This document shows, one piece after another, positions 1-64,000 of a stretch of 64,000 nucleotides of DNA. The notes beneath the pieces are model-generated. The model saw only the letters and a program-made list of their open reading frames with translations. It ran no database searches and was not told the origin of the DNA. The DNA is taken from NCBI GenBank assembly GCA_028683385.1, contig JAQUIJ010000015.1, forward strand, positions 1-64,000, in the 5' to 3' direction. The first letter of the stretch is position 1. Each line of letters opens with the position of its first letter. The position numbers and the translations under genes were made by a program. The stretch is from Prolixibacteraceae bacterium. Its GTDB lineage: Bacteria > Bacteroidota > Bacteroidia > Bacteroidales > Prolixibacteraceae.

Positions 1-207
1 GCCCCCACCATGCAGTAAGTAAAGCACAGGATATTTTTTGTCTGGGTTAGTTGAATAACTTTTGGGTAGGTAAATCGCATATTCGCGATCCTGTTTCAAG
101 ATTTTGCTGGGCATGGTTTTGTATTCCACTTTTCCCATTGGGGGCATTTGGGCAAATGCAACACAAATAGAGCAAATTAGGACAATTGATGCTATTATTT
201 TTTTCAT
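1..207 (-). CDS. CE1-like esterase, N-terminal part (cut by window edge)
   Basis: The first 69 codons of a gene running off the left edge. I read a Sec signal peptide starting MKKIIASIVLICS and ending near AFAQ, then a strand resembling the start of esterase D/CE1 proteins (REYAIYLPKSY) and the oxyanion-hole region YPVLYLLHGGG. The last stretch closely matches YPVLYLLHG in the three full-length CE1-like esterases further right, so this is probably a fourth member of the battery. Unlike them it lacks the roughly 130-residue N-terminal beta domain. It starts six bases after the stop of the metallo-hydrolase gene, so the two are surely co-transcribed. The catalytic Ser, Asp and His lie outside the window. 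Confidence 0.8.
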   Translation of the reverse strand, partial: MKKIIASIVLICSICVAFAQMPPMGKVEYKTMPSKILKQDREYAIYLPKSYSTNPDKKYPVLYLLHGGG

Positions 208-213
208 TGAGAT

Positions 214-1038
214 TTAATTAATTTTTGCGGGGTCGTAAACAATGCTGGCACTACCTTTAGTGGTTATCATCGGAGTTTGGGTGCCAATCGACACTTTGGT
301 CGGATACGGTTTTCCTTCAGGAGCAGTGCCTTTCGATAATTCTTCGGCCAGTTGGCGCATTTCGGTTATGTAGGTTTTGTCGTAGGCTTTCTTCACATAC
401 GGATAGTGGCCGCAGTATATTTTGGTTATTCCATTGTCCATCAAGGCTTCCATGGTACGGCACGATTGTGCGTAAATGGCCATAGACACATGTGGTTCGA
501 GTTGCATCCAAACTTGCCCCGAACCAAAAGCATCGCCAGAGTAGCAGTTACCAGCTTTTTTGTCAAGCAAAACGATAGAACCGGGAGTATGTCCGGGCGT
601 GAATAGAGCTTCAATAGTAGTTCCTCCAAGGTCGAATTTTTCACCGTCTTTTACATAGTTGATTTTTCCATTGTAGGCAACCTTCATCGTACGCATTAAA
701 ACGGTATCGCCCGGATGAAAATAAATTTGATCGAAATACTTAATGTTTCCGGCATGATCAGGATGAATATGTGTAATCATCACAATGAGTGGCTTTTGGG
801 TAATTTGCTTGATCACTTCATCCAACTTTTCACACTTGGTTCCGTTATCAATCAACATGGCTTTTTTCGAGCCTTCGATGATGTACATGGTGGTATTGTC
901 GGAGGTTTCGACCACCCACATGTTCTTTTCAAGCTTGGTAATTGTAAGGTCGTTGTTTTTGAATACTTCCTGAGCCGAAGCAAGGATTCCTGAAATCAGA
1001 ATCAGGAATAGGACCAAAAAGTTAGATTTTAGGTTCAT
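214..1038 (-). CDS. Secreted metallo-beta-lactamase-fold hydrolase
   Basis: A 274-residue protein with a Sec signal peptide (about residues 1-22, ending ASAQ). The MBL zinc ligands are complete: H90, H92, D94 and H95 in THIHPDH, H150 in GHTPGS, D169 in SGDAF and H211 in CGHYP. This di-zinc fold hydrolyses esters, thioesters, lactones or beta-lactams in the periplasm or outside the cell. Lying inside an esterase cluster, an ester or lactone substrate seems more likely than an antibiotic, but that is inference. The length suits the simple MBL family without extra domains. A strong terminator lies just upstream, after the preceding esterase gene, so this gene either depends on read-through or has its own promoter. 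Confidence 0.85.
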   Translation of the reverse strand: MNLKSNFLVLFLILISGILASAQEVFKNNDLTITKLEKNMWVVETSDNTTMYIIEGSKKAMLIDNGTKCEKLDEVIKQITQKPLIVMITHIHPDHAGNIKYFDQIYFHPGDTVLMRTMKVAYNGKINYVKDGEKFDLGGTTIEALFTPGHTPGSIVLLDKKAGNCYSGDAFGSGQVWMQLEPHVSMAIYAQSCRTMEALMDNGITKIYCGHYPYVKKAYDKTYITEMRQLAEELSKGTAPEGKPYPTKVSIGTQTPMITTKGSASIVYDPAKIN

Positions 1039-1057
1039 CGTTAGGTTGTTTAAAATT

Positions 1058-1101
1058 AGAAAAAAGTCATTGGGAAAGCTGATTCACTTTTCCCAATGAC
1101 T
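1058..1101 (-). terminator. Intrinsic terminator after the 397-residue esterase gene
   Basis: A perfect 13-bp stem (AGTCATTGGGAAA with its complement) and an 11-nt loop, followed on the minus strand by TTTTTTCTAATTTT. It lies 13 bases past the esterase stop and separates that gene from the MBL gene. Confidence 0.85.
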
Positions 1102-1113
1102 GATGAAATCTTT

Positions 1114-2307
1114 CTACTTGAAAAGCAGTGGTGTTAATTGTGACAAATACACACGCCAGTTGGTCCAGGTGTGACCACCTTCGGTTTCGACATAGGTGTA
1201 TTTCATTCCTATTTTGTCGAGCTTAGCACGGTATTCTTCATTTGCTTTGTAAAGGAAATCGGCTTTACCGATGCCAATCCAATAAAGTTTATAACCGTTT
1301 TTCATCTGGGCTTCCAAAGCTGAATCGAAATTCTTATACACTTCCGAAGTCACTTTGTCATTGCTCATAATGGCAGCCGAAAATAAACCCACGTAATCGA
1401 AGGTATTTGGATAATATCTTGAAATATGCAGAGAATGGTATCCGCCCATCGACAGACCGGCAATGGCACGATCCGACTTATCAGCTTTCACACGGTAATT
1501 GCTTTCAATAAACTTGATTACATCTGGGAATGTTTCTTCGAATTTACCATCCATGGTGTGTTCCATTTGCATGCTAGGCTTGGCATAACCCAGACTCGAT
1601 TCGCCGGGAGCAGCTTCCTGAGCCACATTTCCATTGGTCATCACTACTATCATTGGTTTTGCTTTTCCCTGAGCAATCAGGTTATCCAGAATTTGAGAAG
1701 TACGGCCAAGAGCAATCCAGGCCTCTTCGTCGCCACCCATTCCGTGCAACAAATAAAGCACCGGATATTTTTCTTTACTGGTTTCGTAGCCGGCTGGTGT
1801 ATAAACAGTCATGCGACGTTGCATGCCATTTCCGGGAGAATCGTACCAACGGCGAGTAACCGAACCATGAGGAACTTTGCTTACTTCGTATAAATCGCCT
1901 TTGCCACCACCCACTATAAACACATTGAACACCGAAGCCACATCGCGAATGATGTAAACATTGCTTGGGTCGGTGGTTTTGAACCCATCAACAATTACGG
2001 TGTATGAGTATAAATCGGATGCCAGTGGCGGTGTTGTAAAAGTCCATATTCCTTTTTCGTCTTTGGTTAGTTTGGCTGTTCCTGGAACATCGAACAAACC
2101 CCATTGGGTTTTCAGTTTTACAGTCGGCAAAAAGTCACCGGTAATTTGCACAGAATCAGCCGCTGGAGCCTGAATCCTGAAAGTTACAGTATGATCGGCT
2201 TTAACTTCAGGCGAAACAATTGGCGCTCCACCAAAAAGTGCCTGTTGGGCAAAAGTCGCCATGCTGCATAGGATTATGACAGCAATAATTGTAATTTTTC
2301 TTTTCAT
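1114..2307 (-). CDS. CE1-like esterase with N-terminal CBM48/E-set domain
   Basis: A 397-residue exported enzyme with a signal peptide ending near residue 20 (ATFAQ). Residues about 30-130 form an immunoglobulin-like E-set/CBM48 region (VTFRIQAPAADSVQITGDF). Residues about 155-397 are an esterase D/feruloyl-esterase type alpha/beta hydrolase: oxyanion region LLHGMGGDEEAW (187-198), nucleophile S286 in GLSMGG and histidine H379 in GGHTW. Family members remove feruloyl, acetyl or similar groups from plant polysaccharides. It diverges more from the two tandem esterases to its right than they do from each other. It is probably transcribed downstream of the susCD genes; substrate unknown. Confidence 0.88.
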   Translation of the reverse strand: MKRKITIIAVIILCSMATFAQQALFGGAPIVSPEVKADHTVTFRIQAPAADSVQITGDFLPTVKLKTQWGLFDVPGTAKLTKDEKGIWTFTTPPLASDLYSYTVIVDGFKTTDPSNVYIIRDVASVFNVFIVGGGKGDLYEVSKVPHGSVTRRWYDSPGNGMQRRMTVYTPAGYETSKEKYPVLYLLHGMGGDEEAWIALGRTSQILDNLIAQGKAKPMIVVMTNGNVAQEAAPGESSLGYAKPSMQMEHTMDGKFEETFPDVIKFIESNYRVKADKSDRAIAGLSMGGYHSLHISRYYPNTFDYVGLFSAAIMSNDKVTSEVYKNFDSALEAQMKNGYKLYWIGIGKADFLYKANEEYRAKLDKIGMKYTYVETEGGHTWTNWRVYLSQLTPLLFK

Positions 2308-2356
2308 AATTTAAGTTTTACAGTATTTGTTTTGAAAAATATGTTTTGCTTTTAAC

Positions 2357-2374
2357 ATTCGATTGGTATCGAAT
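2357..2374. promoter_or_regulatory. Candidate operator palindrome ATTCGAT-N4-ATCGAAT
   Basis: A perfect 7-bp inverted repeat in the 117-base gap between the carboxylesterase stop and the esterase start, about 50 bases before the esterase ATG. It could be an operator or mRNA hairpin; no T-run follows it. Confidence 0.25.
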
Positions 2375-2424
2375 TAGACCCTTAAAATTACATTGTGTTT
2401 AACCGACACATAGATTTATTTCCA

Positions 2425-4050
2425 TTATTTTGTAATATACTGGTGATCAAGCCACAAATAACGGTCTCTGTTTGTTTCAACTTCAGCGCTGCTATTTACA
2501 TTAATGTGCATAACCTTTTCTGATTTGCCGTTATTTGCTGCTGGCCATACCGGTAAACCTATTCCGTTTGGATTGCCTGTTTTGATGAAATTGGCAAAGA
2601 ATTCCTGCATGATGGCTGATACTTTGTAATCTTCAGGTTGCCAATCGTAAACCCGGTTGGTCGGGAGATTTCCCAAAGCATATTCAATTTCGGCTGAGTG
2701 AACAGCTCCGGTTGCAGCAGGCATTTTTGGCGTGTTTGCTCCTGAATCTTTAATTACTCCTCCGGCAAGACCGGCAACTGCATTGCCCATCTCTGGTCGC
2801 ATTGCCGGACGTGGACGCTCGTAGAAATACCGATATACCGGACTTTTCCCGGTTTGAAAACACAAATCATACCATTTCCAGGTACTAAATGCGCTAAACC
2901 TGTCGCCAGCCAAAGCTGTTGCCGATAGTTTTACTTCGTCATTGGTAGAACCCGGATAATATTTCAGAGCTTCATTGGCTTTATCGCCATAAAGTGTTTG
3001 TAAAGCCTTCAGGTAGTTTTCCGGAGTTGGCTCATTGGCACCCATCACCATACGGAAATTCATTTCTTCTGAATTCCAGCCAACCAATAATGGAACATGT
3101 GCCTGCTCACCAGCAGCGTAAAGTTCAACAGGAAGTTTTGGGTAGAAATACCCGTCAACTGTAGAGGCAAACCGGGGCACATCTTTTTGCGAGGCCTCAT
3201 CAAGTAACTTTTCTGCGGGAATTGCACGAAGATCGGCCAGTGATGCGGCGTTAATTCTGGCAGCAAATTTAATCCCGGCTTGTTCACCTTCTGCAAGTGT
3301 AACTGGAGCTAATGTTGGATTGATCATCGCTCCACTTTCGCCAATAGCTCCGGCAATCAGATTCTTTGATAATGGTGAGGCCATTTGTGCGCTTACCGAA
3401 ATAGAACCTGCTGATTCACCGGCAATCGTAACCCGTTTGGGGTCGCCACCAAAAGCTGCGATGTTCTGTTGCACCCATTTCAGGGCTGCATTTTGGTCTA
3501 AGAGTGCGTAATTCCCCGATCCGTGATACGGAGATTCTTTGCTTAATTCAGGATGTGCAAAAAAGCCAAATATGCCCAGACGATAATTGACAGTGACCGA
3601 AACAATCCCTTTACGCGACATACTTTCGCCGTCGTACCGAAGTTCGGAACCATCGCCAGCCATATAACCGCCACCATAATAATAAACCAGTACCGGCAAT
3701 TTTTCGGTTGATGACTTGGCTGGAGTCCAGACATTCAGGTAAAGACAATCCTCGCTCACTCCGTTTGACCGGAAAGACATGTCGCCGAATAGCGCTTTTT
3801 GCATGGCACGTGGGCCAAACTGGTCAGCCTTGCGAACACCATCCCAGTTTTTAACTGGCTGAGGGGCTTTCCAGCGCAACTCACCTACCGGTGGTTGAGC
3901 ATAGGGAATTCCCTTGAAAATGTTGATACACGAACTCGATACACCTTCCAGCATTCCATTGGAAATTTTCACTTTCGGTAAATTCGCGTCCAACTGTGCA
4001 AATAAAGTCCAGGGGACGATGGTTAATAAGAAAAAGAATATTCGTTTCAT
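2425..4050 (-). CDS. Type-B carboxylesterase (CE10/COesterase family)
   Basis: I start at the ATG giving MKRIFFFLLTIVPW..., a clean signal peptide ending near LFAQ; a longer in-frame start would bury it. The 541-residue product has the family hallmarks: an N-terminal GIPYAQPPVGELRW block, the EDCLYLNVWTP block, oxyanion region YYGGGYMAGD, and nucleophile S213 in GESAGS within FGGDPKRVTIAGESAGS. The fold hydrolyses carboxylic esters and is broad in substrate. Its length is normal. It sits between the amidohydrolase and a CE1-like esterase with all genes in the same direction. A second type-B carboxylesterase is in the other Sus locus. Confidence 0.92.
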   Translation of the reverse strand: MKRIFFFLLTIVPWTLFAQLDANLPKVKISNGMLEGVSSSCINIFKGIPYAQPPVGELRWKAPQPVKNWDGVRKADQFGPRAMQKALFGDMSFRSNGVSEDCLYLNVWTPAKSSTEKLPVLVYYYGGGYMAGDGSELRYDGESMSRKGIVSVTVNYRLGIFGFFAHPELSKESPYHGSGNYALLDQNAALKWVQQNIAAFGGDPKRVTIAGESAGSISVSAQMASPLSKNLIAGAIGESGAMINPTLAPVTLAEGEQAGIKFAARINAASLADLRAIPAEKLLDEASQKDVPRFASTVDGYFYPKLPVELYAAGEQAHVPLLVGWNSEEMNFRMVMGANEPTPENYLKALQTLYGDKANEALKYYPGSTNDEVKLSATALAGDRFSAFSTWKWYDLCFQTGKSPVYRYFYERPRPAMRPEMGNAVAGLAGGVIKDSGANTPKMPAATGAVHSAEIEYALGNLPTNRVYDWQPEDYKVSAIMQEFFANFIKTGNPNGIGLPVWPAANNGKSEKVMHINVNSSAEVETNRDRYLWLDHQYITK

Positions 4051-4136
4051 AGCGGTCATTGTTATTGATGATTGTTTATTGGTAAAAATCGCAATCCTTA
4101 AAGTTACAAATTTGATGTTCAAGTCACTTGAAAAGG

Positions 4137-5132
4137 TTATTCAAATTGCTTTGGATCCAACCGGAAAAAGCGGACCGCATTATTAAACAGGATGTCGCGT
4201 TTCTGATCGAATGATAAGTACTGGGCATTTTCGATCACACCTATTGATGTTTCGAATAGTTTTGGCCACATCATAAAGTCGGTTCCGTACATGATGCGTT
4301 TCCCAAAACCAGCCTGAACAATGCGTTTGATGTAAGCATGGATTTCTTCCAGCGGATAACTCCAGATCATTCCTGAGATGTCGCAATAGACATAGGCATT
4401 TGCACCCATCAGCGCAATCAGTTCATCGGCCATTGGATATCCGGCATGTTGAACCCATATTTTCAGTTTTGGATGCCGTGCCAGCAAATCTTCAAGCAGC
4501 AAAGGATTCCCCATGGATGCACGATATTTGGGCTGAGTAATATTAGCCATTCCGTTTCCGCCTGTTCCCATATGGATACCAACCGGAATATTCAGTTCTT
4601 CAGCAACAGCAAAATAAGCATCCAACGACATATCGCTTGGCGACATACCCTGATATTGTGGGGCAACTTCGCTCATTACTTTATAAAAACCATTCGAAAG
4701 TGAATCGCGAAAAGCTTGCACTGTCATTTCTTTTGAATTGCTCACTCCAATCCCAGGTATAATTCTTCCTTTGGGTGCAGCATTGTACCATTTATGTAAA
4801 ATCTCGGCATCGCTGAATGCAACCATGGTCATGTTTAGCCGTTCCATAGTTTCCATCACGGCAGCCTGCATTTCTGCATCGCTTTTGGCAGGTTTCAGTG
4901 GGTTGGCACAATTGCCTGAAGCGCTGAAAACCATTTTTTCATTCGGATCACCACCCGGCATATTGCTTAAAAACCACGGGCACATTTCCGAAGTAAAATT
5001 GGGATTGATTTTCATGGTATGCACATGGACATCAATAATAGGAAGGTGTTTAGCTTTTGCTGGTGTCTGGCCAAATACACTTACTCCTGAAGCAATAAGG
5101 ATGACGGATAAGATATTTTTTAAGTTTTTCAT
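4137..5132 (-). CDS. Exported amidohydrolase-2 family TIM-barrel protein
   Basis: 331 residues with a signal peptide ending near VFGQ. The metal-site pattern of the amidohydrolase superfamily is visible: H36 and H38 in DVHVHT, H187 in VGIHMG, H229 in VQHAGYP and D285 in YGTDFMMW. Relatives include lactonases (LigI type), decarboxylases acting on aromatic acids, and uncharacterised enzymes. Export is unusual for aromatic-acid enzymes but common for such proteins in Bacteroidota. Only 18 bases separate it from the preceding esterase gene, so it belongs to the esterase operon. In that setting it could process an acid or lactone released by the esterases; this is inference. Confidence 0.85.
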   Translation of the reverse strand: MKNLKNILSVILIASGVSVFGQTPAKAKHLPIIDVHVHTMKINPNFTSEMCPWFLSNMPGGDPNEKMVFSASGNCANPLKPAKSDAEMQAAVMETMERLNMTMVAFSDAEILHKWYNAAPKGRIIPGIGVSNSKEMTVQAFRDSLSNGFYKVMSEVAPQYQGMSPSDMSLDAYFAVAEELNIPVGIHMGTGGNGMANITQPKYRASMGNPLLLEDLLARHPKLKIWVQHAGYPMADELIALMGANAYVYCDISGMIWSYPLEEIHAYIKRIVQAGFGKRIMYGTDFMMWPKLFETSIGVIENAQYLSFDQKRDILFNNAVRFFRLDPKQFE

Positions 5133-5150
5133 TTTTTAGATTTTTAGTTA

Positions 5151-6299
5151 CTATTTAAATAATAATGGTGCAAAGTTATTCAGGTAAATTCTCCAGTTTG
5201 ACCAGGTGTGTCCGCCCGGAGTTACATAGAAAGTGTGTTTCAATCCGTTATCGGTAAGTGTTTTGTCGAGCAATTTGGCCGATTCATATAGAAAATCAGT
5301 ATTTCCACAAGCCAGGAAGTACAATTTATATCCAGCTTTTTTCAATCCCTTGAATTGGGTGTCGTAATCAGCTTTTGCTTTATCGTCGGCAACGCGTATG
5401 CCATTGCTAAGCGGGCAAATGTAACTGAAGAATCCGGGGTAAAGATTGGTACAACGGATGGTGTGGCCTGCGCCCATTGAAAGTCCGGCGATTGCTCTCG
5501 ATTTCGGACTGGCGATAACCTTGTAATTCTTTTCGATGTATGGAACAATGTCTTTAACAATGCTATTCACATAAACGTCAGCAAATTTGGGATCATTTCT
5601 GTCAATTGTTTTTTCGGGCAACAAAGCTGTCCGGGCAGCTTGCTGTCCTGGGTTTCCGTTGGGCATCACCACGAGCATTGGTTTAGCAAGACCTTTTTCA
5701 ATGAGGTTGTCCATAATCTGACAGGTGCGTCCCATGGTGCTCCATGCATCTTCATCGCCACCAGCGCCATGAAGCAGATACAGAACAGGATATTTATCCT
5801 TGCTATCTTCATAGCCATTAGGAGTGTAAATGAACATGCGGCGGGTGGTGCCTATGGTTGGCGAATCGTACCAAACCTGAGATAAGTTTCCATGTTTTTT
5901 AGCCTCAAAGTAGTTGGCTGTTAATTCGCCGGGAATGAGCAGTACGCTCAGGTAGCGGGTTCCGTCACGTTGCATGAAAATATTATTGGCATCAGTTGCC
6001 GATAAACCATCCACAATAAAATTGTAGGTGTACAATTCAGCAGTTGGCGTAGGTATACTAACCGACCAAACTCCTAGTTTGTCTTTTGTCATTTTAACCG
6101 CAGATGTTGGTTTTTCCATCCACGAACCGTAAAGTTTAATGGTGTCGGCATACGGTTCCGAAATTCTGAAAATAACCTCTTTGTCTTTTATTTCAGGAGA
6201 AATTATTGGTTTAGCACCCATGAAATTTGCCAGTTCCTGAGCAAAGGTACCCATGAAGATGAATAGGCATAAGACTGAAAACAGGAATTTTTTATACAT
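5151..6299 (-). CDS. CE1-like esterase with N-terminal CBM48/E-set domain (tandem copy A)
   Basis: 382 residues; signal peptide 1-21 (GTFAQ). An N-terminal beta domain of about 120 residues is followed by the alpha/beta hydrolase: LLHGAGGDEDAW (175-186), nucleophile S274 in GLSMGA, and the catalytic histidine in TPGGHTWSNW near the C-terminus. Long stretches match the next gene almost word for word (RDGTRYLSVLL, LTANYFEA, YTYNF, MPNGNPGQQAA), marking a tandem duplication. One difference near the nucleophile is GLSMGAGHT here against GLSMGGGHT there. It is predicted to act in the periplasm or outer membrane space on esterified sugars released through the SusCD pair upstream. Confidence 0.9.
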   Translation of the reverse strand: MYKKFLFSVLCLFIFMGTFAQELANFMGAKPIISPEIKDKEVIFRISEPYADTIKLYGSWMEKPTSAVKMTKDKLGVWSVSIPTPTAELYTYNFIVDGLSATDANNIFMQRDGTRYLSVLLIPGELTANYFEAKKHGNLSQVWYDSPTIGTTRRMFIYTPNGYEDSKDKYPVLYLLHGAGGDEDAWSTMGRTCQIMDNLIEKGLAKPMLVVMPNGNPGQQAARTALLPEKTIDRNDPKFADVYVNSIVKDIVPYIEKNYKVIASPKSRAIAGLSMGAGHTIRCTNLYPGFFSYICPLSNGIRVADDKAKADYDTQFKGLKKAGYKLYFLACGNTDFLYESAKLLDKTLTDNGLKHTFYVTPGGHTWSNWRIYLNNFAPLLFK

Positions 6300-6344
6300 G
6301 ATGATTTCTTTTAAACAGTTTGTAATCAGGGAAAAACGTATTGA

Positions 6345-7478
6345 TTATTTAAATAGCAATTGTCCGAAAGTATTCAGGTAAACCCTCCAGTTAGCCCAGG
6401 TATGACCTCCAGGAGTCACATAGAACGTATGTTGCAATCCGTTTTTGGTAAGCGCTGCATCCATCGTTTTAGCCATTTCCCATAAAAAATCTTCACTGCC
6501 ACAACCAAACCAGTAAAGTTTATAACCAGCTTTTTTTACTCCCTGCAATTTGGTATCAATGTCGGCCTGATTCTCGCGGAAACCAATACTTAGCGGGCAT
6601 ATGTAACTGAATGTACCTGGGAATTCATTGGTAACGCTGAGGGTATGGCCGCCACCCATCGAAAGGCCTGCAACTGCTCTTGAATCAGGTTTTGAAATGG
6701 CTCTGAAATTCTTTTCGACGTATGGAATAATATCTTTTACAATGCTGGTGATGTATAGATTGGCAGTTTTAGTATCCCTGTAATCAAACGCAGTTTCTTC
6801 AAGCATCGAGGTTTTGGCAGCCTGTTGCCCAGGATTTCCATTGGGCATAACACAGATCATTGGAACAGCCAGTTTTTTCTCGATCAGGTTATCGAGTATC
6901 TGGCAGGCACGACCCATGGTACTCCAGGCATCCTCATCGCCCCCTCCGCCATGAAGCAGATAAAGTACCGGGTAGCTTTCAGTGCTCGTTTCGTATCCAT
7001 AAGGTGTATAAACATACATGCGGCGATCTTTGCCGATTGTCGGAGAGTTGTACCATACTTTCCGCAGGTTTCCATGCTGATTGGCTTCAAAATAATTAGC
7101 AGTCAAATCTCCCGGGACAAGGAGTACACTCAAATATCTTGTTCCGTCACGTTGCAGAAAAACATTGTTGACATCGTTTGAAGTTAATCCATCGACATTG
7201 AAATTGTAGGTGTACAATTCAGGAGAAGGTTTGGGAACGCTGACTGACCATACCCCAACCGAATCTTTGCTCATGTTGGTTGATGAGTCATTACTTTTCA
7301 TCCACGAACCGGAAAGCCTTACAAGTTTGGCCTGAGGCGCCGAAATCCGGAATGTAACTGTCTTTTCGCCTATTTCAGGAGAAACGATTACTGCCCGCCG
7401 AAAATTTGCCAATTCCTGAGAAAAAGTGTTCAGGAAAATGAACAGGCAAATAAATGAATATAAAAATTTCTGTTTCAT
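6345..7478 (-). CDS. CE1-like esterase with N-terminal CBM48/E-set domain (tandem copy B)
   Basis: 377 residues; signal peptide 1-21 (NTFSQ). Domain order matches its neighbour: E-set/CBM48 region about 28-120, then the hydrolase with LLHGGGGDEDAW (174-185), nucleophile S273 in GLSMGG and histidine in TPGGHTWANW. It is the first enzyme gene after susD, 217 bases downstream of it, beyond a stem-loop. Family members include feruloyl and acetyl-xylan esterases. The duplicated pair plus two further CE1-like genes suggests a substrate carrying several kinds of ester. Confidence 0.9.
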   Translation of the reverse strand: MKQKFLYSFICLFIFLNTFSQELANFRRAVIVSPEIGEKTVTFRISAPQAKLVRLSGSWMKSNDSSTNMSKDSVGVWSVSVPKPSPELYTYNFNVDGLTSNDVNNVFLQRDGTRYLSVLLVPGDLTANYFEANQHGNLRKVWYNSPTIGKDRRMYVYTPYGYETSTESYPVLYLLHGGGGDEDAWSTMGRACQILDNLIEKKLAVPMICVMPNGNPGQQAAKTSMLEETAFDYRDTKTANLYITSIVKDIIPYVEKNFRAISKPDSRAVAGLSMGGGHTLSVTNEFPGTFSYICPLSIGFRENQADIDTKLQGVKKAGYKLYWFGCGSEDFLWEMAKTMDAALTKNGLQHTFYVTPGGHTWANWRVYLNTFGQLLFK

Positions 7479-7592
7479 AATTGGTTTTTGAGTTGATTTA
7501 CAAGGATATATATGTTTAGTCTCTTAATTTATCACTGTTTAAATGTAAGTACTAGTTCATTTCAATAGGCAAATAATCAGAATTGCATAAGA

Positions 7593-7626
7593 AAGGTCCA
7601 TCAGGTTATTGCACCCAATGGACCTT
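7593..7626 (-). terminator. Stem-loop after susD (locus 1)
   Basis: Perfect 8-bp arms AAGGTCCA/TGGACCTT around an 18-nt loop, about 70 bases past the susD stop. No good U-run follows, so it may be a partial terminator or an mRNA 3'-end stabiliser that lowers esterase expression relative to susCD. Confidence 0.55.
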
Positions 7627-7695
7627 AATTTATTAATATTGAAGAAGTTTATTCATTAATTTAATGATGGAGTTTTTAGCCATCGAAAATAAAGT

Positions 7696-9279
7696 TTAGT
7701 AACCCGGATTCTGGATCATCCCAGTATTAACTGTCATTTCATAGACAGGAATAGGTAGTAATTCGTTTTTACCCTGTTTATAACCGGCACCAGCTGGACT
7801 TAAAAACCCACCGGCACCATCAGGAATTGACTTTCCCTGATCTTTTAAAGCAGCATAACCATCTCCCCAACGTTGCAAGTCTAAAAATCGCTGACCTTCA
7901 AATGCAAGCTCCAACTGCCGCTCTGTTTTTATGGCATTAAACAAATCGGTACTTGTTGAAGTAACAGGGGCTAGCTGAACTCTGGTTCTTACCAAATTAA
8001 GATAGGTTTTGGCTTTTGTATCATCAGGAGTGCTTTTCCGGTTGTAGGCTTCTGCAGCCATTAACAATACATCGGCATAACGAATCATACGGAAATTAGT
8101 GCCGCAGTTAGCCATTTTCAAAAAATCAACAGGGCCATCGCCTTCTGAAAGATAAGGAAGGAATTTTAGTCTGATGTAACCATCATTCCCATAAGGAGTA
8201 GCAGTTCTTGCGGCATTCATATATTTTCCACCAAGCGGTTCCAACTCGTTTGGCCCAATAACAGTTGAAGCACGTCGCACCAAATCTCCGGCATTGGTAT
8301 AGGCATCATAAAGCGTTTTATGAGGCATTAAAAATCCCCATCCATAGTTCGTCATATTCAGTTTAGGATATACTGCTCCAGGAAGAAATTCTGTACGTGG
8401 AGCCCACATTGGCCCAAACCAGGCCTCACTACCCGGAAAGGAATAACCCATTGTTGTAACAAAGGAAACTTCCCAAAGCGATTCAACTCCGAATTCCGAA
8501 TCCTTACGTAATACTTTGCTGTAATCAGGATATAAACTGTATTCGTTTGAAGCAATAATATTTTCAAACATAGCAGCAGCTTCAGTATATTTTTTCTCAA
8601 ACAAATATGCTTTTCCCAGCATGGCCTGAACCGATCCCTTGCTCAGAAGTTGCTTGTAAGCAGCAGGCATGGCGCTTCGTACCGGTAGTACAGCAATCGC
8701 TTCGGTGAGATCTTTTTCAATCTGAGTATAAACTTCAGCCTTCGGAGTCCGTACGGCAGAACTTTCACTGGCACTCAGTTCGTGCAATACAAGAGGAACA
8801 TCGCCCCAGCTGTTAACCAGATAGAAATATGCAGAAGCCCTCATGGCTTTGGCCATACCAACAAAAATAGTTTTATTGCTTGAGTCGGCTGCAACATTGT
8901 CAATGACCAGATTAGCCCTGTTGATCACATAATATAACCAGGAATAATAACTACTGATAGCTGTGGTTGTAGGGGTAAACCTGTACTCGTTTAATTCTTC
9001 CAGAATTCCACTGTTATCGCCCCGGCCACCACCTCCAGCGTAAGCTTCATCAGACAATGCAATATTGGTGTAAAAAAAGGTCATGCTTGTTCCACTTTGC
9101 CACTGATCAAAAACAGCCATTAAGGCCTCTAAAGCCTGAGTGTCGGTTTTATAGAAAGACTCTTTTGTTTGAACCCCACGCTGGTCATACTCAAGTAAAC
9201 TTTCAGAGCACCCAAAGGAAATCAGGCCAAAAAGCGCAAGAATTCTGACTATTTTATATTTTTCTAATATCGATTTCAT
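7696..9279 (-). CDS. susD: SusD/RagB-family glycan-binding lipoprotein (locus 1)
   Basis: 527 residues from the ATG two codons inside the longest frame, whose first codon is TTG. The N-terminus is a lipoprotein signal with lipobox ISFGC, so the mature Cys is lipidated and surface exposed. The RagB/SusD helical repeats and the C-terminal SusD block are visible (FDGQ-like EGQRFLDLQRWGDG and PIPVYEMTVN near the end). It caps the SusC barrel encoded 24 bases upstream and binds the incoming glycan. The partner and the downstream enzyme set suggest a decorated, esterified substrate. Confidence 0.95.
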   Translation of the reverse strand: MKSILEKYKIVRILALFGLISFGCSESLLEYDQRGVQTKESFYKTDTQALEALMAVFDQWQSGTSMTFFYTNIALSDEAYAGGGGRGDNSGILEELNEYRFTPTTTAISSYYSWLYYVINRANLVIDNVAADSSNKTIFVGMAKAMRASAYFYLVNSWGDVPLVLHELSASESSAVRTPKAEVYTQIEKDLTEAIAVLPVRSAMPAAYKQLLSKGSVQAMLGKAYLFEKKYTEAAAMFENIIASNEYSLYPDYSKVLRKDSEFGVESLWEVSFVTTMGYSFPGSEAWFGPMWAPRTEFLPGAVYPKLNMTNYGWGFLMPHKTLYDAYTNAGDLVRRASTVIGPNELEPLGGKYMNAARTATPYGNDGYIRLKFLPYLSEGDGPVDFLKMANCGTNFRMIRYADVLLMAAEAYNRKSTPDDTKAKTYLNLVRTRVQLAPVTSTSTDLFNAIKTERQLELAFEGQRFLDLQRWGDGYAALKDQGKSIPDGAGGFLSPAGAGYKQGKNELLPIPVYEMTVNTGMIQNPGY

Positions 9280-9303
9280 TTTCAAAATAATTTAAAGGTT
9301 TAA

Positions 9304-12300
9304 CTAAAAGGAAATTGATGCACCAAATAGAATTGTACGGCTAACCGGATACATACCACGGTCAACACCCAAACTATTAATGTTCACACTACTTCCAACT
9401 TCAGGATCAGCACCTGGGTATTTCGTAAAAGTATGCAGGTTTTCAATCGATACGTATACCCTTGCTGCAGAGGCAGCTATTTTGCTCATGATATTTTTGG
9501 GTACGGTATATCCGATTTGCACCTGTTTAATTTTCAGATAATCACCTTTGAAAATCATCATATCACTAAACCATGTGTTCGCATCAGCAGTGGCACTTGG
9601 CATAGTACCCGCATGGTTTGTTGGAGTCCATCGATTATCATAAAAAACCTGTAACCTATTAAAATTAATTCGATCTGTTCTCACCATACCTAGCATAACC
9701 TGATGACCTGACGCTCCTTGCAAAAATGTTTTAAAATCGAAATTTTTATACGAAAGATCGATATTAAACCCATAATTAAGCGTAGGAATACCACTGCCAA
9801 TGTATTGTTTATCGGCTGCACTAACCGTATTCGATTCAGTACCATCAGCTTTGTAGAATATGGTTTTTCCGGTTTCCGCATCGATACCCTTGGTTTTATA
9901 GCCATAAAAATACCATATTGGGTGTCCTAAATCGAACCGGGTAACGGTTTGAAGGTTAACTGTAGCCCCGGTAAGGTATGGCATGTTAGGGTTCATGTAA
10001 GTAACTTCATTATGCAGGGTAGCAAAATTGCCACTAATGGAGTAGTTAAGTTTACCTATTTTATTCCTGAAGCTGGCTTCAAATTCAAATCCCCTGTTTT
10101 CAACGTCACCCGCATTTACAGTAGTTGCTGCATTTCCGGTTTCAAGAATTGGAGCCCCGGTAGTTAAAAGGTCTTTTGTTTTCTTGATGTAATAGTCCAT
10201 TGAGATGGAAAGCCGGTCATTAAAGGCACGCAGGTCAACACCAAGGTCCGATTGCTCGCTGGTTTCCCATTTCAGGTCATCGTTACTTAAGTTTGCTGGT
10301 GCAGTAGAACTTGTCATCGTATTTGATGTTCCATTTTCAACCGAAGGATAACTAGTTGGGCCACTTGAATTTGCTGAAGAAAGTGCGGCACGGTAGCCAA
10401 AAGCTCCCAGGTTCGACAAACTTCCGTTTTGTCCCCAGCTAGCTCTAACTTTCATAAAAGACAATACTGTTTTTGGGAAGAAATCCTCGGATGAAACAAC
10501 CCATCCACCTGATGCGGCAGGAAATGTTCCCCAGCGGTTAGCTGTAGGTAAAAAATCAGAACCAGCAGCATCGCGGCGTAAACTAAACTGGAACATGTAT
10601 TTACTCTTGAAATCGTAATTAAAGCGGCTAAAATAAGAAAGCTTCCGGGTGAGGGTTGAGTAACCGCTAACATTATCAGTAGGATTAGAAGCCAGATACG
10701 AAAGGTCGTCAAACAGAGGACTGTCAAAAGAAAGTGGACCTCCATCGGCATGCAGAATATTAATCTTTTCGTTAGAATAAGACATCCCCGCTAATAAAGT
10801 TACATTGTGGTCGCCAATCTTTTTTGCATAAGTCGCAAAATTTTCCAATTGCCAATATGATACTAAACTCATATCGTCAGTAACCCTTGAAACCGAGTTA
10901 TTGGTAGCCGAATCGTAATAATATTGCGGACTGTAAAGATGACTTCGATACGACATGGTCCTGCCACCAAATCTGCTGGTCACTACAAGTCCTTTAAGCG
11001 GAGTCAGATCAATAAATGCATTGCCAAAAAGGAGACTGGTTTGACTTGACGGGGAACTTAAATCCCTGGTGACAAATGGGTTTGCTGTACTCGTAACATA
11101 CTGAGAAACACCATAATATTGACCATCAGAGTTTTTAATATACTTTTGACCAGCTGCGATTCCTGTCTGCATTGCAGCCGGTATATCAGCAGTAGTTTGG
11201 TAATAAACCGGAGTCAATGGGTCAAGCATCAAGGCACTTGTAATAACCGAAGTGTACTCGCTGTTTTCACTGATTGCCTTTAATTCAGTACGGCTATAAG
11301 TCAGGTTATGACCTACTTTGATCCAATTATTAATTTTATGATCGGAATTGAACATCAGTGAATACCGCTGGTATTTATCTTTATCGCCCTTAACAATACC
11401 GTCTTGATTTAAATACGATGCTGACATCATAAAAGAACCCTTTTCGCTTCCTCCGGCAAATGAGAGATAATGTTTTTCGGTAGGAGATGTTTCGAAAATT
11501 TCGTTCTGCCAGTTGGTATCATATTTACTGTTTTCAGCACCAACAGGTAATGTTCCTGCTTCTTTATTATATTGAATATAGTCAGCAGCATTTAAAACAG
11601 GCACATCATTGGCAAGTGATTGCAAGCTGTACTGATATTCGTAATTTACCAGTCCTTTACCAGCTCCGCCACCCTTGGTTGTTACAAGTACAACTCCGTT
11701 TGCACCCTCCGCACCATAAATAGCAGCAGAAGCAGCATCTTTTAACACTTCAATATTTTTGATATTGTTTGGATCAACAGTGCTAAGACTACTAACGCGG
11801 GTGCCGTTTACAATGTAAATAGGCTCTGATGATTTGTTGGACCCATATCCGCGGATACGTACATTTAACTCAGCTCCAGGGGCGCCTGAGTTTTGAATCA
11901 CCTGAACACCAGCCGTTTTGCCCTGCAAAGCCTGTTCTGCTCTTGAATTCGAAGAATTGGCAAGATCTTCAGCCTTAATACTTGAAATAGCTCCAGTTAC
12001 AACGCTCTTTTTTACAGTTCCGTAACCGATAGCAATAACTTCATCAATTCCGATTGATTCTTCTTCCAAAACAACATTGACGGTTGATTCATTTCCAACT
12101 TTTACATCTTTCGATTTCATCCCTACAAATGAAAATTGCAGGGTTGAACTATCAGCAATTTTACCAATCGAGTAATTTCCATCAATATCTGTGATTGTTC
12201 CGTTTGTTGTTCCTTTCACCACAACAGTAACTCCGGGTAACGGATTTCCTCCTGAGTCGACTACTTTACCTGTAATTGATTTTTGTTGTTGAATCGCAGG

Positions 12301-12675
12301 TTCTGACCCATTTTCATTCTTTCTTTTCAAAGCGATATAACGGTCAATAATCTTGTATTCCAGGTTTGTTCCATTCAGTAATTTTTCTAAAACTTCCTTT
12401 ATTTCTTTCTTATCAACGTTAATTGAAACACCCTCCAGAGACTTTATTTCGTCGTTGTTGTAATAAAAATAATACTCCGACTGACTTTCGATTTGTTTTA
12501 ACGCTTCAACCAAAGTCACATTCTTTACATTGATGCTAAGCTTCGTCGATTGAGAATAGACTGAAGCATTTACGCTGATAACAAAGACAAGAATTAAAAA
12601 GCTCGTTAGTTTCATAATTCGTAATAGTTTTTTTAACAGCCTGACATGGCTATTACATTCTCGATGTTTTTTCAT
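9304..12675 (-). CDS. susC: SusC/RagA-family TonB-dependent transporter with STN domain (locus 1)
   Basis: 1123 residues from the ATG giving MKKHRECNSH. The hydrophobic signal segment lies about 30 residues in (LTSFLILVFVISVNASVYSQ), so a still later start at MKLTSF is possible. Order: STN domain (LSINVKNVTLVEALKQIESQ), carboxypeptidase-D regulatory-like beta domain (GKVVDSGGNPLPGVTVVVKG), TonB plug beginning at the DEVIAIGYGT box, then a 22-strand-type barrel ending in a terminal Phe. The STN domain normally contacts FecR, which fits the fecR gene just upstream and implies substrate-triggered signalling to the ECF sigma factor. It imports oligosaccharide together with SusD. Confidence 0.95.
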   Translation of the reverse strand: MKKHRECNSHVRLLKKLLRIMKLTSFLILVFVISVNASVYSQSTKLSINVKNVTLVEALKQIESQSEYYFYYNNDEIKSLEGVSINVDKKEIKEVLEKLLNGTNLEYKIIDRYIALKRKNENGSEPAIQQQKSITGKVVDSGGNPLPGVTVVVKGTTNGTITDIDGNYSIGKIADSSTLQFSFVGMKSKDVKVGNESTVNVVLEEESIGIDEVIAIGYGTVKKSVVTGAISSIKAEDLANSSNSRAEQALQGKTAGVQVIQNSGAPGAELNVRIRGYGSNKSSEPIYIVNGTRVSSLSTVDPNNIKNIEVLKDAASAAIYGAEGANGVVLVTTKGGGAGKGLVNYEYQYSLQSLANDVPVLNAADYIQYNKEAGTLPVGAENSKYDTNWQNEIFETSPTEKHYLSFAGGSEKGSFMMSASYLNQDGIVKGDKDKYQRYSLMFNSDHKINNWIKVGHNLTYSRTELKAISENSEYTSVITSALMLDPLTPVYYQTTADIPAAMQTGIAAGQKYIKNSDGQYYGVSQYVTSTANPFVTRDLSSPSSQTSLLFGNAFIDLTPLKGLVVTSRFGGRTMSYRSHLYSPQYYYDSATNNSVSRVTDDMSLVSYWQLENFATYAKKIGDHNVTLLAGMSYSNEKINILHADGGPLSFDSPLFDDLSYLASNPTDNVSGYSTLTRKLSYFSRFNYDFKSKYMFQFSLRRDAAGSDFLPTANRWGTFPAASGGWVVSSEDFFPKTVLSFMKVRASWGQNGSLSNLGAFGYRAALSSANSSGPTSYPSVENGTSNTMTSSTAPANLSNDDLKWETSEQSDLGVDLRAFNDRLSISMDYYIKKTKDLLTTGAPILETGNAATTVNAGDVENRGFEFEASFRNKIGKLNYSISGNFATLHNEVTYMNPNMPYLTGATVNLQTVTRFDLGHPIWYFYGYKTKGIDAETGKTIFYKADGTESNTVSAADKQYIGSGIPTLNYGFNIDLSYKNFDFKTFLQGASGHQVMLGMVRTDRINFNRLQVFYDNRWTPTNHAGTMPSATADANTWFSDMMIFKGDYLKIKQVQIGYTVPKNIMSKIAASAARVYVSIENLHTFTKYPGADPEVGSSVNINSLGVDRGMYPVSRTILFGASISF

Positions 12676-12682
12676 AATTTTG
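12675..12682 (+). promoter_or_regulatory. Candidate -7 box TAATTTTG for an antisense RNA
   Basis: A perfect TAnnTTTG Bacteroidota -7 element on the plus strand, starting at the last base of the susC start-codon complement. No clear -33 TTTG is seen at the usual distance. It would drive transcription across the susC leader. Confidence 0.35.
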
Positions 12683-12687
12683 TGTAG

Positions 12688-12764
12688 TTTAAAATGAAAC
12701 AATTATTGTTTTATTTTCCGGCGATGAAATGGGTCCAAGCATTTCATCGCTTTCTTTTTATTCC
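12688..12764 (+). ncRNA. Candidate cis-antisense RNA in the fecR-susC gap (locus 1)
   Basis: An RNA of about 75 nt is predicted from the plus-strand TAnnTTTG box to the plus-strand terminator that ends before the fecR stop. It would be fully antisense to the 5' leader of susC. Cis-antisense RNAs in this place (DonS type) are known from Bacteroides Sus-like loci run by ECF sigma/anti-sigma pairs. Position, size and terminator direction fit; transcription is not shown. Confidence 0.4.
12721..12763 (+). terminator. Plus-strand intrinsic terminator between fecR and susC (locus 1)
   Basis: A perfect 11-bp stem GCGATGAAATG/CATTTCATCGC with an 8-nt loop, then TTTCTTTTTATT on the plus strand. On the minus strand, the direction of fecR and susC, no U-run follows, so it is oriented to stop antisense transcripts. 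Confidence 0.7.
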
Positions 12765-12781
12765 ATATTCAAAAGTTTAGT

Positions 12782-13783
12782 TTATTTCGACATGATTGTG
12801 ATTAAATTTTTCTCATTGGGGCGTACCTGATACTGAAACCTGATGGGAGCCAACTGCTCCATTGCCATAATGGTCTGGTCAATTGGCTTAGCTCTCAAAA
12901 TAGTTCCCGAAAAGTTATAGTCTTTCAATGATTCCTGGCTAAATCTGATTTCAACATTGTACCAACGCTCCATCTTTTTTGCAATTTCGCTCAGCTTCTC
13001 CGAATTGAAGGTGATTTTGCCATCCTTCCAACTGGTATAAAAATAAGAATCGGCATTTTGTACCTGAATTGATGAATTTCCATCCGATTTTACGGCAATT
13101 TGCCCTGGAGTTATCTCTCCTATCTTATGGCCAACCAAGTCGTTGATCTGAACCTTACCTTCGTCAAGAAAAACAGATTGAGTTGGCTCTGACAGATATG
13201 CAGAAAGATTGAAAGAGGTTCCCAAAACTTCAACTTCGAGCTTGCCCGTTTTCACCTTAAAAGGCAGGTGTTTGTTTGGAGCAACTTTAAAATAGGCTTC
13301 ACCTTCCATGAACACATTTCTCTCATTCTGATTGAACTTATTTGGATATTTAAATTTCGTTCCCGAATTCAACCAAACTTCAGTTCCATCGAAAAGGAAT
13401 AGATGACCTGTTTGTCCATACATCACTTCCATTTCAGCGTATTGAACATCATTACCATCTCCGGTTAACAAAGAATGGGCATATAAACCAGATACAAATG
13501 CCAATACAAGAATCGCAGCGTATTTCAGTAATGCTGCCGTAGAAGGTAAAAATCGCTTTTTGACAACTGCATCTTCAATGACACTCCAGGAGCTGGCTTT
13601 ATCTGATTCATGCAATTGTTTAGCACCTTTTAAGCCCTGATAAATCTGATCACCTTTGGTATAGAGCCGTCGATTCTGAGGATATTCCAGCTCTTGTTCC
13701 AGCAACGTATTTTCATCAGGATCGAGTTCGTCATGCAACTTTCCAGAAATTAAATCCCAATACTTGTTATCATTCTTTTCCAT
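12782..13783 (-). CDS. fecR: FecR-family anti-sigma factor (locus 1)
   Basis: 333 residues from MEKNDNKYWDL; an eight-codon longer start is possible but less likely. Order: a cytoplasmic N-terminal part of about 85 residues that would hold the sigma factor, one membrane helix (YAAILVLAFVSGLYAHSLL), the periplasmic FecR domain with LFDGTEVWLNSGT, and a C-terminal STN-like/DUF4974 domain (KMERWYNVEIRF). It relays the SusC STN signal to the sigma factor encoded 189 bases upstream. The upstream gap holds no gene. Confidence 0.93.
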   Translation of the reverse strand: MEKNDNKYWDLISGKLHDELDPDENTLLEQELEYPQNRRLYTKGDQIYQGLKGAKQLHESDKASSWSVIEDAVVKKRFLPSTAALLKYAAILVLAFVSGLYAHSLLTGDGNDVQYAEMEVMYGQTGHLFLFDGTEVWLNSGTKFKYPNKFNQNERNVFMEGEAYFKVAPNKHLPFKVKTGKLEVEVLGTSFNLSAYLSEPTQSVFLDEGKVQINDLVGHKIGEITPGQIAVKSDGNSSIQVQNADSYFYTSWKDGKITFNSEKLSEIAKKMERWYNVEIRFSQESLKDYNFSGTILRAKPIDQTIMAMEQLAPIRFQYQVRPNEKNLITIMSK

Positions 13784-13972
13784 TGTAAACCTGTATATAT
13801 AACCCACGACGCAAAAACGGGATAAACAGGGTGACAGGAATTACATCTTTTTTCAATAAAGTATCAATTTAATTTGCTGGCTTGGGTATAACAGCAGCTT
13901 ATAGAGGAGGTGACTCTCCCACTCAATCCGAATTAACAATTGAATATCAAACCAATACCTAATTGAAAATGA

Positions 13973-14545
13973 TTAAGAATTAAATTGCGATTTGGGAGTT
14001 TTTATTAAAAGGTGAAAGAGTAAAAAATTAGTTGGATCAAGTTCCTCTTTCAGAAACTGATATGCGCGCCCCATCTGAGTTTTTACTGTATTAACGGAAA
14101 TATTCAGACGGGCTGCAACTTCCTTATAGGATAGCGATTCGAAGGCGGCTAGCTCAAGTATTCTTCGCCTTTGCTCAGGCATACGCTGAATGGCCTGATA
14201 AAGTCCGGCATAATAATCAAAGTGGTTGATTGTCGTTTCATCGGGCACATCAGGAAGGGTTTCAAGTCCTATAACCAACTGATGTTTCGATTTTCTGGCC
14301 TGGCTCACAATTTGGTTCCGGAGCATCAGGTAAAGATATGATTTTAAAGATTTTTCGATGAAAATATATTGACGGCGCTCCCATAGTTTTATGAAACAAT
14401 CAGAAACCAACTCTTCAGTATGAGTTGCATTGCGGCTATATTTGCAGGCCCACAACCACATCTGGTAATAATATTTTTCGTGCAAAACTTTCAACGCCCT
14501 AACATCACCCTCAACAATTTTACTCCAAATATTCTGATCGTCCAT
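13973..14545 (-). CDS. ECF RNA polymerase sigma factor (locus 1)
   Basis: 190 residues in the usual ECF size range. Region 2 is seen in TEELVSDCFIKLWERR, and region 4 with its helix-turn-helix in LSYKEVAARLNISVNTVKTQMGRAYQFLKEEL. It should direct transcription of the adjacent susC/susD operon when FecR releases it. It is the first gene of the locus; a 228-base gap precedes it, in which I could not define a promoter. Confidence 0.93.
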   Translation of the reverse strand: MDDQNIWSKIVEGDVRALKVLHEKYYYQMWLWACKYSRNATHTEELVSDCFIKLWERRQYIFIEKSLKSYLYLMLRNQIVSQARKSKHQLVIGLETLPDVPDETTINHFDYYAGLYQAIQRMPEQRRRILELAAFESLSYKEVAARLNISVNTVKTQMGRAYQFLKEELDPTNFLLFHLLIKTPKSQFNS

Positions 14546-14773
14546 GTTTGTTTACCAATAAATGGTTTTTAGAAAATATATCAAACCCGAATTAAGCGAA
14601 TAAGCTTTTGCCAAAAGCTAACTCCTATAAACATAAATCACTGAAACCCATTTAAATGCTAAAAAGAGGATGAATCCATTTCCTGAAATCCATTCCTCTT
14701 TTTAGGTCTTAATTCAAAATTGATTATCAACAGAAATACCTGTTAATAAATAAATTATCTAAAATCAGTATTG

Positions 14774-15811
14774 TTATTTTACAAAATCTGATTTCAAAAG
14801 AAAATCGGCACTTTCCTTAATTCCTTCGAGTGAGGTCTTAAGTATTTCGGCCTGTACTTTCGGATCCTGAGGACCAAATCCCAGAGGAGGAGCTCCCTGA
14901 CCATCCTTTGGCCTGTTTTTCATCATATTAGCCATAAAATCGGCCATATTACCGCCCTTCGCCTGAATGTCTTTCATTTGATTCATCATGGCCATCGATT
15001 GTTCCCGTTGTTCTTTAGTCATTTTGGCTTCCATTTCAACAAACCAATCCGTATTGCCATTTTTGTAGAACTGATTGAAAATCGCTTCGTAGTTGATCTT
15101 ACCTGTTGCGCCAACCACATATTCATCTTTGATATGCAATAATTTGAAACGGGTCGGATATTTCTTCAGATAAGCAACAGGATCCTGTCCACCAACCGTA
15201 ATCCAGTAAACATCCATCTGGAAGAATACTTTATCAGGATCAGTGTTGGCTAGAAGAAAATCTTCATACAATTGATCCGTATTTGGGATCTTAACGAATT
15301 CAATATGGTGGTTGTGATAACCAAATTTGATTCCTCTCTTATTCGCCTCATCACCAATTTTGTTCATCAAATCACATTCAGCCTTTAGCCCTTCAACTGT
15401 ACCTGACCAAATATTCATTGGGAAAATTACATATTTGCATCCCAAAATTTTATGGTCGTCAAACACTTTTCCCCAAGCTGCCAAAGAGCCTTCAACATCT
15501 TTCAGATCAAATTTACCACGTGCATGGCTTGAAATAATTTCCATACCATATTTCTTAGCCAAAGCAGCATACTCGGCGGGTTTGTATCCGGCAACCAATC
15601 CGGTATTCGCATCGTAATTCGAAATCTCCATCACAACATAACCATCATCAGCAAGTGCTTTGAATGAACCTTCGATATCCGATTCAAGGCCTTTCACAGA
15701 ATATGTTGCGATTCCAATATGTTTTTTAGGGCTGGAAGCTCCAAAAGAAGTTGATGAAGTATAGAAAAGCGTCAAAATCGCAATAAAACAAAAGCTTAAA
15801 GTTTTTTTCAT
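14774..15811 (-). CDS. Exported sugar phosphate isomerase/epimerase-like TIM barrel with Met-rich insertion
   Basis: 345 residues; signal peptide ending near STSFGA. Xylose-isomerase-like TIM-barrel motifs are present: a GYHNHHIEF block, FQMDVYWITVGG and LLHIKDEY, which supply the metal and substrate residues. Between about residues 270 and 325 there is an extra Met- and Gln-rich stretch (SMAMMNQMK, MADFMANMMKN) followed by a Gly/Pro segment that the neighbouring paralogue lacks. Such exported TIM barrels occur with Gfo/Idh/MocA dehydrogenases in pathways that open glycosides through 3-keto intermediates. It lies 14 bases after the next gene on the right and is co-transcribed with it. Confidence 0.85.
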   Translation of the reverse strand: MKKTLSFCFIAILTLFYTSSTSFGASSPKKHIGIATYSVKGLESDIEGSFKALADDGYVVMEISNYDANTGLVAGYKPAEYAALAKKYGMEIISSHARGKFDLKDVEGSLAAWGKVFDDHKILGCKYVIFPMNIWSGTVEGLKAECDLMNKIGDEANKRGIKFGYHNHHIEFVKIPNTDQLYEDFLLANTDPDKVFFQMDVYWITVGGQDPVAYLKKYPTRFKLLHIKDEYVVGATGKINYEAIFNQFYKNGNTDWFVEMEAKMTKEQREQSMAMMNQMKDIQAKGGNMADFMANMMKNRPKDGQGAPPLGFGPQDPKVQAEILKTSLEGIKESADFLLKSDFVK

Positions 15812-15825
15812 GAGTATTTTAAAAA

Positions 15826-16773
15826 TTATTTAACGAATGAAGCATTGTTCAGGTAATCGAAACAGCCCTTAACACCTTCGAATTGAGTCATGTTAGATTT
15901 TATCTTTTCAATTTCAACATAAAATTCGTTGATCCCAATTGAATACGCTTTTTTGAAGATGTTTTCGAAATTCATCATTCCAGACTGGCCTAAAACTGAG
16001 CGGTCTTTGATATGTAAAACCTGAATGCGTGTTGGATATTTTTCAAAATAATCGAGTGGATCCATCTGACCCATAACCGTCCAGTAAACATCCATTTCGA
16101 AGAATACCAAAGCAGGATCTGTTGCTTCCATCATCAGGTCATAAACGATGTCGCCAACCGGACGAAGAACGGCTCCCGGACCAGTAGGGAGAGTTTCACC
16201 TGGTTTTGCAATCCGTTTGAACTCCATGTTGTGGTTGTGGTATCCCCATTTAATACCGGCAGCTTTTGCTATCTCACCAGCATTGTTGAAGACTTCGCCT
16301 ACCAGCTTGGCATCATCGTGGGTTTCAATTGTCGGCATTCCCGGCTGAATTAAACGGCCAACACCTAATTTTACATGATCCTCAACGGCTAACTTCCACC
16401 AATCGGATATTTTGGCAACATTGTCTTTAGTGTACGTCCTTTCCGGAGGATTCACATGAGCACTGGTTATTTTCAAACCTGCATCTTCAGCAATTTTACG
16501 GTATTCGCTAACCTCATATTGACCCATCTTCCGATTGCCATAGCCAGCCAGTTCGATTGTGCTGTAACCAATTTCTTTTATTTTTTTCATTCCTTCCGGA
16601 ACATTCTCGGTCAGTTCTTTCATTAATGAATAGATCTGCAACCCGATCACCTTTTTCCCGGCAATCGTTGGTGCAGTTTTAGCCGATGCAATAACAGGAG
16701 CGAAATTTCCAGCCATCAAACCACCGGCTGTTAGTAAAGATATTTTCTTTAAAAAATCACGTTTTGACTCCAT
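15826..16773 (-). CDS. Exported sugar phosphate isomerase/epimerase-like TIM barrel
   Basis: 315 residues from MESKRDFLKKISLLTAGG, which looks like a Tat-type or Tat-derived leader (KRDFLKK, one Arg replaced by Lys) with a hydrophobic core ending near VIASA; the longer frame upstream spoils this leader. The TIM-barrel motifs WGYHNHNMEF, FFEMDVYWTVMGQMDPL and VLHIKDRS mirror those of its paralogue, with no Met-rich insertion. Probably an epimerase, isomerase or lyase acting on a keto-sugar in the periplasm. Overlap in role with its paralogue is unclear. Confidence 0.87.
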   Translation of the reverse strand: MESKRDFLKKISLLTAGGLMAGNFAPVIASAKTAPTIAGKKVIGLQIYSLMKELTENVPEGMKKIKEIGYSTIELAGYGNRKMGQYEVSEYRKIAEDAGLKITSAHVNPPERTYTKDNVAKISDWWKLAVEDHVKLGVGRLIQPGMPTIETHDDAKLVGEVFNNAGEIAKAAGIKWGYHNHNMEFKRIAKPGETLPTGPGAVLRPVGDIVYDLMMEATDPALVFFEMDVYWTVMGQMDPLDYFEKYPTRIQVLHIKDRSVLGQSGMMNFENIFKKAYSIGINEFYVEIEKIKSNMTQFEGVKGCFDYLNNASFVK

Positions 16774-16822
16774 CATAATTTTTGATATTAGAATTTGTTG
16801 GTATGTGTTTAAGTATTGAAAA

Positions 16823-16889
16823 TGCCCCGAAAAGCCAATCATTTTGCAGGACTATAAAGACTACTGCAAATAAAAACTTTTCGGGGCAA
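16823..16889 (-). terminator. Large stem-loop after the Gfo/Idh/MocA gene
   Basis: Perfect 12-bp arms TGCCCCGAAAAG/CTTTTCGGGGCA enclosing a 43-nt loop with a smaller inverted repeat around TTGCAG. On the minus strand ATTTTC follows. It may attenuate read-through into the TIM-barrel pair. Confidence 0.5.
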
Positions 16890-16894
16890 ATGTA

Positions 16895-18310
16895 TTATTT
16901 GTATAACGAATACGGATTTCTGTAATCGTAATGGTATAAACGGTGAGCAGCAGCTTCTTTATCGTCGCCAAAACTCAATGTTGCAGGATTCCATTTTACC
17001 GGACGTTGAAGTTCGGTAGCCATGTTTCCAAGGCAACAAGTGATTGCAGTGCTACAACCTACTTCGATTGGAGCGATCGGATTGTTACGCGAACGAACAC
17101 TGTCAACAAAATTCTGCATGTGTGGAGAGCTGATTTCAAAACTTCCGCTTCCTTTGGCTGCGCTTTTCTGCATTTCCTCAAACATTTTTTTGCGTTCTTC
17201 AGGAGTCAGATTTTTCGGACGTCTTCCGGCTAATTCAGCTGGAACAAGAGATGCATCAGAACAAGCCAGGTAACCGCGGGCAACTTCGATCCATCCTTTG
17301 GTACCTATAAATTTGATACCCTGAGCATTTGGCATATCTTCCAGATAAGGCTGTTCAGTCATTTCAACACCTGTAAGATATTTAAATGTAAGATAAGGCT
17401 GATCCTTGTATCCTTTAGGAGTAATAAGAGCAGGACCCGATCCATCCATTCCGATGGCAGCCTGTGCAATGTCGAACATGTGAGCACCCCAGTCGGCGGT
17501 AAAACCATTACCGGTTTCGCGGTACCAACGCCATGCTCCCCAAAGTTTTTCCCTTTCTTCAGGTTCCAATGAAATTGGTGGGCAAAGATCTGAATTATAA
17601 TGAATCTTTGGATCGTTTAATGGCCCCATCCATAAATTGAAATTCAGGTTTCCTGGAATAGCCATTTCTGGTAAATCCAATGGTTTTGGCGGATCACCAA
17701 CTTTGGCATAAATTTTTTCAATATGTCCAATAGCACCAGCTTGAACCAATTCAATGGCTTTCTGGAATTCTTTGCTCGAACGCTGCTGACTTCCAACCTG
17801 AACGACGCGTTTGTTTGCTTTGGCAACTTTCACCATCTGGAGACTTTCGGTAATTGTAAACGAAAGCGGTTTTTGCACATACACATCTTTCCCTGCCTGA
17901 CAGGCGTGAATAGTCATTAAGGCGTGCCAGTGGTCAGGAGAACATACTTCTACAGCATCAATATCTGTGCGCTCAAGCAATTCTTCGTACTGCTCGTACA
18001 TGTCGCAACGGCCTGCCACCGATTTGCTGGCTTGCCAGGCTTCGACACGCTTTTTGAAGCGCTTTTGTTTCATGCCGTCAACATCGCAGCAGGCAGCTAT
18101 CTGTACACCAGGAACACTGGAAAAACTGCCAAAATCGTTTATCCCCTGTTGTCCAAGGCCGATAAAGCCCATAACTACGCGGTCGCTTGGGGCAATACGG
18201 GTTCCGTCGCTCATAGTCCAACTTGGAAGGATGGTAAGTCCGGTAAGGCCAATCGCAGAAAGTCCCAGAAAGTTACGTCTGTTCATTCCACTTGTTGAAT
18301 TTTCTTTCAT
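16895..18310 (-). CDS. Tat-exported Gfo/Idh/MocA-family oxidoreductase
   Basis: 471 residues with a twin-arginine leader (MNRRNFLGLSAIGLTG), so it is folded with its NAD(P) cofactor before export. The Rossmann motif is FIGLGQQG, the nucleotide-sugar linker EKP motif is VQKP, and the catalytic region is ADWGAHMFDIAQ. Family members oxidise a sugar hydroxyl, often at C3, with tightly bound NAD. Its neighbours downstream are two exported TIM barrels, which suggests a periplasmic oxidise-then-rearrange or eliminate sequence on a glycoside. It lies between the two Sus loci and may serve either. Confidence 0.92.
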   Translation of the reverse strand: MKENSTSGMNRRNFLGLSAIGLTGLTILPSWTMSDGTRIAPSDRVVMGFIGLGQQGINDFGSFSSVPGVQIAACCDVDGMKQKRFKKRVEAWQASKSVAGRCDMYEQYEELLERTDIDAVEVCSPDHWHALMTIHACQAGKDVYVQKPLSFTITESLQMVKVAKANKRVVQVGSQQRSSKEFQKAIELVQAGAIGHIEKIYAKVGDPPKPLDLPEMAIPGNLNFNLWMGPLNDPKIHYNSDLCPPISLEPEEREKLWGAWRWYRETGNGFTADWGAHMFDIAQAAIGMDGSGPALITPKGYKDQPYLTFKYLTGVEMTEQPYLEDMPNAQGIKFIGTKGWIEVARGYLACSDASLVPAELAGRRPKNLTPEERKKMFEEMQKSAAKGSGSFEISSPHMQNFVDSVRSRNNPIAPIEVGCSTAITCCLGNMATELQRPVKWNPATLSFGDDKEAAAHRLYHYDYRNPYSLYK

Positions 18311-18591
18311 TGGTAGATTGATTTAGTTTGTGGTTATTTAAATATAATTCTTTTAAACACTATAATACATCCTTTTGTACTAAAATGTTGTCTAGCAAAC
18401 AATTGGATGCCTTCATAAAAAAGTGCGTCGAACTGACACAATGATAGTTTTTTTATTCCAATCCAGAACAGATTTTACTTTTGTTGTAAAACATACCGGA
18501 CGACATCTGACATTTTTTTTAACGACGATCATTGCAAAAATTCAGGGATAAAATAGTTGGAGTGTAACTGTATGATGGAGTGACTTAAAAA
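18311..18591. other. Gene-free stretch upstream of the Gfo/Idh/MocA gene
   Basis: AT-rich, with no open frame of note and no repeat. It should hold the promoter of the minus-strand oxidoreductase operon, but I could not place one with confidence. Confidence 0.4.
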
Positions 18592-18624
18592 GAAAAAAAC
18601 CTCTGTTATTTCTGGCAAAGAGGG
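18592..18624 (-). terminator. Intrinsic terminator ending locus 2
   Basis: CCTCT/AGAGG stem with a 14-nt loop, followed by TTTTTTT on the minus strand, about 120 bases past the stop of the outer-membrane-type protein gene. Confidence 0.65.
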
Positions 18625-18742
18625 AAATAAAATTCCGATTTATTTCTGATTTTGATTATTCTTATTGAGACTGGAAATTCCCCACCATCTTAAATTTGGA
18701 ACCCCGCATTGCGTAAAAACAATAAACCAACGCTTATGCCTA

Positions 18743-19393
18743 TTATTGGATCAACACACTAACGAATCCGCCCCAGTTTGTTGTACTTGTAGCGTTTGGC
18801 CCTGCATACTCCACGTTTAAAGCTGGTCCAAACCTAAAAATTTTATACTGAAGGCCTGCCCGCCATAAGTGGTAGCTGAAGGAATGTTCTTTTGTCCAGG
18901 CAGTCAAAGCTTGTATCCGAAAGAATGCTTGCAGCATTTTTTCGTTTACAGGATGCCATTCGAATATCGCCAAAGTACTAAACTCTCCAGCTTTGTGAAT
19001 TTCATAAACAGGTTGAATAATCAGATTAGTTACCTTGGTGAAATTAGAATAAGAGGCAGAAACAATAGGTTTAAAACCACCGAATGCTTTCAGATTACCA
19101 CCAATTCCAGCGTCAAATCCCTTTGCAAATTCGTACGAACCAATGGTCTGAATGATGTAATTATCAGGAGTTAATTCATTGCTGTCAACTTCGTAATTAA
19201 TCAGGTTGAAAAACTTAAACCGTGAACCAGGGACAAATCGTTTATCAACCGTCATTTGGTACATGGTTGATTTTGCCCCAACCATCACCTCGACTGGTAT
19301 TGGCGCTTGAGGAATTTGAAGCTGATGATTGTTCTCCTGCGCTTTTAGCGTAAAGCTGATCAGGAGGATTGAGATTAGAATAAAAAATTTCAT
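18743..19393 (-). CDS. Putative outer-membrane beta-barrel protein, unknown function
   Basis: 216 residues with signal peptide MKFFILISILLISFTLKAQ. The rest alternates polar and aromatic residues as in small outer-membrane barrels (YSNFTKVTNLIIQPVYEIH, FSYHLWRAGLQYKIFRFG) and ends in VSVLIQ. I do not recognise the family. It is the last gene of the second Sus-locus operon direction, separated from the GH2 gene by a hairpin, and might be a porin or structural protein. Confidence 0.65.
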   Translation of the reverse strand: MKFFILISILLISFTLKAQENNHQLQIPQAPIPVEVMVGAKSTMYQMTVDKRFVPGSRFKFFNLINYEVDSNELTPDNYIIQTIGSYEFAKGFDAGIGGNLKAFGGFKPIVSASYSNFTKVTNLIIQPVYEIHKAGEFSTLAIFEWHPVNEKMLQAFFRIQALTAWTKEHSFSYHLWRAGLQYKIFRFGPALNVEYAGPNATSTTNWGGFVSVLIQ

Positions 19394-19448
19394 TAAAAAT
19401 GTGTTATATAAATAAATACTTGAAATTGATTGTAATCACTAAGACTCA

Positions 19449-19500
19449 CAAAAATTAGCCCTTCCACCTGGAAACAGGGCAAAAGGGCAAAAGGGCTAAT
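19449..19500 (-). terminator. Stem-loop after the GH2 gene
   Basis: Perfect 10-bp arms ATTAGCCCTT/AAGGGCTAAT enclosing tandem GGGCAAAA units; TTTTTGTG follows on the minus strand. It lies in the 272-base gap between the GH2 stop and the next start. Confidence 0.55.
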
Positions 19501-19666
19501 TCAACCTTCCGATTAGCTACATTTATTAGCAAATACCGAACTTCCAATCTGGTAATACAAACCTTAATAGAAGAAGTTCCTGCTGCAATTTGGCACAAAA
19601 CCCGGAAAATAAAATGCTAACAAGTTAGACAAATCGGAATATTGGTCAGACGTTTAGACGAAATCA

Positions 19667-21697
19667 TCATTTAACCGTCCATTCTGCTGAGTCATTTCCA
19701 TCAGCAGTTTTGATTTCCACTAAATTTTTGCCAGAGGCAAGCTTTACATTTTTCCAGGATACCGTTGCATACTGGTCTGTTTTCATTGTTCCAACTTGCT
19801 TCCCATTAACGAAAAGTTTTGCCAAAGGAGCTGTTGTAAATGCTATGATATCAGTAACATCTTCTTTTCTTTCGGTATAGCCTTTTGAGCAAAGGTGAGT
19901 TGTTTTTTCATTTTTGTTCCAATTGGCTTTAAACAGATAAAAAGCATCCTTCCTGAATTTACGGTCATAAGAAACCAAACCTTTGTCGTTGACATGAGGC
20001 GTATCTCCCTCTTTTCTGAAGTTTGAGCCAAAATCGAACATATTCCAAACGAAAGTTCCCCAAATATAATCCCGTTCATTAATCATTTTAAGATGACTCA
20101 TATGATAAGCCGTTTGCTTTTCTTCGGGATGCCAATTTCCCCGGGCCGATAGTCGGGAGTCTTGCTCTTGAACAAACTGGCCAACATGCTGATTGATACT
20201 GGCCCCGGCGCCATACTCACTGATACCAATTTTTGCATTGGGGTATTTTGCATGCCACTCGTCAAAGTATGTTGCAAAACCTTCGAATTTATCGTAGTAC
20301 CAACCAAAGTATTTATTCATGGCAATAGCATCGGTAATAAAATTGTAACTTCCCTCCTGATAAGTAGCTGCGGTGGTCATTCTTGATGGGTCCAAACGAT
20401 GGGCCAAATCATTCAATTCAGCGGTTATGGCATCAAAGTTCCCTACGATTTCATTAAAAACTCCCCAAAAGCATATAGACGGGTGGTTATAATTCTGGAT
20501 GATTAGTTCTTTCATTTGAAGCTTCAAATTATCATCAAAAGCTTCAGAATTTATATAGTGTCCTACAAATGGGATTTCTTCCCAAACGATGTAACCACTT
20601 CGGTCGGCTTCCTGAAACATGAATTTGGCTTGAGGATAATGGGCCAAACGTAGCGCGTTTACCCCCATTTCTTTAAAAAATGCAAAATCCGCCCGATGGT
20701 TCTCTTCGGTCAAAGCCGAAGCCAAACTATCCCAATCCTGATGGCGGCACACGCCTCTTAATTTCAAATGCTCTCCATTCAGGAAAAAACCTTTATTCGC
20801 ATCAACATAAAAATAGCGAATCCCAATATTTTCCTCAACGCGGTCAATTTCGTTTCCATTTTTCTTGAGTACAGTTACAGTTTTGTACAAATAGGGATCT
20901 TTAACCCCATTCCATAAATGCGGATTTTCAATTCCTATGTTACAAACAACCTTGTTGTTGTTAATGTAGGGATTGGTTTGACTGGAAACGATTTTATTAT
21001 CTCGATCAAGAATCGAAAATTCAATTTCACAATCCTTATAATTCGATTTGGTTGACAGATAGATCTCCGCGCGTAATTCTGCTCTTTTTTCATTTACCAA
21101 CAGTTGATTAACAAATACACCTGTCGAGCCATAATACAAAGGTGAGATACAAACATCGTCGTCTGAAACGATGAGCCAGGCATCGCGGTACAAGCCACCG
21201 TACATGTTAAAGTCACCTCCTTGAGGCGCCACATCAAATCGTAACGAATTATCACAAATCACATTAATAGTATTCTTTTCTCCGTATTTGACGTAGTCAG
21301 TAATCTCATAAGTAAATGCATTATAGGCACCCTTGTGTTCGCCCAAATGATTTGTATTTATAAAAACATTGGTGACACTTCCCGCGCCTTCAAATTTGAG
21401 AAAAAGACGTTTCCCTTTATACTCTTTAGGGATATCCATTTCCTTACGATAGGAACCATATCCTCTACGGTAGCCTCCATCCGCCATAAAATCAGCTCGA
21501 TTCCAGGTATGAGGCAAATCAATAATATTTGGTGCTTCCGGAGGACTACCCCAACCAAGTCCTTTGGGAATTTCTATTCCCGCAGTAAAATTCCATTTCT
21601 TATTGATTGAGATTACCTCCCTGGCAAAAGTCATGGAGGTGAATGAAAATACAAACAGACTGAAAACTAAGAAATTTACTATTTTATTTTTTTTCAT
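19667..21697 (-). CDS. Glycoside hydrolase family 2 enzyme (beta-galactosidase-like)
   Basis: 676 residues with a signal peptide ending near MTFAR. Order: sugar-binding jelly roll (about 30-180), immunoglobulin-like domain (about 190-295), catalytic TIM barrel (about 300-600), and a short C-terminal beta domain. Acid/base E416 is in WGVFNEI and nucleophile E494 is in GISEYG. It is short compared with LacZ (over 1000 residues) but near the smaller Bacteroidota GH2 enzymes. Specificity could be beta-galactosidase, beta-mannosidase or beta-glucuronidase; the sequence alone does not settle it. It sits just downstream of a carboxylesterase in the second Sus locus. Confidence 0.9.
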   Translation of the reverse strand: MKKNKIVNFLVFSLFVFSFTSMTFAREVISINKKWNFTAGIEIPKGLGWGSPPEAPNIIDLPHTWNRADFMADGGYRRGYGSYRKEMDIPKEYKGKRLFLKFEGAGSVTNVFINTNHLGEHKGAYNAFTYEITDYVKYGEKNTINVICDNSLRFDVAPQGGDFNMYGGLYRDAWLIVSDDDVCISPLYYGSTGVFVNQLLVNEKRAELRAEIYLSTKSNYKDCEIEFSILDRDNKIVSSQTNPYINNNKVVCNIGIENPHLWNGVKDPYLYKTVTVLKKNGNEIDRVEENIGIRYFYVDANKGFFLNGEHLKLRGVCRHQDWDSLASALTEENHRADFAFFKEMGVNALRLAHYPQAKFMFQEADRSGYIVWEEIPFVGHYINSEAFDDNLKLQMKELIIQNYNHPSICFWGVFNEIVGNFDAITAELNDLAHRLDPSRMTTAATYQEGSYNFITDAIAMNKYFGWYYDKFEGFATYFDEWHAKYPNAKIGISEYGAGASINQHVGQFVQEQDSRLSARGNWHPEEKQTAYHMSHLKMINERDYIWGTFVWNMFDFGSNFRKEGDTPHVNDKGLVSYDRKFRKDAFYLFKANWNKNEKTTHLCSKGYTERKEDVTDIIAFTTAPLAKLFVNGKQVGTMKTDQYATVSWKNVKLASGKNLVEIKTADGNDSAEWTVK

Positions 21698-21748
21698 ATT
21701 TTACAGATTTAGCTTTTTCTTCCTATAATTCGTTTAATAATTCTCTAT

Positions 21749-23152
21749 TTACTGAGGATTGGTTGGCAAGCCCATTTCTGGTTTCGCTTCGCCTGAAGCT
21801 CCAAGTTTAAAAATCATGAACTGCTGATTATCTTTTGTGTATGGCTTCCAAATTTCTTTTTCCTTTCCATTTGGATCACCGAATTTTACAAAATTCGTCC
21901 ATGTATCAACCATATAATCCGATAATGCTTTATCCCCTTCGGTAAATGGTCGCCAAGAGTTACCCAGTGTCTTAAACACATACCATAACTCGGCGGAGTG
22001 GAAGGCTTTTGCAGTGTCTCCGGGTAGTTCACGGATAAACTCATAGGCATAAGCTTTGCCCCCATTTTCGTCCCGAAGCTTGCAAAATTGTCCTAACCCT
22101 GTTGTCATCATCCCCATATCATCCTTATTGTAGCCAATTATATAAGGGATATCAGCAATCTGGTTATTACGTGTAGCGTCACTGAAATTACTTGATAAAA
22201 CATATCCGTCTATCACCGGTCCCATCATTCCACCTATTCTTTTTTTTCTTGCTAGGCTTGCCAGTGCCAAAATAGAATCCGCAGGAGCCGTACGCATAGC
22301 CTCCAGGTTTTTATAACCACCAAGATCAATAATCGCTTTTCCGGCTTTTTCTGCATCTTTTAATTGAGTTCCACCCAACAGAGGTTTTTCTGAAACACCA
22401 CCTCCGCTTTGCATAATCGCCTTTTGCATCAAGTCTTTTGATAAAGGCGAGGAGACAAGTGATTGTACGCTCATAGCACCGGCACTTTGCCCCAAAATGG
22501 TAATGTTATTCGGATCACCACCGAATTGCTGAATGTTGTTTTTAATCCATTTTAATGCAGCAATCTGATCTAGAATACCGTAATTCCCAGAAACGCCTTT
22601 CGGATTCTCGGAAGAAAGGTCAGGATGTGCAAGGAAGCCGAAAATATTAAGCCTGTAGTTTATTGTAACGAGAATTACTCCATGCTTAGCCCACTCTTCT
22701 CCACCCAAAAACTGCTTTTCATAAGCGTATCCTGAAGCAAAAGCACCACCATAAATATTCATTGCCACAGGCAATCCAGCTTTGGTTTTGCCGGGAGCTG
22801 TAGTATAGATATTCAGATAAAGGCAGTCTTCGCTGTTTTTATGGCCATCTTCAGTAGTAAATTCCTTGTGATAAAAACTTCCGGGCTGACGAGGAGATTG
22901 CATCGCAGCAGGCCCATAAGTATCGGCCACTTTAACTCCCTTCCATGGAATTACCGGCTGCGGTGATTTCCAGCGCAAGTTGCCAACCGGAGGCGCTGCA
23001 TAAGGTATACCTTTATAAATATATACACCTGAAGTCTTGGTGGGAATACCCTGTATCTTTCCGCCTTCAATTTTCAAAACAGGATTTTCACCGACAACAC
23101 ATGAGGTTATTGAAATTAAAATAATACTTATAATAAAAAATAGACTCTTCAT
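21749..23152 (-). CDS. Type-B carboxylesterase, probable lipoprotein (locus 2)
   Basis: 467 residues from MKSLFFIISIILISITSC; the longer frame adds nine unlikely residues. The leader ends in a lipobox-like SITSC, so surface or periplasmic anchoring is likely. Motifs: GIPYAAPPVGNLRW, EDCLYLNIYTT, NIYGGAFASG and nucleophile S223 in GQSAGA. It is somewhat short for the family. As the first enzyme gene after susD it should act on the same substrate, removing ester groups before or alongside the GH2 enzyme. Confidence 0.9.
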   Translation of the reverse strand: MKSLFFIISIILISITSCVVGENPVLKIEGGKIQGIPTKTSGVYIYKGIPYAAPPVGNLRWKSPQPVIPWKGVKVADTYGPAAMQSPRQPGSFYHKEFTTEDGHKNSEDCLYLNIYTTAPGKTKAGLPVAMNIYGGAFASGYAYEKQFLGGEEWAKHGVILVTINYRLNIFGFLAHPDLSSENPKGVSGNYGILDQIAALKWIKNNIQQFGGDPNNITILGQSAGAMSVQSLVSSPLSKDLMQKAIMQSGGGVSEKPLLGGTQLKDAEKAGKAIIDLGGYKNLEAMRTAPADSILALASLARKKRIGGMMGPVIDGYVLSSNFSDATRNNQIADIPYIIGYNKDDMGMMTTGLGQFCKLRDENGGKAYAYEFIRELPGDTAKAFHSAELWYVFKTLGNSWRPFTEGDKALSDYMVDTWTNFVKFGDPNGKEKEIWKPYTKDNQQFMIFKLGASGEAKPEMGLPTNPQ

Positions 23153-23195
23153 TTTGTTGTAATAAAATGTACATAACATGCTAATATTATACTTA

Positions 23196-23232
23196 AATGT
23201 CAGTGGAAATAAGTAATATTTCCACTGACATT
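23196..23232 (-). terminator. Stem-loop immediately after susD (locus 2)
   Basis: Perfect 15-bp arms (AATGTCAGTGGAAAT and complement) with a 7-nt loop, starting 11 bases past the susD stop. No U-run follows, so it is more likely an RNA-stability or partial-termination element than a full terminator. Confidence 0.65.
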
Positions 23233-23242
23233 AACCCTATTG

Positions 23243-24958
23243 CTAATAACCGTCATTTTGTTTCATCACTGCATCAATATTTAAATCAATCTGACTTTGA
23301 GGAATTGGAAACAGAACGTTATAATCCTGAATATTTAATCCGGGATTTTTAGGGTTGTTGTTATATTTTCTGACCCTTTCTATAAGCTTACCCATACGAC
23401 GCAAAGTTACATGACGAAATTCTTCCCCATAAAGCTCCCGAGCCCGTTCATCCAACACATAATCCAGATCTGCCTTTGAAGCATCAATAGGAGTGGCATG
23501 CGCCCGTGTCCTGATTAAATTAATATCTGCTGCTGCCAGATCTTTCTTCCCTAAATCGACATAAGCTTCAGCACGAAGGAGTATGGTTTCAGCAAGGCGT
23601 ATGGCATAAACATCTTTATGGTTAGATCCACCGCCCGCAGTAGACATATTCGTGAGATGATGAAGCGGGTCGGCATGCTTCAAAAAGTAGGGGTAAATAT
23701 ACTGGCAGGTATCTTTTATTGCATCCCTTGTTCCAGCAGGGTAAAGGCTGAATTTAATTTTTTGCTTGTTGAATTTAGACGCTGGATTGTCGTAATAAAA
23801 GTCTCGTTTTATCATGTGTTTCGCATTACGAATATCATTCTTCCAATCGCTTCGCCAAATATCATATGCGGCATAATTTGTTGGGTGAATCCATGATACC
23901 GGCCGACCTATGCTATCAGAATAACCTGTATATACACCATTGTATAAATCGCCCCTGAAAGCTTTAAATCCATCAGGCGTATTTCCCATTCTGAAATAGG
24001 CAGGACCCCAGGCTCTTTCCCCCGGGAAAATACTTCCTCCTGTAACAAATGGCTCAAACTGAATTGCCCAGATGGTTTCAGTATTTTCCGCAAGATTTTG
24101 ATTACCATAAGCAAATAGATCTAAAAAAACATCTCCTGAACCAAATACGTCAACTGTAGATCCGAAACGTTTTGTCATCAGGGCATAGCCTGCTCCGTCA
24201 ATAACTTTTGAAGCAGCATTTACAGCCTCCTGATATTTTCCTTCAGTGATATAGTGTTCACTCAACAGATGTAAAGCTGCGGCCTGGGTAATCCTGCCCG
24301 GAGCCTCCTCCTTACCACGGGTAGGCAAGTTTGCAGCAGCAAATGTTAGATCCTCTTCCATTTGTTTATAAATATCGGTCTTGGGGGCTCTTACAAAATC
24401 AGTTTTTGCTGTATTTATCACCTCGGTTACAAGTGGTACATCCCCGTAATAGGAAACCAGCATACGATAGGAAAAAGCCCTGAAAAACATAGCTTCACCT
24501 AAAAAAGCATTTTTCTGTGCGTCGCTTGTCCAAATCCCGGCGTCAGCAGCATTAATGCCTTTAATCAACGCGTTAGCTTTCTGTATAATCTCGTAATTGT
24601 ATGACCAATAATGTGCCATGTTGGCATTTGAAGAAGTGAGATAGGTTTTATAATTACTTAAAAAAGTTGTAGAATTAGGATCCTCGCCATGAAAAGCAAG
24701 ATCCGTTCCCACACCTCCAAGGTTTGTGACGAATTCAGGCTGGCCTCCTGCTTCAAGATACCAGTCATTCCGAAATTTGGTATGTAATCCGGATATTCCC
24801 GTCCGAATTCCGGATACTGTATTATATGCATTATCGGTTGAAAGGAAATCAAGAGCGGTCTCTTTAAGTACATCTTTCGAGCAGGATGAAAGCATTAAAG
24901 CCGGAATAATAGTAAGCAGTAATAACCCCTTACCCAACATATTGATATATTTTTTCAT
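23243..24958 (-). CDS. susD: SusD/RagB-family glycan-binding lipoprotein (locus 2)
   Basis: 571 residues; lipoprotein leader with lipobox MLSSC near residue 26. The SusD helical repeats and the C-terminal block are recognisable (DERARELYGEEFRHVTLRRMG and VLFPIPQSQIDLN). It starts 53 bases after susC and forms the lid of that transporter. It is about 45 residues longer than its counterpart in locus 1 and shows little direct similarity to it, so the two loci probably import different glycans. Confidence 0.95.
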   Translation of the reverse strand: MKKYINMLGKGLLLLTIIPALMLSSCSKDVLKETALDFLSTDNAYNTVSGIRTGISGLHTKFRNDWYLEAGGQPEFVTNLGGVGTDLAFHGEDPNSTTFLSNYKTYLTSSNANMAHYWSYNYEIIQKANALIKGINAADAGIWTSDAQKNAFLGEAMFFRAFSYRMLVSYYGDVPLVTEVINTAKTDFVRAPKTDIYKQMEEDLTFAAANLPTRGKEEAPGRITQAAALHLLSEHYITEGKYQEAVNAASKVIDGAGYALMTKRFGSTVDVFGSGDVFLDLFAYGNQNLAENTETIWAIQFEPFVTGGSIFPGERAWGPAYFRMGNTPDGFKAFRGDLYNGVYTGYSDSIGRPVSWIHPTNYAAYDIWRSDWKNDIRNAKHMIKRDFYYDNPASKFNKQKIKFSLYPAGTRDAIKDTCQYIYPYFLKHADPLHHLTNMSTAGGGSNHKDVYAIRLAETILLRAEAYVDLGKKDLAAADINLIRTRAHATPIDASKADLDYVLDERARELYGEEFRHVTLRRMGKLIERVRKYNNNPKNPGLNIQDYNVLFPIPQSQIDLNIDAVMKQNDGY

Positions 24959-25011
24959 TGTTCTTTGTAATTTTTATTCATGATTACTAAGCTGTTTTTT
25001 GATCAGTCAGG

Positions 25012-28000
25012 TTAAAACGTTAATCTAAAACCTGTCGTAATATTTCTATTCATCGGAGAATTGTCTGTTCTCGCCGCCGTAGCATCGCCTGTTAAATTAG
25101 CATTGCTTGTTCCTACTTCGGGATCCCAACCTGACCATTTTGTCCAGGTGTGGAGATTTTTGCCTGATACAAAAAAGGAGCAATTATCAATTTTTAAACT
25201 TTTTAGTAATTTAGTACTGAAATTATATGTTAGCGAGACATCCTGTAACCGCACAAAACTTCTGCTTTCATAAATTCCACTCTGTACGGCAGGCGCATTA
25301 TAGACTCCGGTTGCATTTGTTACTCCATTATCAGGGGTCCAATACGGACGAACGGCAGAACCGTTGATTCGATACACATCGTCCGAACGCCAAGGCACAT
25401 TAGTAACAAATGAGTTATCAGCTAAATAATAACCATTACCTCCTTGAATTGAGTTAAGGAGGAACGAGAATGAAAAATTCTTATAAGTAAATTCATTATT
25501 TATACTGAATCGGTAGTTTGGTGTTTTATATCCCACGATAGTCCTGTCATTAGTTGGATCAATAACACCATCTTTATTCTGATCGACATATTTAAACTGA
25601 CCCGGATACCAACCGGCAAGTGTCTTTTTATTATACAGTTCCTCTTCTGTCCAAACTCCACCAGCCATTTTATAGTCATAAATGGCGCTAATTGGCTCTC
25701 CTACAAACCATGAATTTCCAACATCTTTGTCGTTGTTGCCTCCGTAGAGTTTGGCGATTTTATCTCTGTTTAGCGAGAATGTGAAACTACTTTTCCAACT
25801 GAGCTTACCTTTAATATTAACTGTATTTAATTGTAACTCAATACCTTTATTATCAATCCCTCCAATATTTGCCCAGATATTGGAATATCCGGCAGCAGGG
25901 GGAAGCGCTCTTTTAACCAAAACATTAGTCGTTGTAGCTTTATACACATCTATTGAGCCAGAGATTCTATGATCAAGTATTGCATAATCGAGTCCTAAAT
26001 TAAAGGAAGAGGTAGTTTCCCATCCCAGACTTGCATTTCCTATAGTACTTGGATAAACAGAAATAGCCGACGAAGAGCCATAAACATAAGAATCAGTTGT
26101 CATTCTGGAAAAACTTGAATACCGACCAATTCCCTGATTTCCATTTTTCCCGTATGAGGCCCTGAGTTTTAGATATATCGATTCCATCATATTTTCCAGA
26201 AATGGCTCTTCTGAAGCAACCCAACCTAATGAAAGCGACGGAAAGTTGGCAAATTTATTGTTTTCGCCAAATCCGGAGTAGCCATCCCGTCTTATAGTAC
26301 CTGTTAACATGTAACGGTTTTTATACGAATAGTTAACGCGGGCCATATACGAAAGACTATTTTCTTCCCAAGCTCTGGATGCGGCCGTTACCACAGATCC
26401 AAGCGCTACGTTATTGTAACCAAGTACAGGGTTCTCAAATCCCTGAGCATTAATAGAGTCGGCTTGTGCATTTCGGTTCTCACGACTGAACAATAGGGTT
26501 GCACTGATCTGATGATCGCCAACTGTTTTTAGGTAAGTGACAATATTGTTAACAATCGAGTTTCTTTCCTGAGAAGGATTCTTAATGGCCTGACCCTTGT
26601 TTGCTGAACCTTCAGGAGTTGTGACCGGATAAAATATCCGATTGTTTCTGGTTGAAAAGGTATTCGAATAGTTCAATTCATAGGTTAACCCCTTTACCCA
26701 TGGCACTGTTATCTTACCACTACCTGTAAGAAAAAGATTATTCCTGATATCACTATTTTGAATATATAAATTATTAAGAGGGTATCGCATATAAGTTTCC
26801 CCTGTAAGGTACATGTCATAATTTGGGGAGCCAATCTTGTTGTTTGCAAGGGGGCTTGCTGTTCGGGCTGAGCCAAGACTTGCTTCGATCCCTGAATAAT
26901 CGCGATTAGAATATGATGTAATTATACCCAGTGTAAACCAATCGGTAACTTTGCTTTCAACATTACTATTCAGTGTAATTCTCGAAAACTCATCATTCAG
27001 TTGAATCCCCTTTTCATTGGCATAAGATCCTGATACATAATAAGAACTCTTAGCTGTCTTTCCCGAGAAGCTTAGGTTATAGTTTTGAATTGGAGCTACT
27101 CGCGTAACTTCATCAACCCAATCTATCTCATTCCCTGCAAGGTAATTGTCTTTTTCTTCCTGTGTTCGCAAACGGCCTGCAACTATGTTTTTATCTGTCA
27201 CATCAGGCCTCACTGGTTTTCCTGTCGCGCTTGTAGGATTCGTTTTATACCATTTATATAAATCCTGTTGATAATAGTAATCAACATTCCTAATAGCATA
27301 TTCACTTCCATTCATCACTCTCATCGGGTTATTTGTCATATCCTGATAACCATAGGACATGTTGAATGAAACAGATGGTTTTTCTGACTTCCCCTTTTTA
27401 GTTGTGATAAGCATTACACCATTTGCTGACCTTGATCCATAAACAGCGGCAGAACTGGCATCCTTTAAAATATCTACTGATTCAACATCACTGATGTTTA
27501 AATCGGCGATATCGCCATTGTAAATAATACCATCACGAACAATTAATGGTCGATCACTGGCCGATAGAGATGTTTGCCCCCTGATAGAAAGGCTTGGTTC
27601 TGCTCCTGATAGTCCGGATCCCTGAATGTTTACACCCGCTGAAGCACCGGATAATGCCTGCAAAAGATTTGTATTTGATTGAGCAGCTTTTCCACCCACA
27701 GATACTCTATCAACAGAACCTGTTAAGTCACTCTTTTTCTGCGTGCCATAACCAATTGCAACTACTTCTTCAATCCCGATAGTCTCATCAGCCAGGGTAA
27801 CATTGATTGAAGTTTTGTTCTCAACTGAGACTTCCTGCGATTTCATGCCCACAAACGAAAACTGCAAGATCGCATTTGCAGGAATGTTATTGAGTGTATA
27901 TTTCCCATCCATATCCGTAATAACGCCGGTTGTTGTACCTTTTACTACTACAGATACCCCTGGAAGCGCCCCCCCGGAAGAGTCAATAACTTTACCCGAA

Positions 28001-28410
28001 ATGGATTTTTGTTGCTGCATCTCAAATGTTGAGCTTTCTGATTTCTTTGACAATACTATCTGCCTTCCATCCACTTTGAAAGCCACATCTGTTCCATTAA
28101 ATAAAGTATTTAATACCTCGTTGATTTTGGCATCTTTTAATTGTACATCAACAGTACGATCCACATCAATCAATGAACGACTGTATAGAAAATAGAATTC
28201 CGATTGATCTTCAACCTGTTGCAACACGGCTTGCACCGTTGCATTTTTCAGGTTAATAGACAAGGTGGTCGTTTGAGAATACGACACTACTGCCCAGGTT
28301 TGGAGGACAGCTACCAGAGAAATTACTAATGTTAGTTTCATACACAATAACATTTTCCTCACTCCAGGAGAATTGCTCCACGGAATGATCAGTTTTAACT
28401 TTTTTTCCAT
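25012..28410 (-). CDS. susC: SusC/RagA-family TonB-dependent transporter with STN domain (locus 2)
   Basis: 1132 residues. A basic leader precedes the membrane signal (LTLVISLVAVLQTWAVVSYSQ). Order: STN domain (LSINLKNATVQAVLQQVEDQ), carboxypeptidase-D regulatory-like domain (GKVIDSSGGALPGVSVVVKG), TonB plug from the EEVVAIGYGTQKKSD box, and the barrel ending in RLTF. The STN domain and the fecR and sigma genes upstream indicate trans-envelope signalling. It is the import channel for the second locus. Confidence 0.95.
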   Translation of the reverse strand: MEKKLKLIIPWSNSPGVRKMLLCMKLTLVISLVAVLQTWAVVSYSQTTTLSINLKNATVQAVLQQVEDQSEFYFLYSRSLIDVDRTVDVQLKDAKINEVLNTLFNGTDVAFKVDGRQIVLSKKSESSTFEMQQQKSISGKVIDSSGGALPGVSVVVKGTTTGVITDMDGKYTLNNIPANAILQFSFVGMKSQEVSVENKTSINVTLADETIGIEEVVAIGYGTQKKSDLTGSVDRVSVGGKAAQSNTNLLQALSGASAGVNIQGSGLSGAEPSLSIRGQTSLSASDRPLIVRDGIIYNGDIADLNISDVESVDILKDASSAAVYGSRSANGVMLITTKKGKSEKPSVSFNMSYGYQDMTNNPMRVMNGSEYAIRNVDYYYQQDLYKWYKTNPTSATGKPVRPDVTDKNIVAGRLRTQEEKDNYLAGNEIDWVDEVTRVAPIQNYNLSFSGKTAKSSYYVSGSYANEKGIQLNDEFSRITLNSNVESKVTDWFTLGIITSYSNRDYSGIEASLGSARTASPLANNKIGSPNYDMYLTGETYMRYPLNNLYIQNSDIRNNLFLTGSGKITVPWVKGLTYELNYSNTFSTRNNRIFYPVTTPEGSANKGQAIKNPSQERNSIVNNIVTYLKTVGDHQISATLLFSRENRNAQADSINAQGFENPVLGYNNVALGSVVTAASRAWEENSLSYMARVNYSYKNRYMLTGTIRRDGYSGFGENNKFANFPSLSLGWVASEEPFLENMMESIYLKLRASYGKNGNQGIGRYSSFSRMTTDSYVYGSSSAISVYPSTIGNASLGWETTSSFNLGLDYAILDHRISGSIDVYKATTTNVLVKRALPPAAGYSNIWANIGGIDNKGIELQLNTVNIKGKLSWKSSFTFSLNRDKIAKLYGGNNDKDVGNSWFVGEPISAIYDYKMAGGVWTEEELYNKKTLAGWYPGQFKYVDQNKDGVIDPTNDRTIVGYKTPNYRFSINNEFTYKNFSFSFLLNSIQGGNGYYLADNSFVTNVPWRSDDVYRINGSAVRPYWTPDNGVTNATGVYNAPAVQSGIYESRSFVRLQDVSLTYNFSTKLLKSLKIDNCSFFVSGKNLHTWTKWSGWDPEVGTSNANLTGDATAARTDNSPMNRNITTGFRLTF

Positions 28411-28422
28411 AAATTTAAAGCG

Positions 28423-28485
28423 TTAAGTATTAACATTTAGTTAGAGCCGACGGAGAACCTGCGAAGTTCCTGCCGGCTTTTTTAT
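28423..28485 (+). ncRNA. Candidate cis-antisense RNA in the fecR-susC gap (locus 2)
   Basis: A short plus-strand RNA is predicted between a near-consensus -7 box TAAATTTA (28410-28417, one mismatch to TAnnTTTG), which overlaps the susC start codon complement, and a plus-strand terminator at the fecR stop. The arrangement copies that of locus 1, which is the main support. The -33 element is not visible. Confidence 0.33.
28445..28484 (+). terminator. Plus-strand intrinsic terminator between fecR and susC (locus 2)
   Basis: GC-rich imperfect hairpin closed by AGCCG/CGGCT, with AAC/GTT pairing inside, followed by TTTTTTATCTTTT on the plus strand. The T-run overlaps the fecR stop codon. On the minus strand no U-run follows. 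Confidence 0.65.
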
Positions 28486-29507
28486 CTTTTAGTCATATAG
28501 ATTGTTCGTTGTATTTCGGTTAGATTATTTGCTTTTTTGAACTCAAATCTGACGGGCAATGCCAGAGCAATCAACTTCAGCGATTGATCCAGCTTTTCCT
28601 CCCGAATGGTGGCGGTCATCAAATAGTTGTAAATCTCCGGATCTGTTAAAATAATTTCGACGTTGTACCACCTTGCCAATTTCTTAATGGCAGTACCCAG
28701 CCTTTCGTCTTTGAAAATCAATTTTCCATCAACCCAGCCTGCTGCATCTTTTGGATCAACCGTTTTCTGAACGATTTTCTCAAGTTTAGAATCGAATTGA
28801 ACCTGTTCACCGGGCTTCAGCACCAGCTTTTTGTTCTCATTTTCAAGATGAATTTTTCCTTCCAGCAAAGTTGCCTCGAAATAGTTATCAGAAGAATAGG
28901 CATTCAAGTTAAAATGAGTACCTGTCACTACCGTATTCATCATGGGGTTATTTACAACAAACGGATTTTTGGGATTCGATTTGACTTCAAAATAGGCTTC
29001 GCCGTCCACAAAAACTTCACGCTTACTCCCTGTAAAACGCTCCGGATAACGGAAAGTGGTACCATCGTTTAGCCAAACCCGGGTACCATCAGATAGATCA
29101 ATCTGTGTTCGGGTTCCTGGCTTAGTATAAATTTCGCGAAATGTATTGGAAGCTAACTGATTTGAGGAATTAGTTGAATTGAAATAAAAATATGCCGAAA
29201 GTAACAACAACGGAATAATTAGAACAGCTGCAATTTTCGAAAATACCAGATAAAGCTTTGCAGATAAAGCCATTGGATTAAGCTGATGAATTTGCTGATT
29301 GTTAATCTGGTGGTGTACCTGATCGAGCATCCGGTTAAAATCAGGCGCTCGTCCTTTCAATCGTATTTCTGAATTTGCCCAAATCTCACCTAAAATTTGG
29401 CGTAACTCAACATCGTTCTCCGGATTGATCAGCCAGTTGCGGATTTGCTCCGATTCTGCTGGGGTGGTTTTCCCTTCAAGGTATCCTTTTATATCGCGAT
29501 AGTTCAT
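28482..29507 (-). CDS. fecR: FecR-family anti-sigma factor (locus 2)
   Basis: 341 residues: a cytoplasmic N-terminal segment of about 90 residues, one membrane helix (IAAVLIIPLLLLSAYFYF), a periplasmic FecR domain (DLSDGTRVWLNDGTTFRYP) and the C-terminal LARWYNVEIIL domain. It is the same length and layout as the locus 1 protein but clearly diverged from it. It starts 68 bases past the sigma-factor stop. Confidence 0.93.
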   Translation of the reverse strand: MNYRDIKGYLEGKTTPAESEQIRNWLINPENDVELRQILGEIWANSEIRLKGRAPDFNRMLDQVHHQINNQQIHQLNPMALSAKLYLVFSKIAAVLIIPLLLLSAYFYFNSTNSSNQLASNTFREIYTKPGTRTQIDLSDGTRVWLNDGTTFRYPERFTGSKREVFVDGEAYFEVKSNPKNPFVVNNPMMNTVVTGTHFNLNAYSSDNYFEATLLEGKIHLENENKKLVLKPGEQVQFDSKLEKIVQKTVDPKDAAGWVDGKLIFKDERLGTAIKKLARWYNVEIILTDPEIYNYLMTATIREEKLDQSLKLIALALPVRFEFKKANNLTEIQRTIYMTKR

Positions 29508-29575
29508 AGCTAAATTTAATGCTTTTACTATACTACGAAATCAAAGGTTATAAACCCCTATCCGGATAAAAATAT

Positions 29576-30160
29576 TTATTGGTGAAACATCAAGAAATAA
29601 AACAACAGACCAAGAACATCGTGCTTACCTAACTTTTCTCTCAGGTATTTCAAGGCCGAAGTCATTTGATTTTCGACAGTCTTAATTGAAATTCCTAATT
29701 TTTCGGCTATTTCCTTGTTCGAAAAACCTTGTTCGCGGCTAAGCCTGAAAATTTCTTTCCGTTTTTCGGGCATTTCCTGAATCAGCCCATTGGCAAGACT
29801 TTCAATATTTCGAAATTCGACTGTATTTTCTGTCTCGCTCGTCTGAAATCCAGACATCCTGACAAACTCACCAATTCTCATTTTTTCCGACTTTTCCTTC
29901 CGGAGCCATGAAATCGTTTCATGATAAGCAACGGAAAATAAGAATGATTTAAAGGAAAGGTGTTCTTTTATTTGCTCCCGCTTCTCCCACACTTTCAGGA
30001 AGACCAATTGGGTAACTTCTTCAGCAGCAAAAGAGTCACGGGTAATACTCAGTGCGAAAGCATAAAGATTGACAGAATATTTATGAAACAAGGCGTCAAA
30101 GGCAATGAAATCATCCTTTTTTAAACATTCCACATATTCTTTATCATCTCTTACCTGCAT
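29576..30160 (-). CDS. ECF RNA polymerase sigma factor (locus 2)
   Basis: 194 residues from MQVRDDKEYVE; an in-frame upstream extension of 29 codons looks untranslated. Region 2 (AAEEVTQLVFLKVWEKREQ) and region 4 (FSNKEIAEKLGISIKTVENQMTSALKYLREKL) are clear. It should activate the adjacent susCD operon. The short divergent gap to the GH92 gene suggests that both may respond to the same signal. Confidence 0.93.
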   Translation of the reverse strand: MQVRDDKEYVECLKKDDFIAFDALFHKYSVNLYAFALSITRDSFAAEEVTQLVFLKVWEKREQIKEHLSFKSFLFSVAYHETISWLRKEKSEKMRIGEFVRMSGFQTSETENTVEFRNIESLANGLIQEMPEKRKEIFRLSREQGFSNKEIAEKLGISIKTVENQMTSALKYLREKLGKHDVLGLLFYFLMFHQ

Positions 30161-30271
30161 GAAAATTTTGTATGATGAACGAACAAAAGTAGAAAAAAAT
30201 GATTCGTAACCTCTTCCTATTTTTAAATCGAAAAATCCGATTGCCACATCAATCTAAAAAATTCTCACGCA

Positions 30272-30304
30272 TTTGGCATAGATAAAAGAAATACACTATT
30301 TTTA
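30272..30304 (+). promoter_or_regulatory. Candidate promoter of the GH92 gene
   Basis: TTTG, a 21-base spacer, and TATTTTTA (one mismatch to TAnnTTTG), 75 bases before the chosen start codon. Confidence 0.3.
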
Positions 30305-30378
30305 AAGCCACGCAAACAAGGGCAATTCACGAATCAATGATGCGATTCAGGAATGCCAAAAACTTAAATGAAGACCTA

Positions 30379-32625
30379 ATGAAGACAAACAATCTTTTCT
30401 TGTCAGTTGCACTGACAACCCTGTTTCTATTTTCAGGCTGCCAGAAGAAAGCCGAAAACCTCGTTCAATTTGTAAATCCGCTTATTGGAACTGGCCTTTC
30501 ATCCGGACCAAATGCAGTTAAACACAGTCAAGGGTCTGAAGCCTGGGTTCAGGACATTCCGGCTGTGTCAACGCCATTTGGGATGACTCAATGGACGCCT
30601 CAAACACGTGACACCGAGGCCAAGTGCATTTCGCCATATTATTTCGGTGGAAAAGGGATTCAGGGTTTCAGAGGCTCACATTGGCTTGGAGGTTCGTGTA
30701 CACAGGATTACGGAAGCTTTACGATAATGCCGGAAACCGGATATTTAAAAACATTTGCCACCGATCGGATGTGCGATTACAACAAGGAAAGCGAGGTTTC
30801 TACTCCGGCTTATTATTCATGCTTGCTTATGCAGCAAAATTTGATTTTTGTTGAAATCACAGGGACCGCCCGTTCCGGATTTTTCAGGTTTTCATACATT
30901 GAGGATACAGATGTCAAAATTGTTATTACCCCGAATAGCGATGAAGGTCAGGGCTACATTAAAGTCGATCCTGAAAAAAATGAAATATATGGATACAATC
31001 CGGTACACCGTATTTATCAGGGTTGGGGACAACCAGCAGGATTCAGCGGATACTTTGTAGTCAGATTTGAAAAGCCAATGGACAACTACGGTTGCTATAT
31101 GCAGATGGAAGATCACAAACAAGAAACTGAAATTTCTGGAAAGCCAGACATAGGGGCTTATGCAGCATTTAAGGTCAAAAAAGACGATGTGATTCAGGCA
31201 AAAGTCGGAACCTCGTTTACCAGTATTGAAGCTGCCCGTGCAAACCTTGATGCTGAAATTCCTCACTGGGATTTTAAAAAGACCCGGGCAGAAACCGAGC
31301 AAATCTGGAATGAGGCATTAAATACGATTCAGTTAAAAGGTGGAAAAAAGGAAGACTACACTAATTTCTATACGGCACTTTATCATTCGATGCTGTATCC
31401 ACGGACTTTTAGCGATGTAGATGGCTCCTACCCTGCTTTCGACGGCAATAAGTCGATTCAGAAAATTGAGAAAGGACATGTTTATTACGACGATTTTTCG
31501 TTGTGGGATACATTCCGGGCTCAACTTCCGCTAGTAAGCTTAATCGCTCCTGACAAGTATGAAGACATGATGAAATCTCTAGTATTGAAGGCCGAACAAG
31601 GTGGATGGCTTCCTATTTTCCCGATGTGGAACAGCTACACTTCGGCCATGGTTGGCGACCATGCCAACACCGCACTCGGCGATGCTTACCTAAAAGGTTT
31701 CGACATCAACATCGACAAGGCTTATCCATACATGCGCAAAAATGCGTTCGAAGTTCCGGAAGGCGAAGATTTCAAGAATGGCAAAGGACGCCGTGGTATG
31801 AAATCGTATCTTCAATATGGGTTTATTCCTCTGGAAGACAGTGTCAAGGAAGCTTTTCACAAGAACGAACAAACTTCGCGGACACTTGAATATGCCATGA
31901 CGGATTTTGTATTGTCGAAAGTGGCCGAAAAATATGGGAAAACGGAAGATGCCAAAATTCTGGCCAAGCACGCAAAAAACTACCAACTGGTTTTCGACGA
32001 CGAAACAAAAAGTATGCGTGGCCGATACACTGACGGAACATGGAGCATCGATTACAATCCAACTGCCCGTGCTTCGTACCTCACCGAAGGAACGCCGATG
32101 CAGCACCTGTGGTTTGTGCCTCAGGATATTCCTGGGTTGTTTGACCTGATTGGCGACAAAAAACAAGTTCATGAAAAGTTAGACGAATTGTTCAGCACAG
32201 GCGAATACTGGCATGCTAACGAACCTTGCCACCACATTCCGTATTTGTATAATTTCTTAGGCGATTACGCTGCAACGCAGAAGACAGTAAAAAACATTAT
32301 GGCATCGGAATATAACAACTTCGATGGCGGAATTCCGGGCAACGACGACTCAGGACAAATGTCGGCCTGGTATGCATTTTCGGCCATGGGATTTTATCCG
32401 GTATCTCCCGGCTCAGGTGAATACCAGGTTTCATCGCCTGTTTTTAATGAAGTGACTCTAAACCTCAACCCGAAATATTATCCGGGCGGGAAATTCACGA
32501 TCAGTCAGAGCGATCCAGATACCTACAAAACTTTCAGCAAGGTAGAATTGAATGGAACTGAGATTCCGTTTGTACTGAAACATGAAGATATTCGTAAAGG
32601 CGGAAAACTGAAGTTCTCGAATTAA
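30379..32625 (+). CDS. GH92 exo-alpha-mannosidase, lipoprotein
   Basis: 748 residues from MKTNNLFLSVALTTL, whose lipobox FSGC makes this the better start than the ATG 14 codons upstream. GH92 hallmarks are present: the N-terminal beta-sandwich (VNPLIGTG), YTALYHSMLYPRTFSDVDG, YDDFSLWDTFRAQLPL, the HIPYLYNFLGD stretch and the C-terminal GNDDSGQMSAWYAFSAMG block. These calcium-dependent inverting enzymes remove terminal alpha-mannose, often alpha-1,2 or alpha-1,3. It is divergent from the second Sus locus and may trim mannose from its substrate. Full length for the family. Confidence 0.95.
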   Translation: MKTNNLFLSVALTTLFLFSGCQKKAENLVQFVNPLIGTGLSSGPNAVKHSQGSEAWVQDIPAVSTPFGMTQWTPQTRDTEAKCISPYYFGGKGIQGFRGSHWLGGSCTQDYGSFTIMPETGYLKTFATDRMCDYNKESEVSTPAYYSCLLMQQNLIFVEITGTARSGFFRFSYIEDTDVKIVITPNSDEGQGYIKVDPEKNEIYGYNPVHRIYQGWGQPAGFSGYFVVRFEKPMDNYGCYMQMEDHKQETEISGKPDIGAYAAFKVKKDDVIQAKVGTSFTSIEAARANLDAEIPHWDFKKTRAETEQIWNEALNTIQLKGGKKEDYTNFYTALYHSMLYPRTFSDVDGSYPAFDGNKSIQKIEKGHVYYDDFSLWDTFRAQLPLVSLIAPDKYEDMMKSLVLKAEQGGWLPIFPMWNSYTSAMVGDHANTALGDAYLKGFDINIDKAYPYMRKNAFEVPEGEDFKNGKGRRGMKSYLQYGFIPLEDSVKEAFHKNEQTSRTLEYAMTDFVLSKVAEKYGKTEDAKILAKHAKNYQLVFDDETKSMRGRYTDGTWSIDYNPTARASYLTEGTPMQHLWFVPQDIPGLFDLIGDKKQVHEKLDELFSTGEYWHANEPCHHIPYLYNFLGDYAATQKTVKNIMASEYNNFDGGIPGNDDSGQMSAWYAFSAMGFYPVSPGSGEYQVSSPVFNEVTLNLNPKYYPGGKFTISQSDPDTYKTFSKVELNGTEIPFVLKHEDIRKGGKLKFSN

Positions 32626-32629
32626 TATC

Positions 32630-32700
32630 AACCACATAGGACACATAGAAAAATTAGAATTTAAAACTATGTGTCCTATGTTTCTATGTGGTTATTTTTT
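32630..32700. terminator. Bidirectional terminator between convergent genes
   Basis: A perfect 14-bp stem CATAGGACACATAG/CTATGTGTCCTATG with an 18-nt loop, flanked by further pairing AACCACATAG/CTATGTGGTT and ending TTATTTTTT on the plus strand. It lies between the GH92 stop and the TPR-gene stop. Confidence 0.8.
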
Positions 32701-32720
32701 CTCTATTGAAAGATTCAAGC

Positions 32721-33962
32721 TCACTTTTTCTTGTGCAGCGTTGCTTCCCCAATTATCCGGATTCTTTCCTGAGCATATTTTGCATTCACAGCACTATCAC
32801 CGGCTTCCTTCAAATATTGATTGTAATAATTGAGTGCCAACTTTTTATTTGGATTGTATTCTTCGTAGGTTTTAGCAATTTCGCAAAGGATTTCTACTTT
32901 CTTCGTATTGAAATTGAATGCCTTTTGCAAGGCTTTAATCGATAATTCAAACTCTCGATTTAGTCCATAAACTTTACCCAAATGGTGACACATTTCAGCC
33001 AAATAAGTGGGTTGAGCACAGGCAACAGCCATTTCCAAAAATTCAGCACTGCGCGAAAGGTTTGCAATATCACGATAAGCTAATCCTAAATAAAAATCCA
33101 CATTTGGGTCGTTAGGTACCTGATAAAAATATTTTTCAAGCAAACTGATCGCTTTTTCTGACTCTTTACAGAAATAAAGCGTTATCCCGTAATTTTTAAG
33201 TACATCCAGAGCCGAATCATTCTGTGCCAGATATCTTTCGTAGAAAGGCTTCGCCTCTTCATATTCGCCCAAATTATACAACGAGGTTGCTCCTCGGAGT
33301 AAGATCGCTGGATTTTCAGGCAGAAAATACAACCCCCTGTCGGAAGTTCTGACTATCTGAACTGCATCTACATTTTTCATATACAGCAAAATCAGGTTCT
33401 GATAGGTATTAAAATCATTTGGATTAGATGCTAATACGGACTCAAACAGGTCGATGGCCTGATCCGTTTTTCCAATGCGAAGTGCTGCCAAACCCAATTG
33501 TTTATTATAAACGACATTGGTCGAATCCTTGTATCTGATCATCATAAAAACGCCATAAGCTTTCTGATAGTTTTCAATACTCATGAAAGCCCGACCGAGC
33601 TTATATTGCAGGTTAAAATCTTCAGGCGAATAAACAACCGCCCGCTGATAATAGGCAACCGCTTTATACGGATTTCCAAGATCAGTCTGTAAATCAGCGT
33701 ACTCAGCAAGATATTTACTATTTGTTGAATCCATCGCTATCGAATTCTCAAGCGAATTCGCAGCAAACAATGGCATCAACAACTGTCGGTAAACATTGGC
33801 CAGTTTCAAATACAATTCAGCATCAGGGCGAACTTCCAGATTTTTCCTAATCTGAAATAACGCCTCATTATAATTTTTATTCAGGATTAACAAATCAATG
33901 TTTTGAGCAGTACAAGCCAATGGAACTGCCCATAGAAGCAATGCAATCCATTTTCTGAACAT
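32721..33962 (-). CDS. Exported TPR-repeat protein
   Basis: 413 residues with signal peptide MFRKWIALLLWAVPLACTAQ. From residue 30 on it is a string of tetratricopeptide repeats (NPYKAVAYYQRAVVYSPEDF, KTDQAIDLFESVLASNPNDF, YLGLAYRDIANLSRSAEFLE). TPR arrays scaffold protein complexes; no catalytic domain is visible. It follows the BlaI/BlaR1 pair in the same direction but lies beyond a strong terminator, so it is at most partly co-transcribed. Its partner is unknown. Confidence 0.85.
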   Translation of the reverse strand: MFRKWIALLLWAVPLACTAQNIDLLILNKNYNEALFQIRKNLEVRPDAELYLKLANVYRQLLMPLFAANSLENSIAMDSTNSKYLAEYADLQTDLGNPYKAVAYYQRAVVYSPEDFNLQYKLGRAFMSIENYQKAYGVFMMIRYKDSTNVVYNKQLGLAALRIGKTDQAIDLFESVLASNPNDFNTYQNLILLYMKNVDAVQIVRTSDRGLYFLPENPAILLRGATSLYNLGEYEEAKPFYERYLAQNDSALDVLKNYGITLYFCKESEKAISLLEKYFYQVPNDPNVDFYLGLAYRDIANLSRSAEFLEMAVACAQPTYLAEMCHHLGKVYGLNREFELSIKALQKAFNFNTKKVEILCEIAKTYEEYNPNKKLALNYYNQYLKEAGDSAVNAKYAQERIRIIGEATLHKKK

Positions 33963-33983
33963 GGCTCAATGGGTTAGATTTAT

Positions 33984-34018
33984 AAAAAAAGCCCGGAAAA
34001 ATTTGATGATTTCCGGGC
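33984..34018 (-). terminator. Intrinsic terminator after blaR1
   Basis: A perfect 9-bp stem GCCCGGAAA/TTTCCGGGC with a 10-nt loop and seven T on the minus strand, directly past the blaR1 stop. Confidence 0.9.
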
Positions 34019-34027
34019 ATATAAAAA

Positions 34028-35476
34028 TTACTCAAGTTTAAATTGAATTGGAACAGTATATGAAACCCTCACATCTTTGCCTTTTTCTTTGCCCGGTTTC
34101 CAGTTAGTCAATAGTTTCACTACACGCAAAGCTTCTGCGTCCAATGAAGGATCAACACCTCGTGCAATTTTAACCAGTCCAACAGTTCCATCCTTCTCAA
34201 CCACAAAGTTCACGAATACTTTACCCTGAATGCCTTTTTTTTGCGCCTCAATCGGGTATTTTACATTGCTTGCTAAAAATGTTCTCAATGCCATTACACC
34301 ACCAGGATATTCGGGCATTTCATCGACCACGACAAACACTTCATCCTGAGCTTTATCAGATTTTTCTTGAGTAGCTAAGCCTGTCACAGTTAACTCCCCA
34401 ACCTTGTTCGTTTTAGATACAAGCGTCACCCGACCCGAGGCAGCATCAGTTTTTAATTTATAGTCATCAGATTCTGTAATGACATTCAAAAGCTTCTCTA
34501 CTCCGGCCTTATCGCCTGAAATTTGGACTTCACGCCCATCAACAAGAATTGTCTTTGTCTGTTTTTCAGGATTCGGTGGAATACTTGTTGATTTCTTTTG
34601 TTCAAAGGCAAATGAAGCAGTTAAGCTTCCTGCCAATATTACACCCAATAATATTTTTGCATAGGTGATTTTTCTGGATTTTATTTTTGACATCATTTTG
34701 ATTCGGATTTTGATTAAAGAATAATTGAAGTTATTGGCAATTACAATTTGGTCGCCAACATACTGATTGATTAGGATCTGCTTGTACCACGAAGGTGCAG
34801 TTCCGTGAGAGATGACAGCCTGATCGGCCAGAAATTCGTGATTTTCGCGCAATGCCCGCCTGAATAGCCAAAAGAAAGGATTAAACCACTGAACGATGGC
34901 AATGATTTCGAGCAGAAGCACATCAAAAGTGTGACCCTGTCGGATGTGTTGACGTTCGTGCTCGAGCATCTTTTCCCAACCTTTGGTATTTTGCAGGTTA
35001 CTGCTAGCGAAAATGTAATTCAGAAAAGAAAACGGACTGATTTCCCGTTTCAAAACGACTAGTTTAATTTTACCTTCAGCAATTACTTGGTTTTGCCTAA
35101 TCAACTGCCCAATCTGGAACAACTGAATGAATAATTTAATTGAAAAAAGGACAACACCGATCAGGTATGCATACCCAAATAAACTGTAATTCAAAACAAA
35201 TGATTCAGTACTCTGTGTAAATCCGGCGCCGTAAATGGTAATTGTACTCAACAGATTGACATACGGAGTTACGGTAACTTCGGCTAAAACAGTTGGTTGT
35301 GGTGTATAAAATGGAATATGAAGCAGAGGTAAAATAGCCGAGAAACCTATCGAAACCAGCAAAAACCAGCGATTAATGCTGAAAAATGTTTCGCGCCTTA
35401 AAAACAGGAAATAAACCAATGCGAAAAGACTCAGGCTTACTCCCGATTCAATCAGGTAATTGACAAAGCTAGTCAT
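34028..35476 (-). CDS. blaR1: BlaR1-type M56 membrane metallopeptidase with TonB C-terminal domain
   Basis: 482 residues. The N-terminal half has four probable membrane helices and an M56 zinc site HERQH (173-177) with the downstream NHEFLADQAV helix. A fifth helix lies near residues 270-285. The C-terminal 100 residues form a TonB_C domain (MPEYPGGVMALRTFLASNVK, then VSYTVPIQF), replacing the penicillin-binding sensor domain of Staphylococcus BlaR1. It should cleave BlaI when triggered. Its start overlaps the blaI stop by eight bases, so the pair is translationally coupled. The signal sensed is not known. Confidence 0.9.
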   Translation of the reverse strand: MTSFVNYLIESGVSLSLFALVYFLFLRRETFFSINRWFLLVSIGFSAILPLLHIPFYTPQPTVLAEVTVTPYVNLLSTITIYGAGFTQSTESFVLNYSLFGYAYLIGVVLFSIKLFIQLFQIGQLIRQNQVIAEGKIKLVVLKREISPFSFLNYIFASSNLQNTKGWEKMLEHERQHIRQGHTFDVLLLEIIAIVQWFNPFFWLFRRALRENHEFLADQAVISHGTAPSWYKQILINQYVGDQIVIANNFNYSLIKIRIKMMSKIKSRKITYAKILLGVILAGSLTASFAFEQKKSTSIPPNPEKQTKTILVDGREVQISGDKAGVEKLLNVITESDDYKLKTDAASGRVTLVSKTNKVGELTVTGLATQEKSDKAQDEVFVVVDEMPEYPGGVMALRTFLASNVKYPIEAQKKGIQGKVFVNFVVEKDGTVGLVKIARGVDPSLDAEALRVVKLLTNWKPGKEKGKDVRVSYTVPIQFKLE

Positions 35477-35855
35477 TGGATGTTGGGTTATCAGGTTCTA
35501 AATCTTTTCCGGCTTCCTTGATGATTTCTTCAAGGTCTGAGAGACTCATTTTGTCTTCTTTGGCAAAAAACGATACCATTTCCTGAAACGAATTGCTGAA
35601 ATAACCGCTGAGGAAATTTTTAAAGTACGATTTCGTATAATCCGTCTTGCTTATCAGTGGAAAATACTGATGTGTTTTCCCATACGCGTAATGGTCAACA
35701 AATCCTTTTTTTTCCAGAATACGGATGATCGTAGAAACCGTGTTGTATGCAGGTTTTGGCTCTGGAAGCTTGTCGACAATTTCTTTGACAAAAGCTTTTT
35801 CGAGTAACCACAGTTCCTGCATAATTTGTTCTTCAGCTTTGGTTAATTCTTTCAT
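35469..35855 (-). CDS. blaI: BlaI/MecI-family transcriptional repressor
   Basis: 128 residues from MKELTKAEEQIMQELW, the canonical BlaI beginning; an upstream in-frame ATG adds 15 poor residues. The winged-helix (EIVDKLPEPKPAYNTVSTIIRILEKKGFV) and the C-terminal dimerisation helices (LEEIIKEAGKDL) are clear. It should repress its own operon through the AACTAA-N4-TTAGTT palindromes just upstream and be inactivated by the coupled peptidase. Confidence 0.94.
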   Translation of the reverse strand: MKELTKAEEQIMQELWLLEKAFVKEIVDKLPEPKPAYNTVSTIIRILEKKGFVDHYAYGKTHQYFPLISKTDYTKSYFKNFLSGYFSNSFQEMVSFFAKEDKMSLSDLEEIIKEAGKDLEPDNPTSND

Positions 35856-35901
35856 GACAATCGGTTTAAATTCATATTTTTCCCACAAACATCTTGCCAA
35901 A

Positions 35902-35937
35902 AACTAACAAATTAGTTCGTCAACTAATAAATTAGTT
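35902..35937. promoter_or_regulatory. Proximal pair of BlaI operators
   Basis: Two perfect palindromes, AACTAA-CAAA-TTAGTT (35902-35917) and AACTAA-TAAA-TTAGTT (35922-35937), set 20 bp centre to centre, that is two helical turns. They lie 47 bases upstream of the blaI start. The form matches BlaI-type dimer sites. Confidence 0.8.
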
Positions 35938-36045
35938 ATTAAAAACAAAAAAAAAGATCAATTGCATTCAACTTAAAATGGAAACTTGGTCGATCAATTC
36001 CAACTTACCATATACCAGTTGATTGGATATCCGATTCAAATATAT

Positions 36046-36081
36046 AACTAATATTTTAGTTTTCAAACTAAATTATTAGTT
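36046..36081. promoter_or_regulatory. Distal pair of BlaI operators
   Basis: Two more copies, AACTAA-TATT-TTAGTT (36046-36061) and AACTAA-ATTA-TTAGTT (36066-36081), again 20 bp apart and 144 bp from the proximal pair. No gene start lies nearby on the plus strand, so looping or an unannotated transcript is possible. Confidence 0.75.
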
Positions 36082-36323
36082 GAAGGAAAAATATTTTATT
36101 TTGAGTGCATGTTTTAGGTGTATAAACGCTCCAAAAGTGCTTAAGCAGAAAATGTCTAATTGATTCTTGCTCCAGAGGAGCAAAATATTTATAGAAAAAG
36201 AAATAGAATATGACAGTCGTCCGCGTGACCTAATAGAACAAAGCTTTGGCCTGCCTTCGGACGAAATGACACGAACCTTCCTAAAAAGCAATTACATGTA
36301 AGAGATTCTTTAAATCTGTTGTT

Positions 36324-36417
36324 CAGCCCACTTCGGGGCTGGAGTTTTGATTACTCATCATCCCCCAGTTCCGCTTCGCTACACTGGGGGGTTATTCAAA
36401 TTTAGCACCTTCGGTGC
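36324..36417. repeat. Cluster of three small intergenic palindromes
   Basis: CAGCCC/GGGGCTG (36324-36341), CCCCCAGT/ACTGGGGG (36362-36390) and GCACC/GGTGC (36405-36417) follow one another in the long blaI-GH97 gap. They look like the degenerate palindromic repeats common between Bacteroidota genes. The rest of the gap (36082-36323) holds one poor minus-strand frame that I do not accept as a gene. Confidence 0.5.
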
Positions 36418-36463
36418 GTAAGAATCACATGTCCTTTATGCTTTTTGTTGCGTCCTTCGTGGT

Positions 36464-36504
36464 AAAAATTAAAAAGGCCACCCGATTTGATTCGGGCGAC
36501 CTTC
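36464..36504 (-). terminator. Terminator of the GH27-GH97 operon
   Basis: Hairpin around GGTCGCCCGA/TCGGGTGGCC with a short loop, then CCTTTTTAATTTTT on the minus strand. It lies 135 bases past the GH97 stop. Confidence 0.75.
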
Positions 36505-36638
36505 TTTGGTTTAGAATTTCAGGTGGTTTAGGAACATCCTGGTATTACTAAATTTATTTGGTATAGATCAAGGTTCAATGTTGAACGGTGTTATGACAAT
36601 TGTACTTCGGGAAACCCTTACTACAAAAGGCATTTAAG

Positions 36639-38582
36639 TTATATTTTCTTACAAATTGCAGCCCAGCCACCCCCTTTTGCCAATTCAATTTTCATCTTAT
36701 CGGCTTTAGTAACCTGTTTCACAATCCGTTTATAATCGTTGCAACTTACTTCAGCGTTAATTCCATCCTGCATAATCTCAATTTCGTATGTTCCTTCACC
36801 AAGAAATGAGAAGTCGACATCCAACGTACGGGCAGTCCAGTCGGTCATGGCACCCAAATACCAATTATTGTCTTTGTGGCGTGCTGTCAGGATGTAATCT
36901 CCAACTTTGGCATCCAAAATTTTTGTTTCGTCCCAAACGGTTGGCATTTTGCTGATGAATGAGGTCGTTTCGGGTTCCTTATAATAATTCGACGGGCTAT
37001 CGCACAGCATCTGCACCGGCGCATCGTAGCAAACGTACATCGCAACCTGGTGACAACGTGTTCCCAAACTCATTGGATGTGAAAAACTGATAGCAAAATC
37101 CTTCTCATTTTTATTGGTCATAGATCCAGGAGTAAAATCCATGGGTCCGGCGAGCATACGAGTAAAACACAAGGTTACGTCATGTTCAGGAGTAATGTCT
37201 TTGCTCCATTTGCAGTTTTCCATACCTTTTACACCCTCGTGATTGATAATATTGGGATATGCCCTGGCCATTCCTGAAGGTTTAAAAGCTCCGTGAAAAT
37301 CGACCAGCAATTTACGGTCGGCACATGCTTTAGCTGTACGTTCATAGAAATTGACCATGTATTGCTCCGAGCGGGCCATGAAATCGGTTTTTATTCCTTT
37401 TGCACCCCACTTGGCATAGATATCGAGTGTACCCTCCAAGTCAGCATCAAGTGCATTCCAAAGACACCAAAGAATAATATCAACATTTTTCGATTTTCCG
37501 TAGGCAATTAACTCCTGAATATCGAGTGTAGGGTTAGCCTCTTTGATATTCACTGTCGATTTGGTCCATCCTTCATCAAGGATGATGTATGGAATATTGT
37601 TTTTTGCAGCAAAATCGATGTAATATTTGTAGGTTTTGGTATCCAGTCCGGCTTTGAAATCAACTCCATAAACATTGTTTTCATTCCACCAGTCCCAAGC
37701 CACCAAACCGGGTTTAATCCAACTGGTTTCTGCAATTTTACTTTCACGTGAAAGCAGGAAAACCATTTGGTTTTCGACCAATCGGGCATCTTCGGTACTA
37801 ATCATGAAAACACGCCAGGGGAAATTACGAGTTCCTGAAGTTTTAGCAATGTAATCTGCTTCCTGAACGTTTTTAATACCACGGTCTCCACTTGGTTCTG
37901 ATTTCAGGATAACTTTGGGGTATTTACTTGTGAAAGCTGCTTTACCGGTAGCTTCCAGAAATAAACATGGATAATCGAACAAATCGGCCTCGGTGATACC
38001 GATTTTGATATTGTTATCAGCTTTCACCAATGTAGGCAGTGAAGCAAATTTTCCGGAAGCCAACGAGCTGATTTTAGTGTCAAGGTAAAGGCGTTCGTAA
38101 TGCGAATAAACGGTTTCTTCTTCAGGGAAAAGCACTCCGTAGTCTCCAGCAAAATTCAGGCCTACTTCTTCATTTTTCACCGTAATTTCGTCTTTCAAGC
38201 TGGTTTCGAAACGGTAAGCAATACCATTATCGAACACTCTGAAATTAACGGCATAATTTGGTTTAAATGTCAGGCTTAGTTGGTTATAGGTATTGTCTAT
38301 GGTTTTCGATTTAACGGCTACAACAGTTTGCACAACAGATTTTACTGAAGTTGTTTTTGCTGAAACTAATTTTGGATTTGTTCCTAAAACCGAAGCTTCC
38401 AAATCGAGGCTCAACGTATTGTTGGTAAAAATAGCCTGATTATTTACTGCTGCCGACCATTTGATCTGTGTATCAACAGAAACGGTCACCTTTATACTTC
38501 CGTTGGGAGAACTTACGGTGTAGTCTTTTGCAAAAACGCCAAGACTCACGATCATTAAGAAAATTAGAAAACCTGCTTTCAT
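36639..38582 (-). CDS. GH97 glycosidase, retaining (alpha-galactosidase-like)
   Basis: 647 residues from MKAGFLIFLMIVSLGVFA, a signal peptide. An N-terminal beta-super-sandwich (about 20-265) precedes the catalytic TIM barrel, with WWNENN, ILDEGWTK and a C-terminal beta domain. In the barrel, D400 in GIKTDFMAR sits where retaining GH97 members carry their Asp nucleophile; inverting SusB-type members use Glu bases elsewhere. The nearby INHEGVKGMEN stretch offers Glu residues E449 and E455 as acid/base. With a GH27 alpha-galactosidase 27 bases upstream, alpha-galactosidase activity is the best guess. Confidence 0.9.
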   Translation of the reverse strand: MKAGFLIFLMIVSLGVFAKDYTVSSPNGSIKVTVSVDTQIKWSAAVNNQAIFTNNTLSLDLEASVLGTNPKLVSAKTTSVKSVVQTVVAVKSKTIDNTYNQLSLTFKPNYAVNFRVFDNGIAYRFETSLKDEITVKNEEVGLNFAGDYGVLFPEEETVYSHYERLYLDTKISSLASGKFASLPTLVKADNNIKIGITEADLFDYPCLFLEATGKAAFTSKYPKVILKSEPSGDRGIKNVQEADYIAKTSGTRNFPWRVFMISTEDARLVENQMVFLLSRESKIAETSWIKPGLVAWDWWNENNVYGVDFKAGLDTKTYKYYIDFAAKNNIPYIILDEGWTKSTVNIKEANPTLDIQELIAYGKSKNVDIILWCLWNALDADLEGTLDIYAKWGAKGIKTDFMARSEQYMVNFYERTAKACADRKLLVDFHGAFKPSGMARAYPNIINHEGVKGMENCKWSKDITPEHDVTLCFTRMLAGPMDFTPGSMTNKNEKDFAISFSHPMSLGTRCHQVAMYVCYDAPVQMLCDSPSNYYKEPETTSFISKMPTVWDETKILDAKVGDYILTARHKDNNWYLGAMTDWTARTLDVDFSFLGEGTYEIEIMQDGINAEVSCNDYKRIVKQVTKADKMKIELAKGGGWAAICKKI

Positions 38583-38609
38583 TTTGAAATTTATAAGTTT
38601 GATAGTCAA

Positions 38610-39785
38610 TTATTTTTTAAGAAAACGGTAAACTTTTACTGAATGTGGCGGCATTTTTACAAAAACAGTACTTTTTTCAAGGCTAACATCTTTGTGTTCC
38701 CACAAATCGCGCAATTTATAATCTTCAAGCTTGTATGGTTCTGATGCCCAGTAATTATCGTTGGCTTTCAGTAAAACATTATAGTCAACCTGAACCGTTT
38801 TTTCTTCGTCACTACGATTTAATAAACAAACTGCCTTTTCATTGTTTGCCAGTTTCTTAATCCAAATTTCGTAATCGCCATTATCGCGATAGCAAAAACC
38901 TTGCTTGCCTAAAACATCCTGATCCAGCGCAATTACCTCAGTATTTTTCAATATTTCGGCAGTTTCGGGCGACATATTTCCCAAATCGTTACCAGCCATC
39001 AGGGGAGCTGCAAGCATGCACCACAGCGAAAAATGAGTCCGGTATTCTTCAGTGGTCATACCGCCATTTCCAACTTCCAACATATCCGGATCGTTCCAAT
39101 AGCCAGGGCCGGCATATTTGGCGAGGTCTTTTTCTTTGTCCAGAATATCTATCATCGCATCCCAACGATCGACAATATCGCCGGTAGTTCTCCACAAATG
39201 ACCAACTTCTTTGGCCCATTCCCATGGTTTGGCAGTGCCCCATTCGCACAAACTAAATACAATTGGACGTTTGGCGGCGAAAAGGCCGTCGCGCATAGTC
39301 GTATAGCTCGATTTAGCTTCCTGTGTTGTGGTATTGCACCAGTCGTATTTCAGGTAATCAACTCCATAACTGGCATAGGTACGGGCATCCTGAAATTCGT
39401 GACCTCGTCCTCCAGGTCGTCCGGCACAGGTTTTTGATCCGGCGCAGGAATAAATTCCGAATTTTAAGCCTTTGGAGTGAACGTAGTCTGCTACATATTT
39501 CATTCCGTGAGGAAAGCGGTCTTTGTCGACAACAATTTCACCATTTTCGTCACGGTCAACCTGCCAGCAATCATCAATTACTACATATTCATATCCGGCG
39601 TCCTGCATACCGCTGCTAACCATTTCGTCAGCCATTTGCATGATGAGTTTTTCGCTTACATTACAGGCAAATTTATTCCAACTGTTCCAACCCATTGGAG
39701 GAGTTTTTGCAAGCTGATCGAACTTTTGTGCTGAGGCTCCGAAAAATGTAATTCCAAGGAGAATTGTCCAGATTATTTTTTTCAT
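38610..39785 (-). CDS. GH27 alpha-galactosidase
   Basis: 391 residues with a signal peptide ending ASAQ. GH27 marks: TPPMGWNSWNKF, IDDCWQ, nucleophile D148 in YLKYDWC, acid/base D203 in WRTTGDI and the NDPDMLEVG block, then a C-terminal antiparallel beta domain. It removes terminal alpha-1,6 or alpha-1,3-linked galactose. Length is normal. It is the first gene of a two-gene operon with GH97, preceded by a direct repeat that could bind an AraC-type activator. Confidence 0.95.
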   Translation of the reverse strand: MKKIIWTILLGITFFGASAQKFDQLAKTPPMGWNSWNKFACNVSEKLIMQMADEMVSSGMQDAGYEYVVIDDCWQVDRDENGEIVVDKDRFPHGMKYVADYVHSKGLKFGIYSCAGSKTCAGRPGGRGHEFQDARTYASYGVDYLKYDWCNTTTQEAKSSYTTMRDGLFAAKRPIVFSLCEWGTAKPWEWAKEVGHLWRTTGDIVDRWDAMIDILDKEKDLAKYAGPGYWNDPDMLEVGNGGMTTEEYRTHFSLWCMLAAPLMAGNDLGNMSPETAEILKNTEVIALDQDVLGKQGFCYRDNGDYEIWIKKLANNEKAVCLLNRSDEEKTVQVDYNVLLKANDNYWASEPYKLEDYKLRDLWEHKDVSLEKSTVFVKMPPHSVKVYRFLKK

Positions 39786-39870
39786 CTATAAAGCTAGTTA
39801 ATAAGATTGAAACGAGTTTAAGGTCATTTTAAAAATGCGATGCAAGATCCATAAATATGTACGTTCTCCA

Positions 39871-39901
39871 ATGGACATATCTTCGGGAAGCATGGACATA
39901 T
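39871..39901. promoter_or_regulatory. Direct repeat ATGGACATAT, 21-bp period, upstream of GH27
   Basis: Two perfect 10-bp copies (39871-39880 and 39892-39901) with a 21-bp period, 86 bases upstream of the GH27 start. AraC-family DNA-binding domains typically contact direct repeats at this spacing. Confidence 0.45.
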
Positions 39902-39920
39902 AGACTCTAAAATACCGGAT

Positions 39921-40109
39921 GAGGCTGTATCAAAAATCAAAGTTTAACAAATGGAACTTTCAAATTGTAAGTTCACTTTCATTTCACCCCTCCCAACCTC
40001 CCCTGAAGGGGCGGCTTTTAAGTCCCCTTCAGGGGAGGTTGGGGTTTTAACAGAGTCTGTACTTTCAAATTGTAAATTTTTGAAAAAACAAAATCACTTT
40101 TGATACAAC
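39921..40109. mobile_element. MITE-like repeat element, copy 1
   Basis: A 189-bp sequence matching a second copy about 6.8 kb to the right over its whole length. It has terminal inverted repeats (left GCTGTATCAAAA, right TTTTGATACAAC, one mismatch), a perfect 19-bp inner inverted repeat (39993-40011 and 40024-40042) and an inner direct repeat ACTTTCAAATTGTAA. It encodes no protein. It ends one base before the nitrilase-family stop codon. Confidence 0.7.
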
Positions 40110-40110
40110 A

Positions 40111-40890
40111 TCATTGCAACGAAAATGAATCGGCATCGTTCAATACCGGGAATTTTTTCCTGAATTCCATCAATTCGCTGTGCGAAAATCCAGCGTAAAC
40201 AATACCCTTGTGGTGATCGGCAATTGCTGAAAGTTGAGCTCCTTTCGGGTCGATTAGTTGCGAGTTTCCTGAATAGAGAATATTACTTCCATCCACTCCT
40301 ACCCTGTTTGCACCAACCACATATGCCTGATTTTCGATGGCGCGTGCTTTTAACAAGGTATTCCAAACTTCAGTTCGTGATTCAGGCCAGTTGGCCGAAT
40401 ACACCAAAATATCGTATTCATTCCGGTTTCTTGCCCAAACGGGAAAACGCAGGTCGTAGCAAATCAATGGACAAATCCGCCAACCTTTGTAATTCACAAT
40501 TAATCGTTCAGTCCCAGACTGAAAATGACTTTCTTCGTTGGCCATGGTAAACAGGTGGCGTTTGTTGTAAAAATGTATTTCTCCTGAAGGCTCTACAAAC
40601 ACTAAACGATTAAAAAACTGTTCGTTTTCTTTGATAATCAAGCTTCCACAAAGGGCGAGCTGATGCTCAGCACTCCGGGCTTTCATCCATCGTATTGTTT
40701 CACCATCCATTGATTCTGCAAGTTCAACATTCATCGAAAAACCGGTTGAAAATGTTTCAGGGAGGAAAACAATATCCATTTTTCGGTTAGCTTTCTGAAG
40801 CCACTCGTCAATCTTGAGTCGATTCGCTTCAGGATTTTCCCAAGCCAAATCAAATTGAAATACTACGATTCGTAAGGTTTCTTGAGTCAT
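40111..40890 (-). CDS. Nitrilase-superfamily amidase (omega-amidase, YafV-like)
   Basis: 259 residues with no signal peptide. The nitrilase triad is complete: E45 in LPETFSTGF, K110 in YNKRHLF and C144 in LICYDLRFP. Closest in kind to omega-amidases, which hydrolyse alpha-ketoglutaramate and alpha-ketosuccinamate in cytosolic repair of transamination side products. The length and the RFPVWARN sequence after the Cys fit this subgroup. It is probably transcribed alone; a MITE-like element abuts its 3' end. Confidence 0.88.
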   Translation of the reverse strand: MTQETLRIVVFQFDLAWENPEANRLKIDEWLQKANRKMDIVFLPETFSTGFSMNVELAESMDGETIRWMKARSAEHQLALCGSLIIKENEQFFNRLVFVEPSGEIHFYNKRHLFTMANEESHFQSGTERLIVNYKGWRICPLICYDLRFPVWARNRNEYDILVYSANWPESRTEVWNTLLKARAIENQAYVVGANRVGVDGSNILYSGNSQLIDPKGAQLSAIADHHKGIVYAGFSHSELMEFRKKFPVLNDADSFSLQ

Positions 40891-40971
40891 ATGGTCAAAG
40901 AGTTATATTGTTTATTATTTTTCAACTTAAGGCACTTCGAACTCTAGCTCACTTTAGGCACTTTCTGATAA

Positions 40972-41526
40972 TTACTCTTCCGCCGAAAACCATTCCGGAT
41001 GTTTACCAACAACTCCCCGGGCGCGATAATATGCTTTCATTCGCCGAATATCGTCTTCTGCATCATCTGTTAATTCAAACGTTTCCAGCCAACCTATTTC
41101 TTTCCGTCCGAAATCGAAAAAGCCAAGATAAACCGTCGCCCCAGTGGCTTTGGCAATGGTATGAAACCCAGCCTTCCATCGTTTATTCAGTTCGCGTGTT
41201 CCTTCAGGAGTTATAGCCAGATGCATGGTTTCACGACTGTTCATCTCCTTTATAATCTGCTTTACTACCGTAGTTCCTTTAGTTCTGTCGATCTGAATTG
41301 CCCCCATTTTACGGAGTAAAATACCAAGCGGCCAAAAGAAAAATTCCTTTTTAATCATGATGTTGGCAACTCCACCGACCGATGTATAATAAAGATATGA
41401 TATGACAAAATCCCAGGCGCTGGTGTGAGGAACACCTATAATTATTGCTTTCTGATGCGGCATTACGCCATTTATAATTTTCCAGCCCCACAATTTCAAT
41501 GCAAACTTACAACAAGCTCTCCACAT
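40972..41526 (-). CDS. 1-acyl-glycerol-3-phosphate acyltransferase-family protein
   Basis: 184 residues. The acyltransferase H-x4-D motif is HTSAWD and the phosphate-binding block is TPEGTRE. The protein is short for PlsC, matching the compact lysophospholipid acyltransferase-like group. The N-terminal hydrophobic stretch could associate with the membrane. It starts three bases before the B3/B4 gene stop, so the two are co-transcribed. Confidence 0.85.
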   Translation of the reverse strand: MWRACCKFALKLWGWKIINGVMPHQKAIIIGVPHTSAWDFVISYLYYTSVGGVANIMIKKEFFFWPLGILLRKMGAIQIDRTKGTTVVKQIIKEMNSRETMHLAITPEGTRELNKRWKAGFHTIAKATGATVYLGFFDFGRKEIGWLETFELTDDAEDDIRRMKAYYRARGVVGKHPEWFSAEE

Positions 41527-41529
41527 ATT

Positions 41530-42192
41530 TTAATCAACAATATTTATTTCGATTTTTTCAGCCTGGCAATGGTTGTTTAAAAATCGCTCAGCCATCCGTA
41601 ACGCGTCTTCCAAAACATGATCACACTCAAAATCAATCAGGATCATCAGAAAATGTTGAGTTTGTTCACTCACTTCTGTTCGCGAAGAATCGCTGGTTGG
41701 CGTACCAAAAGCACCAAGGTCATCCCGAAAGACAGGCAGATTCTCAATATTCAATTCTCCTCGCCCAATTCCTGAATAGGGCTCGTCCGCCTGACCAATT
41801 CCAAAGACAATATTTCCCTGAATCTGGTCAGCATCATATCCGCCAATCGAAAAACCAGTGGTTATCGAAACCAGGTTCAACTGATCAACCACATTATTGA
41901 TTTGATACAATCCTTTGCCGGAAACAACCCGCCGCAACAGAGCCTCGGCAGACAACCGGTAACGAGCCGGATCTTTTCCACAAGCTTTGTAGGATTTACG
42001 GGAAGCTGCAATTGTTGGTATTTTACTGATCGATTCAATAGAAATTGATTGACTGATTTGCAGAATCTGATCATTCATCTCAGTCAATAATTCGTCGGAT
42101 ATCTCACAAACATTCACATCGGCTTCAATACAGCCCAGCCTTAATTTCGAACAGCATTCTTTGAGTTCTTTACTTATACTAATCTTTCTCAT
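41530..42192 (-). CDS. B3/B4 tRNA-binding-domain protein
   Basis: 220 residues from MRKISISKELKECC; the longer frame upstream looks non-coding. It carries the free-standing B3/B4 domain found in the beta chain of phenylalanyl-tRNA synthetase (RKAYKACGKDPARYRLSAEALLRR-like core, then INNVVDQLNLVS). Such proteins are thought to edit or bind tRNA, but their function is not settled. Co-directional with the acyltransferase downstream. Confidence 0.85.
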   Translation of the reverse strand: MRKISISKELKECCSKLRLGCIEADVNVCEISDELLTEMNDQILQISQSISIESISKIPTIAASRKSYKACGKDPARYRLSAEALLRRVVSGKGLYQINNVVDQLNLVSITTGFSIGGYDADQIQGNIVFGIGQADEPYSGIGRGELNIENLPVFRDDLGAFGTPTSDSSRTEVSEQTQHFLMILIDFECDHVLEDALRMAERFLNNHCQAEKIEINIVD

Positions 42193-42273
42193 TCGATGAG
42201 CTATTGAATTTAATGATTGAGTATTCGTGTAGTCACAAAAATAAGAATTTAGCATAGAACATAGATTCAAAGC

Positions 42274-42297
42274 AAAAAAAATCCTGAGTTCAGGATT
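42274..42297 (-). terminator. Intrinsic terminator after the flavin reductase gene
   Basis: AATCCTGA/TCAGGATT inverted repeat followed by at least six T on the minus strand, 19 bases past the stop. Confidence 0.75.
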
Positions 42298-42315
42298 GAA
42301 TTCAGGATTTATGAT

Positions 42316-42966
42316 TTAAAAGAACACTTCAGTTCGAATATTTTCAGGAGGAAGTCCTTGTTTTTCAAGGATTGTGGTCACTTCATCAATCATATCTGAA
42401 TTTCCACAGAGGTAACAAATGGTATCAGCATCTATTTTAGTCTCCTTCAAATAAAAGGTAATGCGACCGAAATAGTCACCTCCATCGCTTCGGGAAGTGC
42501 ACAACAAATAGTTATCCGGATTGAAAGATTCTCTTCCATAAGCCTCATCGGCAAAATGCACACCATGTAAAACACGGAAATTCAGATCAGGATACGATCT
42601 CACATACGAATGGAATGGCGAAATACCGGTTCCGGTTGCAATTAACATGGCTTTGTGCCCTTTCCTGGTTTTCTCATCGAGAATAAAATAACCTTTAGGC
42701 CCTTCAACATCCAACTCAGAACCAGGCAACAAATGGCGCAGGTAGCGCGAAAATCCACCTTCAGGAATCTCACGAACCAAAAAATCGAGGTAGTCGTCGT
42801 TGATGCCACTGTAAATGGAATATTCCCTGCCTTTATTCTGATCCGGAATGCGAATAACCACATACTGACCGGGTTCAAATTTAAAATCTCTGCGGTCGAG
42901 CCGAATGATAAATGTTTCAGGAGTTAGGTTGATAACTTTTTGAACGATATGTTTTTGACGTTTCAT
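42316..42966 (-). CDS. Ferredoxin-NADP+ reductase-family flavoprotein
   Basis: 216 residues with no signal. FAD-binding motif GREYSIYSG, pyridine-nucleotide motif IATGTGISPF, the CGNSDMIDE block, and a C-terminal aromatic pair TEVFF as in plant-type ferredoxin reductases. It moves electrons between NAD(P)H and a ferredoxin or flavodoxin. It follows lipA in the same direction. Whether NADH or NADPH is preferred cannot be read from the sequence. Confidence 0.9.
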   Translation of the reverse strand: MKRQKHIVQKVINLTPETFIIRLDRRDFKFEPGQYVVIRIPDQNKGREYSIYSGINDDYLDFLVREIPEGGFSRYLRHLLPGSELDVEGPKGYFILDEKTRKGHKAMLIATGTGISPFHSYVRSYPDLNFRVLHGVHFADEAYGRESFNPDNYLLCTSRSDGGDYFGRITFYLKETKIDADTICYLCGNSDMIDEVTTILEKQGLPPENIRTEVFF

Positions 42967-42993
42967 TATTTGATGTGTTTCGTGATGCGTGAT

Positions 42994-43075
42994 CCGGGTT
43001 GCGGGTTATGCTGCAAAATTGCATGTTCGGGATTTTCAAGTAACTCGCATCTCGTAACCCGCAACTTTTTTTTTG
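42994..43075. repeat. Palindromic repeat GTTGCGGGTTA/TAACCCGCAAC
   Basis: Perfect 11-bp arms about 46 bases apart, followed by nine or more T on the plus strand. The same GGGTTGCGGGTTA unit occurs in another intergenic hairpin near 51.2 kb, so it belongs to a dispersed family. Confidence 0.55.
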
Positions 43076-43099
43076 GTTACCTGAGACTGAGCACTGGGA

Positions 43100-43963
43100 C
43101 TATCCTTTCACATGCCTTTCTGCATGATACGACGATCGTACCAACGGGCTGCTTTCGACGTACGAAAAGCCACGTTTCATGCCTTCTGTCCGGTACTTTT
43201 CAAAAGTTTCAGGAGTAATGTATTCCTGAACAGGCAACAAATTCGAATCGGGTTGAAGGTATTGCCCGATGGTAAGTACTTTGCAGCCAACCGATCGTAA
43301 ATCGTCCATGGTTTGTAAAACTTCCGATTCGGTTTCGCCTAAACCAACCATAATTCCTGATTTTGATACAATTCCGGCGGCAGAAATCATGGAAATAACC
43401 TGTAAACTCCGGTCATAACGGGCAGTACTGCGGACTTTGGGTGTCAACCGGCGAACAGTTTCCATGTTGTGCGAAATCACATCAGGAGCAGCATCAATCA
43501 CTTTTTGCAGGTGTTCGGGTTGCGCATTCAGATCCGGAATGAGTGTTTCAATGGTTGTTTCAGGATTCAGTTCCTTTATTTTACGAATGGTTGTTGCCCA
43601 GAATTCGGCGCCACCATCGGCTAAATCATCACGGGTAACTGAGGTAATCACACAATGTTTCAATTCAAGCGTTTTTATGGTTTTGGCCAAACGAAGCGGT
43701 TCGAACCAATCCACGGGTTCCGGCACATCATTCTGCACATAGCAAAACCGGCAATTGCGTGTACATTTATCGCCCAGAATCATAAAACTGACCGTTCCGG
43801 CATTCCAGCATTCGCCTTTATTGGGACAATTTCCACTGGTGCATATCGTATTTAAATGGTGGTCGGCTATTAAACGCTTTACTTTTAGGTAACTTTCTCC
43901 TTTAGGCAGTGGAGATTTCATCCATCGCGGCAATCGTTCCCGTTCGGTTTTTAATTCAGACAT
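43100..43963 (-). CDS. lipA: Lipoyl synthase
   Basis: 287 residues from MSELKTERERLPRW. Both cluster motifs are intact: the auxiliary CTSGNCPNKGEC set and the radical-SAM CTRNCRFC set, followed by the conserved C-terminal VRSSYHAE. It inserts two sulfur atoms into octanoyl groups on lipoyl domains in the cytosol. Length is typical. It appears to be transcribed alone or with the flavin reductase downstream. Confidence 0.97.
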   Translation of the reverse strand: MSELKTERERLPRWMKSPLPKGESYLKVKRLIADHHLNTICTSGNCPNKGECWNAGTVSFMILGDKCTRNCRFCYVQNDVPEPVDWFEPLRLAKTIKTLELKHCVITSVTRDDLADGGAEFWATTIRKIKELNPETTIETLIPDLNAQPEHLQKVIDAAPDVISHNMETVRRLTPKVRSTARYDRSLQVISMISAAGIVSKSGIMVGLGETESEVLQTMDDLRSVGCKVLTIGQYLQPDSNLLPVQEYITPETFEKYRTEGMKRGFSYVESSPLVRSSYHAERHVKG

Positions 43964-44366
43964 CTTAAAAAATTGAGTTCTGGCATACAAACAGAATTCG
44001 GGGAATGAAGTTCACTAAAAGAAGTCAAATAAAACTCAATTTATAATCGGAGGAAACATTAGGTCGGATTTCTGAATGTTCTTCAATAGGAATGAATAAT
44101 CTGGTTGCACACATCCAAACATAAATAATGATGCAATTTATATTAAGCTTTTTTATAGACAAAAGCAAAATTCATCTCCTAAATTCTTTATGTTACCAAA
44201 CACGGCTTATCCAAAGCAACCTTTTCCTTGTTTTTGGAATCAATAATACATGTTTACCCTAATTACGCCAAAACCATAAACCTGGAACGACCACCACTAA
44301 ACCCACAGTAATGTATTGCCTGTCTTTTTTACAATCGTTGATTGTTAATCTTTAAAAAACCAATTC
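43964..44366. other. Gene-free stretch before the 231-residue outer-membrane protein
   Basis: About 400 AT-rich bases separating lipA from a divergent gene. No open frame, repeat or clear promoter box was found, although it must hold both promoters. Confidence 0.4.
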
Positions 44367-45062
44367 ATGGCAAAATTTAAACTATTCATATTCTTCTTCT
44401 TTTGGTGTAGCTCATTAGGAGCACACACCAGCCAGAAAAACGATTCAACTTATTTAAAAAATGACTTCCCAAAACAAGAAAGCAGAAGCAGTCTGGTTTT
44501 TAGCGGGGAATTAATGCATTTTCAAGAAAAACGAGGCATTGCCGTTGCAGCCGATGGTAGGAATATTGATGGTTATTATTTATTCCCTCTCAATCCCGGA
44601 ATAGGACTTTTTTATCAATATCAAGCTAATGATAAAAATTATTTTCTTGTTGGCGTTAATTATCGGATGTGTTTTATTTCATCAACCAGATACGATATAC
44701 TTCGATTTCGGTATAGGGAGCCAAGTTTTTCAATAGGGTATAAAGGATACTTCTTAAAAAGAGAAAAAATCGGTCTGTATTCATCGATAGGACTGTCATA
44801 CGGACAGACAAAATTATCGGACAGCGAACACTATGGGCATATAAGATGGGAGTATAAAAATCCAAAGGATCTTATGGATTACAGGAATAACGACTCATTT
44901 GCAGATATTGTCTTTAATGCAGGGATTTTATTCCCTTCCAGCCAAATTGAAATTGCACCGGAACTGGGATACAGGCTTAAGGACAATTGGATGGGTTTTT
45001 ATCGTCACAGGTTTTATTTTGGATTTCAAATGAATTACCAACTTAAATTTTTCAAGAAATAA
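44367..45062 (+). CDS. Putative outer-membrane beta-barrel protein, unknown function
   Basis: 231 residues with a signal peptide (MAKFKLFIFFFFWCSSLGAH). The body alternates aromatic and small residues in strand-like stretches (IGLFYQYQANDKNYFLVGVN, FYFGFQMNYQLKFF) and ends near a C-terminal Phe, as outer-membrane barrels do. No family recognised. It stands alone between lipA and a dehydrogenase gene. Confidence 0.65.
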   Translation: MAKFKLFIFFFFWCSSLGAHTSQKNDSTYLKNDFPKQESRSSLVFSGELMHFQEKRGIAVAADGRNIDGYYLFPLNPGIGLFYQYQANDKNYFLVGVNYRMCFISSTRYDILRFRYREPSFSIGYKGYFLKREKIGLYSSIGLSYGQTKLSDSEHYGHIRWEYKNPKDLMDYRNNDSFADIVFNAGILFPSSQIEIAPELGYRLKDNWMGFYRHRFYFGFQMNYQLKFFKK

Positions 45063-45105
45063 AATTAGAATATACTATTTACACGTGTGTATTAATGTTG
45101 TGAAG

Positions 45106-45122
45106 CTGGATTACAAATCCAG
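45106..45122. repeat. Small intergenic hairpin CTGGATT-ACA-AATCCAG
   Basis: A perfect 7-bp stem with a 3-nt loop 44 bases past the outer-membrane-protein stop. Possibly a weak terminator or a remnant of a dispersed palindrome; no T-run. Confidence 0.4.
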
Positions 45123-45316
45123 AATTTCAAAATGATGATTGCAAATCAGCACTTGCCAAGGAATGAAGCTCATCACATCTGAACAAAAAAAACATCAATT
45201 AACAATCAAGGCAATTACAAGCGAGCCTGGAACACTCCACTTTGAATAAATATTCGCTCATTAGAATTGAGATCAGGAAATTTAGTTATTTTGCAGCACC
45301 AACAAAACGAACGACC

Positions 45317-46306
45317 ATGAGCAAAACATACAACTGGGCCATTTTAGGATGCGGCAAAATCGCCCGTAAATTCGCCACCGACTTAAAACTTTGTTCCAAC
45401 GCCCATCTTTATGCAGCAGCATCGCGCTCGCTGGAAAATGCACAGGCATTTGCCTCAGAACTGGGTTTCGAGAAAGCATACGGCAGTTATGAAGAGATGG
45501 TGAACGATCCGAAAGTGGACGTGGTTTACATTGCTACTCCGCATTCCCATCACCTCGAACATGCTTTATTGTGCCTGAACCACCAAAAAGCGGTATTGTG
45601 CGAAAAAGCATTTGCCATCAATTCCAAAGAGGTTGATTTAATGATTGAAGCCGCCCGACGCAACAAGACTTTCCTGATGGAAGCTTTCTGGACCAGGTTT
45701 CAACCCAGTTTCCTGAAAGTTTTAGAAATTATTCATTCCGGAGAATTGGGCGCCCTGAAAATGGTTCGTTCCGATTTTGCATTCAACGCCGAATACAATC
45801 CGGAGAAACGCTTGTACAATGTTGATTTGGGCGGGGGTTCTCTATTGGACATTGGAATTTACCCGATTTTCATGTCACTGATGGCTCTCGGGAAACCTTC
45901 AGAAATAAAAACTCTGGCGCAGTTTTGCCCCACTGGTGCCGAAGAATCCATCATGATGTCGTTCAGCTATCCGGGAGGCGAAATTGCTTCACTGGTTTCC
46001 AGTTTTGCGTCGTATTCATCCACACAAACCGAATTCTCGTTCGAAAATGGATTTGTCCGGCTAAACAGACGATTCTATACACCAACATCGCTCACTTACT
46101 GGAAAAACTGGGAAGAAGAAAAAACGATCACTTTTGAAAAAGGCGCCGGATTTGGCTACGAACTGGAAGCCGCACATGTGATGGATTGCCTCGATGCCGG
46201 AAAAACAGAAAGCGACTGGATGCCCTTAAGTTTTTCGTCAGATTTAATGGAAATCATGGATTGGGTTCGAAAAGATGCCGGAATTGTTTTTCCATTACAT
46301 GATTAA
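45317..46306 (+). CDS. Gfo/Idh/MocA-family oxidoreductase (cytosolic)
   Basis: 329 residues from MSKTYNWAILGCGKIARK; the longer frame upstream is unlikely. The Rossmann motif is GCGKIA, the cofactor-loop motif is CEKAF in place of CEKP, and the GGGSLLDIGIYP block follows. This pattern is like the dihydrodiol dehydrogenase/glucose-fructose oxidoreductase-like group. No signal peptide, unlike the exported member of the family at 17 kb. Substrate unknown. Confidence 0.88.
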   Translation: MSKTYNWAILGCGKIARKFATDLKLCSNAHLYAAASRSLENAQAFASELGFEKAYGSYEEMVNDPKVDVVYIATPHSHHLEHALLCLNHQKAVLCEKAFAINSKEVDLMIEAARRNKTFLMEAFWTRFQPSFLKVLEIIHSGELGALKMVRSDFAFNAEYNPEKRLYNVDLGGGSLLDIGIYPIFMSLMALGKPSEIKTLAQFCPTGAEESIMMSFSYPGGEIASLVSSFASYSSTQTEFSFENGFVRLNRRFYTPTSLTYWKNWEEEKTITFEKGAGFGYELEAAHVMDCLDAGKTESDWMPLSFSSDLMEIMDWVRKDAGIVFPLHD

Positions 46307-46443
46307 TTTTGTCGTTCATATTGTAATTTGTACAGTTCACACCGAGAAACAGGCATTTCACTAAAAAACAAAGGATTTAATCGAAAAAACATAATAAAAT
46401 CTAAATGAATTGCTTTAATTTAGTTCTTCTAAAAACACAAGCC

Positions 46444-46710
46444 ATGAGATTATTTCTTTTCGGTGTATCCGTTTTTTATTTGTTAGGACTCAAACTCACT
46501 TCACGGGTTGAGATTAAATCGTCGTTAAGCGTGCAGCCTGCAATCGATAAAACAAAAGTATTTCCTGAACAAAAAGAAAACGCTCAACCGCTTGAGGTAA
46601 AACCTGAATTGATAAAAAAAGACACAGCAATTTCAGTCGAGACGAAGAACATTCGCCCGATATCGCCTTCTGCCAAAACGCAAAAGAACCTTACTTTTCC
46701 GCGGTCTTAG
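46444..46710 (+). CDS. Small putative membrane-anchored protein, unknown
   Basis: 88 residues starting MRLFLFGVSVFYLLGLKL, a single hydrophobic segment, then a charged, Lys/Pro-rich tail with no domain. A start 13 codons upstream is also possible. Coding status is uncertain: the tail has no recognised family, but the frame is open and follows a gene in the same direction. Confidence 0.4.
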   Translation: MRLFLFGVSVFYLLGLKLTSRVEIKSSLSVQPAIDKTKVFPEQKENAQPLEVKPELIKKDTAISVETKNIRPISPSAKTQKNLTFPRS

Positions 46711-46744
46711 TGTTGCATTAGCTTGGCTTTGTCAAGTCGCAGTC

Positions 46745-46936
46745 GAGGTTGTATCAAAAGTCAAAATTTCACAAATGCAACTTTCAAATTGTAAGTTCAC
46801 CTTCATTTTACCCCTCCAAACCTCCCCTGAAGGGGCGGCTTTGAAGTCCCCTTTAGGGGATTTAGGGGTTTTAACAGTGTTTGAACTTTCAAATTGTAAG
46901 TTTTCGAAAAAACATAATCACTTTTGATACAACCTC
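46745..46936. mobile_element. MITE-like repeat element, copy 2
   Basis: 192 bp with perfect 16-bp terminal inverted repeats GAGGTTGTATCAAAAG/CTTTTGATACAACCTC. It matches copy 1 at 39.9-40.1 kb along its whole length, including the CCTCCCCTGAAGGGGCGGC core and the paired ACTTTCAAATTGTAAG units; here the inner right arm has decayed (CCCCTTTAGGGG). No coding frame. Confidence 0.75.
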
Positions 46937-47119
46937 CTCAACCGAACGAGAGATGCCGAAACAAGCCTTCGACATGAGTTCAGTCGAACGTTCGACATAA
47001 CGAACCGTCAAAAGCTAATTAACACAATACTAGTAAAGAACTCCCATTAAATTATACCCAAAACCCGGATCGACCAACGCGTTGAATGTTTATATTTACC
47101 TGTCATTAAAATTGAATAA
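46937..47119. other. Gene-free stretch with repeat-like sequence before the FRG gene
   Basis: It starts at the MITE-like end and holds several TTCGAC/GTCGAA units (around 46967-46995), a feature of degenerate Bacteroidota intergenic repeats. No gene seen. Confidence 0.35.
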
Positions 47120-47914
47120 ATGATCGAACAGAACGATATAATCATACGATCGTGGGAGCAATTGTGCGAAGAAGTTTATCATGATTCATGGAAGCCGGAA
47201 ATGGGCAGGTACCGTTCCGACTATGCTTTCAGAGGATTATCAGATTTGGATTATGAGCTAAAAAACAGTTTCCTGCGAAATTGTGGAGAAAAGCCCGAAT
47301 TGGAGTATCACCTGCTCCGCAATTTCAGAAAATATTCAATCAACAGCGATCCCCGACTTACCCGCACATTCTGGAGGGCACTGGTTTTAGCGCAGCATCA
47401 CGGTTTGCCCACCCGACTGATCGACTGGACTTATTCGCCATTTATTGCTATGCATTTTGCCACTGCCAATACCGAAAGATACGATACCGATGGCGTAATC
47501 TGGAAAGTTGATTTTGTAAAAGTAAATCAACTGGTTCCCACCCCACTGAGTAACGGACTGTCTGAAGAAAAATGCAATGCCTTCACCGTTGAGATGCTCG
47601 AAAAAATAGTTTCCTTAGGTGATTTCGACCGGCTATTTACGAATAATCAGGTACTGTTTTTTGAGCCGCCATCGCTTGACGAACGCATCGTGAACCAGTT
47701 TGCCCTGTTTTCGGTCATGAACAATCCAACCGCAATACTCGACGAATGGTTGATCCAACATCCCGATTTGTACCGAAGAATTATCATCCCCAAAGAGTTA
47801 AAACTTGAGGTTCGGGATAAGCTCGATCAGGCAAACATTACAGAAAGGGTTCTTTTTCCCGGATTAGATGGGCTGGCAAAATGGCTAAAAAGGCACTATA
47901 AACCGGTAAGTTAA
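47120..47914 (+). CDS. FRG-domain protein
   Basis: 264 residues, cytosolic. The FRG motif is F37-R38-G39 in YAFRGLSD, followed by the second conserved block AQHHGLPTRLIDWT (about 91-104). The FRG domain occurs alone or fused in proteins linked to phage or toxin functions, but its activity is unknown. It stands alone between a repeat element and a large ATP-grasp protein, and I see no partner gene of a defence system. Confidence 0.85.
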   Translation: MIEQNDIIIRSWEQLCEEVYHDSWKPEMGRYRSDYAFRGLSDLDYELKNSFLRNCGEKPELEYHLLRNFRKYSINSDPRLTRTFWRALVLAQHHGLPTRLIDWTYSPFIAMHFATANTERYDTDGVIWKVDFVKVNQLVPTPLSNGLSEEKCNAFTVEMLEKIVSLGDFDRLFTNNQVLFFEPPSLDERIVNQFALFSVMNNPTAILDEWLIQHPDLYRRIIIPKELKLEVRDKLDQANITERVLFPGLDGLAKWLKRHYKPVS

Positions 47915-48180
47915 CCGCAGTCACTTTTACGTAAGCATCAGGCAAGTCAGGCCATTCCCGTTAAAAAGCGGCTGTTTTTTCTTGGCGAAACTGCTATCAG
48001 TAAAAGCATCCGTAGTGAAATAAGTATAGTCTCCATTGGGTTAGGCTTATTAATTCAGGCCGTAAGTAAAAACATATTCGCTAAATTTTAAAACATCTTT
48101 ATTCGGTAAACTTACAGAGGGATTTTTTATACTTTTCGGTTTCGTAACAGTGGTACTCACATTCACAAAGAATCGTCAAA

Positions 48181-51162
48181 ATGGAAAACATTGATTCAGT
48201 AACTCTTTCATCAATATACAAACTCAAAAAAAGCGATCGGGATATTTTTCAGGAACTGATGCCGACCAAAGTAAAAGAAATTCTTTTGCTGGCAACGCTT
48301 TACGACAGCTATTCCATTGTTCGCGAAGGACAATTTACAGATAAAATTTTCGGGGAATTCCTTCAGCTAAATCTTTACACTTACCCCAGGTTCACCAGTG
48401 TAAATTCCGAAGAAGAAGCTTTGCGCATGATCAAAACCCGCGATTTTGAGCTTGTAATCATAATGGTTGGGGTCGATAAAAGCATTCCGATATTGGCTGC
48501 CGATGCCATTTACAAAATTAAACCGCAGGTGCCAATTCTCCTGTTAGTTAATAACAATGGCGATTTGCGCTATTTTCAGACTTCATCAACCAAAATTGAA
48601 TCGATTGACCGGGTATTTGTCTGGAATGGAAACTCAAACGTCTTCCTGGCCATGATAAAGTACATTGAGGACAAAAAAAATGTGGAGGCGGACACTTTAA
48701 ACGGAAATGTTCGGGTTGTTCTCCTGATTGAAGACTCCATACAGTATTATTCGAGGTATTTGCCCATGTTGTACACCAACATCATGACACAAACTCAAAA
48801 CCTTGTGGAAGACAAATCGGCTGATGAATTGCACAAAATCATGAAATTGCGTGGCCGACCGAAAGTAATATTGGTAAGCAGTTACGAAGAAGCTGTTATA
48901 GCCATTAATAAATATCAAAAATACCTTCTTTCAGTAATTTCGGACGTGAAATTTCCGCGCAACGGGGTTGACGACGAAGAAGCCGGTGTCGATATTCTCA
49001 AATACGTAAGCTCGGTTCTGCGCTTCCAGATTCCAATTTTATTGCAAAGCCACGATGTGAACAATGCGCAAAAGGCACTCGATGTGGGAGCCGATTTCAT
49101 CAATAAAAACTCCGAAAGCTTATCGCTCGACATTCACAACTTCATTTATAAACGCCTGGGTTTCGGAAATTTTGCATTTAAGGATATTGATGGAAATCCG
49201 ATTATGATTGCACACAACATGGCCGAATTTCAGGAAATGTTCCGCATTATTCCTGAGTCGGCGCTAACCTATCATGGCCAGCGAAATTCATTCTCTACCT
49301 GGTTGATGGCACGTGGAGAGATAAACATTGCCGAGCAACTGTTGCCCAGACGCCTGGAAGATTTTAAAAATGCCAACGAGCTGCGCCAGTTTTGTTTGAA
49401 TGTATTCGAAAGGGAGCGCATTCAGAAACTTCGGGGTACGATTATCGATTTTGACCCAACGCTTGTTTCGGGCAACCGATATGTGGTGCGGCTGGGCAAA
49501 GGCTCGCTGGGCGGTAAAGGAAGAGGAATGGCTTTTATGTGCAATTTTTTGGAAAACATTGATTTTGCCCAGATTATTCCTGAAATGAACATTAGAATAC
49601 CTGCCACTGCAGTTATAGGAGCAAGCGAGTTCGATAAGTTTCTGGAGAACAATAACATGTTTGATGAGATTTATTCAAGCAATGACTACGAACGAACGAA
49701 AACCATATTCCTTGAATCGCAATTTGACGAAGAACTTCAGGAACGTTTGTACAGCTATCTGGAGAAGATGAAAAAGCCATTGGCAATCCGCTCTTCCGGC
49801 CTGTTTGAAGACTCACTGATGCAGCCGTTTTCCGGAGTGTACTCCACCTATTTGATTCCCAACAACCATCCCGATATCGCTATTCGCTTTCAACAACTTG
49901 AAACAGCCATCAAGCTGGTTTACGCCAGTATTTTTACAGAATCGGCCATGTCGTATTTCGAGGCAGTCGATTACAAAATTGAAGAGGAAAAGATGGCTGT
50001 AATCATCCAGGAAGTTGTTGGTCATCAATACAGCGATCACTATTACCCATCCATCAGTGGAGTTGCGCAATCGTACAATTTCTATCCGGTTTCGTACATG
50101 GAGCCTGAAGACGGTTTTGCTGTGGCTGCCATCGGATTGGGAATGTACGTTGTTGGAGGCGAAAATGCCTATAGGTTCAGTCCAAAATATCCGCAAATAA
50201 ACACCTTGAGCGATCACGACCTGGTTCGGGATTCACAAAAAGAGTTTTATTCCATTGACATGGATCACACCCAGTTTGACCTCGAAAATGGTGGCGAAAA
50301 TGCAGCAATTAAAAAGATGAAGATTTCGTCAGCCGAAAAAGATGGGGTTTTACAGCACTGTGCTTCGGTTTTCGATTATGAAAATGATTGCCTGATTCCG
50401 GGCATCGATAGTCCCGGACTTCGGGTAATTGATTTTGCCAACATACTAAAATACAAACATATTCCATTGGCCAATACCTTAACATTGCTGCTTAAACTGT
50501 TCCGCGAAGCAATGGGTTCGCCTGTGGAAATTGAATATGCCGTTGATCTGGAAAGCGGAGAAAACCAGCTTCCTACATTTTACCTGCTTCAAATTAAACC
50601 GTTAATCCGCCGCGACGACCAACTAGCAGTAAATGTAGGTGATGTAGATCCGGAAAAAACAATCATGTTTGCCAAAAGAGGAATGGGGAACGGAATTGCT
50701 TCGGGAATAACTGACATCATTTTTGTTGATCCTGATCGTTTCGACAAAATGAAAACACGTGAAATTGCCGCCGAGATTAGCCAGTTTAACCGCAAAATGG
50801 ATTTCCTGAACAAAGAATACATTCTGGTAGGTCCCGGGCGATGGGGTACACGCGATCCGTTTACCGGAATTCCGGTAGCCTGGAGCAACATTTCGAAGGC
50901 CAGAGTTATTGTCGAGATGGGCCTGAAAGATTTTCCGTTGGATGGTTCGCTGGGTTCGCACTTTTTCCACAACGTAACTTCAATGAATGTGGGCTATTTT
51001 ACCATTCCGCACAATTCATCTGACTCAAACATCAACATGGAAATTTTAAAAAACAGGCCTGTAATTGAGGAAGGTAAATACATCAAACATGTTTCGTTCG
51101 AAAAGCCTCTCCATATAATTATGGATGGAAAAAACCGCGAAGCGCTGATTTCAATTGAGTAA
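48181..51162 (+). CDS. Receiver-like/PPDK-type ATP-grasp fusion protein
   Basis: 993 residues, cytosolic. The N-terminal third has two segments resembling response-regulator receivers (ILLLATLYDSYSIVREG, then VVLLIEDSIQYYSRYLPMLY with ISDVKFPRNG at the phospho-acceptor loop). From about residue 440 the PEP-synthase/PPDK nucleotide-binding fold follows, with KPLAIRSSGLFEDS near 535 and VIIQEVVG. The swivelling His domain and the C-terminal PEP-binding barrel are absent, so it cannot be a complete PEP synthase. Proteins of this layout are widespread in Bacteroidota; a signalling or phosphotransfer role is inferred. Confidence 0.8.
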   Translation: MENIDSVTLSSIYKLKKSDRDIFQELMPTKVKEILLLATLYDSYSIVREGQFTDKIFGEFLQLNLYTYPRFTSVNSEEEALRMIKTRDFELVIIMVGVDKSIPILAADAIYKIKPQVPILLLVNNNGDLRYFQTSSTKIESIDRVFVWNGNSNVFLAMIKYIEDKKNVEADTLNGNVRVVLLIEDSIQYYSRYLPMLYTNIMTQTQNLVEDKSADELHKIMKLRGRPKVILVSSYEEAVIAINKYQKYLLSVISDVKFPRNGVDDEEAGVDILKYVSSVLRFQIPILLQSHDVNNAQKALDVGADFINKNSESLSLDIHNFIYKRLGFGNFAFKDIDGNPIMIAHNMAEFQEMFRIIPESALTYHGQRNSFSTWLMARGEINIAEQLLPRRLEDFKNANELRQFCLNVFERERIQKLRGTIIDFDPTLVSGNRYVVRLGKGSLGGKGRGMAFMCNFLENIDFAQIIPEMNIRIPATAVIGASEFDKFLENNNMFDEIYSSNDYERTKTIFLESQFDEELQERLYSYLEKMKKPLAIRSSGLFEDSLMQPFSGVYSTYLIPNNHPDIAIRFQQLETAIKLVYASIFTESAMSYFEAVDYKIEEEKMAVIIQEVVGHQYSDHYYPSISGVAQSYNFYPVSYMEPEDGFAVAAIGLGMYVVGGENAYRFSPKYPQINTLSDHDLVRDSQKEFYSIDMDHTQFDLENGGENAAIKKMKISSAEKDGVLQHCASVFDYENDCLIPGIDSPGLRVIDFANILKYKHIPLANTLTLLLKLFREAMGSPVEIEYAVDLESGENQLPTFYLLQIKPLIRRDDQLAVNVGDVDPEKTIMFAKRGMGNGIASGITDIIFVDPDRFDKMKTREIAAEISQFNRKMDFLNKEYILVGPGRWGTRDPFTGIPVAWSNISKARVIVEMGLKDFPLDGSLGSHFFHNVTSMNVGYFTIPHNSSDSNINMEILKNRPVIEEGKYIKHVSFEKPLHIIMDGKNREALISIE

Positions 51163-51172
51163 AAATAGTTAT

Positions 51173-51228
51173 GGGTTGCGGGTTACAGGGTACATAAAAC
51201 CCGTAACTCACAACCCGTAACCCGAAAC
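51173..51228. repeat. Palindromic repeat between convergent genes
   Basis: GGGTTGCGGGTTA pairs with TAACTCACAACCC (11 of 13), with a second CCCGTAACCC unit after it. It shares its unit with the hairpin near 43.0 kb and probably serves as a terminator for one or both convergent genes. Confidence 0.55.
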
Positions 51229-51231
51229 ATT

Positions 51232-53037
51232 TTAAACCAGTTTTGCCTTTAAATTGGCAAGCTCCAATTTCATCTTTTCCAGATCAGCCATGAAATTGTT
51301 TTTTGAAGTAGAATCTTCCAACTGAGCTTTACATTTCTGAAATAAATCTTTGTAATACTCAACTCCCTTATTCAAATTATCCTGAAAGGTCACAAAGTGT
51401 TTCTTCTGTTTATCAGTAAATGGTTTAACCGTTTCTTCCAGTTTACCATTCAGATATTCAATATACATACCGAGTTCCTTCACGAATAAGTTAGGACGGT
51501 CGTTACGTTCCATAACATTAGTTCGGCCATAAATGTGGTCAACCATCTTTTTCAGCGAATAGGTGCTTGAAAAATACGCCAAATTAGGTCCCGGACAAAT
51601 ACTTACCGCTGTACCTTCAATTTTGGTATCCAAACCATATTCCATAAGCGACGAAGCAGTAAGTCCATTACAAAGACATGCTTTATCTGTAATTTTATTC
51701 AGTTCCTTTTCAAATTCCATCTCATTCAGGTTCTGTTCTTTCAATTCCTGAATTTTTTTGCGTTGAAATTCCTTTGAAGCGGTACAGGTGCCTTCTTCAG
51801 TGAAAACAGGAGTCAAAGCAAGGTATTTTTTCACACAAGGGAAACCGTATTTTCCTTCTTTATTTTGAGCCTCTTTTTTCAAATCCATGCCAGTTCCCCG
51901 AACATTATTGAAAATGACGCCTAAAGGTGAAACATTGCTCATGTAAAGATCTTCTTCCTTGGCTTTACACAATACTTCCAAGGTTTGTTCATCAACAGTA
52001 ACGGCTTCAGGAACCAATAAAAATGGAGTTCCCCATCCGATAGAATCCAATTGATAATAATCCATCAAAAACTGATGTTCGGAATTGGAACCAACCCCGC
52101 CCTGAGCCGTAATTTTTACCAAAAACGGTTTCTCCGGAACAGGTTTCCCCTTTTCAGCCAAGGCCTTGATATAAATATCGTGAACAGTTTCAATCAACTG
52201 GTCCTTATTTTCCTTGAATTCTTCCAGAACCGGCCCCATCAAGAATCCATCAGTAGCAAAAGCATGACCACCGCAATTCAAGCCAGATTCAACACGATAT
52301 TCAGAGACCCAGATTCCTTTTTTTGCCAGGAAACGGCCTTGAATCAAAGCTGAACGGTAATCACTCACTTTCAGGATTACCTTCTTCTTCAGTTCCATTT
52401 CAGCATTCGGATAAAAATCTTCGAATTCTTCCAAATAGCTGTATAAACGTGGATTCATTCCGGCAGAAAGTACCAACGAAGAACTTAAATCACTCAAAGC
52501 AAAACCGCGTAACGACGCCTGGGCATCGCTGTAAATAGAAGGTAGCTTTTCGCCGTCCTTAAAGTTATCGCGATCTAGTTTCGACATGATGTTGACATCA
52601 ATTTCGCCAGCCACCAGGTTTTCTTTCAACCATTCTGACAGCTTCTGCTTCATATCGGCAGTATTGATCATCTGATTGAATTTCTGCTTGATTTCAGACA
52701 TATCAGGCAACATCGCGATGTATTTTTCCAGTTCTTCTTCCTTTTGGGAAACTGAAGTCTTCAGATTCTCGAACTTCTGTTTGACGATTTCCTGAACGGT
52801 ATTCAGGTAAGCTGTGATCCGCTTTGCCCGATGATCTTCAGTTTTTGTAGGAATCGACTGAAAAGGCAAATTGAACTTTTTACAATAAAATTCCCTTAGT
52901 TTTTCCATGGTAATATCGTCAACCAGCGAAATAGCAGATGATATTCCATAGTGGGCTACCTTAATTGGTGTATCCATGGTATAGCACAAGCCCAAAACGG
53001 GAATGTGAAAAGTGTGTGGGTTATTTTGAAAACTCAT
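51232..53037 (-). CDS. Conserved protein of unknown function, possible FMN-type TIM barrel
   Basis: 601 residues from the ATG giving MSFQNNPHTFHIPVLG; the two codons before it begin with TTG. Residues about 75-130 form a coiled-coil-like stretch. The middle holds glycine-rich blocks (ESGLNCGGHAFATDG, KITAQGGVGSNSEHQFLMDY) that recall nitronate monooxygenase or glutamate synthase-type flavin barrels, but I would not assign it. Cysteines cluster in GTCTAS, ACLCNGL and ICPGPN. No signal peptide. It converges on the ATP-grasp gene and has no evident operon partner. Confidence 0.7.
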   Translation of the reverse strand: MSFQNNPHTFHIPVLGLCYTMDTPIKVAHYGISSAISLVDDITMEKLREFYCKKFNLPFQSIPTKTEDHRAKRITAYLNTVQEIVKQKFENLKTSVSQKEEELEKYIAMLPDMSEIKQKFNQMINTADMKQKLSEWLKENLVAGEIDVNIMSKLDRDNFKDGEKLPSIYSDAQASLRGFALSDLSSSLVLSAGMNPRLYSYLEEFEDFYPNAEMELKKKVILKVSDYRSALIQGRFLAKKGIWVSEYRVESGLNCGGHAFATDGFLMGPVLEEFKENKDQLIETVHDIYIKALAEKGKPVPEKPFLVKITAQGGVGSNSEHQFLMDYYQLDSIGWGTPFLLVPEAVTVDEQTLEVLCKAKEEDLYMSNVSPLGVIFNNVRGTGMDLKKEAQNKEGKYGFPCVKKYLALTPVFTEEGTCTASKEFQRKKIQELKEQNLNEMEFEKELNKITDKACLCNGLTASSLMEYGLDTKIEGTAVSICPGPNLAYFSSTYSLKKMVDHIYGRTNVMERNDRPNLFVKELGMYIEYLNGKLEETVKPFTDKQKKHFVTFQDNLNKGVEYYKDLFQKCKAQLEDSTSKNNFMADLEKMKLELANLKAKLV

Positions 53038-53288
53038 ATTCAATTTTCTAAATTATTAAAGGCGGTAAAAGTAGTTTATTCGAATTAAACTTTCATGTAC
53101 AAATACTGATTTCGATAAAAGAAAGGCGGAAAAAGATCATGTTTTTGTAACAGAATGTCAGATTACGGAGAATTCTACACTCTATTTTTAACAAATGCTG
53201 CAGATAGTCGAAAAAATCACTTCAATAATTTGAGTTTTTTGACAGTCGTGTCATTTCTAGAACCGAATTGGAAATAATTAAAGAAGAT

Positions 53289-53308
53289 TCCTGAAAAAAC
53301 GATCAGGA
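53289..53308 (-). terminator. Weak terminator after the Crp-family gene
   Basis: TCCTGA/TCAGGA arms with an 8-nt T-rich loop, followed by a loose T-rich stretch (ATCTTCTTT) on the minus strand. Confidence 0.35.
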
Positions 53309-53334
53309 TTTAAAGTTACTGAATACAAATTTCA

Positions 53335-54039
53335 TCAACCAAATTCGCTGATACGCTCCAATCGTGCAATATCGAGCAATTCAATACTTTTACAATGCAT
53401 TCCGATCAGGCCATCATCTTTGAATTCTTTCATCATCCGGATGACACTTTCGGTCGACATTCCCGTCAGATCGCCCAAATCGGCGCGTGAAAGCGGTAAC
53501 TCAAATGATTTACTTTTGAATATCCGGTTCGATAAACACAACAGAATATCGGCTAAACGGCCGTGCAGTTGCTTTTGAGTTAAAGAGAAGAAGCGGCCAT
53601 AAATTTGCGCGGTTTTTTCGTTGAGGAGATTAATGACATGAAAAGAAAAATCAGCATTCTGCTTTAAAAGCTGCCTGAAAATATTGATGTCAATCATTCT
53701 GATTCTCGAATCAGTATATGCCGTTACGGAGTAGGGCAATTTATCGTTTCCATCAAAAATTGCCGCCATGCCTAATAAGTTATTCCTGATGGCAAGCATG
53801 AGTATAAGGTTCTTATTCTTCTCTTCAAGGTAAACTTTAACTAAACCTTCTTCCATGTAATAGATATGCGAAGCAAATGCACCGCGTTTGCAAACGGTCT
53901 CACCTTTTTTAAAACTAATGCTGACAGAATGCTTATCAATTAGTATTTTTTCATCATCCGATAATAAGTCGTACCAGCTTTTTTCAGAATCAAATACTGA
54001 ACAATGGCTTATCCCTTTAGCTTCAATTGGTTCGTTCAT
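53335..54039 (-). CDS. Crp/Fnr-family transcriptional regulator
   Basis: 234 residues. A cyclic-nucleotide-binding beta barrel (about 25-130) is followed by the dimer helix and a Crp-type winged helix (LPLSRADLGDLTGMSTESVI, recognition helix about 195-206 with E197 and R201 in the places that read DNA in Crp and Fnr). Only one Cys lies before residue 40, so the Fnr-type oxygen-sensing iron-sulfur cluster is missing. It is divergent from the rhodanese gene, and a 22-bp palindrome in the shared promoter region is a candidate site for it. Likely activator of the respiratory genes to the right. Confidence 0.9.
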   Translation of the reverse strand: MNEPIEAKGISHCSVFDSEKSWYDLLSDDEKILIDKHSVSISFKKGETVCKRGAFASHIYYMEEGLVKVYLEEKNKNLILMLAIRNNLLGMAAIFDGNDKLPYSVTAYTDSRIRMIDINIFRQLLKQNADFSFHVINLLNEKTAQIYGRFFSLTQKQLHGRLADILLCLSNRIFKSKSFELPLSRADLGDLTGMSTESVIRMMKEFKDDGLIGMHCKSIELLDIARLERISEFG

Positions 54040-54069
54040 TTCTTATAAAAAATTTAATACCTCACAAAT

Positions 54070-54091
54070 AAAACTGCGTTGCATCAGTTTT
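54070..54091. promoter_or_regulatory. 22-bp palindrome AAAACTG-N8-CAGTTTT (regulator/rhodanese)
   Basis: Perfect 7-bp arms with spacer CGTTGCAT, in the divergent region between the Crp-family gene and the rhodanese gene, 31 bases before the regulator start. The spacing equals a Crp-type site. A copy with spacer CGTTAGAT lies in the Rieske/molybdoenzyme divergent region. Confidence 0.6.
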
Positions 54092-54153
54092 ATCTGCCCG
54101 AAATTAGTTTTTAAATCTATATAAATCAAATTCACTTTGTTTGAATTAACCGC

Positions 54154-54161
54154 TAACTTTG
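54154..54161 (+). promoter_or_regulatory. -7 box TAACTTTG of the rhodanese gene
   Basis: Perfect TAnnTTTG, 50 bases before the ATG. No TTTG sits at the right -33 spacing, which suits an activator-dependent promoter. Confidence 0.5.
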
Positions 54162-54211
54162 TGCAGAGATTACAAAAAAACATCAATTCATAAACCATAA
54201 AAACGATAAAC

Positions 54212-55063
54212 ATGCTAAAGAAATTATTTGCTTTTGCTCTGACATTAATGGCCATCCATTCATTTGCTCAGGGTCCTGTCATTTCGGCCAAAGATCTGGC
54301 AAACGAACTTAAAACAAATAAGAATCTGGTAATTCTCGATGTTAACCCAGCCGACGTATATGCCAAGCAGCACATTCAGGGAGCCATTAATTTGTTTTTC
54401 AAAGAATTGTACCAGCCCAATGCTGTTGAAGGCAAACTGAGACCTGCCAACGAACTGGCCGAAATCCTCGGAAAGAAAGGCATTTCGAATACCGCTAAAA
54501 TCGTGGTATATGAAAACGAATCGAACAAGCACAACAACCGCGTGTGGTGGATTCTGAAATCGCTCGGTGCGGCCGATGTTTGGACTTTGCATGTGGACGC
54601 CAAGGCGTTTGCCACTGCCCACCTGGCAATGAATTCGGTTCCGGTTACAGCAAAACCAGTAACCTTTACCGTTACTGACAGCCCATACAAATTGCTGACT
54701 ATGGAAGATGTGAAAAACCTGCCTAAAGGGACGCTTTTGCTCGACGGACGCGAGAAAGAAGAGTTTGAAGGTGTGGATGCGGCGAAGAAAAGCAAAGGCC
54801 ACATTCCCGGAGCCGTTTGGATGAATTACCGCGAAGTTCTCACGCCCACCGGTGCTTTCAAAACCAAAGACGAAATTATTGCTGCCGCTGCCAAATTTGG
54901 AGCAACACCCGAAAAACCAATCGTGGTGTATTGCAATTCAGGCGTAAAAGCCTCAACATTATTTGTTGGACTAAAAGAAATTGCCGGTTTCCAAAAAGTA
55001 CAATACTACGGCGGTTCATATGCCGACTGGGCTTCAAACCCGGAAAATCAGATCGTTCAATAG
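54212..55063 (+). CDS. Exported tandem-rhodanese thiosulfate sulfurtransferase
   Basis: 283 residues with signal peptide MLKKLFAFALTLMAIHSFAQ, so it works in the periplasm. Two rhodanese domains: the N-terminal one is inactive (VVYENESNKHN, Glu where Cys is expected) and the C-terminal one is active with C241 in the loop CNSGVKAS. It moves sulfane sulfur, for instance between thiosulfate or polysulfide and a thiol acceptor. Its place beside a Psr-like molybdoenzyme recalls the Wolinella Sud protein, a periplasmic rhodanese that feeds polysulfide to its reductase; that role here is inferred. Confidence 0.92.
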   Translation: MLKKLFAFALTLMAIHSFAQGPVISAKDLANELKTNKNLVILDVNPADVYAKQHIQGAINLFFKELYQPNAVEGKLRPANELAEILGKKGISNTAKIVVYENESNKHNNRVWWILKSLGAADVWTLHVDAKAFATAHLAMNSVPVTAKPVTFTVTDSPYKLLTMEDVKNLPKGTLLLDGREKEEFEGVDAAKKSKGHIPGAVWMNYREVLTPTGAFKTKDEIIAAAAKFGATPEKPIVVYCNSGVKASTLFVGLKEIAGFQKVQYYGGSYADWASNPENQIVQ

Positions 55064-55092
55064 TAAAGTGTGTTTTAAAGGTAAGTATCTAC

Positions 55093-55122
55093 AAATGCCG
55101 GGAGTTTTTCCGGCATTTTTTG
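55093..55122 (+). terminator. Intrinsic terminator of the rhodanese gene
   Basis: A perfect 9-bp stem AAATGCCGG/CCGGCATTT with an 8-nt loop and a run of six T, 30 bases past the stop. Confidence 0.9.
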
Positions 55123-55260
55123 TTTGGGTTAAGTTTGAGGAAACCAATTATGATCCGCTTTAGAATTAAATTGAGAAAAGAGACAATTTCGCAACCCAAA
55201 TAAACAACTATCACCGATTTACGTTAATGAAGTAATTCATTATCAGGATGATATATAGAT

Positions 55261-56097
55261 ATGAACTCACTCGACAGCAATATTCAGGAACACTATGACC
55301 GCGAGGGATTATACGAAACCATATTGGCAGCGCTGACTGCCGCCGGTAAAGATATTAATCAATTAAAACCGGAAGACCTTGCTCCAATTGATGAATTTCA
55401 TATCCGTGGGCGGGAAGCAACCCGAGAATTGGCTTCGCAGGTACAACTCAATTCAAACCAAAACGTTCTGGATGTCGGCAGCGGCGTAGGCGGCGCTTCA
55501 CGATTTCTGGCATTGGAATATGGCTGCCGGGTTACCGGGCTCGATTTAAGCGACGAGTATTGTCGGGTTGCCCGATCGTTGGCCAATCGGCTGGGACTTG
55601 ATTCTCTGGTGACCTATCAGCAGGGCAGCGCGCTCGACATGCCGTTTGAAGACAATTCTTTTGACATTGTCTGGACGCAACATGCAACCATTAACATTGC
55701 CGACAAACCCAAACTCTACTCCGAAATCGCACGGGTATTGCGCCCCAATGGTTACTTTGCCATGTACGACGTTTTAGCCGGACCGGTAAGTCCATTGTAC
55801 TACCCGGTTCCCTGGGCGCCAGATTCCTCAATTAGTTTCCTGACAACCCCGCATAATCTTCGTGAACTCCTTGAGGCTACAGGATTAAATATTCTGGGTT
55901 GGCGCGATACGTCGGAAATCGGTCGGTTGTGGTTCAAAGAAGTTGCGGCCAAAATGCAGCAACAAGGCGAAAGTCCAAAACTTGGTTTTCACATTCTTTT
56001 AGGACCCGATTTTAGGGTCATGGCTCAGAATCAGATACTCAATCTAAATGAAAACCGGATTGTATTGATTGAGTGCGTTGCGCAAAAACCAGCCTGA
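55261..56097 (+). CDS. Class I SAM-dependent methyltransferase
   Basis: 278 residues, cytosolic. SAM-binding motif I is VLDVGSGVGGASR (69-81) and the acidic motif II is GLDLSD. The layout (IDEFHIRGREATRELA before motif I) is like glycine/sarcosine/dimethylglycine-type small-molecule methyltransferases, but the substrate is not clear. It converges on the multihaem cytochrome gene with a gap of 21 bases. A link to the neighbouring respiratory genes is not evident. Confidence 0.85.
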   Translation: MNSLDSNIQEHYDREGLYETILAALTAAGKDINQLKPEDLAPIDEFHIRGREATRELASQVQLNSNQNVLDVGSGVGGASRFLALEYGCRVTGLDLSDEYCRVARSLANRLGLDSLVTYQQGSALDMPFEDNSFDIVWTQHATINIADKPKLYSEIARVLRPNGYFAMYDVLAGPVSPLYYPVPWAPDSSISFLTTPHNLRELLEATGLNILGWRDTSEIGRLWFKEVAAKMQQQGESPKLGFHILLGPDFRVMAQNQILNLNENRIVLIECVAQKPA

Positions 56098-56118
56098 TGT
56101 GGTTGCTGTGTAGATTTC

Positions 56119-58803
56119 CTAATTAACCAAAACACATTTTTTACTCCTCCCCGCCAGCGTTTTCTCCCAATTATCCAAGGCATTTTCCATAACGTTTGAT
56201 TTTTCATCGTGGCAGGTGAGGCAGGTGCCCACTTGAAGGATTCGCTTTTGCTCGGCAACATTAAACGGTCGCAACCAATCGCGAGTAGCAAAAGGTGGCT
56301 GCGCTTCTTTCAGGAATCCAGTCCATGCATCTTCAGGCAAATTATCGTTCGGATTGAGGGCAAAACGAGGCTCGAAAGTCCAGTTTCCGGCAACACTGTA
56401 ATTCAGCTCGCCGCGTCCAAAACCAATCGCCAGCGGATCGTTGTGACACGATTTACAACTGCGGCCTTCGCGTTGAGTCGTGTGTCCCGACGTTGGCGCG
56501 TACAACCGGTGAAAGCTTTTCCCTTTCCCTTCTTCAAACGACTCTTTGTCGATACTCATCACCATTCCGGGCATGGCAGTCACAACCTGATTGGTGGCCG
56601 AATTGACGCCCAATACTGGTGGTTCGGCACAACTATTTCCGGCAAATTCAACCCAGGTACTTTTGGTAGTTTTTCCGGTCAGCAAATCGAATCCGGCAGT
56701 TTCTTTCTCAAACGAATTGTGACAGCCAATGCATTGCGGCACCCATGCCGTGTGGCAGGCTTCGCAACTCAGTCGGCTGTGCCCTTTTCCCTTGGTGCAA
56801 ACCGATGCGGCAGGTTTCGATTCATGATCTTTACCTGTCAGTTTATCCTTCAGGAAAATCCGATTCAGCGAATCAACCCGGGTATTCATGATCGGATGCT
56901 GATTTTTGGCAGTCAGTACCACTTTGGTTTTTGGATCTGTCTTCCGCAACCAGGCAATCATCTGCGATTCTTTATCTGGAAGCGATGAAACAACTATTGA
57001 ATTTACCTTTCCGGTAGTATGGCAATCCACACACTGCACACTCACCGCATCTTCCTTGTGGGTATGATGCTTCCTGTCACCCATCAGGTCGTACGAGGTA
57101 TGGCAATCGATACAGGCCATTCCCTTTTGATGATGCACATCGGCCTGCACAAATTCGACAACCCGATTATCCGGCAAAACCTTAGTTTGTGCATTACTAT
57201 TTCCGGGCGCACCCTCTCCTCTTTCATTCCAGCCTTCGTAACTCAGCGAAATTCGTCCTGAACGGCTGTGACAACTCAAACAGCGGTCGTTCGAAACCTG
57301 AATATCGATGGACGGGTGGATTTCCGCAGTCGTTCCAGAAGTTTTGGTCATCATCTGTTTCATGCTTGCTGTGGCATCATCCGAATAGTGCAAATGACAG
57401 GCATTGCAGCCACCTCCCCGTTCGAGCCATTCAGCATTCCCCGTTTTGGTCTTTTCCATGCTCAGATGACAACCCGCACATAAGTTGCGCAAGTGAGTAT
57501 CGGCTGCCGAATGACCAAGATTTTTGACGTGAAAAGTATCGTTCAATGAAGCCGATTCTCCATATACAAATTTATCAACAGCAATAATTCCGCTTTGGGT
57601 GGCCATCAGCGATTTCTGCATTCTGTCCGTAATATCGGCATGGCAATTTTGGGTTCCGCAGGTTTGCCGAACATTCGAAAAATTACCCGGCACCAAGATC
57701 ATGTTCCGGTGAGCCATTGTTTTTCCAGTTGCATATGCATCGCCTTTATGGCAAGCCACACAGCCCATCACAGCCGGATTGTGTGACTCCGATAAACCTT
57801 TCATCGAAGCATGGCACAACAGGCAACTCTCCCTTCTCTGATTTTCAAGAATTACCTTTTGATTATTGGAACTGAATAAATTTACCGGGTCAAAAATCAG
57901 GAGTTGCTCTCCGGAAAATTTGTTTTCGCTCCATGATTTCCATTCCCAGTTTTCGCCCCTGAAAAGCAATGCAATCAGTGTCATCGTCAGGTAAAAGATA
58001 CCAGCCACAAGCAAAATGCGCTTAGTCAGCCTTCTGTAATTTTTCCGGAAACGTGGAAGAAAATAAATAACGATGAGCAAAAGGAAAATCAGGATTATAA
58101 TGTAGGCTGGATGACTAGTGAGATGAAGCATTTCCTGAATACCTACAAAAAACCACGGACCTTTAACTTGTGAACTGTCAGCCTGACCAAACGGTGCCCG
58201 AAACAGCACGCTGAGAACCAGGATAATCGAAAAAACAATAAGCCAGGATTTGCGCTTTGGCCAAATGGTTTTTACATGATCGTAAACGGCGATAAACAAC
58301 AAAATGGTTCCGGTAGCCACATGCTGGATGTAAACAACCTGACTATTTTCACCCACCCCGGTAAAAGCTGAACTCAAAAGTTTCCCGAAAAACGGTATCG
58401 ATTCGAGCAACGAAGCTAAAATTCGCTGCGCCTGAATCCCCGCAGCATCGCCTTTCAGGATAAAACCTGAAATCATTTCGTAACCCATAAAAACCAACGC
58501 TAAGGTTAAAATCAGCCAGGTACGACGATTTCGGACATTGGTTTCAGTCGATTTCGAAAAGTGATCGTAAACATGCAGAACCGAGAAAATAAAAAATAAC
58601 TGCGCGCTCCAATAATGCAGGTTACGAACCAGCGATCCGGCAGGATTGTATAAAAGTAGTTCAGAAACCGACTGATGGGCTTGTGTGAAATCGTAAGGAA
58701 TGGCCAGCAAAATTCCACTTACGGCGCAGATCAGCAGCGATGAACTGGCGATCCACCCGGCAGTATCAAATTGTAGGATTTTTTTTATTTTTTGTTGGTT
58801 CAT
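56119..58803 (-). CDS. Cytochrome b fused to a multihaem cytochrome c
   Basis: 894 residues, no cleaved signal. Residues 1-285 are a cytochrome b: haem b histidines H63/H77 (spacing 14) and H161/H176 (spacing 15, as in b6-type proteins), and GPWFFVGIQEML in place of the PEWY quinol-site motif. The C-terminal 570 residues face the periplasm and hold eleven CXXCH sites (327, 348, 442, 466, 508, 564, 591, 680, 691, 783, 861) and one CX4CH (382). It should pass electrons from menaquinol through b haems to a haem wire. The Rieske gene lies upstream, now separated from it by a transposase gene. Confidence 0.92.
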   Translation of the reverse strand: MNQQKIKKILQFDTAGWIASSSLLICAVSGILLAIPYDFTQAHQSVSELLLYNPAGSLVRNLHYWSAQLFFIFSVLHVYDHFSKSTETNVRNRRTWLILTLALVFMGYEMISGFILKGDAAGIQAQRILASLLESIPFFGKLLSSAFTGVGENSQVVYIQHVATGTILLFIAVYDHVKTIWPKRKSWLIVFSIILVLSVLFRAPFGQADSSQVKGPWFFVGIQEMLHLTSHPAYIIILIFLLLIVIYFLPRFRKNYRRLTKRILLVAGIFYLTMTLIALLFRGENWEWKSWSENKFSGEQLLIFDPVNLFSSNNQKVILENQRRESCLLCHASMKGLSESHNPAVMGCVACHKGDAYATGKTMAHRNMILVPGNFSNVRQTCGTQNCHADITDRMQKSLMATQSGIIAVDKFVYGESASLNDTFHVKNLGHSAADTHLRNLCAGCHLSMEKTKTGNAEWLERGGGCNACHLHYSDDATASMKQMMTKTSGTTAEIHPSIDIQVSNDRCLSCHSRSGRISLSYEGWNERGEGAPGNSNAQTKVLPDNRVVEFVQADVHHQKGMACIDCHTSYDLMGDRKHHTHKEDAVSVQCVDCHTTGKVNSIVVSSLPDKESQMIAWLRKTDPKTKVVLTAKNQHPIMNTRVDSLNRIFLKDKLTGKDHESKPAASVCTKGKGHSRLSCEACHTAWVPQCIGCHNSFEKETAGFDLLTGKTTKSTWVEFAGNSCAEPPVLGVNSATNQVVTAMPGMVMSIDKESFEEGKGKSFHRLYAPTSGHTTQREGRSCKSCHNDPLAIGFGRGELNYSVAGNWTFEPRFALNPNDNLPEDAWTGFLKEAQPPFATRDWLRPFNVAEQKRILQVGTCLTCHDEKSNVMENALDNWEKTLAGRSKKCVLVN

Positions 58804-58861
58804 TTTTATTTTTTAATATTCACAGGGTTCCATTTCATTCCACTCTGTGCTTTTACAAAAC

Positions 58862-59527
58862 GTCCTTTCAGGACTTAAAAGGGACCACTCACAGACCTAA
58901 AACAACATGAAAATCAGTAAAACGGTGTCCTATGATAGTAACGAACATTAATCCCAAACATAACGTTCGTCGTATTCAATTCCATTTTCTTTCAAAAATA
59001 GTCTGAATTCATCCTTGCAATCAACTTCCTTATGATGTTGCGGTTGATTCCTAACGTATTTTTTAACTGCTTCAATGTTAGACGAACTTACCGAAAAGAT
59101 GCCATATCCATCCTGCCAATAAAAATCAGGCACGCCTTTATTCTTTAGCCATTTAGATGAAGTTGTTTTTATTTTTGAAACTAAATCGGCCATTGTGATT
59201 GTTCTTGGAAGTGTACAAAGAATATGAATATGATCGGGATTTGCATAGATTTCATAAGTATAGGAACCCAAATTCGACAAAACACCAATTGCATATGAAT
59301 GAAGCTCTTTACGAATTTCATCTGTTATAAACTCCTGACCATACTTCGTTGTAAATACAATATGGACATTTACTTTTGCTAACGACTGTGGCATAATATT
59401 GAAATTTATGGTTTAACGAAATTTCCAAAGAGTCTCGCTACACATATTCAGAACATCCCTTCATTACCTCAAAAGGGGCAAAGCCCCGCCCCGTAACAGC
59501 ATAGGACGTAGTTTACGAAGTCCTATG
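58862..59527. mobile_element. IS200-like insertion with flanking palindromes
   Basis: The single transposase gene is flanked by hairpins: GTCCT-TTC-AGGAC (58862-58874) on one side, GGGGC-AAA-GCCCC (59475-59487) and CATAGGAC-N12-GTCCTATG (59500-59527) on the other. The 10-mer GTCCTATGAT occurs on both sides (58927 and 59520). Exact element ends are not certain; IS200-like elements make no target duplication. Confidence 0.5.
58948..59394 (-). CDS. tnpA: IS200/IS605-type Y1 (HUH) transposase
   Basis: 148 residues, full length for a Y1 transposase. The HUH motif is HIH in NPDHIHIL and the catalytic tyrosine lies in VKKYVRNQ. The WQDGYGIFSVS block and the C-terminal YDERYVWD are typical of this group, which moves single-stranded DNA or maintains palindromic REP-like repeats. 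No tnpB partner is present. It lies between the Rieske and cytochrome b genes in the same direction as both. Confidence 0.93.
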   Translation of the reverse strand: MPQSLAKVNVHIVFTTKYGQEFITDEIRKELHSYAIGVLSNLGSYTYEIYANPDHIHILCTLPRTITMADLVSKIKTTSSKWLKNKGVPDFYWQDGYGIFSVSSSNIEAVKKYVRNQPQHHKEVDCKDEFRLFLKENGIEYDERYVWD

Positions 59528-59957
59528 ATTTCGATAATTTAGACACCACTGGATTCAACCTCACCACCCATTGACCATTCTTTTCATCATACCGGCATTC
59601 AATTTCCTGAAGCGGTTTAATGGCCGGGCCTTTCAATGGATGTCCGGTTTTAGCGTCGAATTGGGAACCATGGCAATTGCATTGCAAAGTTGTTGCTGTT
59701 CCCAAGCCTATGCGGCATCCGGCATGGGTGCATTTGGTCAAGAAAGCCCTCACCGATTGATCGCTCCTGAACAGGTAATATTTTTCGTAATAGCTCAATC
59801 CCATCGGTAAATCCAGACCATGCCGGTACTCCATTCGATTCTCATGTTCAATTTGAAAGCCTGAAAGCCGATACCAAATCCAGCCAAACAGACCTAAAAT
59901 CAAGCCTGACGTAATTCGAAAAAATGTATTTCGCGATATCGGTTTTTGTATTCCCAT
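59523..59957 (-). CDS. Rieske [2Fe-2S] protein
   Basis: 144 residues from MGIQKPISRNTFFR; the frame has one more ATG four codons upstream. An N-terminal membrane anchor (about 12-30) precedes the Rieske fold with ligands C76 and H78 in CTHAGC and C93 and H96 in CNCHGS; C81 and C95 would form the disulfide. It fits the high-potential Rieske subunit of a quinol oxidase complex, partnering the cytochrome b fusion downstream. The stop codon lies inside the CATAGGAC/GTCCTATG palindrome at the insertion edge, so the native C-terminus may have been changed. Confidence 0.93.
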   Translation of the reverse strand: MGIQKPISRNTFFRITSGLILGLFGWIWYRLSGFQIEHENRMEYRHGLDLPMGLSYYEKYYLFRSDQSVRAFLTKCTHAGCRIGLGTATTLQCNCHGSQFDAKTGHPLKGPAIKPLQEIECRYDEKNGQWVVRLNPVVSKLSKS

Positions 59958-59978
59958 TATAAATAACATTCAGCGATT

Positions 59979-60007
59979 CAAATCTACAACTTTTATAACT
60001 GAACCAA
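59979..60007 (-). promoter_or_regulatory. Candidate promoter of the Rieske gene
   Basis: Minus-strand -7 box TAGATTTG (perfect TAnnTTTG) with a weak -33 TTGG 17 bases upstream. The AAAACTG palindrome centre lies about 66 bp upstream of the expected start site, a usual place for a Crp-type class I activator. Confidence 0.45.
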
Positions 60008-60026
60008 GCTTATCCATTTTATTTTC

Positions 60027-60050
60027 AAAAACTGCGTTAGATCAGTTTTT
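60027..60050. promoter_or_regulatory. Palindrome AAAACTG-N8-CAGTTTT (Rieske/molybdoenzyme)
   Basis: Perfect arms extended to 8 bp (AAAAACTG/CAGTTTTT), spacer CGTTAGAT. It shares AAAACTGCGTT and ATCAGTTTT with the copy beside the Crp-family gene. Candidate operator for that regulator. Confidence 0.6.
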
Positions 60051-60163
60051 TACATGACTGACCTCATAAAATTATATGAGACAATTAAGCACCATACATC
60101 TACCTGATAATCTGACAATTAACAAAACACCTGTAACTATCTATATATTTAGAGTAAAACTCA

Positions 60164-60194
60164 TTTGCGAAACCCAAGCAATCAAGTACTTTTG
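60164..60194 (+). promoter_or_regulatory. Promoter of the molybdoenzyme operon
   Basis: TTTG, a 19-base spacer, and TACTTTTG (perfect TAnnTTTG): a textbook Bacteroidota promoter 70 bases before the ATG. Confidence 0.65.
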
Positions 60195-60214
60195 TTCAAA
60201 TCATAGTCACAACG

Positions 60215-60234
60215 ATTTTGATTTAGATCAAAAT
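60215..60234. promoter_or_regulatory. Fnr-type palindrome ATTTTGAT-TTAG-ATCAAAAT
   Basis: Contains the exact Fnr consensus TTGAT-N4-ATCAA. It lies downstream of the promoter boxes, about +15 to +35 of the expected start, where binding would repress, unless another promoter is used. Confidence 0.55.
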
Positions 60235-60263
60235 AATTCCACAAAATTCTAAATTTCAGCAGA

Positions 60264-62504
60264 ATGCATAGTCGGAGGAATTTTATAAAAATCAGTTCAT
60301 TAGGGATCGGCGCAACTGCCATCGCCGGTGGCACCATCAAATGGGCTGTGGGTGCTTCCTCAAAAAAACTTTCAGGGGGATTAAAATCGGCTCCAATATT
60401 GAAACAGGTTTCTACCTATTGTGAAGTTTGTTTCTGGAAATGTGCCGGATGGGCACATGTTACAACCGAAGGCCAAATTCAGAAAATTACAGGAAATGCT
60501 GACGATCCGCAATGTAACGGTCGTCTTTGCCCGCGCGGAACAGGTGGTGTCGGTATGTTTTCAGACCCAGATCGTTTAAAAACGCCACTGATTCGTGTGA
60601 CCAAAAATGGCGAACAAACCTATCGTGAAGCAAGTTGGGACGAAGCGCTTGATTTCATCGCTAAAAAGATGAAGGAAATTGCTGAGAAAGATGGCCCGGA
60701 AAGCATGGCGCTATTCAACCATGGAAGTTCTGGCAAATATTTTACACAATTGCTCAATGCTTATGGCTCAAATAACGTAACAGCCCCGTCGTTTGCTCAA
60801 TGCCGTGGTCCGCGTGATACGGGTTTCGAACTCACTTTCGGTGAATCGGTAAGTAGTCCGGAAGTAACCGACATCCGCGATACACGGTGTCTGGTACTGA
60901 TTGGATCGCACATCGGTGAGAACATGCACAACGGTCAGGTTCAGGAAATGTCGGAAGCCATCGACAAAGGAGCAACCATCATAACTGTCGATCCACGCTT
61001 ATCAACAGCCGCCAGCAAATCGAAATACTGGTTACCTATTAAACCATCAACCGATCTGGCTCTCTTGCTATCGTGGATTCACGTACTCATTTACGACGAA
61101 ATTTACAATAAAGAATATGTAGCCAAATATGCTGAAGGCTTCAACGAACTGAAAGAACATGTTCGAAGTTTCACTCCGGAATGGGCCTACGGAATTACAA
61201 CAATCAAACCTGAAGTTATCCGCAATACTGCTCGCGAGATGGCCAATGCAGCGCCAGCTACAATCATACATCCCGGACGCCACACCAGTTGGTACGGAGA
61301 CGATGTTCAGCGTTCGCGTGCCATTGCTATCCTGAACGCCTTGTTGGGATCATGGGGAAACCGAGGTGGAATTTTCTTCAAAGAAGGCATTAAAGTTCCT
61401 GATTTTCCGCACCCGGCATATCCAAAACCTAGCTGGTCTTGGCAGGACACACTTAATGGAAGATATCCGTTAGCCAAAGAATCAATTACCAATACAATTA
61501 TAGAAGCATCTATACCGGCAGAAGGAAATACTCATCCGATAAAAGGCTGGATTGTTTCAGGGACAAACCTCATCGTTTCGATACCTCTGAAAGAGCAATT
61601 GATGAAAGCCATGCAATCGCTCGAATTATTGGTGGTGGTTGATACCATGCCCATGGAAATTACCGGATATGCCGATGTGGTTTTGCCTGAATGTACTTAC
61701 CTTGAACGGTATGACGATCTGCGAGCCACACCACACCGAGAACCAACTCTGGTATTGCGTATGCCGGCAGTTGAACCGATGTACGAAACAAAACCGGCAT
61801 GGTGGATTGCCAAACAAATCGGAGAACGCCTTGGACTTGGCGCTTATTTTAACTTTACCGATTTCAAAGAAGTAATTGACTGGCAATTGAAACAACTGGG
61901 TCTGTCGCTCGAAGAAATGGAACGTATCGGGGTTAAAAAATATGCACGAAAAACTCCAGTTTATATTGAACCTGGTTCTGATCACACTTTCAAAACCGCT
62001 TCAGGAAAAATACAACTGTTTTCAAAGGAATTGGAAGAAGCTGGATTCGATCCGATGCCAAAATTTACGCCTCATGCCCAACCCGAAGAAGGTTTTTACC
62101 GTCTGATTTACGGACGTGCCCCGATGCACACGTTCAGTCGTACGGCCAATAACCGAAATCTGGTGGCTCTTATGCCTGAAAATGCAGTCTGGGTCAATCC
62201 TCAGGTTGCTGAATTGTGGGGCCTGAAAAAAGACCAGTATGTATGGTTGAAAAATCAGGATGGCGTGGTTTCCAATTTTTCAGTTAAAGTGAGGGTTACA
62301 GAACGTATTCGATGGGATTCGGTTTACATCGTACATGGCTTTGGACACCACCATAAACCACTGACATATGCCTTTGGACGTGGTGTAAACGATACTGAAT
62401 TAATAACCGATGTGGCGATTGACCCAATCATGGGCGGAACCGGAATGCGTGGGAATTTCGTCACATTTTTGAAAGATGAACCTAAAAAGGAGGCTAAATC
62501 ATGA
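60264..62504 (+). CDS. PsrA/PhsA-like molybdopterin oxidoreductase, catalytic subunit
   Basis: 746 residues with a Tat leader (SRRNFIK). The [4Fe-4S] ligands are C53, C56 and C60 in YCEVCFWKC and C89 in GRLCPRG. The likely Mo ligand is C180 in AQCRGPRDTG, as in the polysulfide, thiosulfate, tetrathionate and arsenate reductase branch. The C-terminal molydopterin-binding domain includes YGRAPMHTFSRTANN. It is the periplasmic catalytic subunit of a three-part enzyme. The nearby rhodanese favours polysulfide or thiosulfate, but arsenate or tetrathionate cannot be excluded. Confidence 0.9.
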   Translation: MHSRRNFIKISSLGIGATAIAGGTIKWAVGASSKKLSGGLKSAPILKQVSTYCEVCFWKCAGWAHVTTEGQIQKITGNADDPQCNGRLCPRGTGGVGMFSDPDRLKTPLIRVTKNGEQTYREASWDEALDFIAKKMKEIAEKDGPESMALFNHGSSGKYFTQLLNAYGSNNVTAPSFAQCRGPRDTGFELTFGESVSSPEVTDIRDTRCLVLIGSHIGENMHNGQVQEMSEAIDKGATIITVDPRLSTAASKSKYWLPIKPSTDLALLLSWIHVLIYDEIYNKEYVAKYAEGFNELKEHVRSFTPEWAYGITTIKPEVIRNTAREMANAAPATIIHPGRHTSWYGDDVQRSRAIAILNALLGSWGNRGGIFFKEGIKVPDFPHPAYPKPSWSWQDTLNGRYPLAKESITNTIIEASIPAEGNTHPIKGWIVSGTNLIVSIPLKEQLMKAMQSLELLVVVDTMPMEITGYADVVLPECTYLERYDDLRATPHREPTLVLRMPAVEPMYETKPAWWIAKQIGERLGLGAYFNFTDFKEVIDWQLKQLGLSLEEMERIGVKKYARKTPVYIEPGSDHTFKTASGKIQLFSKELEEAGFDPMPKFTPHAQPEEGFYRLIYGRAPMHTFSRTANNRNLVALMPENAVWVNPQVAELWGLKKDQYVWLKNQDGVVSNFSVKVRVTERIRWDSVYIVHGFGHHHKPLTYAFGRGVNDTELITDVAIDPIMGGTGMRGNFVTFLKDEPKKEAKS
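62487..62493 (+). promoter_or_regulatory. Strong ribosome-binding site AAGGAGG
   Basis: A full Shine-Dalgarno sequence seven bases before the ferredoxin-subunit ATG, inside the end of the upstream gene. Such sites are rare in this phylum and suggest high translation of the coupled subunit. Confidence 0.6.
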
Positions 62505-63034
62505 GATATGCAATGGCTATTGATACCCGGAAATGTGTAGGCTGCAGCGACTGCGTAGTAGCTTGCCAAACCGAAAACAATGTACCGGTAGGTTTCTGCC
62601 GCGATTGGGTGGTTGAAGTTGTTGATGGAACTTATCCGAATGTAAGCATAGAACTTCGCACCGAACGTTGCAATCACTGTGACAATTCTCCATGTGTTCG
62701 ATGCTGCCCAACGGGAGCAAGTCATTTCGAAGATGGCGGAATTGTTTTGGTGGATCACGACAAGTGCATCGGCTGCGGAGCCTGCATCCAAGCCTGCCCG
62801 TACGATGCCCGCTACTCGCATCCGGATGGATACGTTGACAAATGCACATTCTGCATTCACCGCGTTCGCGAAGGAAAAAATCCGGCATGTGTGAGTGTTT
62901 GCCCAACCAGTTGCATGAATTTTGGCGACCTTGACGATCCAAATTCGAAAATTGTAAACGTGCTGAAGAACCGTAAATTCAAGTCACTTGCTCCTGAAGC
63001 AGGTACCAAACCACAGATATTTTATCTCATTTAA
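62501..63034 (+). CDS. PsrB/NrfC-like four-cluster ferredoxin subunit
   Basis: 177 residues. Sixteen cysteines form four [4Fe-4S] motifs: CVGCSDCVVAC, CNHCDNSPCVRCC, CIGCGACIQAC and CTFC with a later CVSVC. It moves electrons between the membrane subunit and the Mo enzyme. Its ATG overlaps the stop of the catalytic gene by four bases (ATGA), so translation is coupled. No signal peptide, as expected for a partner exported together with the Tat subunit. Confidence 0.95.
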   Translation: MRYAMAIDTRKCVGCSDCVVACQTENNVPVGFCRDWVVEVVDGTYPNVSIELRTERCNHCDNSPCVRCCPTGASHFEDGGIVLVDHDKCIGCGACIQACPYDARYSHPDGYVDKCTFCIHRVREGKNPACVSVCPTSCMNFGDLDDPNSKIVNVLKNRKFKSLAPEAGTKPQIFYLI

Positions 63035-63054
63035 ACCCGCGAAAACTATATAAG

Positions 63055-63996
63055 ATGAAAGAAGAATTATTCGCAAGTGGACGCAACATTCCAAATATAG
63101 ATCCTTATCTGAACATATGGCACTGGCAAATTCCAAGTTACCTGTTTCTGGGTGGTTTAGCTGCAGGAATTCTCTTTTTCGCCAGTTTTTTTACCATAAT
63201 GGGCAAAGAACACAAAATGGAAGCTACAGTTAAGAAAGCGCCATTGCTCGTTCCTTTTATATTGATGCTCGGACTTTTCTTTCTGTTTCTCGATTTGAAA
63301 CACAAACTTTACTTCTGGCAACTTTACACGACCATTCGTTTGGAATCGCCAATGGGCTGGGGATCATGGGTTTTAATGATCATCACACCAATCTCTATTC
63401 TTTGGTCGGCCAGTTACGTTAAAGAGGCATTTCCAAATTGGGACTGGAAGTACAAGATTTTGAATACAATAGAAGCCTGGTTAATTAAAAACAGGAAAAT
63501 CATCGCCTGGCCAATGGCTATTTATGCTATCATTCTTGGTATTTATACTGGAATACTTTTGTCAGCTTTCAATGCCCGTCCCTTATGGAATACATCGATT
63601 CTTGGGCCACTGTTTTTGGTCTCCGGAATGTCAACCGCAGCCGCGGTGATCATGCTAATGAGTAAAGATCATAAAGAGCGAAAGATTATGGGAAGAATTG
63701 ACATTCTGCTGATTATCGTAGAACTGTTCTTTATTATCCATTTATTCATGGGCTTTCTGGCCGGATCAGAAGTACAGATTAATGCTGCAAACCTATTCCT
63801 GGGAGGAAAATTCACAGCTCCATTCTTTGCATTCGTTGTAATTCTTGGCCTGATATTCCCTGCTGTGCTTGAAGTTTTTGAGCTGAAAGGTTATAAAGTA
63901 CCAATCGTTGTACCTGCCGTGCTAATCCTTATAGGAGGATTGATCTTCAGGTTCCTTATGGTTGAAGCCGGACAGATTACTAGATACCTTTATTGA
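63055..63996 (+). CDS. PsrC/NrfD-like membrane quinone subunit
   Basis: 313 residues, with about eight membrane helices (YLFLGGLAAGILFFASFF, LLVPFILMLGLFFLFLDL, MAIYAIILGIYTGILLSAF and others). The NrfD family holds the quinone site and anchors the Mo/Fe-S subunits without haem. It starts 20 bases after the ferredoxin gene, giving the classic ABC order of polysulfide and thiosulfate reductases. The stop falls four bases before the window end, so further genes of the operon may lie outside. Confidence 0.93.
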   Translation: MKEELFASGRNIPNIDPYLNIWHWQIPSYLFLGGLAAGILFFASFFTIMGKEHKMEATVKKAPLLVPFILMLGLFFLFLDLKHKLYFWQLYTTIRLESPMGWGSWVLMIITPISILWSASYVKEAFPNWDWKYKILNTIEAWLIKNRKIIAWPMAIYAIILGIYTGILLSAFNARPLWNTSILGPLFLVSGMSTAAAVIMLMSKDHKERKIMGRIDILLIIVELFFIIHLFMGFLAGSEVQINAANLFLGGKFTAPFFAFVVILGLIFPAVLEVFELKGYKVPIVVPAVLILIGGLIFRFLMVEAGQITRYLY

Positions 63997-64000
63997 TGCG

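Follow-up and report, generated by a model that had tools for sequence, protein, structure and literature searches.

Gene content of the locus

The window, by which we mean the whole stretch of 64,000 nucleotides that was analysed, carries two sets of respiratory genes that diverge from a common promoter region (Table 1). The parts named in the preliminary description (a Rieske gene, a cytochrome b fusion, a molybdoenzyme/ferredoxin/NrfD operon, a tandem rhodanese and a Crp/Fnr-family gene) were all found by family matches, and its count of 12 haem sites in the cytochrome b fusion holds, with 11 CXXCH motifs and one CX4CH. The psr operon extends beyond the window and there includes two YeeE halves and two membrane rhodanese-like proteins with GGC tails, RhoM1 and RhoM2.

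Table 1. Genes and sites of the locus, with positions in the window
Feature	Position	Strand	Match or sequence
Crp/Fnr-family gene	53335-54039	-	HTH_Crp_2 PF13545 60 bits, cNMP_binding PF00027 55 bits
22-bp palindrome site 1, crp/rhodanese divergent promoter	54070-54091		AAAACTGCGTTGCATCAGTTTT
Tandem-domain rhodanese, rhodT	54212-55063	+	PF00581 107 bits, two stretches
SAM methyltransferase, probably passenger	55261-56097	+	PF08241 88 bits
Cytochrome b fused to 12-haem ExtM-type c domain	56119-58803	-	NCBIfam ExtM/ExtP/ExtQ
Y1 transposase of IS200 type, separating the Rieske and cytochrome b genes	58948-59394	-	PF01797 85.8 bits
Rieske [2Fe-2S] protein, ExtO counterpart	59523-59954; frame open to 59969	-	PF00355 46.8 bits
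22-bp palindrome site 2, Rieske/psrA divergent promoter	60028-60049		AAAACTGCGTTAGATCAGTTTT
FNR-box-like site upstream of psrA, only exact box in window	60218-60231		TTGATTTAGATCAA
PsrA/PhsA-type molybdopterin catalytic subunit, Tat-like N-terminus	60264-62504	+	NCBIfam PhsA, Thermus Psr 2vpw
PsrB-type 4Fe-4S ferredoxin subunit	62501-63034	+	PF13247 84.7 bits
PsrC/NrfD-type membrane quinone subunit	63055-63996	+	PF03916 149.9 bits

Among the loci mapped in relatives, the methyltransferase stands at the same place in G014 alone (91%) and the transposase in G004 alone (89%; locus L060 is apparently the G004 genome). With each present in one other relative only, neither was retained as a member of the module. 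One relative whose locus lies on a single contig (G012) has the identical gene order minus these two genes, so the order is no assembly artefact. The preliminary description mentions neither of the two genes, nor the extension of the operon beyond the window.

PsrA scored 681 bits against the Thermus Psr structure (2vpw), with the next solved structure at 194, and 483 bits against NCBIfam PhsA (NF012032), which is below the equivalog cut-off of 694 and ahead of the next model at 262. Scores were 137 bits for ArrA and 48 for TtrA. Judged by score against characterised molybdoenzymes, the catalytic subunit thus belongs to the PsrA/PhsA clade, as the preliminary description's Psr-like label implied, and identity as Arr, Ttr, Qrc, DMSO reductase or Fdh is rejected on the same basis. 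PsrB matched the ArrB, TtrB and NrfC models with 168-170 bits, each below cut-off. An A subunit, a ferredoxin-type B and an NrfD-type C within one operon make up the composition of PsrABC.

The fusion chain opposite matched NCBIfam ExtM (NF040943) with 266 bits over residues 318-871 (model positions 13-582 of 599; the cut-off of 800 was reached in none of the 395 genomes of a phylum-wide sample). Lower matches, both below cut-off, were to ExtP (59.5 bits over 16-172) and ExtQ (34.9 bits over 184-287); all three scores fall far short of the cut-offs. The haem-b histidine pairs H63/H77 and H161/H176 are kept in all 20 alignment rows that have the b part. A PEWY-type Qo motif, which has meaning for potential, is absent from the chain, and GPWF stands at 215-218 instead. 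Invariant in 15 of 15 ExtM sequences are the 12 haems, 8 non-motif histidines, 3 methionines and 2 non-haem cysteines; counting 8 His and 3 Met as ligands for 12 haems, ExtM is a candidate for having one haem that is open or has Cys or Lys as its ligand. The Rieske protein of the window has both ligand boxes (CTHAGC and CNCHG), and a crude hydropathy scan gave no membrane segment in it or in rhodT. Rieske, cytochrome b, an ExtQ part and a 12-haem ExtM are therefore all present, which is the composition of an Ext-type quinol complex; no separate ExtN, ExtKL or ExtS gene was found among the window genes scanned. Predicted structures, made from 8 closely related alignment rows for cytochrome b-ExtM and 7 for RhoM1, had a mean pLDDT of 30 and 49.5, respectively, and were uninformative.

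Other identities for the 12-haem domain found no support. The MccA/SirA sulfite reductases have an atypical long-spaced haem motif; none of the 12 motifs in the fusion chain is of this kind, and ExtM had no MccA match in NCBIfam or among solved structures. The octahaem tetrathionate reductase model TIGR04315 gave no match for the window fusion protein, and the match to NrfA was weak and local, covering one haem pair (E 1.5e-05). A locus neighbour in G022 does match TIGR04315.

Three proteins of the locus have rhodanese folds. RhodT, which is probably exported, judging its N-terminus by eye, has one active-site-like Cys loop (CNSGVKA), in the second domain only. RhoM1 ends in GC in 55 complete proteins and in GC plus one residue in 2, that is, in 57 of 58, although the RhoM1 model was built from full-length proteins including tails and may favour tailed matches. 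The position of the catalytic loop cysteine is S, A or G in 55 of 57 and C in 2, and the terminal cysteine is the sole cysteine in 40 of 57. This survey set aside loci L054-L060 and L117-L127 (repeats or overlaps), one tail-less RhoM1-type match of 27 bits (L151) and RhoM2-type matches below 100 bits, namely rhodT, the lipoprotein rhodaneses and a tail-less 62-bit neighbour in L115. In RhoM2, the loop cysteine also appears lost by eye. The preliminary description brought up the Sud-type rhodaneses of Wolinella. The exported rhodanese as a Sud counterpart is not supported; the closest match to Sud that we found is the membrane protein RhoM1 beyond the window, whose best solved-structure match is Sud (1qxn), weakly (E 0.012). 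The YeeE halves matched PF04143 with 80 and 47 bits; against TsuA (cut-off 400), the first half scored 45 bits and the second had no match.

A porin for which ExtI is the sole NCBIfam match (43 bits of 150; two porins tested) is also encoded in some relatives, as is a rhodanese lipoprotein adjoining rhodT. The lipoprotein did not match ExtH in NCBIfam (E <= 0.01) and corresponds to it by composition only; its nearest relative in the window's own genome is 28% identical and lies on another contig.

Inheritance and regulation of the two halves

The preliminary description's pairing of the two halves recurs in relatives, and the refutation test that it set does not overturn it. In a search among 61 genomes, from which four weak matches (G023, G043, G050, G060) were dropped, all 20 genomes with the cytochrome b-ExtM protein at E <= 1e-60 also have PsrA, and the two adjoin in 18; in the others, G002 and G014, the region is broken by contig ends. 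Of the 395 genomes in the phylum sample, 13 have an ExtM-type gene and 43 have PsrA, and all 13 ExtM genomes are among the latter (hypergeometric P 4.9e-14, a value inflated by genome kinship). The genes adjoin in 11 of these 13; in G176 and G417 they lie on separate contigs, a separation for which contig ends offer no explanation. ExtM is absent, at the threshold used, from 30 of the 43 PsrA-bearing genomes, so PsrABC can do without it. At other loci of the phylum, ExtM stands alone in 7 of 12, with no recognisable cytochrome b or Rieske gene nearby in any of the seven, and Rieske and cytochrome b vary; ExtM is the steadier partner of PsrABC. The arrangement differs in G041, where Rieske-cytochrome b-ExtM comes after RhoM2 on the same strand as the psr operon.

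Loci with an adjacent ExtM also cluster in a tree of 65 PsrA sequences, requiring 7 changes compared to a shuffled mean of 21 (0 of 500 shuffles as low), with L062 scored as lacking ExtM although its contig stops inside the Rieske gene. The five same-genus genomes in this tree that lack ExtM have a PsrA from another clade, and ExtM therefore tracks PsrA type. Over 27 loci, the identity matrices of PsrA and ExtM are correlated, with a Mantel r of 0.87 (reached in 0 of 2000 permutations) and a Spearman coefficient of 0.61; for 14 loci representing about one per genus, the Spearman coefficient is 0.35.

The two palindromes, which the preliminary description had noticed at both divergent promoters, are identical at 20 of 22 bases. 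Using a consensus of both sites, we found no third copy at <=3 mismatches in the 5.9-Mb genome, and eight shuffles of the window gave zero sites at that threshold. A reversed control pattern likewise gives two sites genome-wide, so the argument lies in the near-identity of the sites and the lack of others, not in their count. Of the 18 relatives having the region, 11 carry site 2 in the same place with 0-3 mismatches (present in L061, L062, L063, L065, L066, L067, L068, L071, L072, L074 and L077; absent in L064, L069, L070, L073, L075, L076 and L078). Orthologues of the Crp protein (81-97%) are encoded near rhodT/cytochrome b-ExtM in several same-genus genomes, and the Crp/Fnr-family gene is probably the regulator of this locus. 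Regulation by FNR through the box upstream of psrA was rejected, as the box is not conserved: of the loci scanned, L061 alone has it at this place. Joint regulation alone would be no proof of joint work.

Possible roles of the two complexes

We lean towards the view that the locus encodes one co-inherited module for sulfur-compound respiration, with two quinone-linked complexes. This view builds on observed gene content, homology, co-occurrence, linkage, conserved residues and the two-site motif, from which we infer what the parts do and which way electrons run. The preliminary description had also read the locus as a sulfur module; co-occurrence, PsrA type and palindrome support this in part, with the change that the multihaem part is of the ExtM type. 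PsrABC, with PsrA exported, would exchange electrons between menaquinone and periplasmic sulfane sulfur or thiosulfate, fed by two half-size YeeE/YedE channels that pass sulfur species across the membrane. RhoM1 and RhoM2, as membrane-anchored rhodanese folds, could bear sulfur on the terminal cysteine of a flexible ..GG(G)C tail. The facing unit would form a second menaquinone-reactive complex, consisting of the Rieske protein and the ExtP/ExtQ/ExtM chain with its 12 haems. ExtM would be the module's second periplasmic redox partner, probably acting on an oxyanion product (sulfite from thiosulfate, compare selenite in Geobacter), and would draw electrons from the quinol pool through Rieske/cytochrome b in loci that have them, and from PsrBC in those that do not. 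A dedicated Crp-type regulator may govern both halves by binding the two palindrome copies.

A more specific version, tentative and rather doubtful as a joint claim, makes RhoM a sulfur carrier from YeeE to PsrA and ExtM a chalcogenite (sulfite/selenite) reductase. In RhoM, a conserved cysteine in the C-terminal tail would have taken the place of the catalytic one, which would make RhoM a new class of periplasmic carrier, and ExtM would use an active haem with neither His nor Met as ligand, clearing the sulfite made by Psr/Phs. If so, two quinol-linked complexes would together take thiosulfate all the way to sulfide, and the Geobacter ext cluster would at root be a sulfur oxyanion system.

Electrons might instead flow the other way, a real though minority possibility in which PsrABC would run in reverse and form menaquinol with electrons from sulfide or polysulfide. 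The Rieske/cytochrome b/12-haem complex would then deliver these electrons to an oxidase, to an enzyme of denitrification or to an acceptor in the outer membrane or outside the cell. To our knowledge, characterised PsrA/PhsA enzymes are reductases, and no Sox or Dsr gene is among those identified at the locus; bc-type complexes, on the other hand, normally move electrons to higher potential. An oxidative role is possible because the genus has haem-copper oxidases (the family occurs in 21 of 26 genomes, with 6 matches, 5 above cut-off, in the window's own). The seven stand-alone ExtM loci, having no recognisable cytochrome b or Rieske gene nearby, argue against it, whereas the ExtI-like porin of relatives would fit, as would the YeeE-like SoxT, which brings sulfur for oxidation in Hyphomicrobium according to one report (PMC11582611), and the part of Geobacter ext clusters in extracellular electron transfer, as treated in sections of another (PMC6148476).

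We consider it unlikely that the halves are independent systems with a common neighbourhood and regulator and no sharing of electrons. Such independence would agree with their being different quinone enzymes on mostly opposite strands, with the 30 PsrA genomes that lack ExtM and with the unlinked halves of G176 and G417, but it sits poorly with co-occurrence in 13/13 and 20/20 genomes, the clustering in the PsrA tree, the split within a single genus between a PsrA clade that has ExtM and another that lacks it, and the palindrome common to both promoters. Also unlikely is a role in metalloid oxyanion metabolism (selenite, tellurite or arsenate), with the locus as the ext cluster of Bacteroidota and PsrA acting on another oxyanion. 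In its favour, the fusion has three parts that each match a model named for the 'selenite/tellurite reduction operon', and Geobacter is impaired in reducing selenite and tellurite when extI is deleted (PMC5877670, PMC6148476). The authors of work on Melioribacter state that Psr/Phs specificity is not reliably predictable from sequence, and they consider arsenate (PMC3534657). Against it, the pair of sulfur-transport halves and the three proteins with a rhodanese fold point to sulfur, and PsrA scores 137 bits with ArrA and 48 with TtrA versus 483 with PhsA. Relatives of YedE and rhodanese are known in selenium metabolism too, which softens the sulfur argument.

The linkage of ExtM to PsrA/PhsA across Bacteroidota suggests a testable sulfur role for the ExtM complex.

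Comparison with known systems

The psr half agrees with PsrABC/PhsABC, including the Thermus enzyme (2vpw, 681 bits for PsrA), in its three subunits and in the order of their genes. It differs from them in what follows, two YeeE halves and Cys-tailed rhodanese-like proteins, and in the Ext-type complex opposite. In Wolinella, Sud serves Psr. RhoM shares its rhodanese fold but is membrane-anchored by an N-terminal hydrophobic segment, and has lost the loop cysteine and has a terminal one. Flexible cysteine tails are known from other sulfur proteins, namely the GGCGG arm of SoxY and the terminal-cysteine arm of DsrC. Likened to these by description alone, RhoM has a flexible tail with a conserved cysteine, encoded beside sulfur enzymes, but the tail here is on a rhodanese fold. 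If the Cys-tailed protein is a sulfur carrier, it would add one more way of moving sulfur to those of SoxY and DsrC, and its gene would mark this type of sulfur respiration.

The preliminary description called the combination of genes unfamiliar. For the psr half this needs amending, since a psrABC-Sulf_transp-rhodanese neighbourhood is known in Ca. Thermonerobacter from passages of PMC6338057, and Melioribacter and Ignavibacterium have relatives of its psrABC (PMC6338057, PMC3534657). There too, psrABC is followed by double sulfur-transport domains and then a rhodanese, and a MerR gene stands in front, as in our loci L128 and L130; the ExtM/cytochrome b gene and the Cys tail are absent from its description in those passages. 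We found no earlier description of the Ext-psr link or of the Cys-tailed rhodanese in searches of an open-licence library.

The Geobacter ext cluster, outlined in sections of PMC5877670 and PMC6148476 as extHIJKLMNOPQS, shares with our locus the 12-haem ExtM, cytochrome b ExtP, ExtQ and the Rieske protein ExtO and, in some relatives, an ExtI-like porin and a rhodanese lipoprotein where ExtH would be. Its phenotypes given in those sections concern selenite/tellurite reduction and, partially, metal reduction: a strain without extHIJKL grows on Fe(III) citrate at 66% of the wild-type level (PMC6148476), a result that points to metal reduction. In contrast to the cluster as described there, which is without psr genes, ExtP, ExtQ and ExtM here form one polypeptide and face psrABC. 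A Rieske and a cytochrome b gene also lie inside a molybdoenzyme locus in the Nap cluster of Caldithrix, where, in a passage of PMC5317091, they are proposed to feed periplasmic multihaem cytochromes; in that case the enzyme is a nitrate reductase and the genes are separate.

Linkage of the psr and ext halves

Every gene listed in the preliminary description was confirmed at its position. The window makes up the opening 64 kb of a contig 132,729 bases long, part of a 5.9-Mb genome. The psr operon extends beyond the window's end (extended locus L002); its full gene order is psrA-psrB-psrC-yeeE-yeeE-rhoM1-rhoM2, followed by a glutamine synthetase gene. By score, the catalytic subunit is placed in the PsrA/PhsA clade: it matches Psr of Thermus thermophilus at 681 bits (next-best solved structure, 194), and its NCBIfam scores are 483 bits for PhsA, 262 for formate dehydrogenase, 137 for ArrA and 48 for TtrA. 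The PhsA score lies below the equivalog cut-off of 694.

The same description had joined the psr half (psrABC) and the divergent ext half (a Rieske gene and a cytochrome b-ExtM fusion, cytb-ExtM) into one module, and the two do co-occur in relatives. In a close sample of 61 genomes (own, genus, family and order), the cytb-ExtM protein was matched in 24 at E ≤ 0.001 and in 20 at E ≤ 1e-60. PsrA was found in 39 (E ≤ 1e-80), including all 20 with the stricter cytb-ExtM match. The halves adjoin in 18 of these 20; of the other two, one contig stops just inside the Rieske gene beside psrA (G002) and one is cut (G014). A phylum sample of 395 genomes (E ≤ 1e-25 for ExtM, E ≤ 1e-150 for PsrA) gave 13 genomes with ExtM and 43 with PsrA, and PsrA was present in all 13 ExtM genomes (overlap P = 4.9e-14, kinship among genomes ignored). 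ExtM and PsrA are adjacent in 11 of the 13, own genome counted, and lie on separate contigs, away from contig ends, in G176 and G417.

Among the 12 other phylum loci, five hold fused cytb-ExtM, each directly preceded by a Rieske gene, and seven hold stand-alone ExtM (632-663 aa), near which no Rieske or cytochrome b was recognised by BLAST, a search that could miss a divergent one. Thus it is the ExtM domain that accompanies PsrABC more steadily, with the bc part optional.

When mapped onto a tree built from 65 PsrA proteins, the ExtM label changes 7 times, against a mean of 21 for shuffled labels (0 of 500 shuffles as low). Same-genus genomes on the tree that lack ExtM (G005, G008, G011, G015 and G018) have PsrA from another clade, and G002 carries both kinds. 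PsrA and ExtM identities are correlated: for 27 loci the Mantel r is 0.87 and Spearman 0.61, and a set of 14 loci with roughly one from each genus gives a weaker correlation (Spearman 0.35). In G006 the ext half is of the same-genus kind (74-78%), and the psr operon opposite it is more distant (PsrA 65%).

Coordinates of features at the window's locus and in a relative
Feature	Coordinates	Strand	Remarks
603-aa protein	window 51232-53043		no convincing match in a Pfam search; several same-genus genomes keep it (83-96%) close to crp or psrA
crp, Crp/Fnr-family gene	window 53335-54039	-	
rhodT, tandem-domain rhodanese gene	window 54212-55063	+	
IS200-type transposase	window 58948-59394		between Rieske and cytochrome b; flanked by short inverted repeats
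Membrane rhodanese-like proteins (RhoM1, RhoM2)	L002:13244-14489		just past the window's end; beside psrABC across the phylum
Second cluster in G022	L079:6687-11941		octahaem tetrathionate-reductase-family cytochrome (574 bits)

The cytb-ExtM protein, its flanks and the palindromes

The cytb-ExtM protein is a single chain of 894 aa that matches ExtP (59.5 bits), ExtQ (34.9) and ExtM (265.8), all far below the NCBIfam cut-offs. Haem-b histidines H63/H77 and H161/H176 are conserved in 20 of 20 aligned rows with the b part. In the ExtM domain, all 12 haem motifs, eight more histidines, three methionines and two non-haem cysteines are invariant (15/15 aligned). With eleven invariant His/Met for 12 haems, one haem or more must lack such an invariant ligand, which is a hint of catalysis, no more. 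Relatives of the cytochrome gene occur at seven loci in Prolixibacteraceae/Bacteroidetes MAGs.

The spot 3' of cytb-ExtM holds varied cargo in L063, L064, L066, L067, L068, L072 and L098, and is perhaps an integration hot spot. Part of the cargo looks defence-like by eye; repeats of the last ~35-50 codons of cytb-ExtM lie there in G010, G019 and G017, and the window's methyltransferase occupies the same spot. An 89% copy of the IS200-type transposase sits between Rieske and cytochrome b in G004 as well.

As for the two 22-bp palindromes, site 2, between Rieske and psrA, is conserved with 0-3 mismatches in 11 of the 18 relatives having the region. Site 1, close to crp, has an exact match in G012, 4-5 mismatches (near chance level) in G022, G016 and G002, and no counterpart within 5 mismatches in G003 or G001. 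The whole genome contains no third site at ≤ 3 mismatches, and a reversed control pattern gave two matches at this level. As binder of the palindrome, Crp itself is the obvious candidate.

Rhodaneses and the function of the locus

RhoM1 has a rhodanese fold (PF00581, 48 bits) and, judged by eye, an N-terminal hydrophobic segment; among solved structures it comes closest to Wolinella Sud (E 0.012). The scanned loci encode 60 RhoM1-type proteins (≥ 36 bits), 58 with a complete end. All but one of the 58 terminate in GC, with or without one further residue (GGC in 36, EGC in 18, and one each of DGC, GGCE and GGCN); the exception, from L150, is a short frame. In 40 of the 57 there is no cysteine besides the terminal one, and the catalytic-cysteine column holds Ser, Ala or Gly in 55/57 and Cys in 2/57. 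A GC-type end is likewise carried by 25 of 28 RhoM2-type matches (≥ 100 bits); the remaining three consist of half a split frame and two further rhodanese families. SoxY and DsrC are precedents for a sulfur-carrying cysteine, and by analogy we infer that the RhoM terminal cysteine may carry sulfur.

A second yeeE-yeeE-rhoM cluster lies on contig 24 of the window's genome (L115), where one RhoM ends in GGCN and its neighbour is without such a tail. It adjoins a rhodanese 28% identical to the relatives' rhodanese lipoprotein, and the stretch read there contains no psrABC. Genes for a porin and this lipoprotein are found near rhodT in G003, G016, G022 and the order-level G056 (lipoprotein by eye) and are missing from the window's locus. 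ExtI is the sole NCBIfam match of the porins of G003 and G022 (43 bits vs a cut-off of 150). The second cluster of G022 also encodes YeeE, a thiosulfate-reductase-like cytochrome b, and a protein in which YeeE is fused to a rhodanese and which terminates in GGC.

The locus is best read as serving sulfur-compound respiration, given the Psr type, the sulfur transporters and the rhodaneses. An oxidative direction of the module is possible, since haem-copper oxidase genes occur in 21 of the 26 genomes searched and NiR/SiR-domain matches in 15 (14 above cut-off). Under sulfur-compound respiration, the preferred reading, we propose that ExtM would handle sulfite, because sulfite resembles selenite, the Geobacter ext cluster has a selenite phenotype, and thiosulfate reductases yield sulfite among their products. 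Against this proposal, known sulfite reductases in NCBIfam and among solved structures were unmatched, and the Geobacter ext genes also affect Fe(III) reduction (PMC6148476). The selenite phenotype itself comes from deletion of extI, disruption of a cytochrome gene being only a preliminary remark (PMC5877670).

Comparison with known systems

No mention of an ExtM-Psr link or of a cysteine-tailed rhodanese was found in the open-licence literature searched. The psrABC-transporter-rhodanese neighbourhood has already been described (PMC6338057), and ExtM and ExtN homologues are reported in cable bacteria (PMC11976967). The Geobacter system includes a cytochrome with 12 haems (ExtM), a Rieske protein (ExtO), a cytochrome b (ExtP) and a membrane protein (ExtQ) (PMC5877670). 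As in that system, cytb-ExtM of the window has 12 haem motifs and the Rieske protein is encoded by a separate gene; unlike in Geobacter, the ExtP, ExtQ and ExtM parts lie within one chain.
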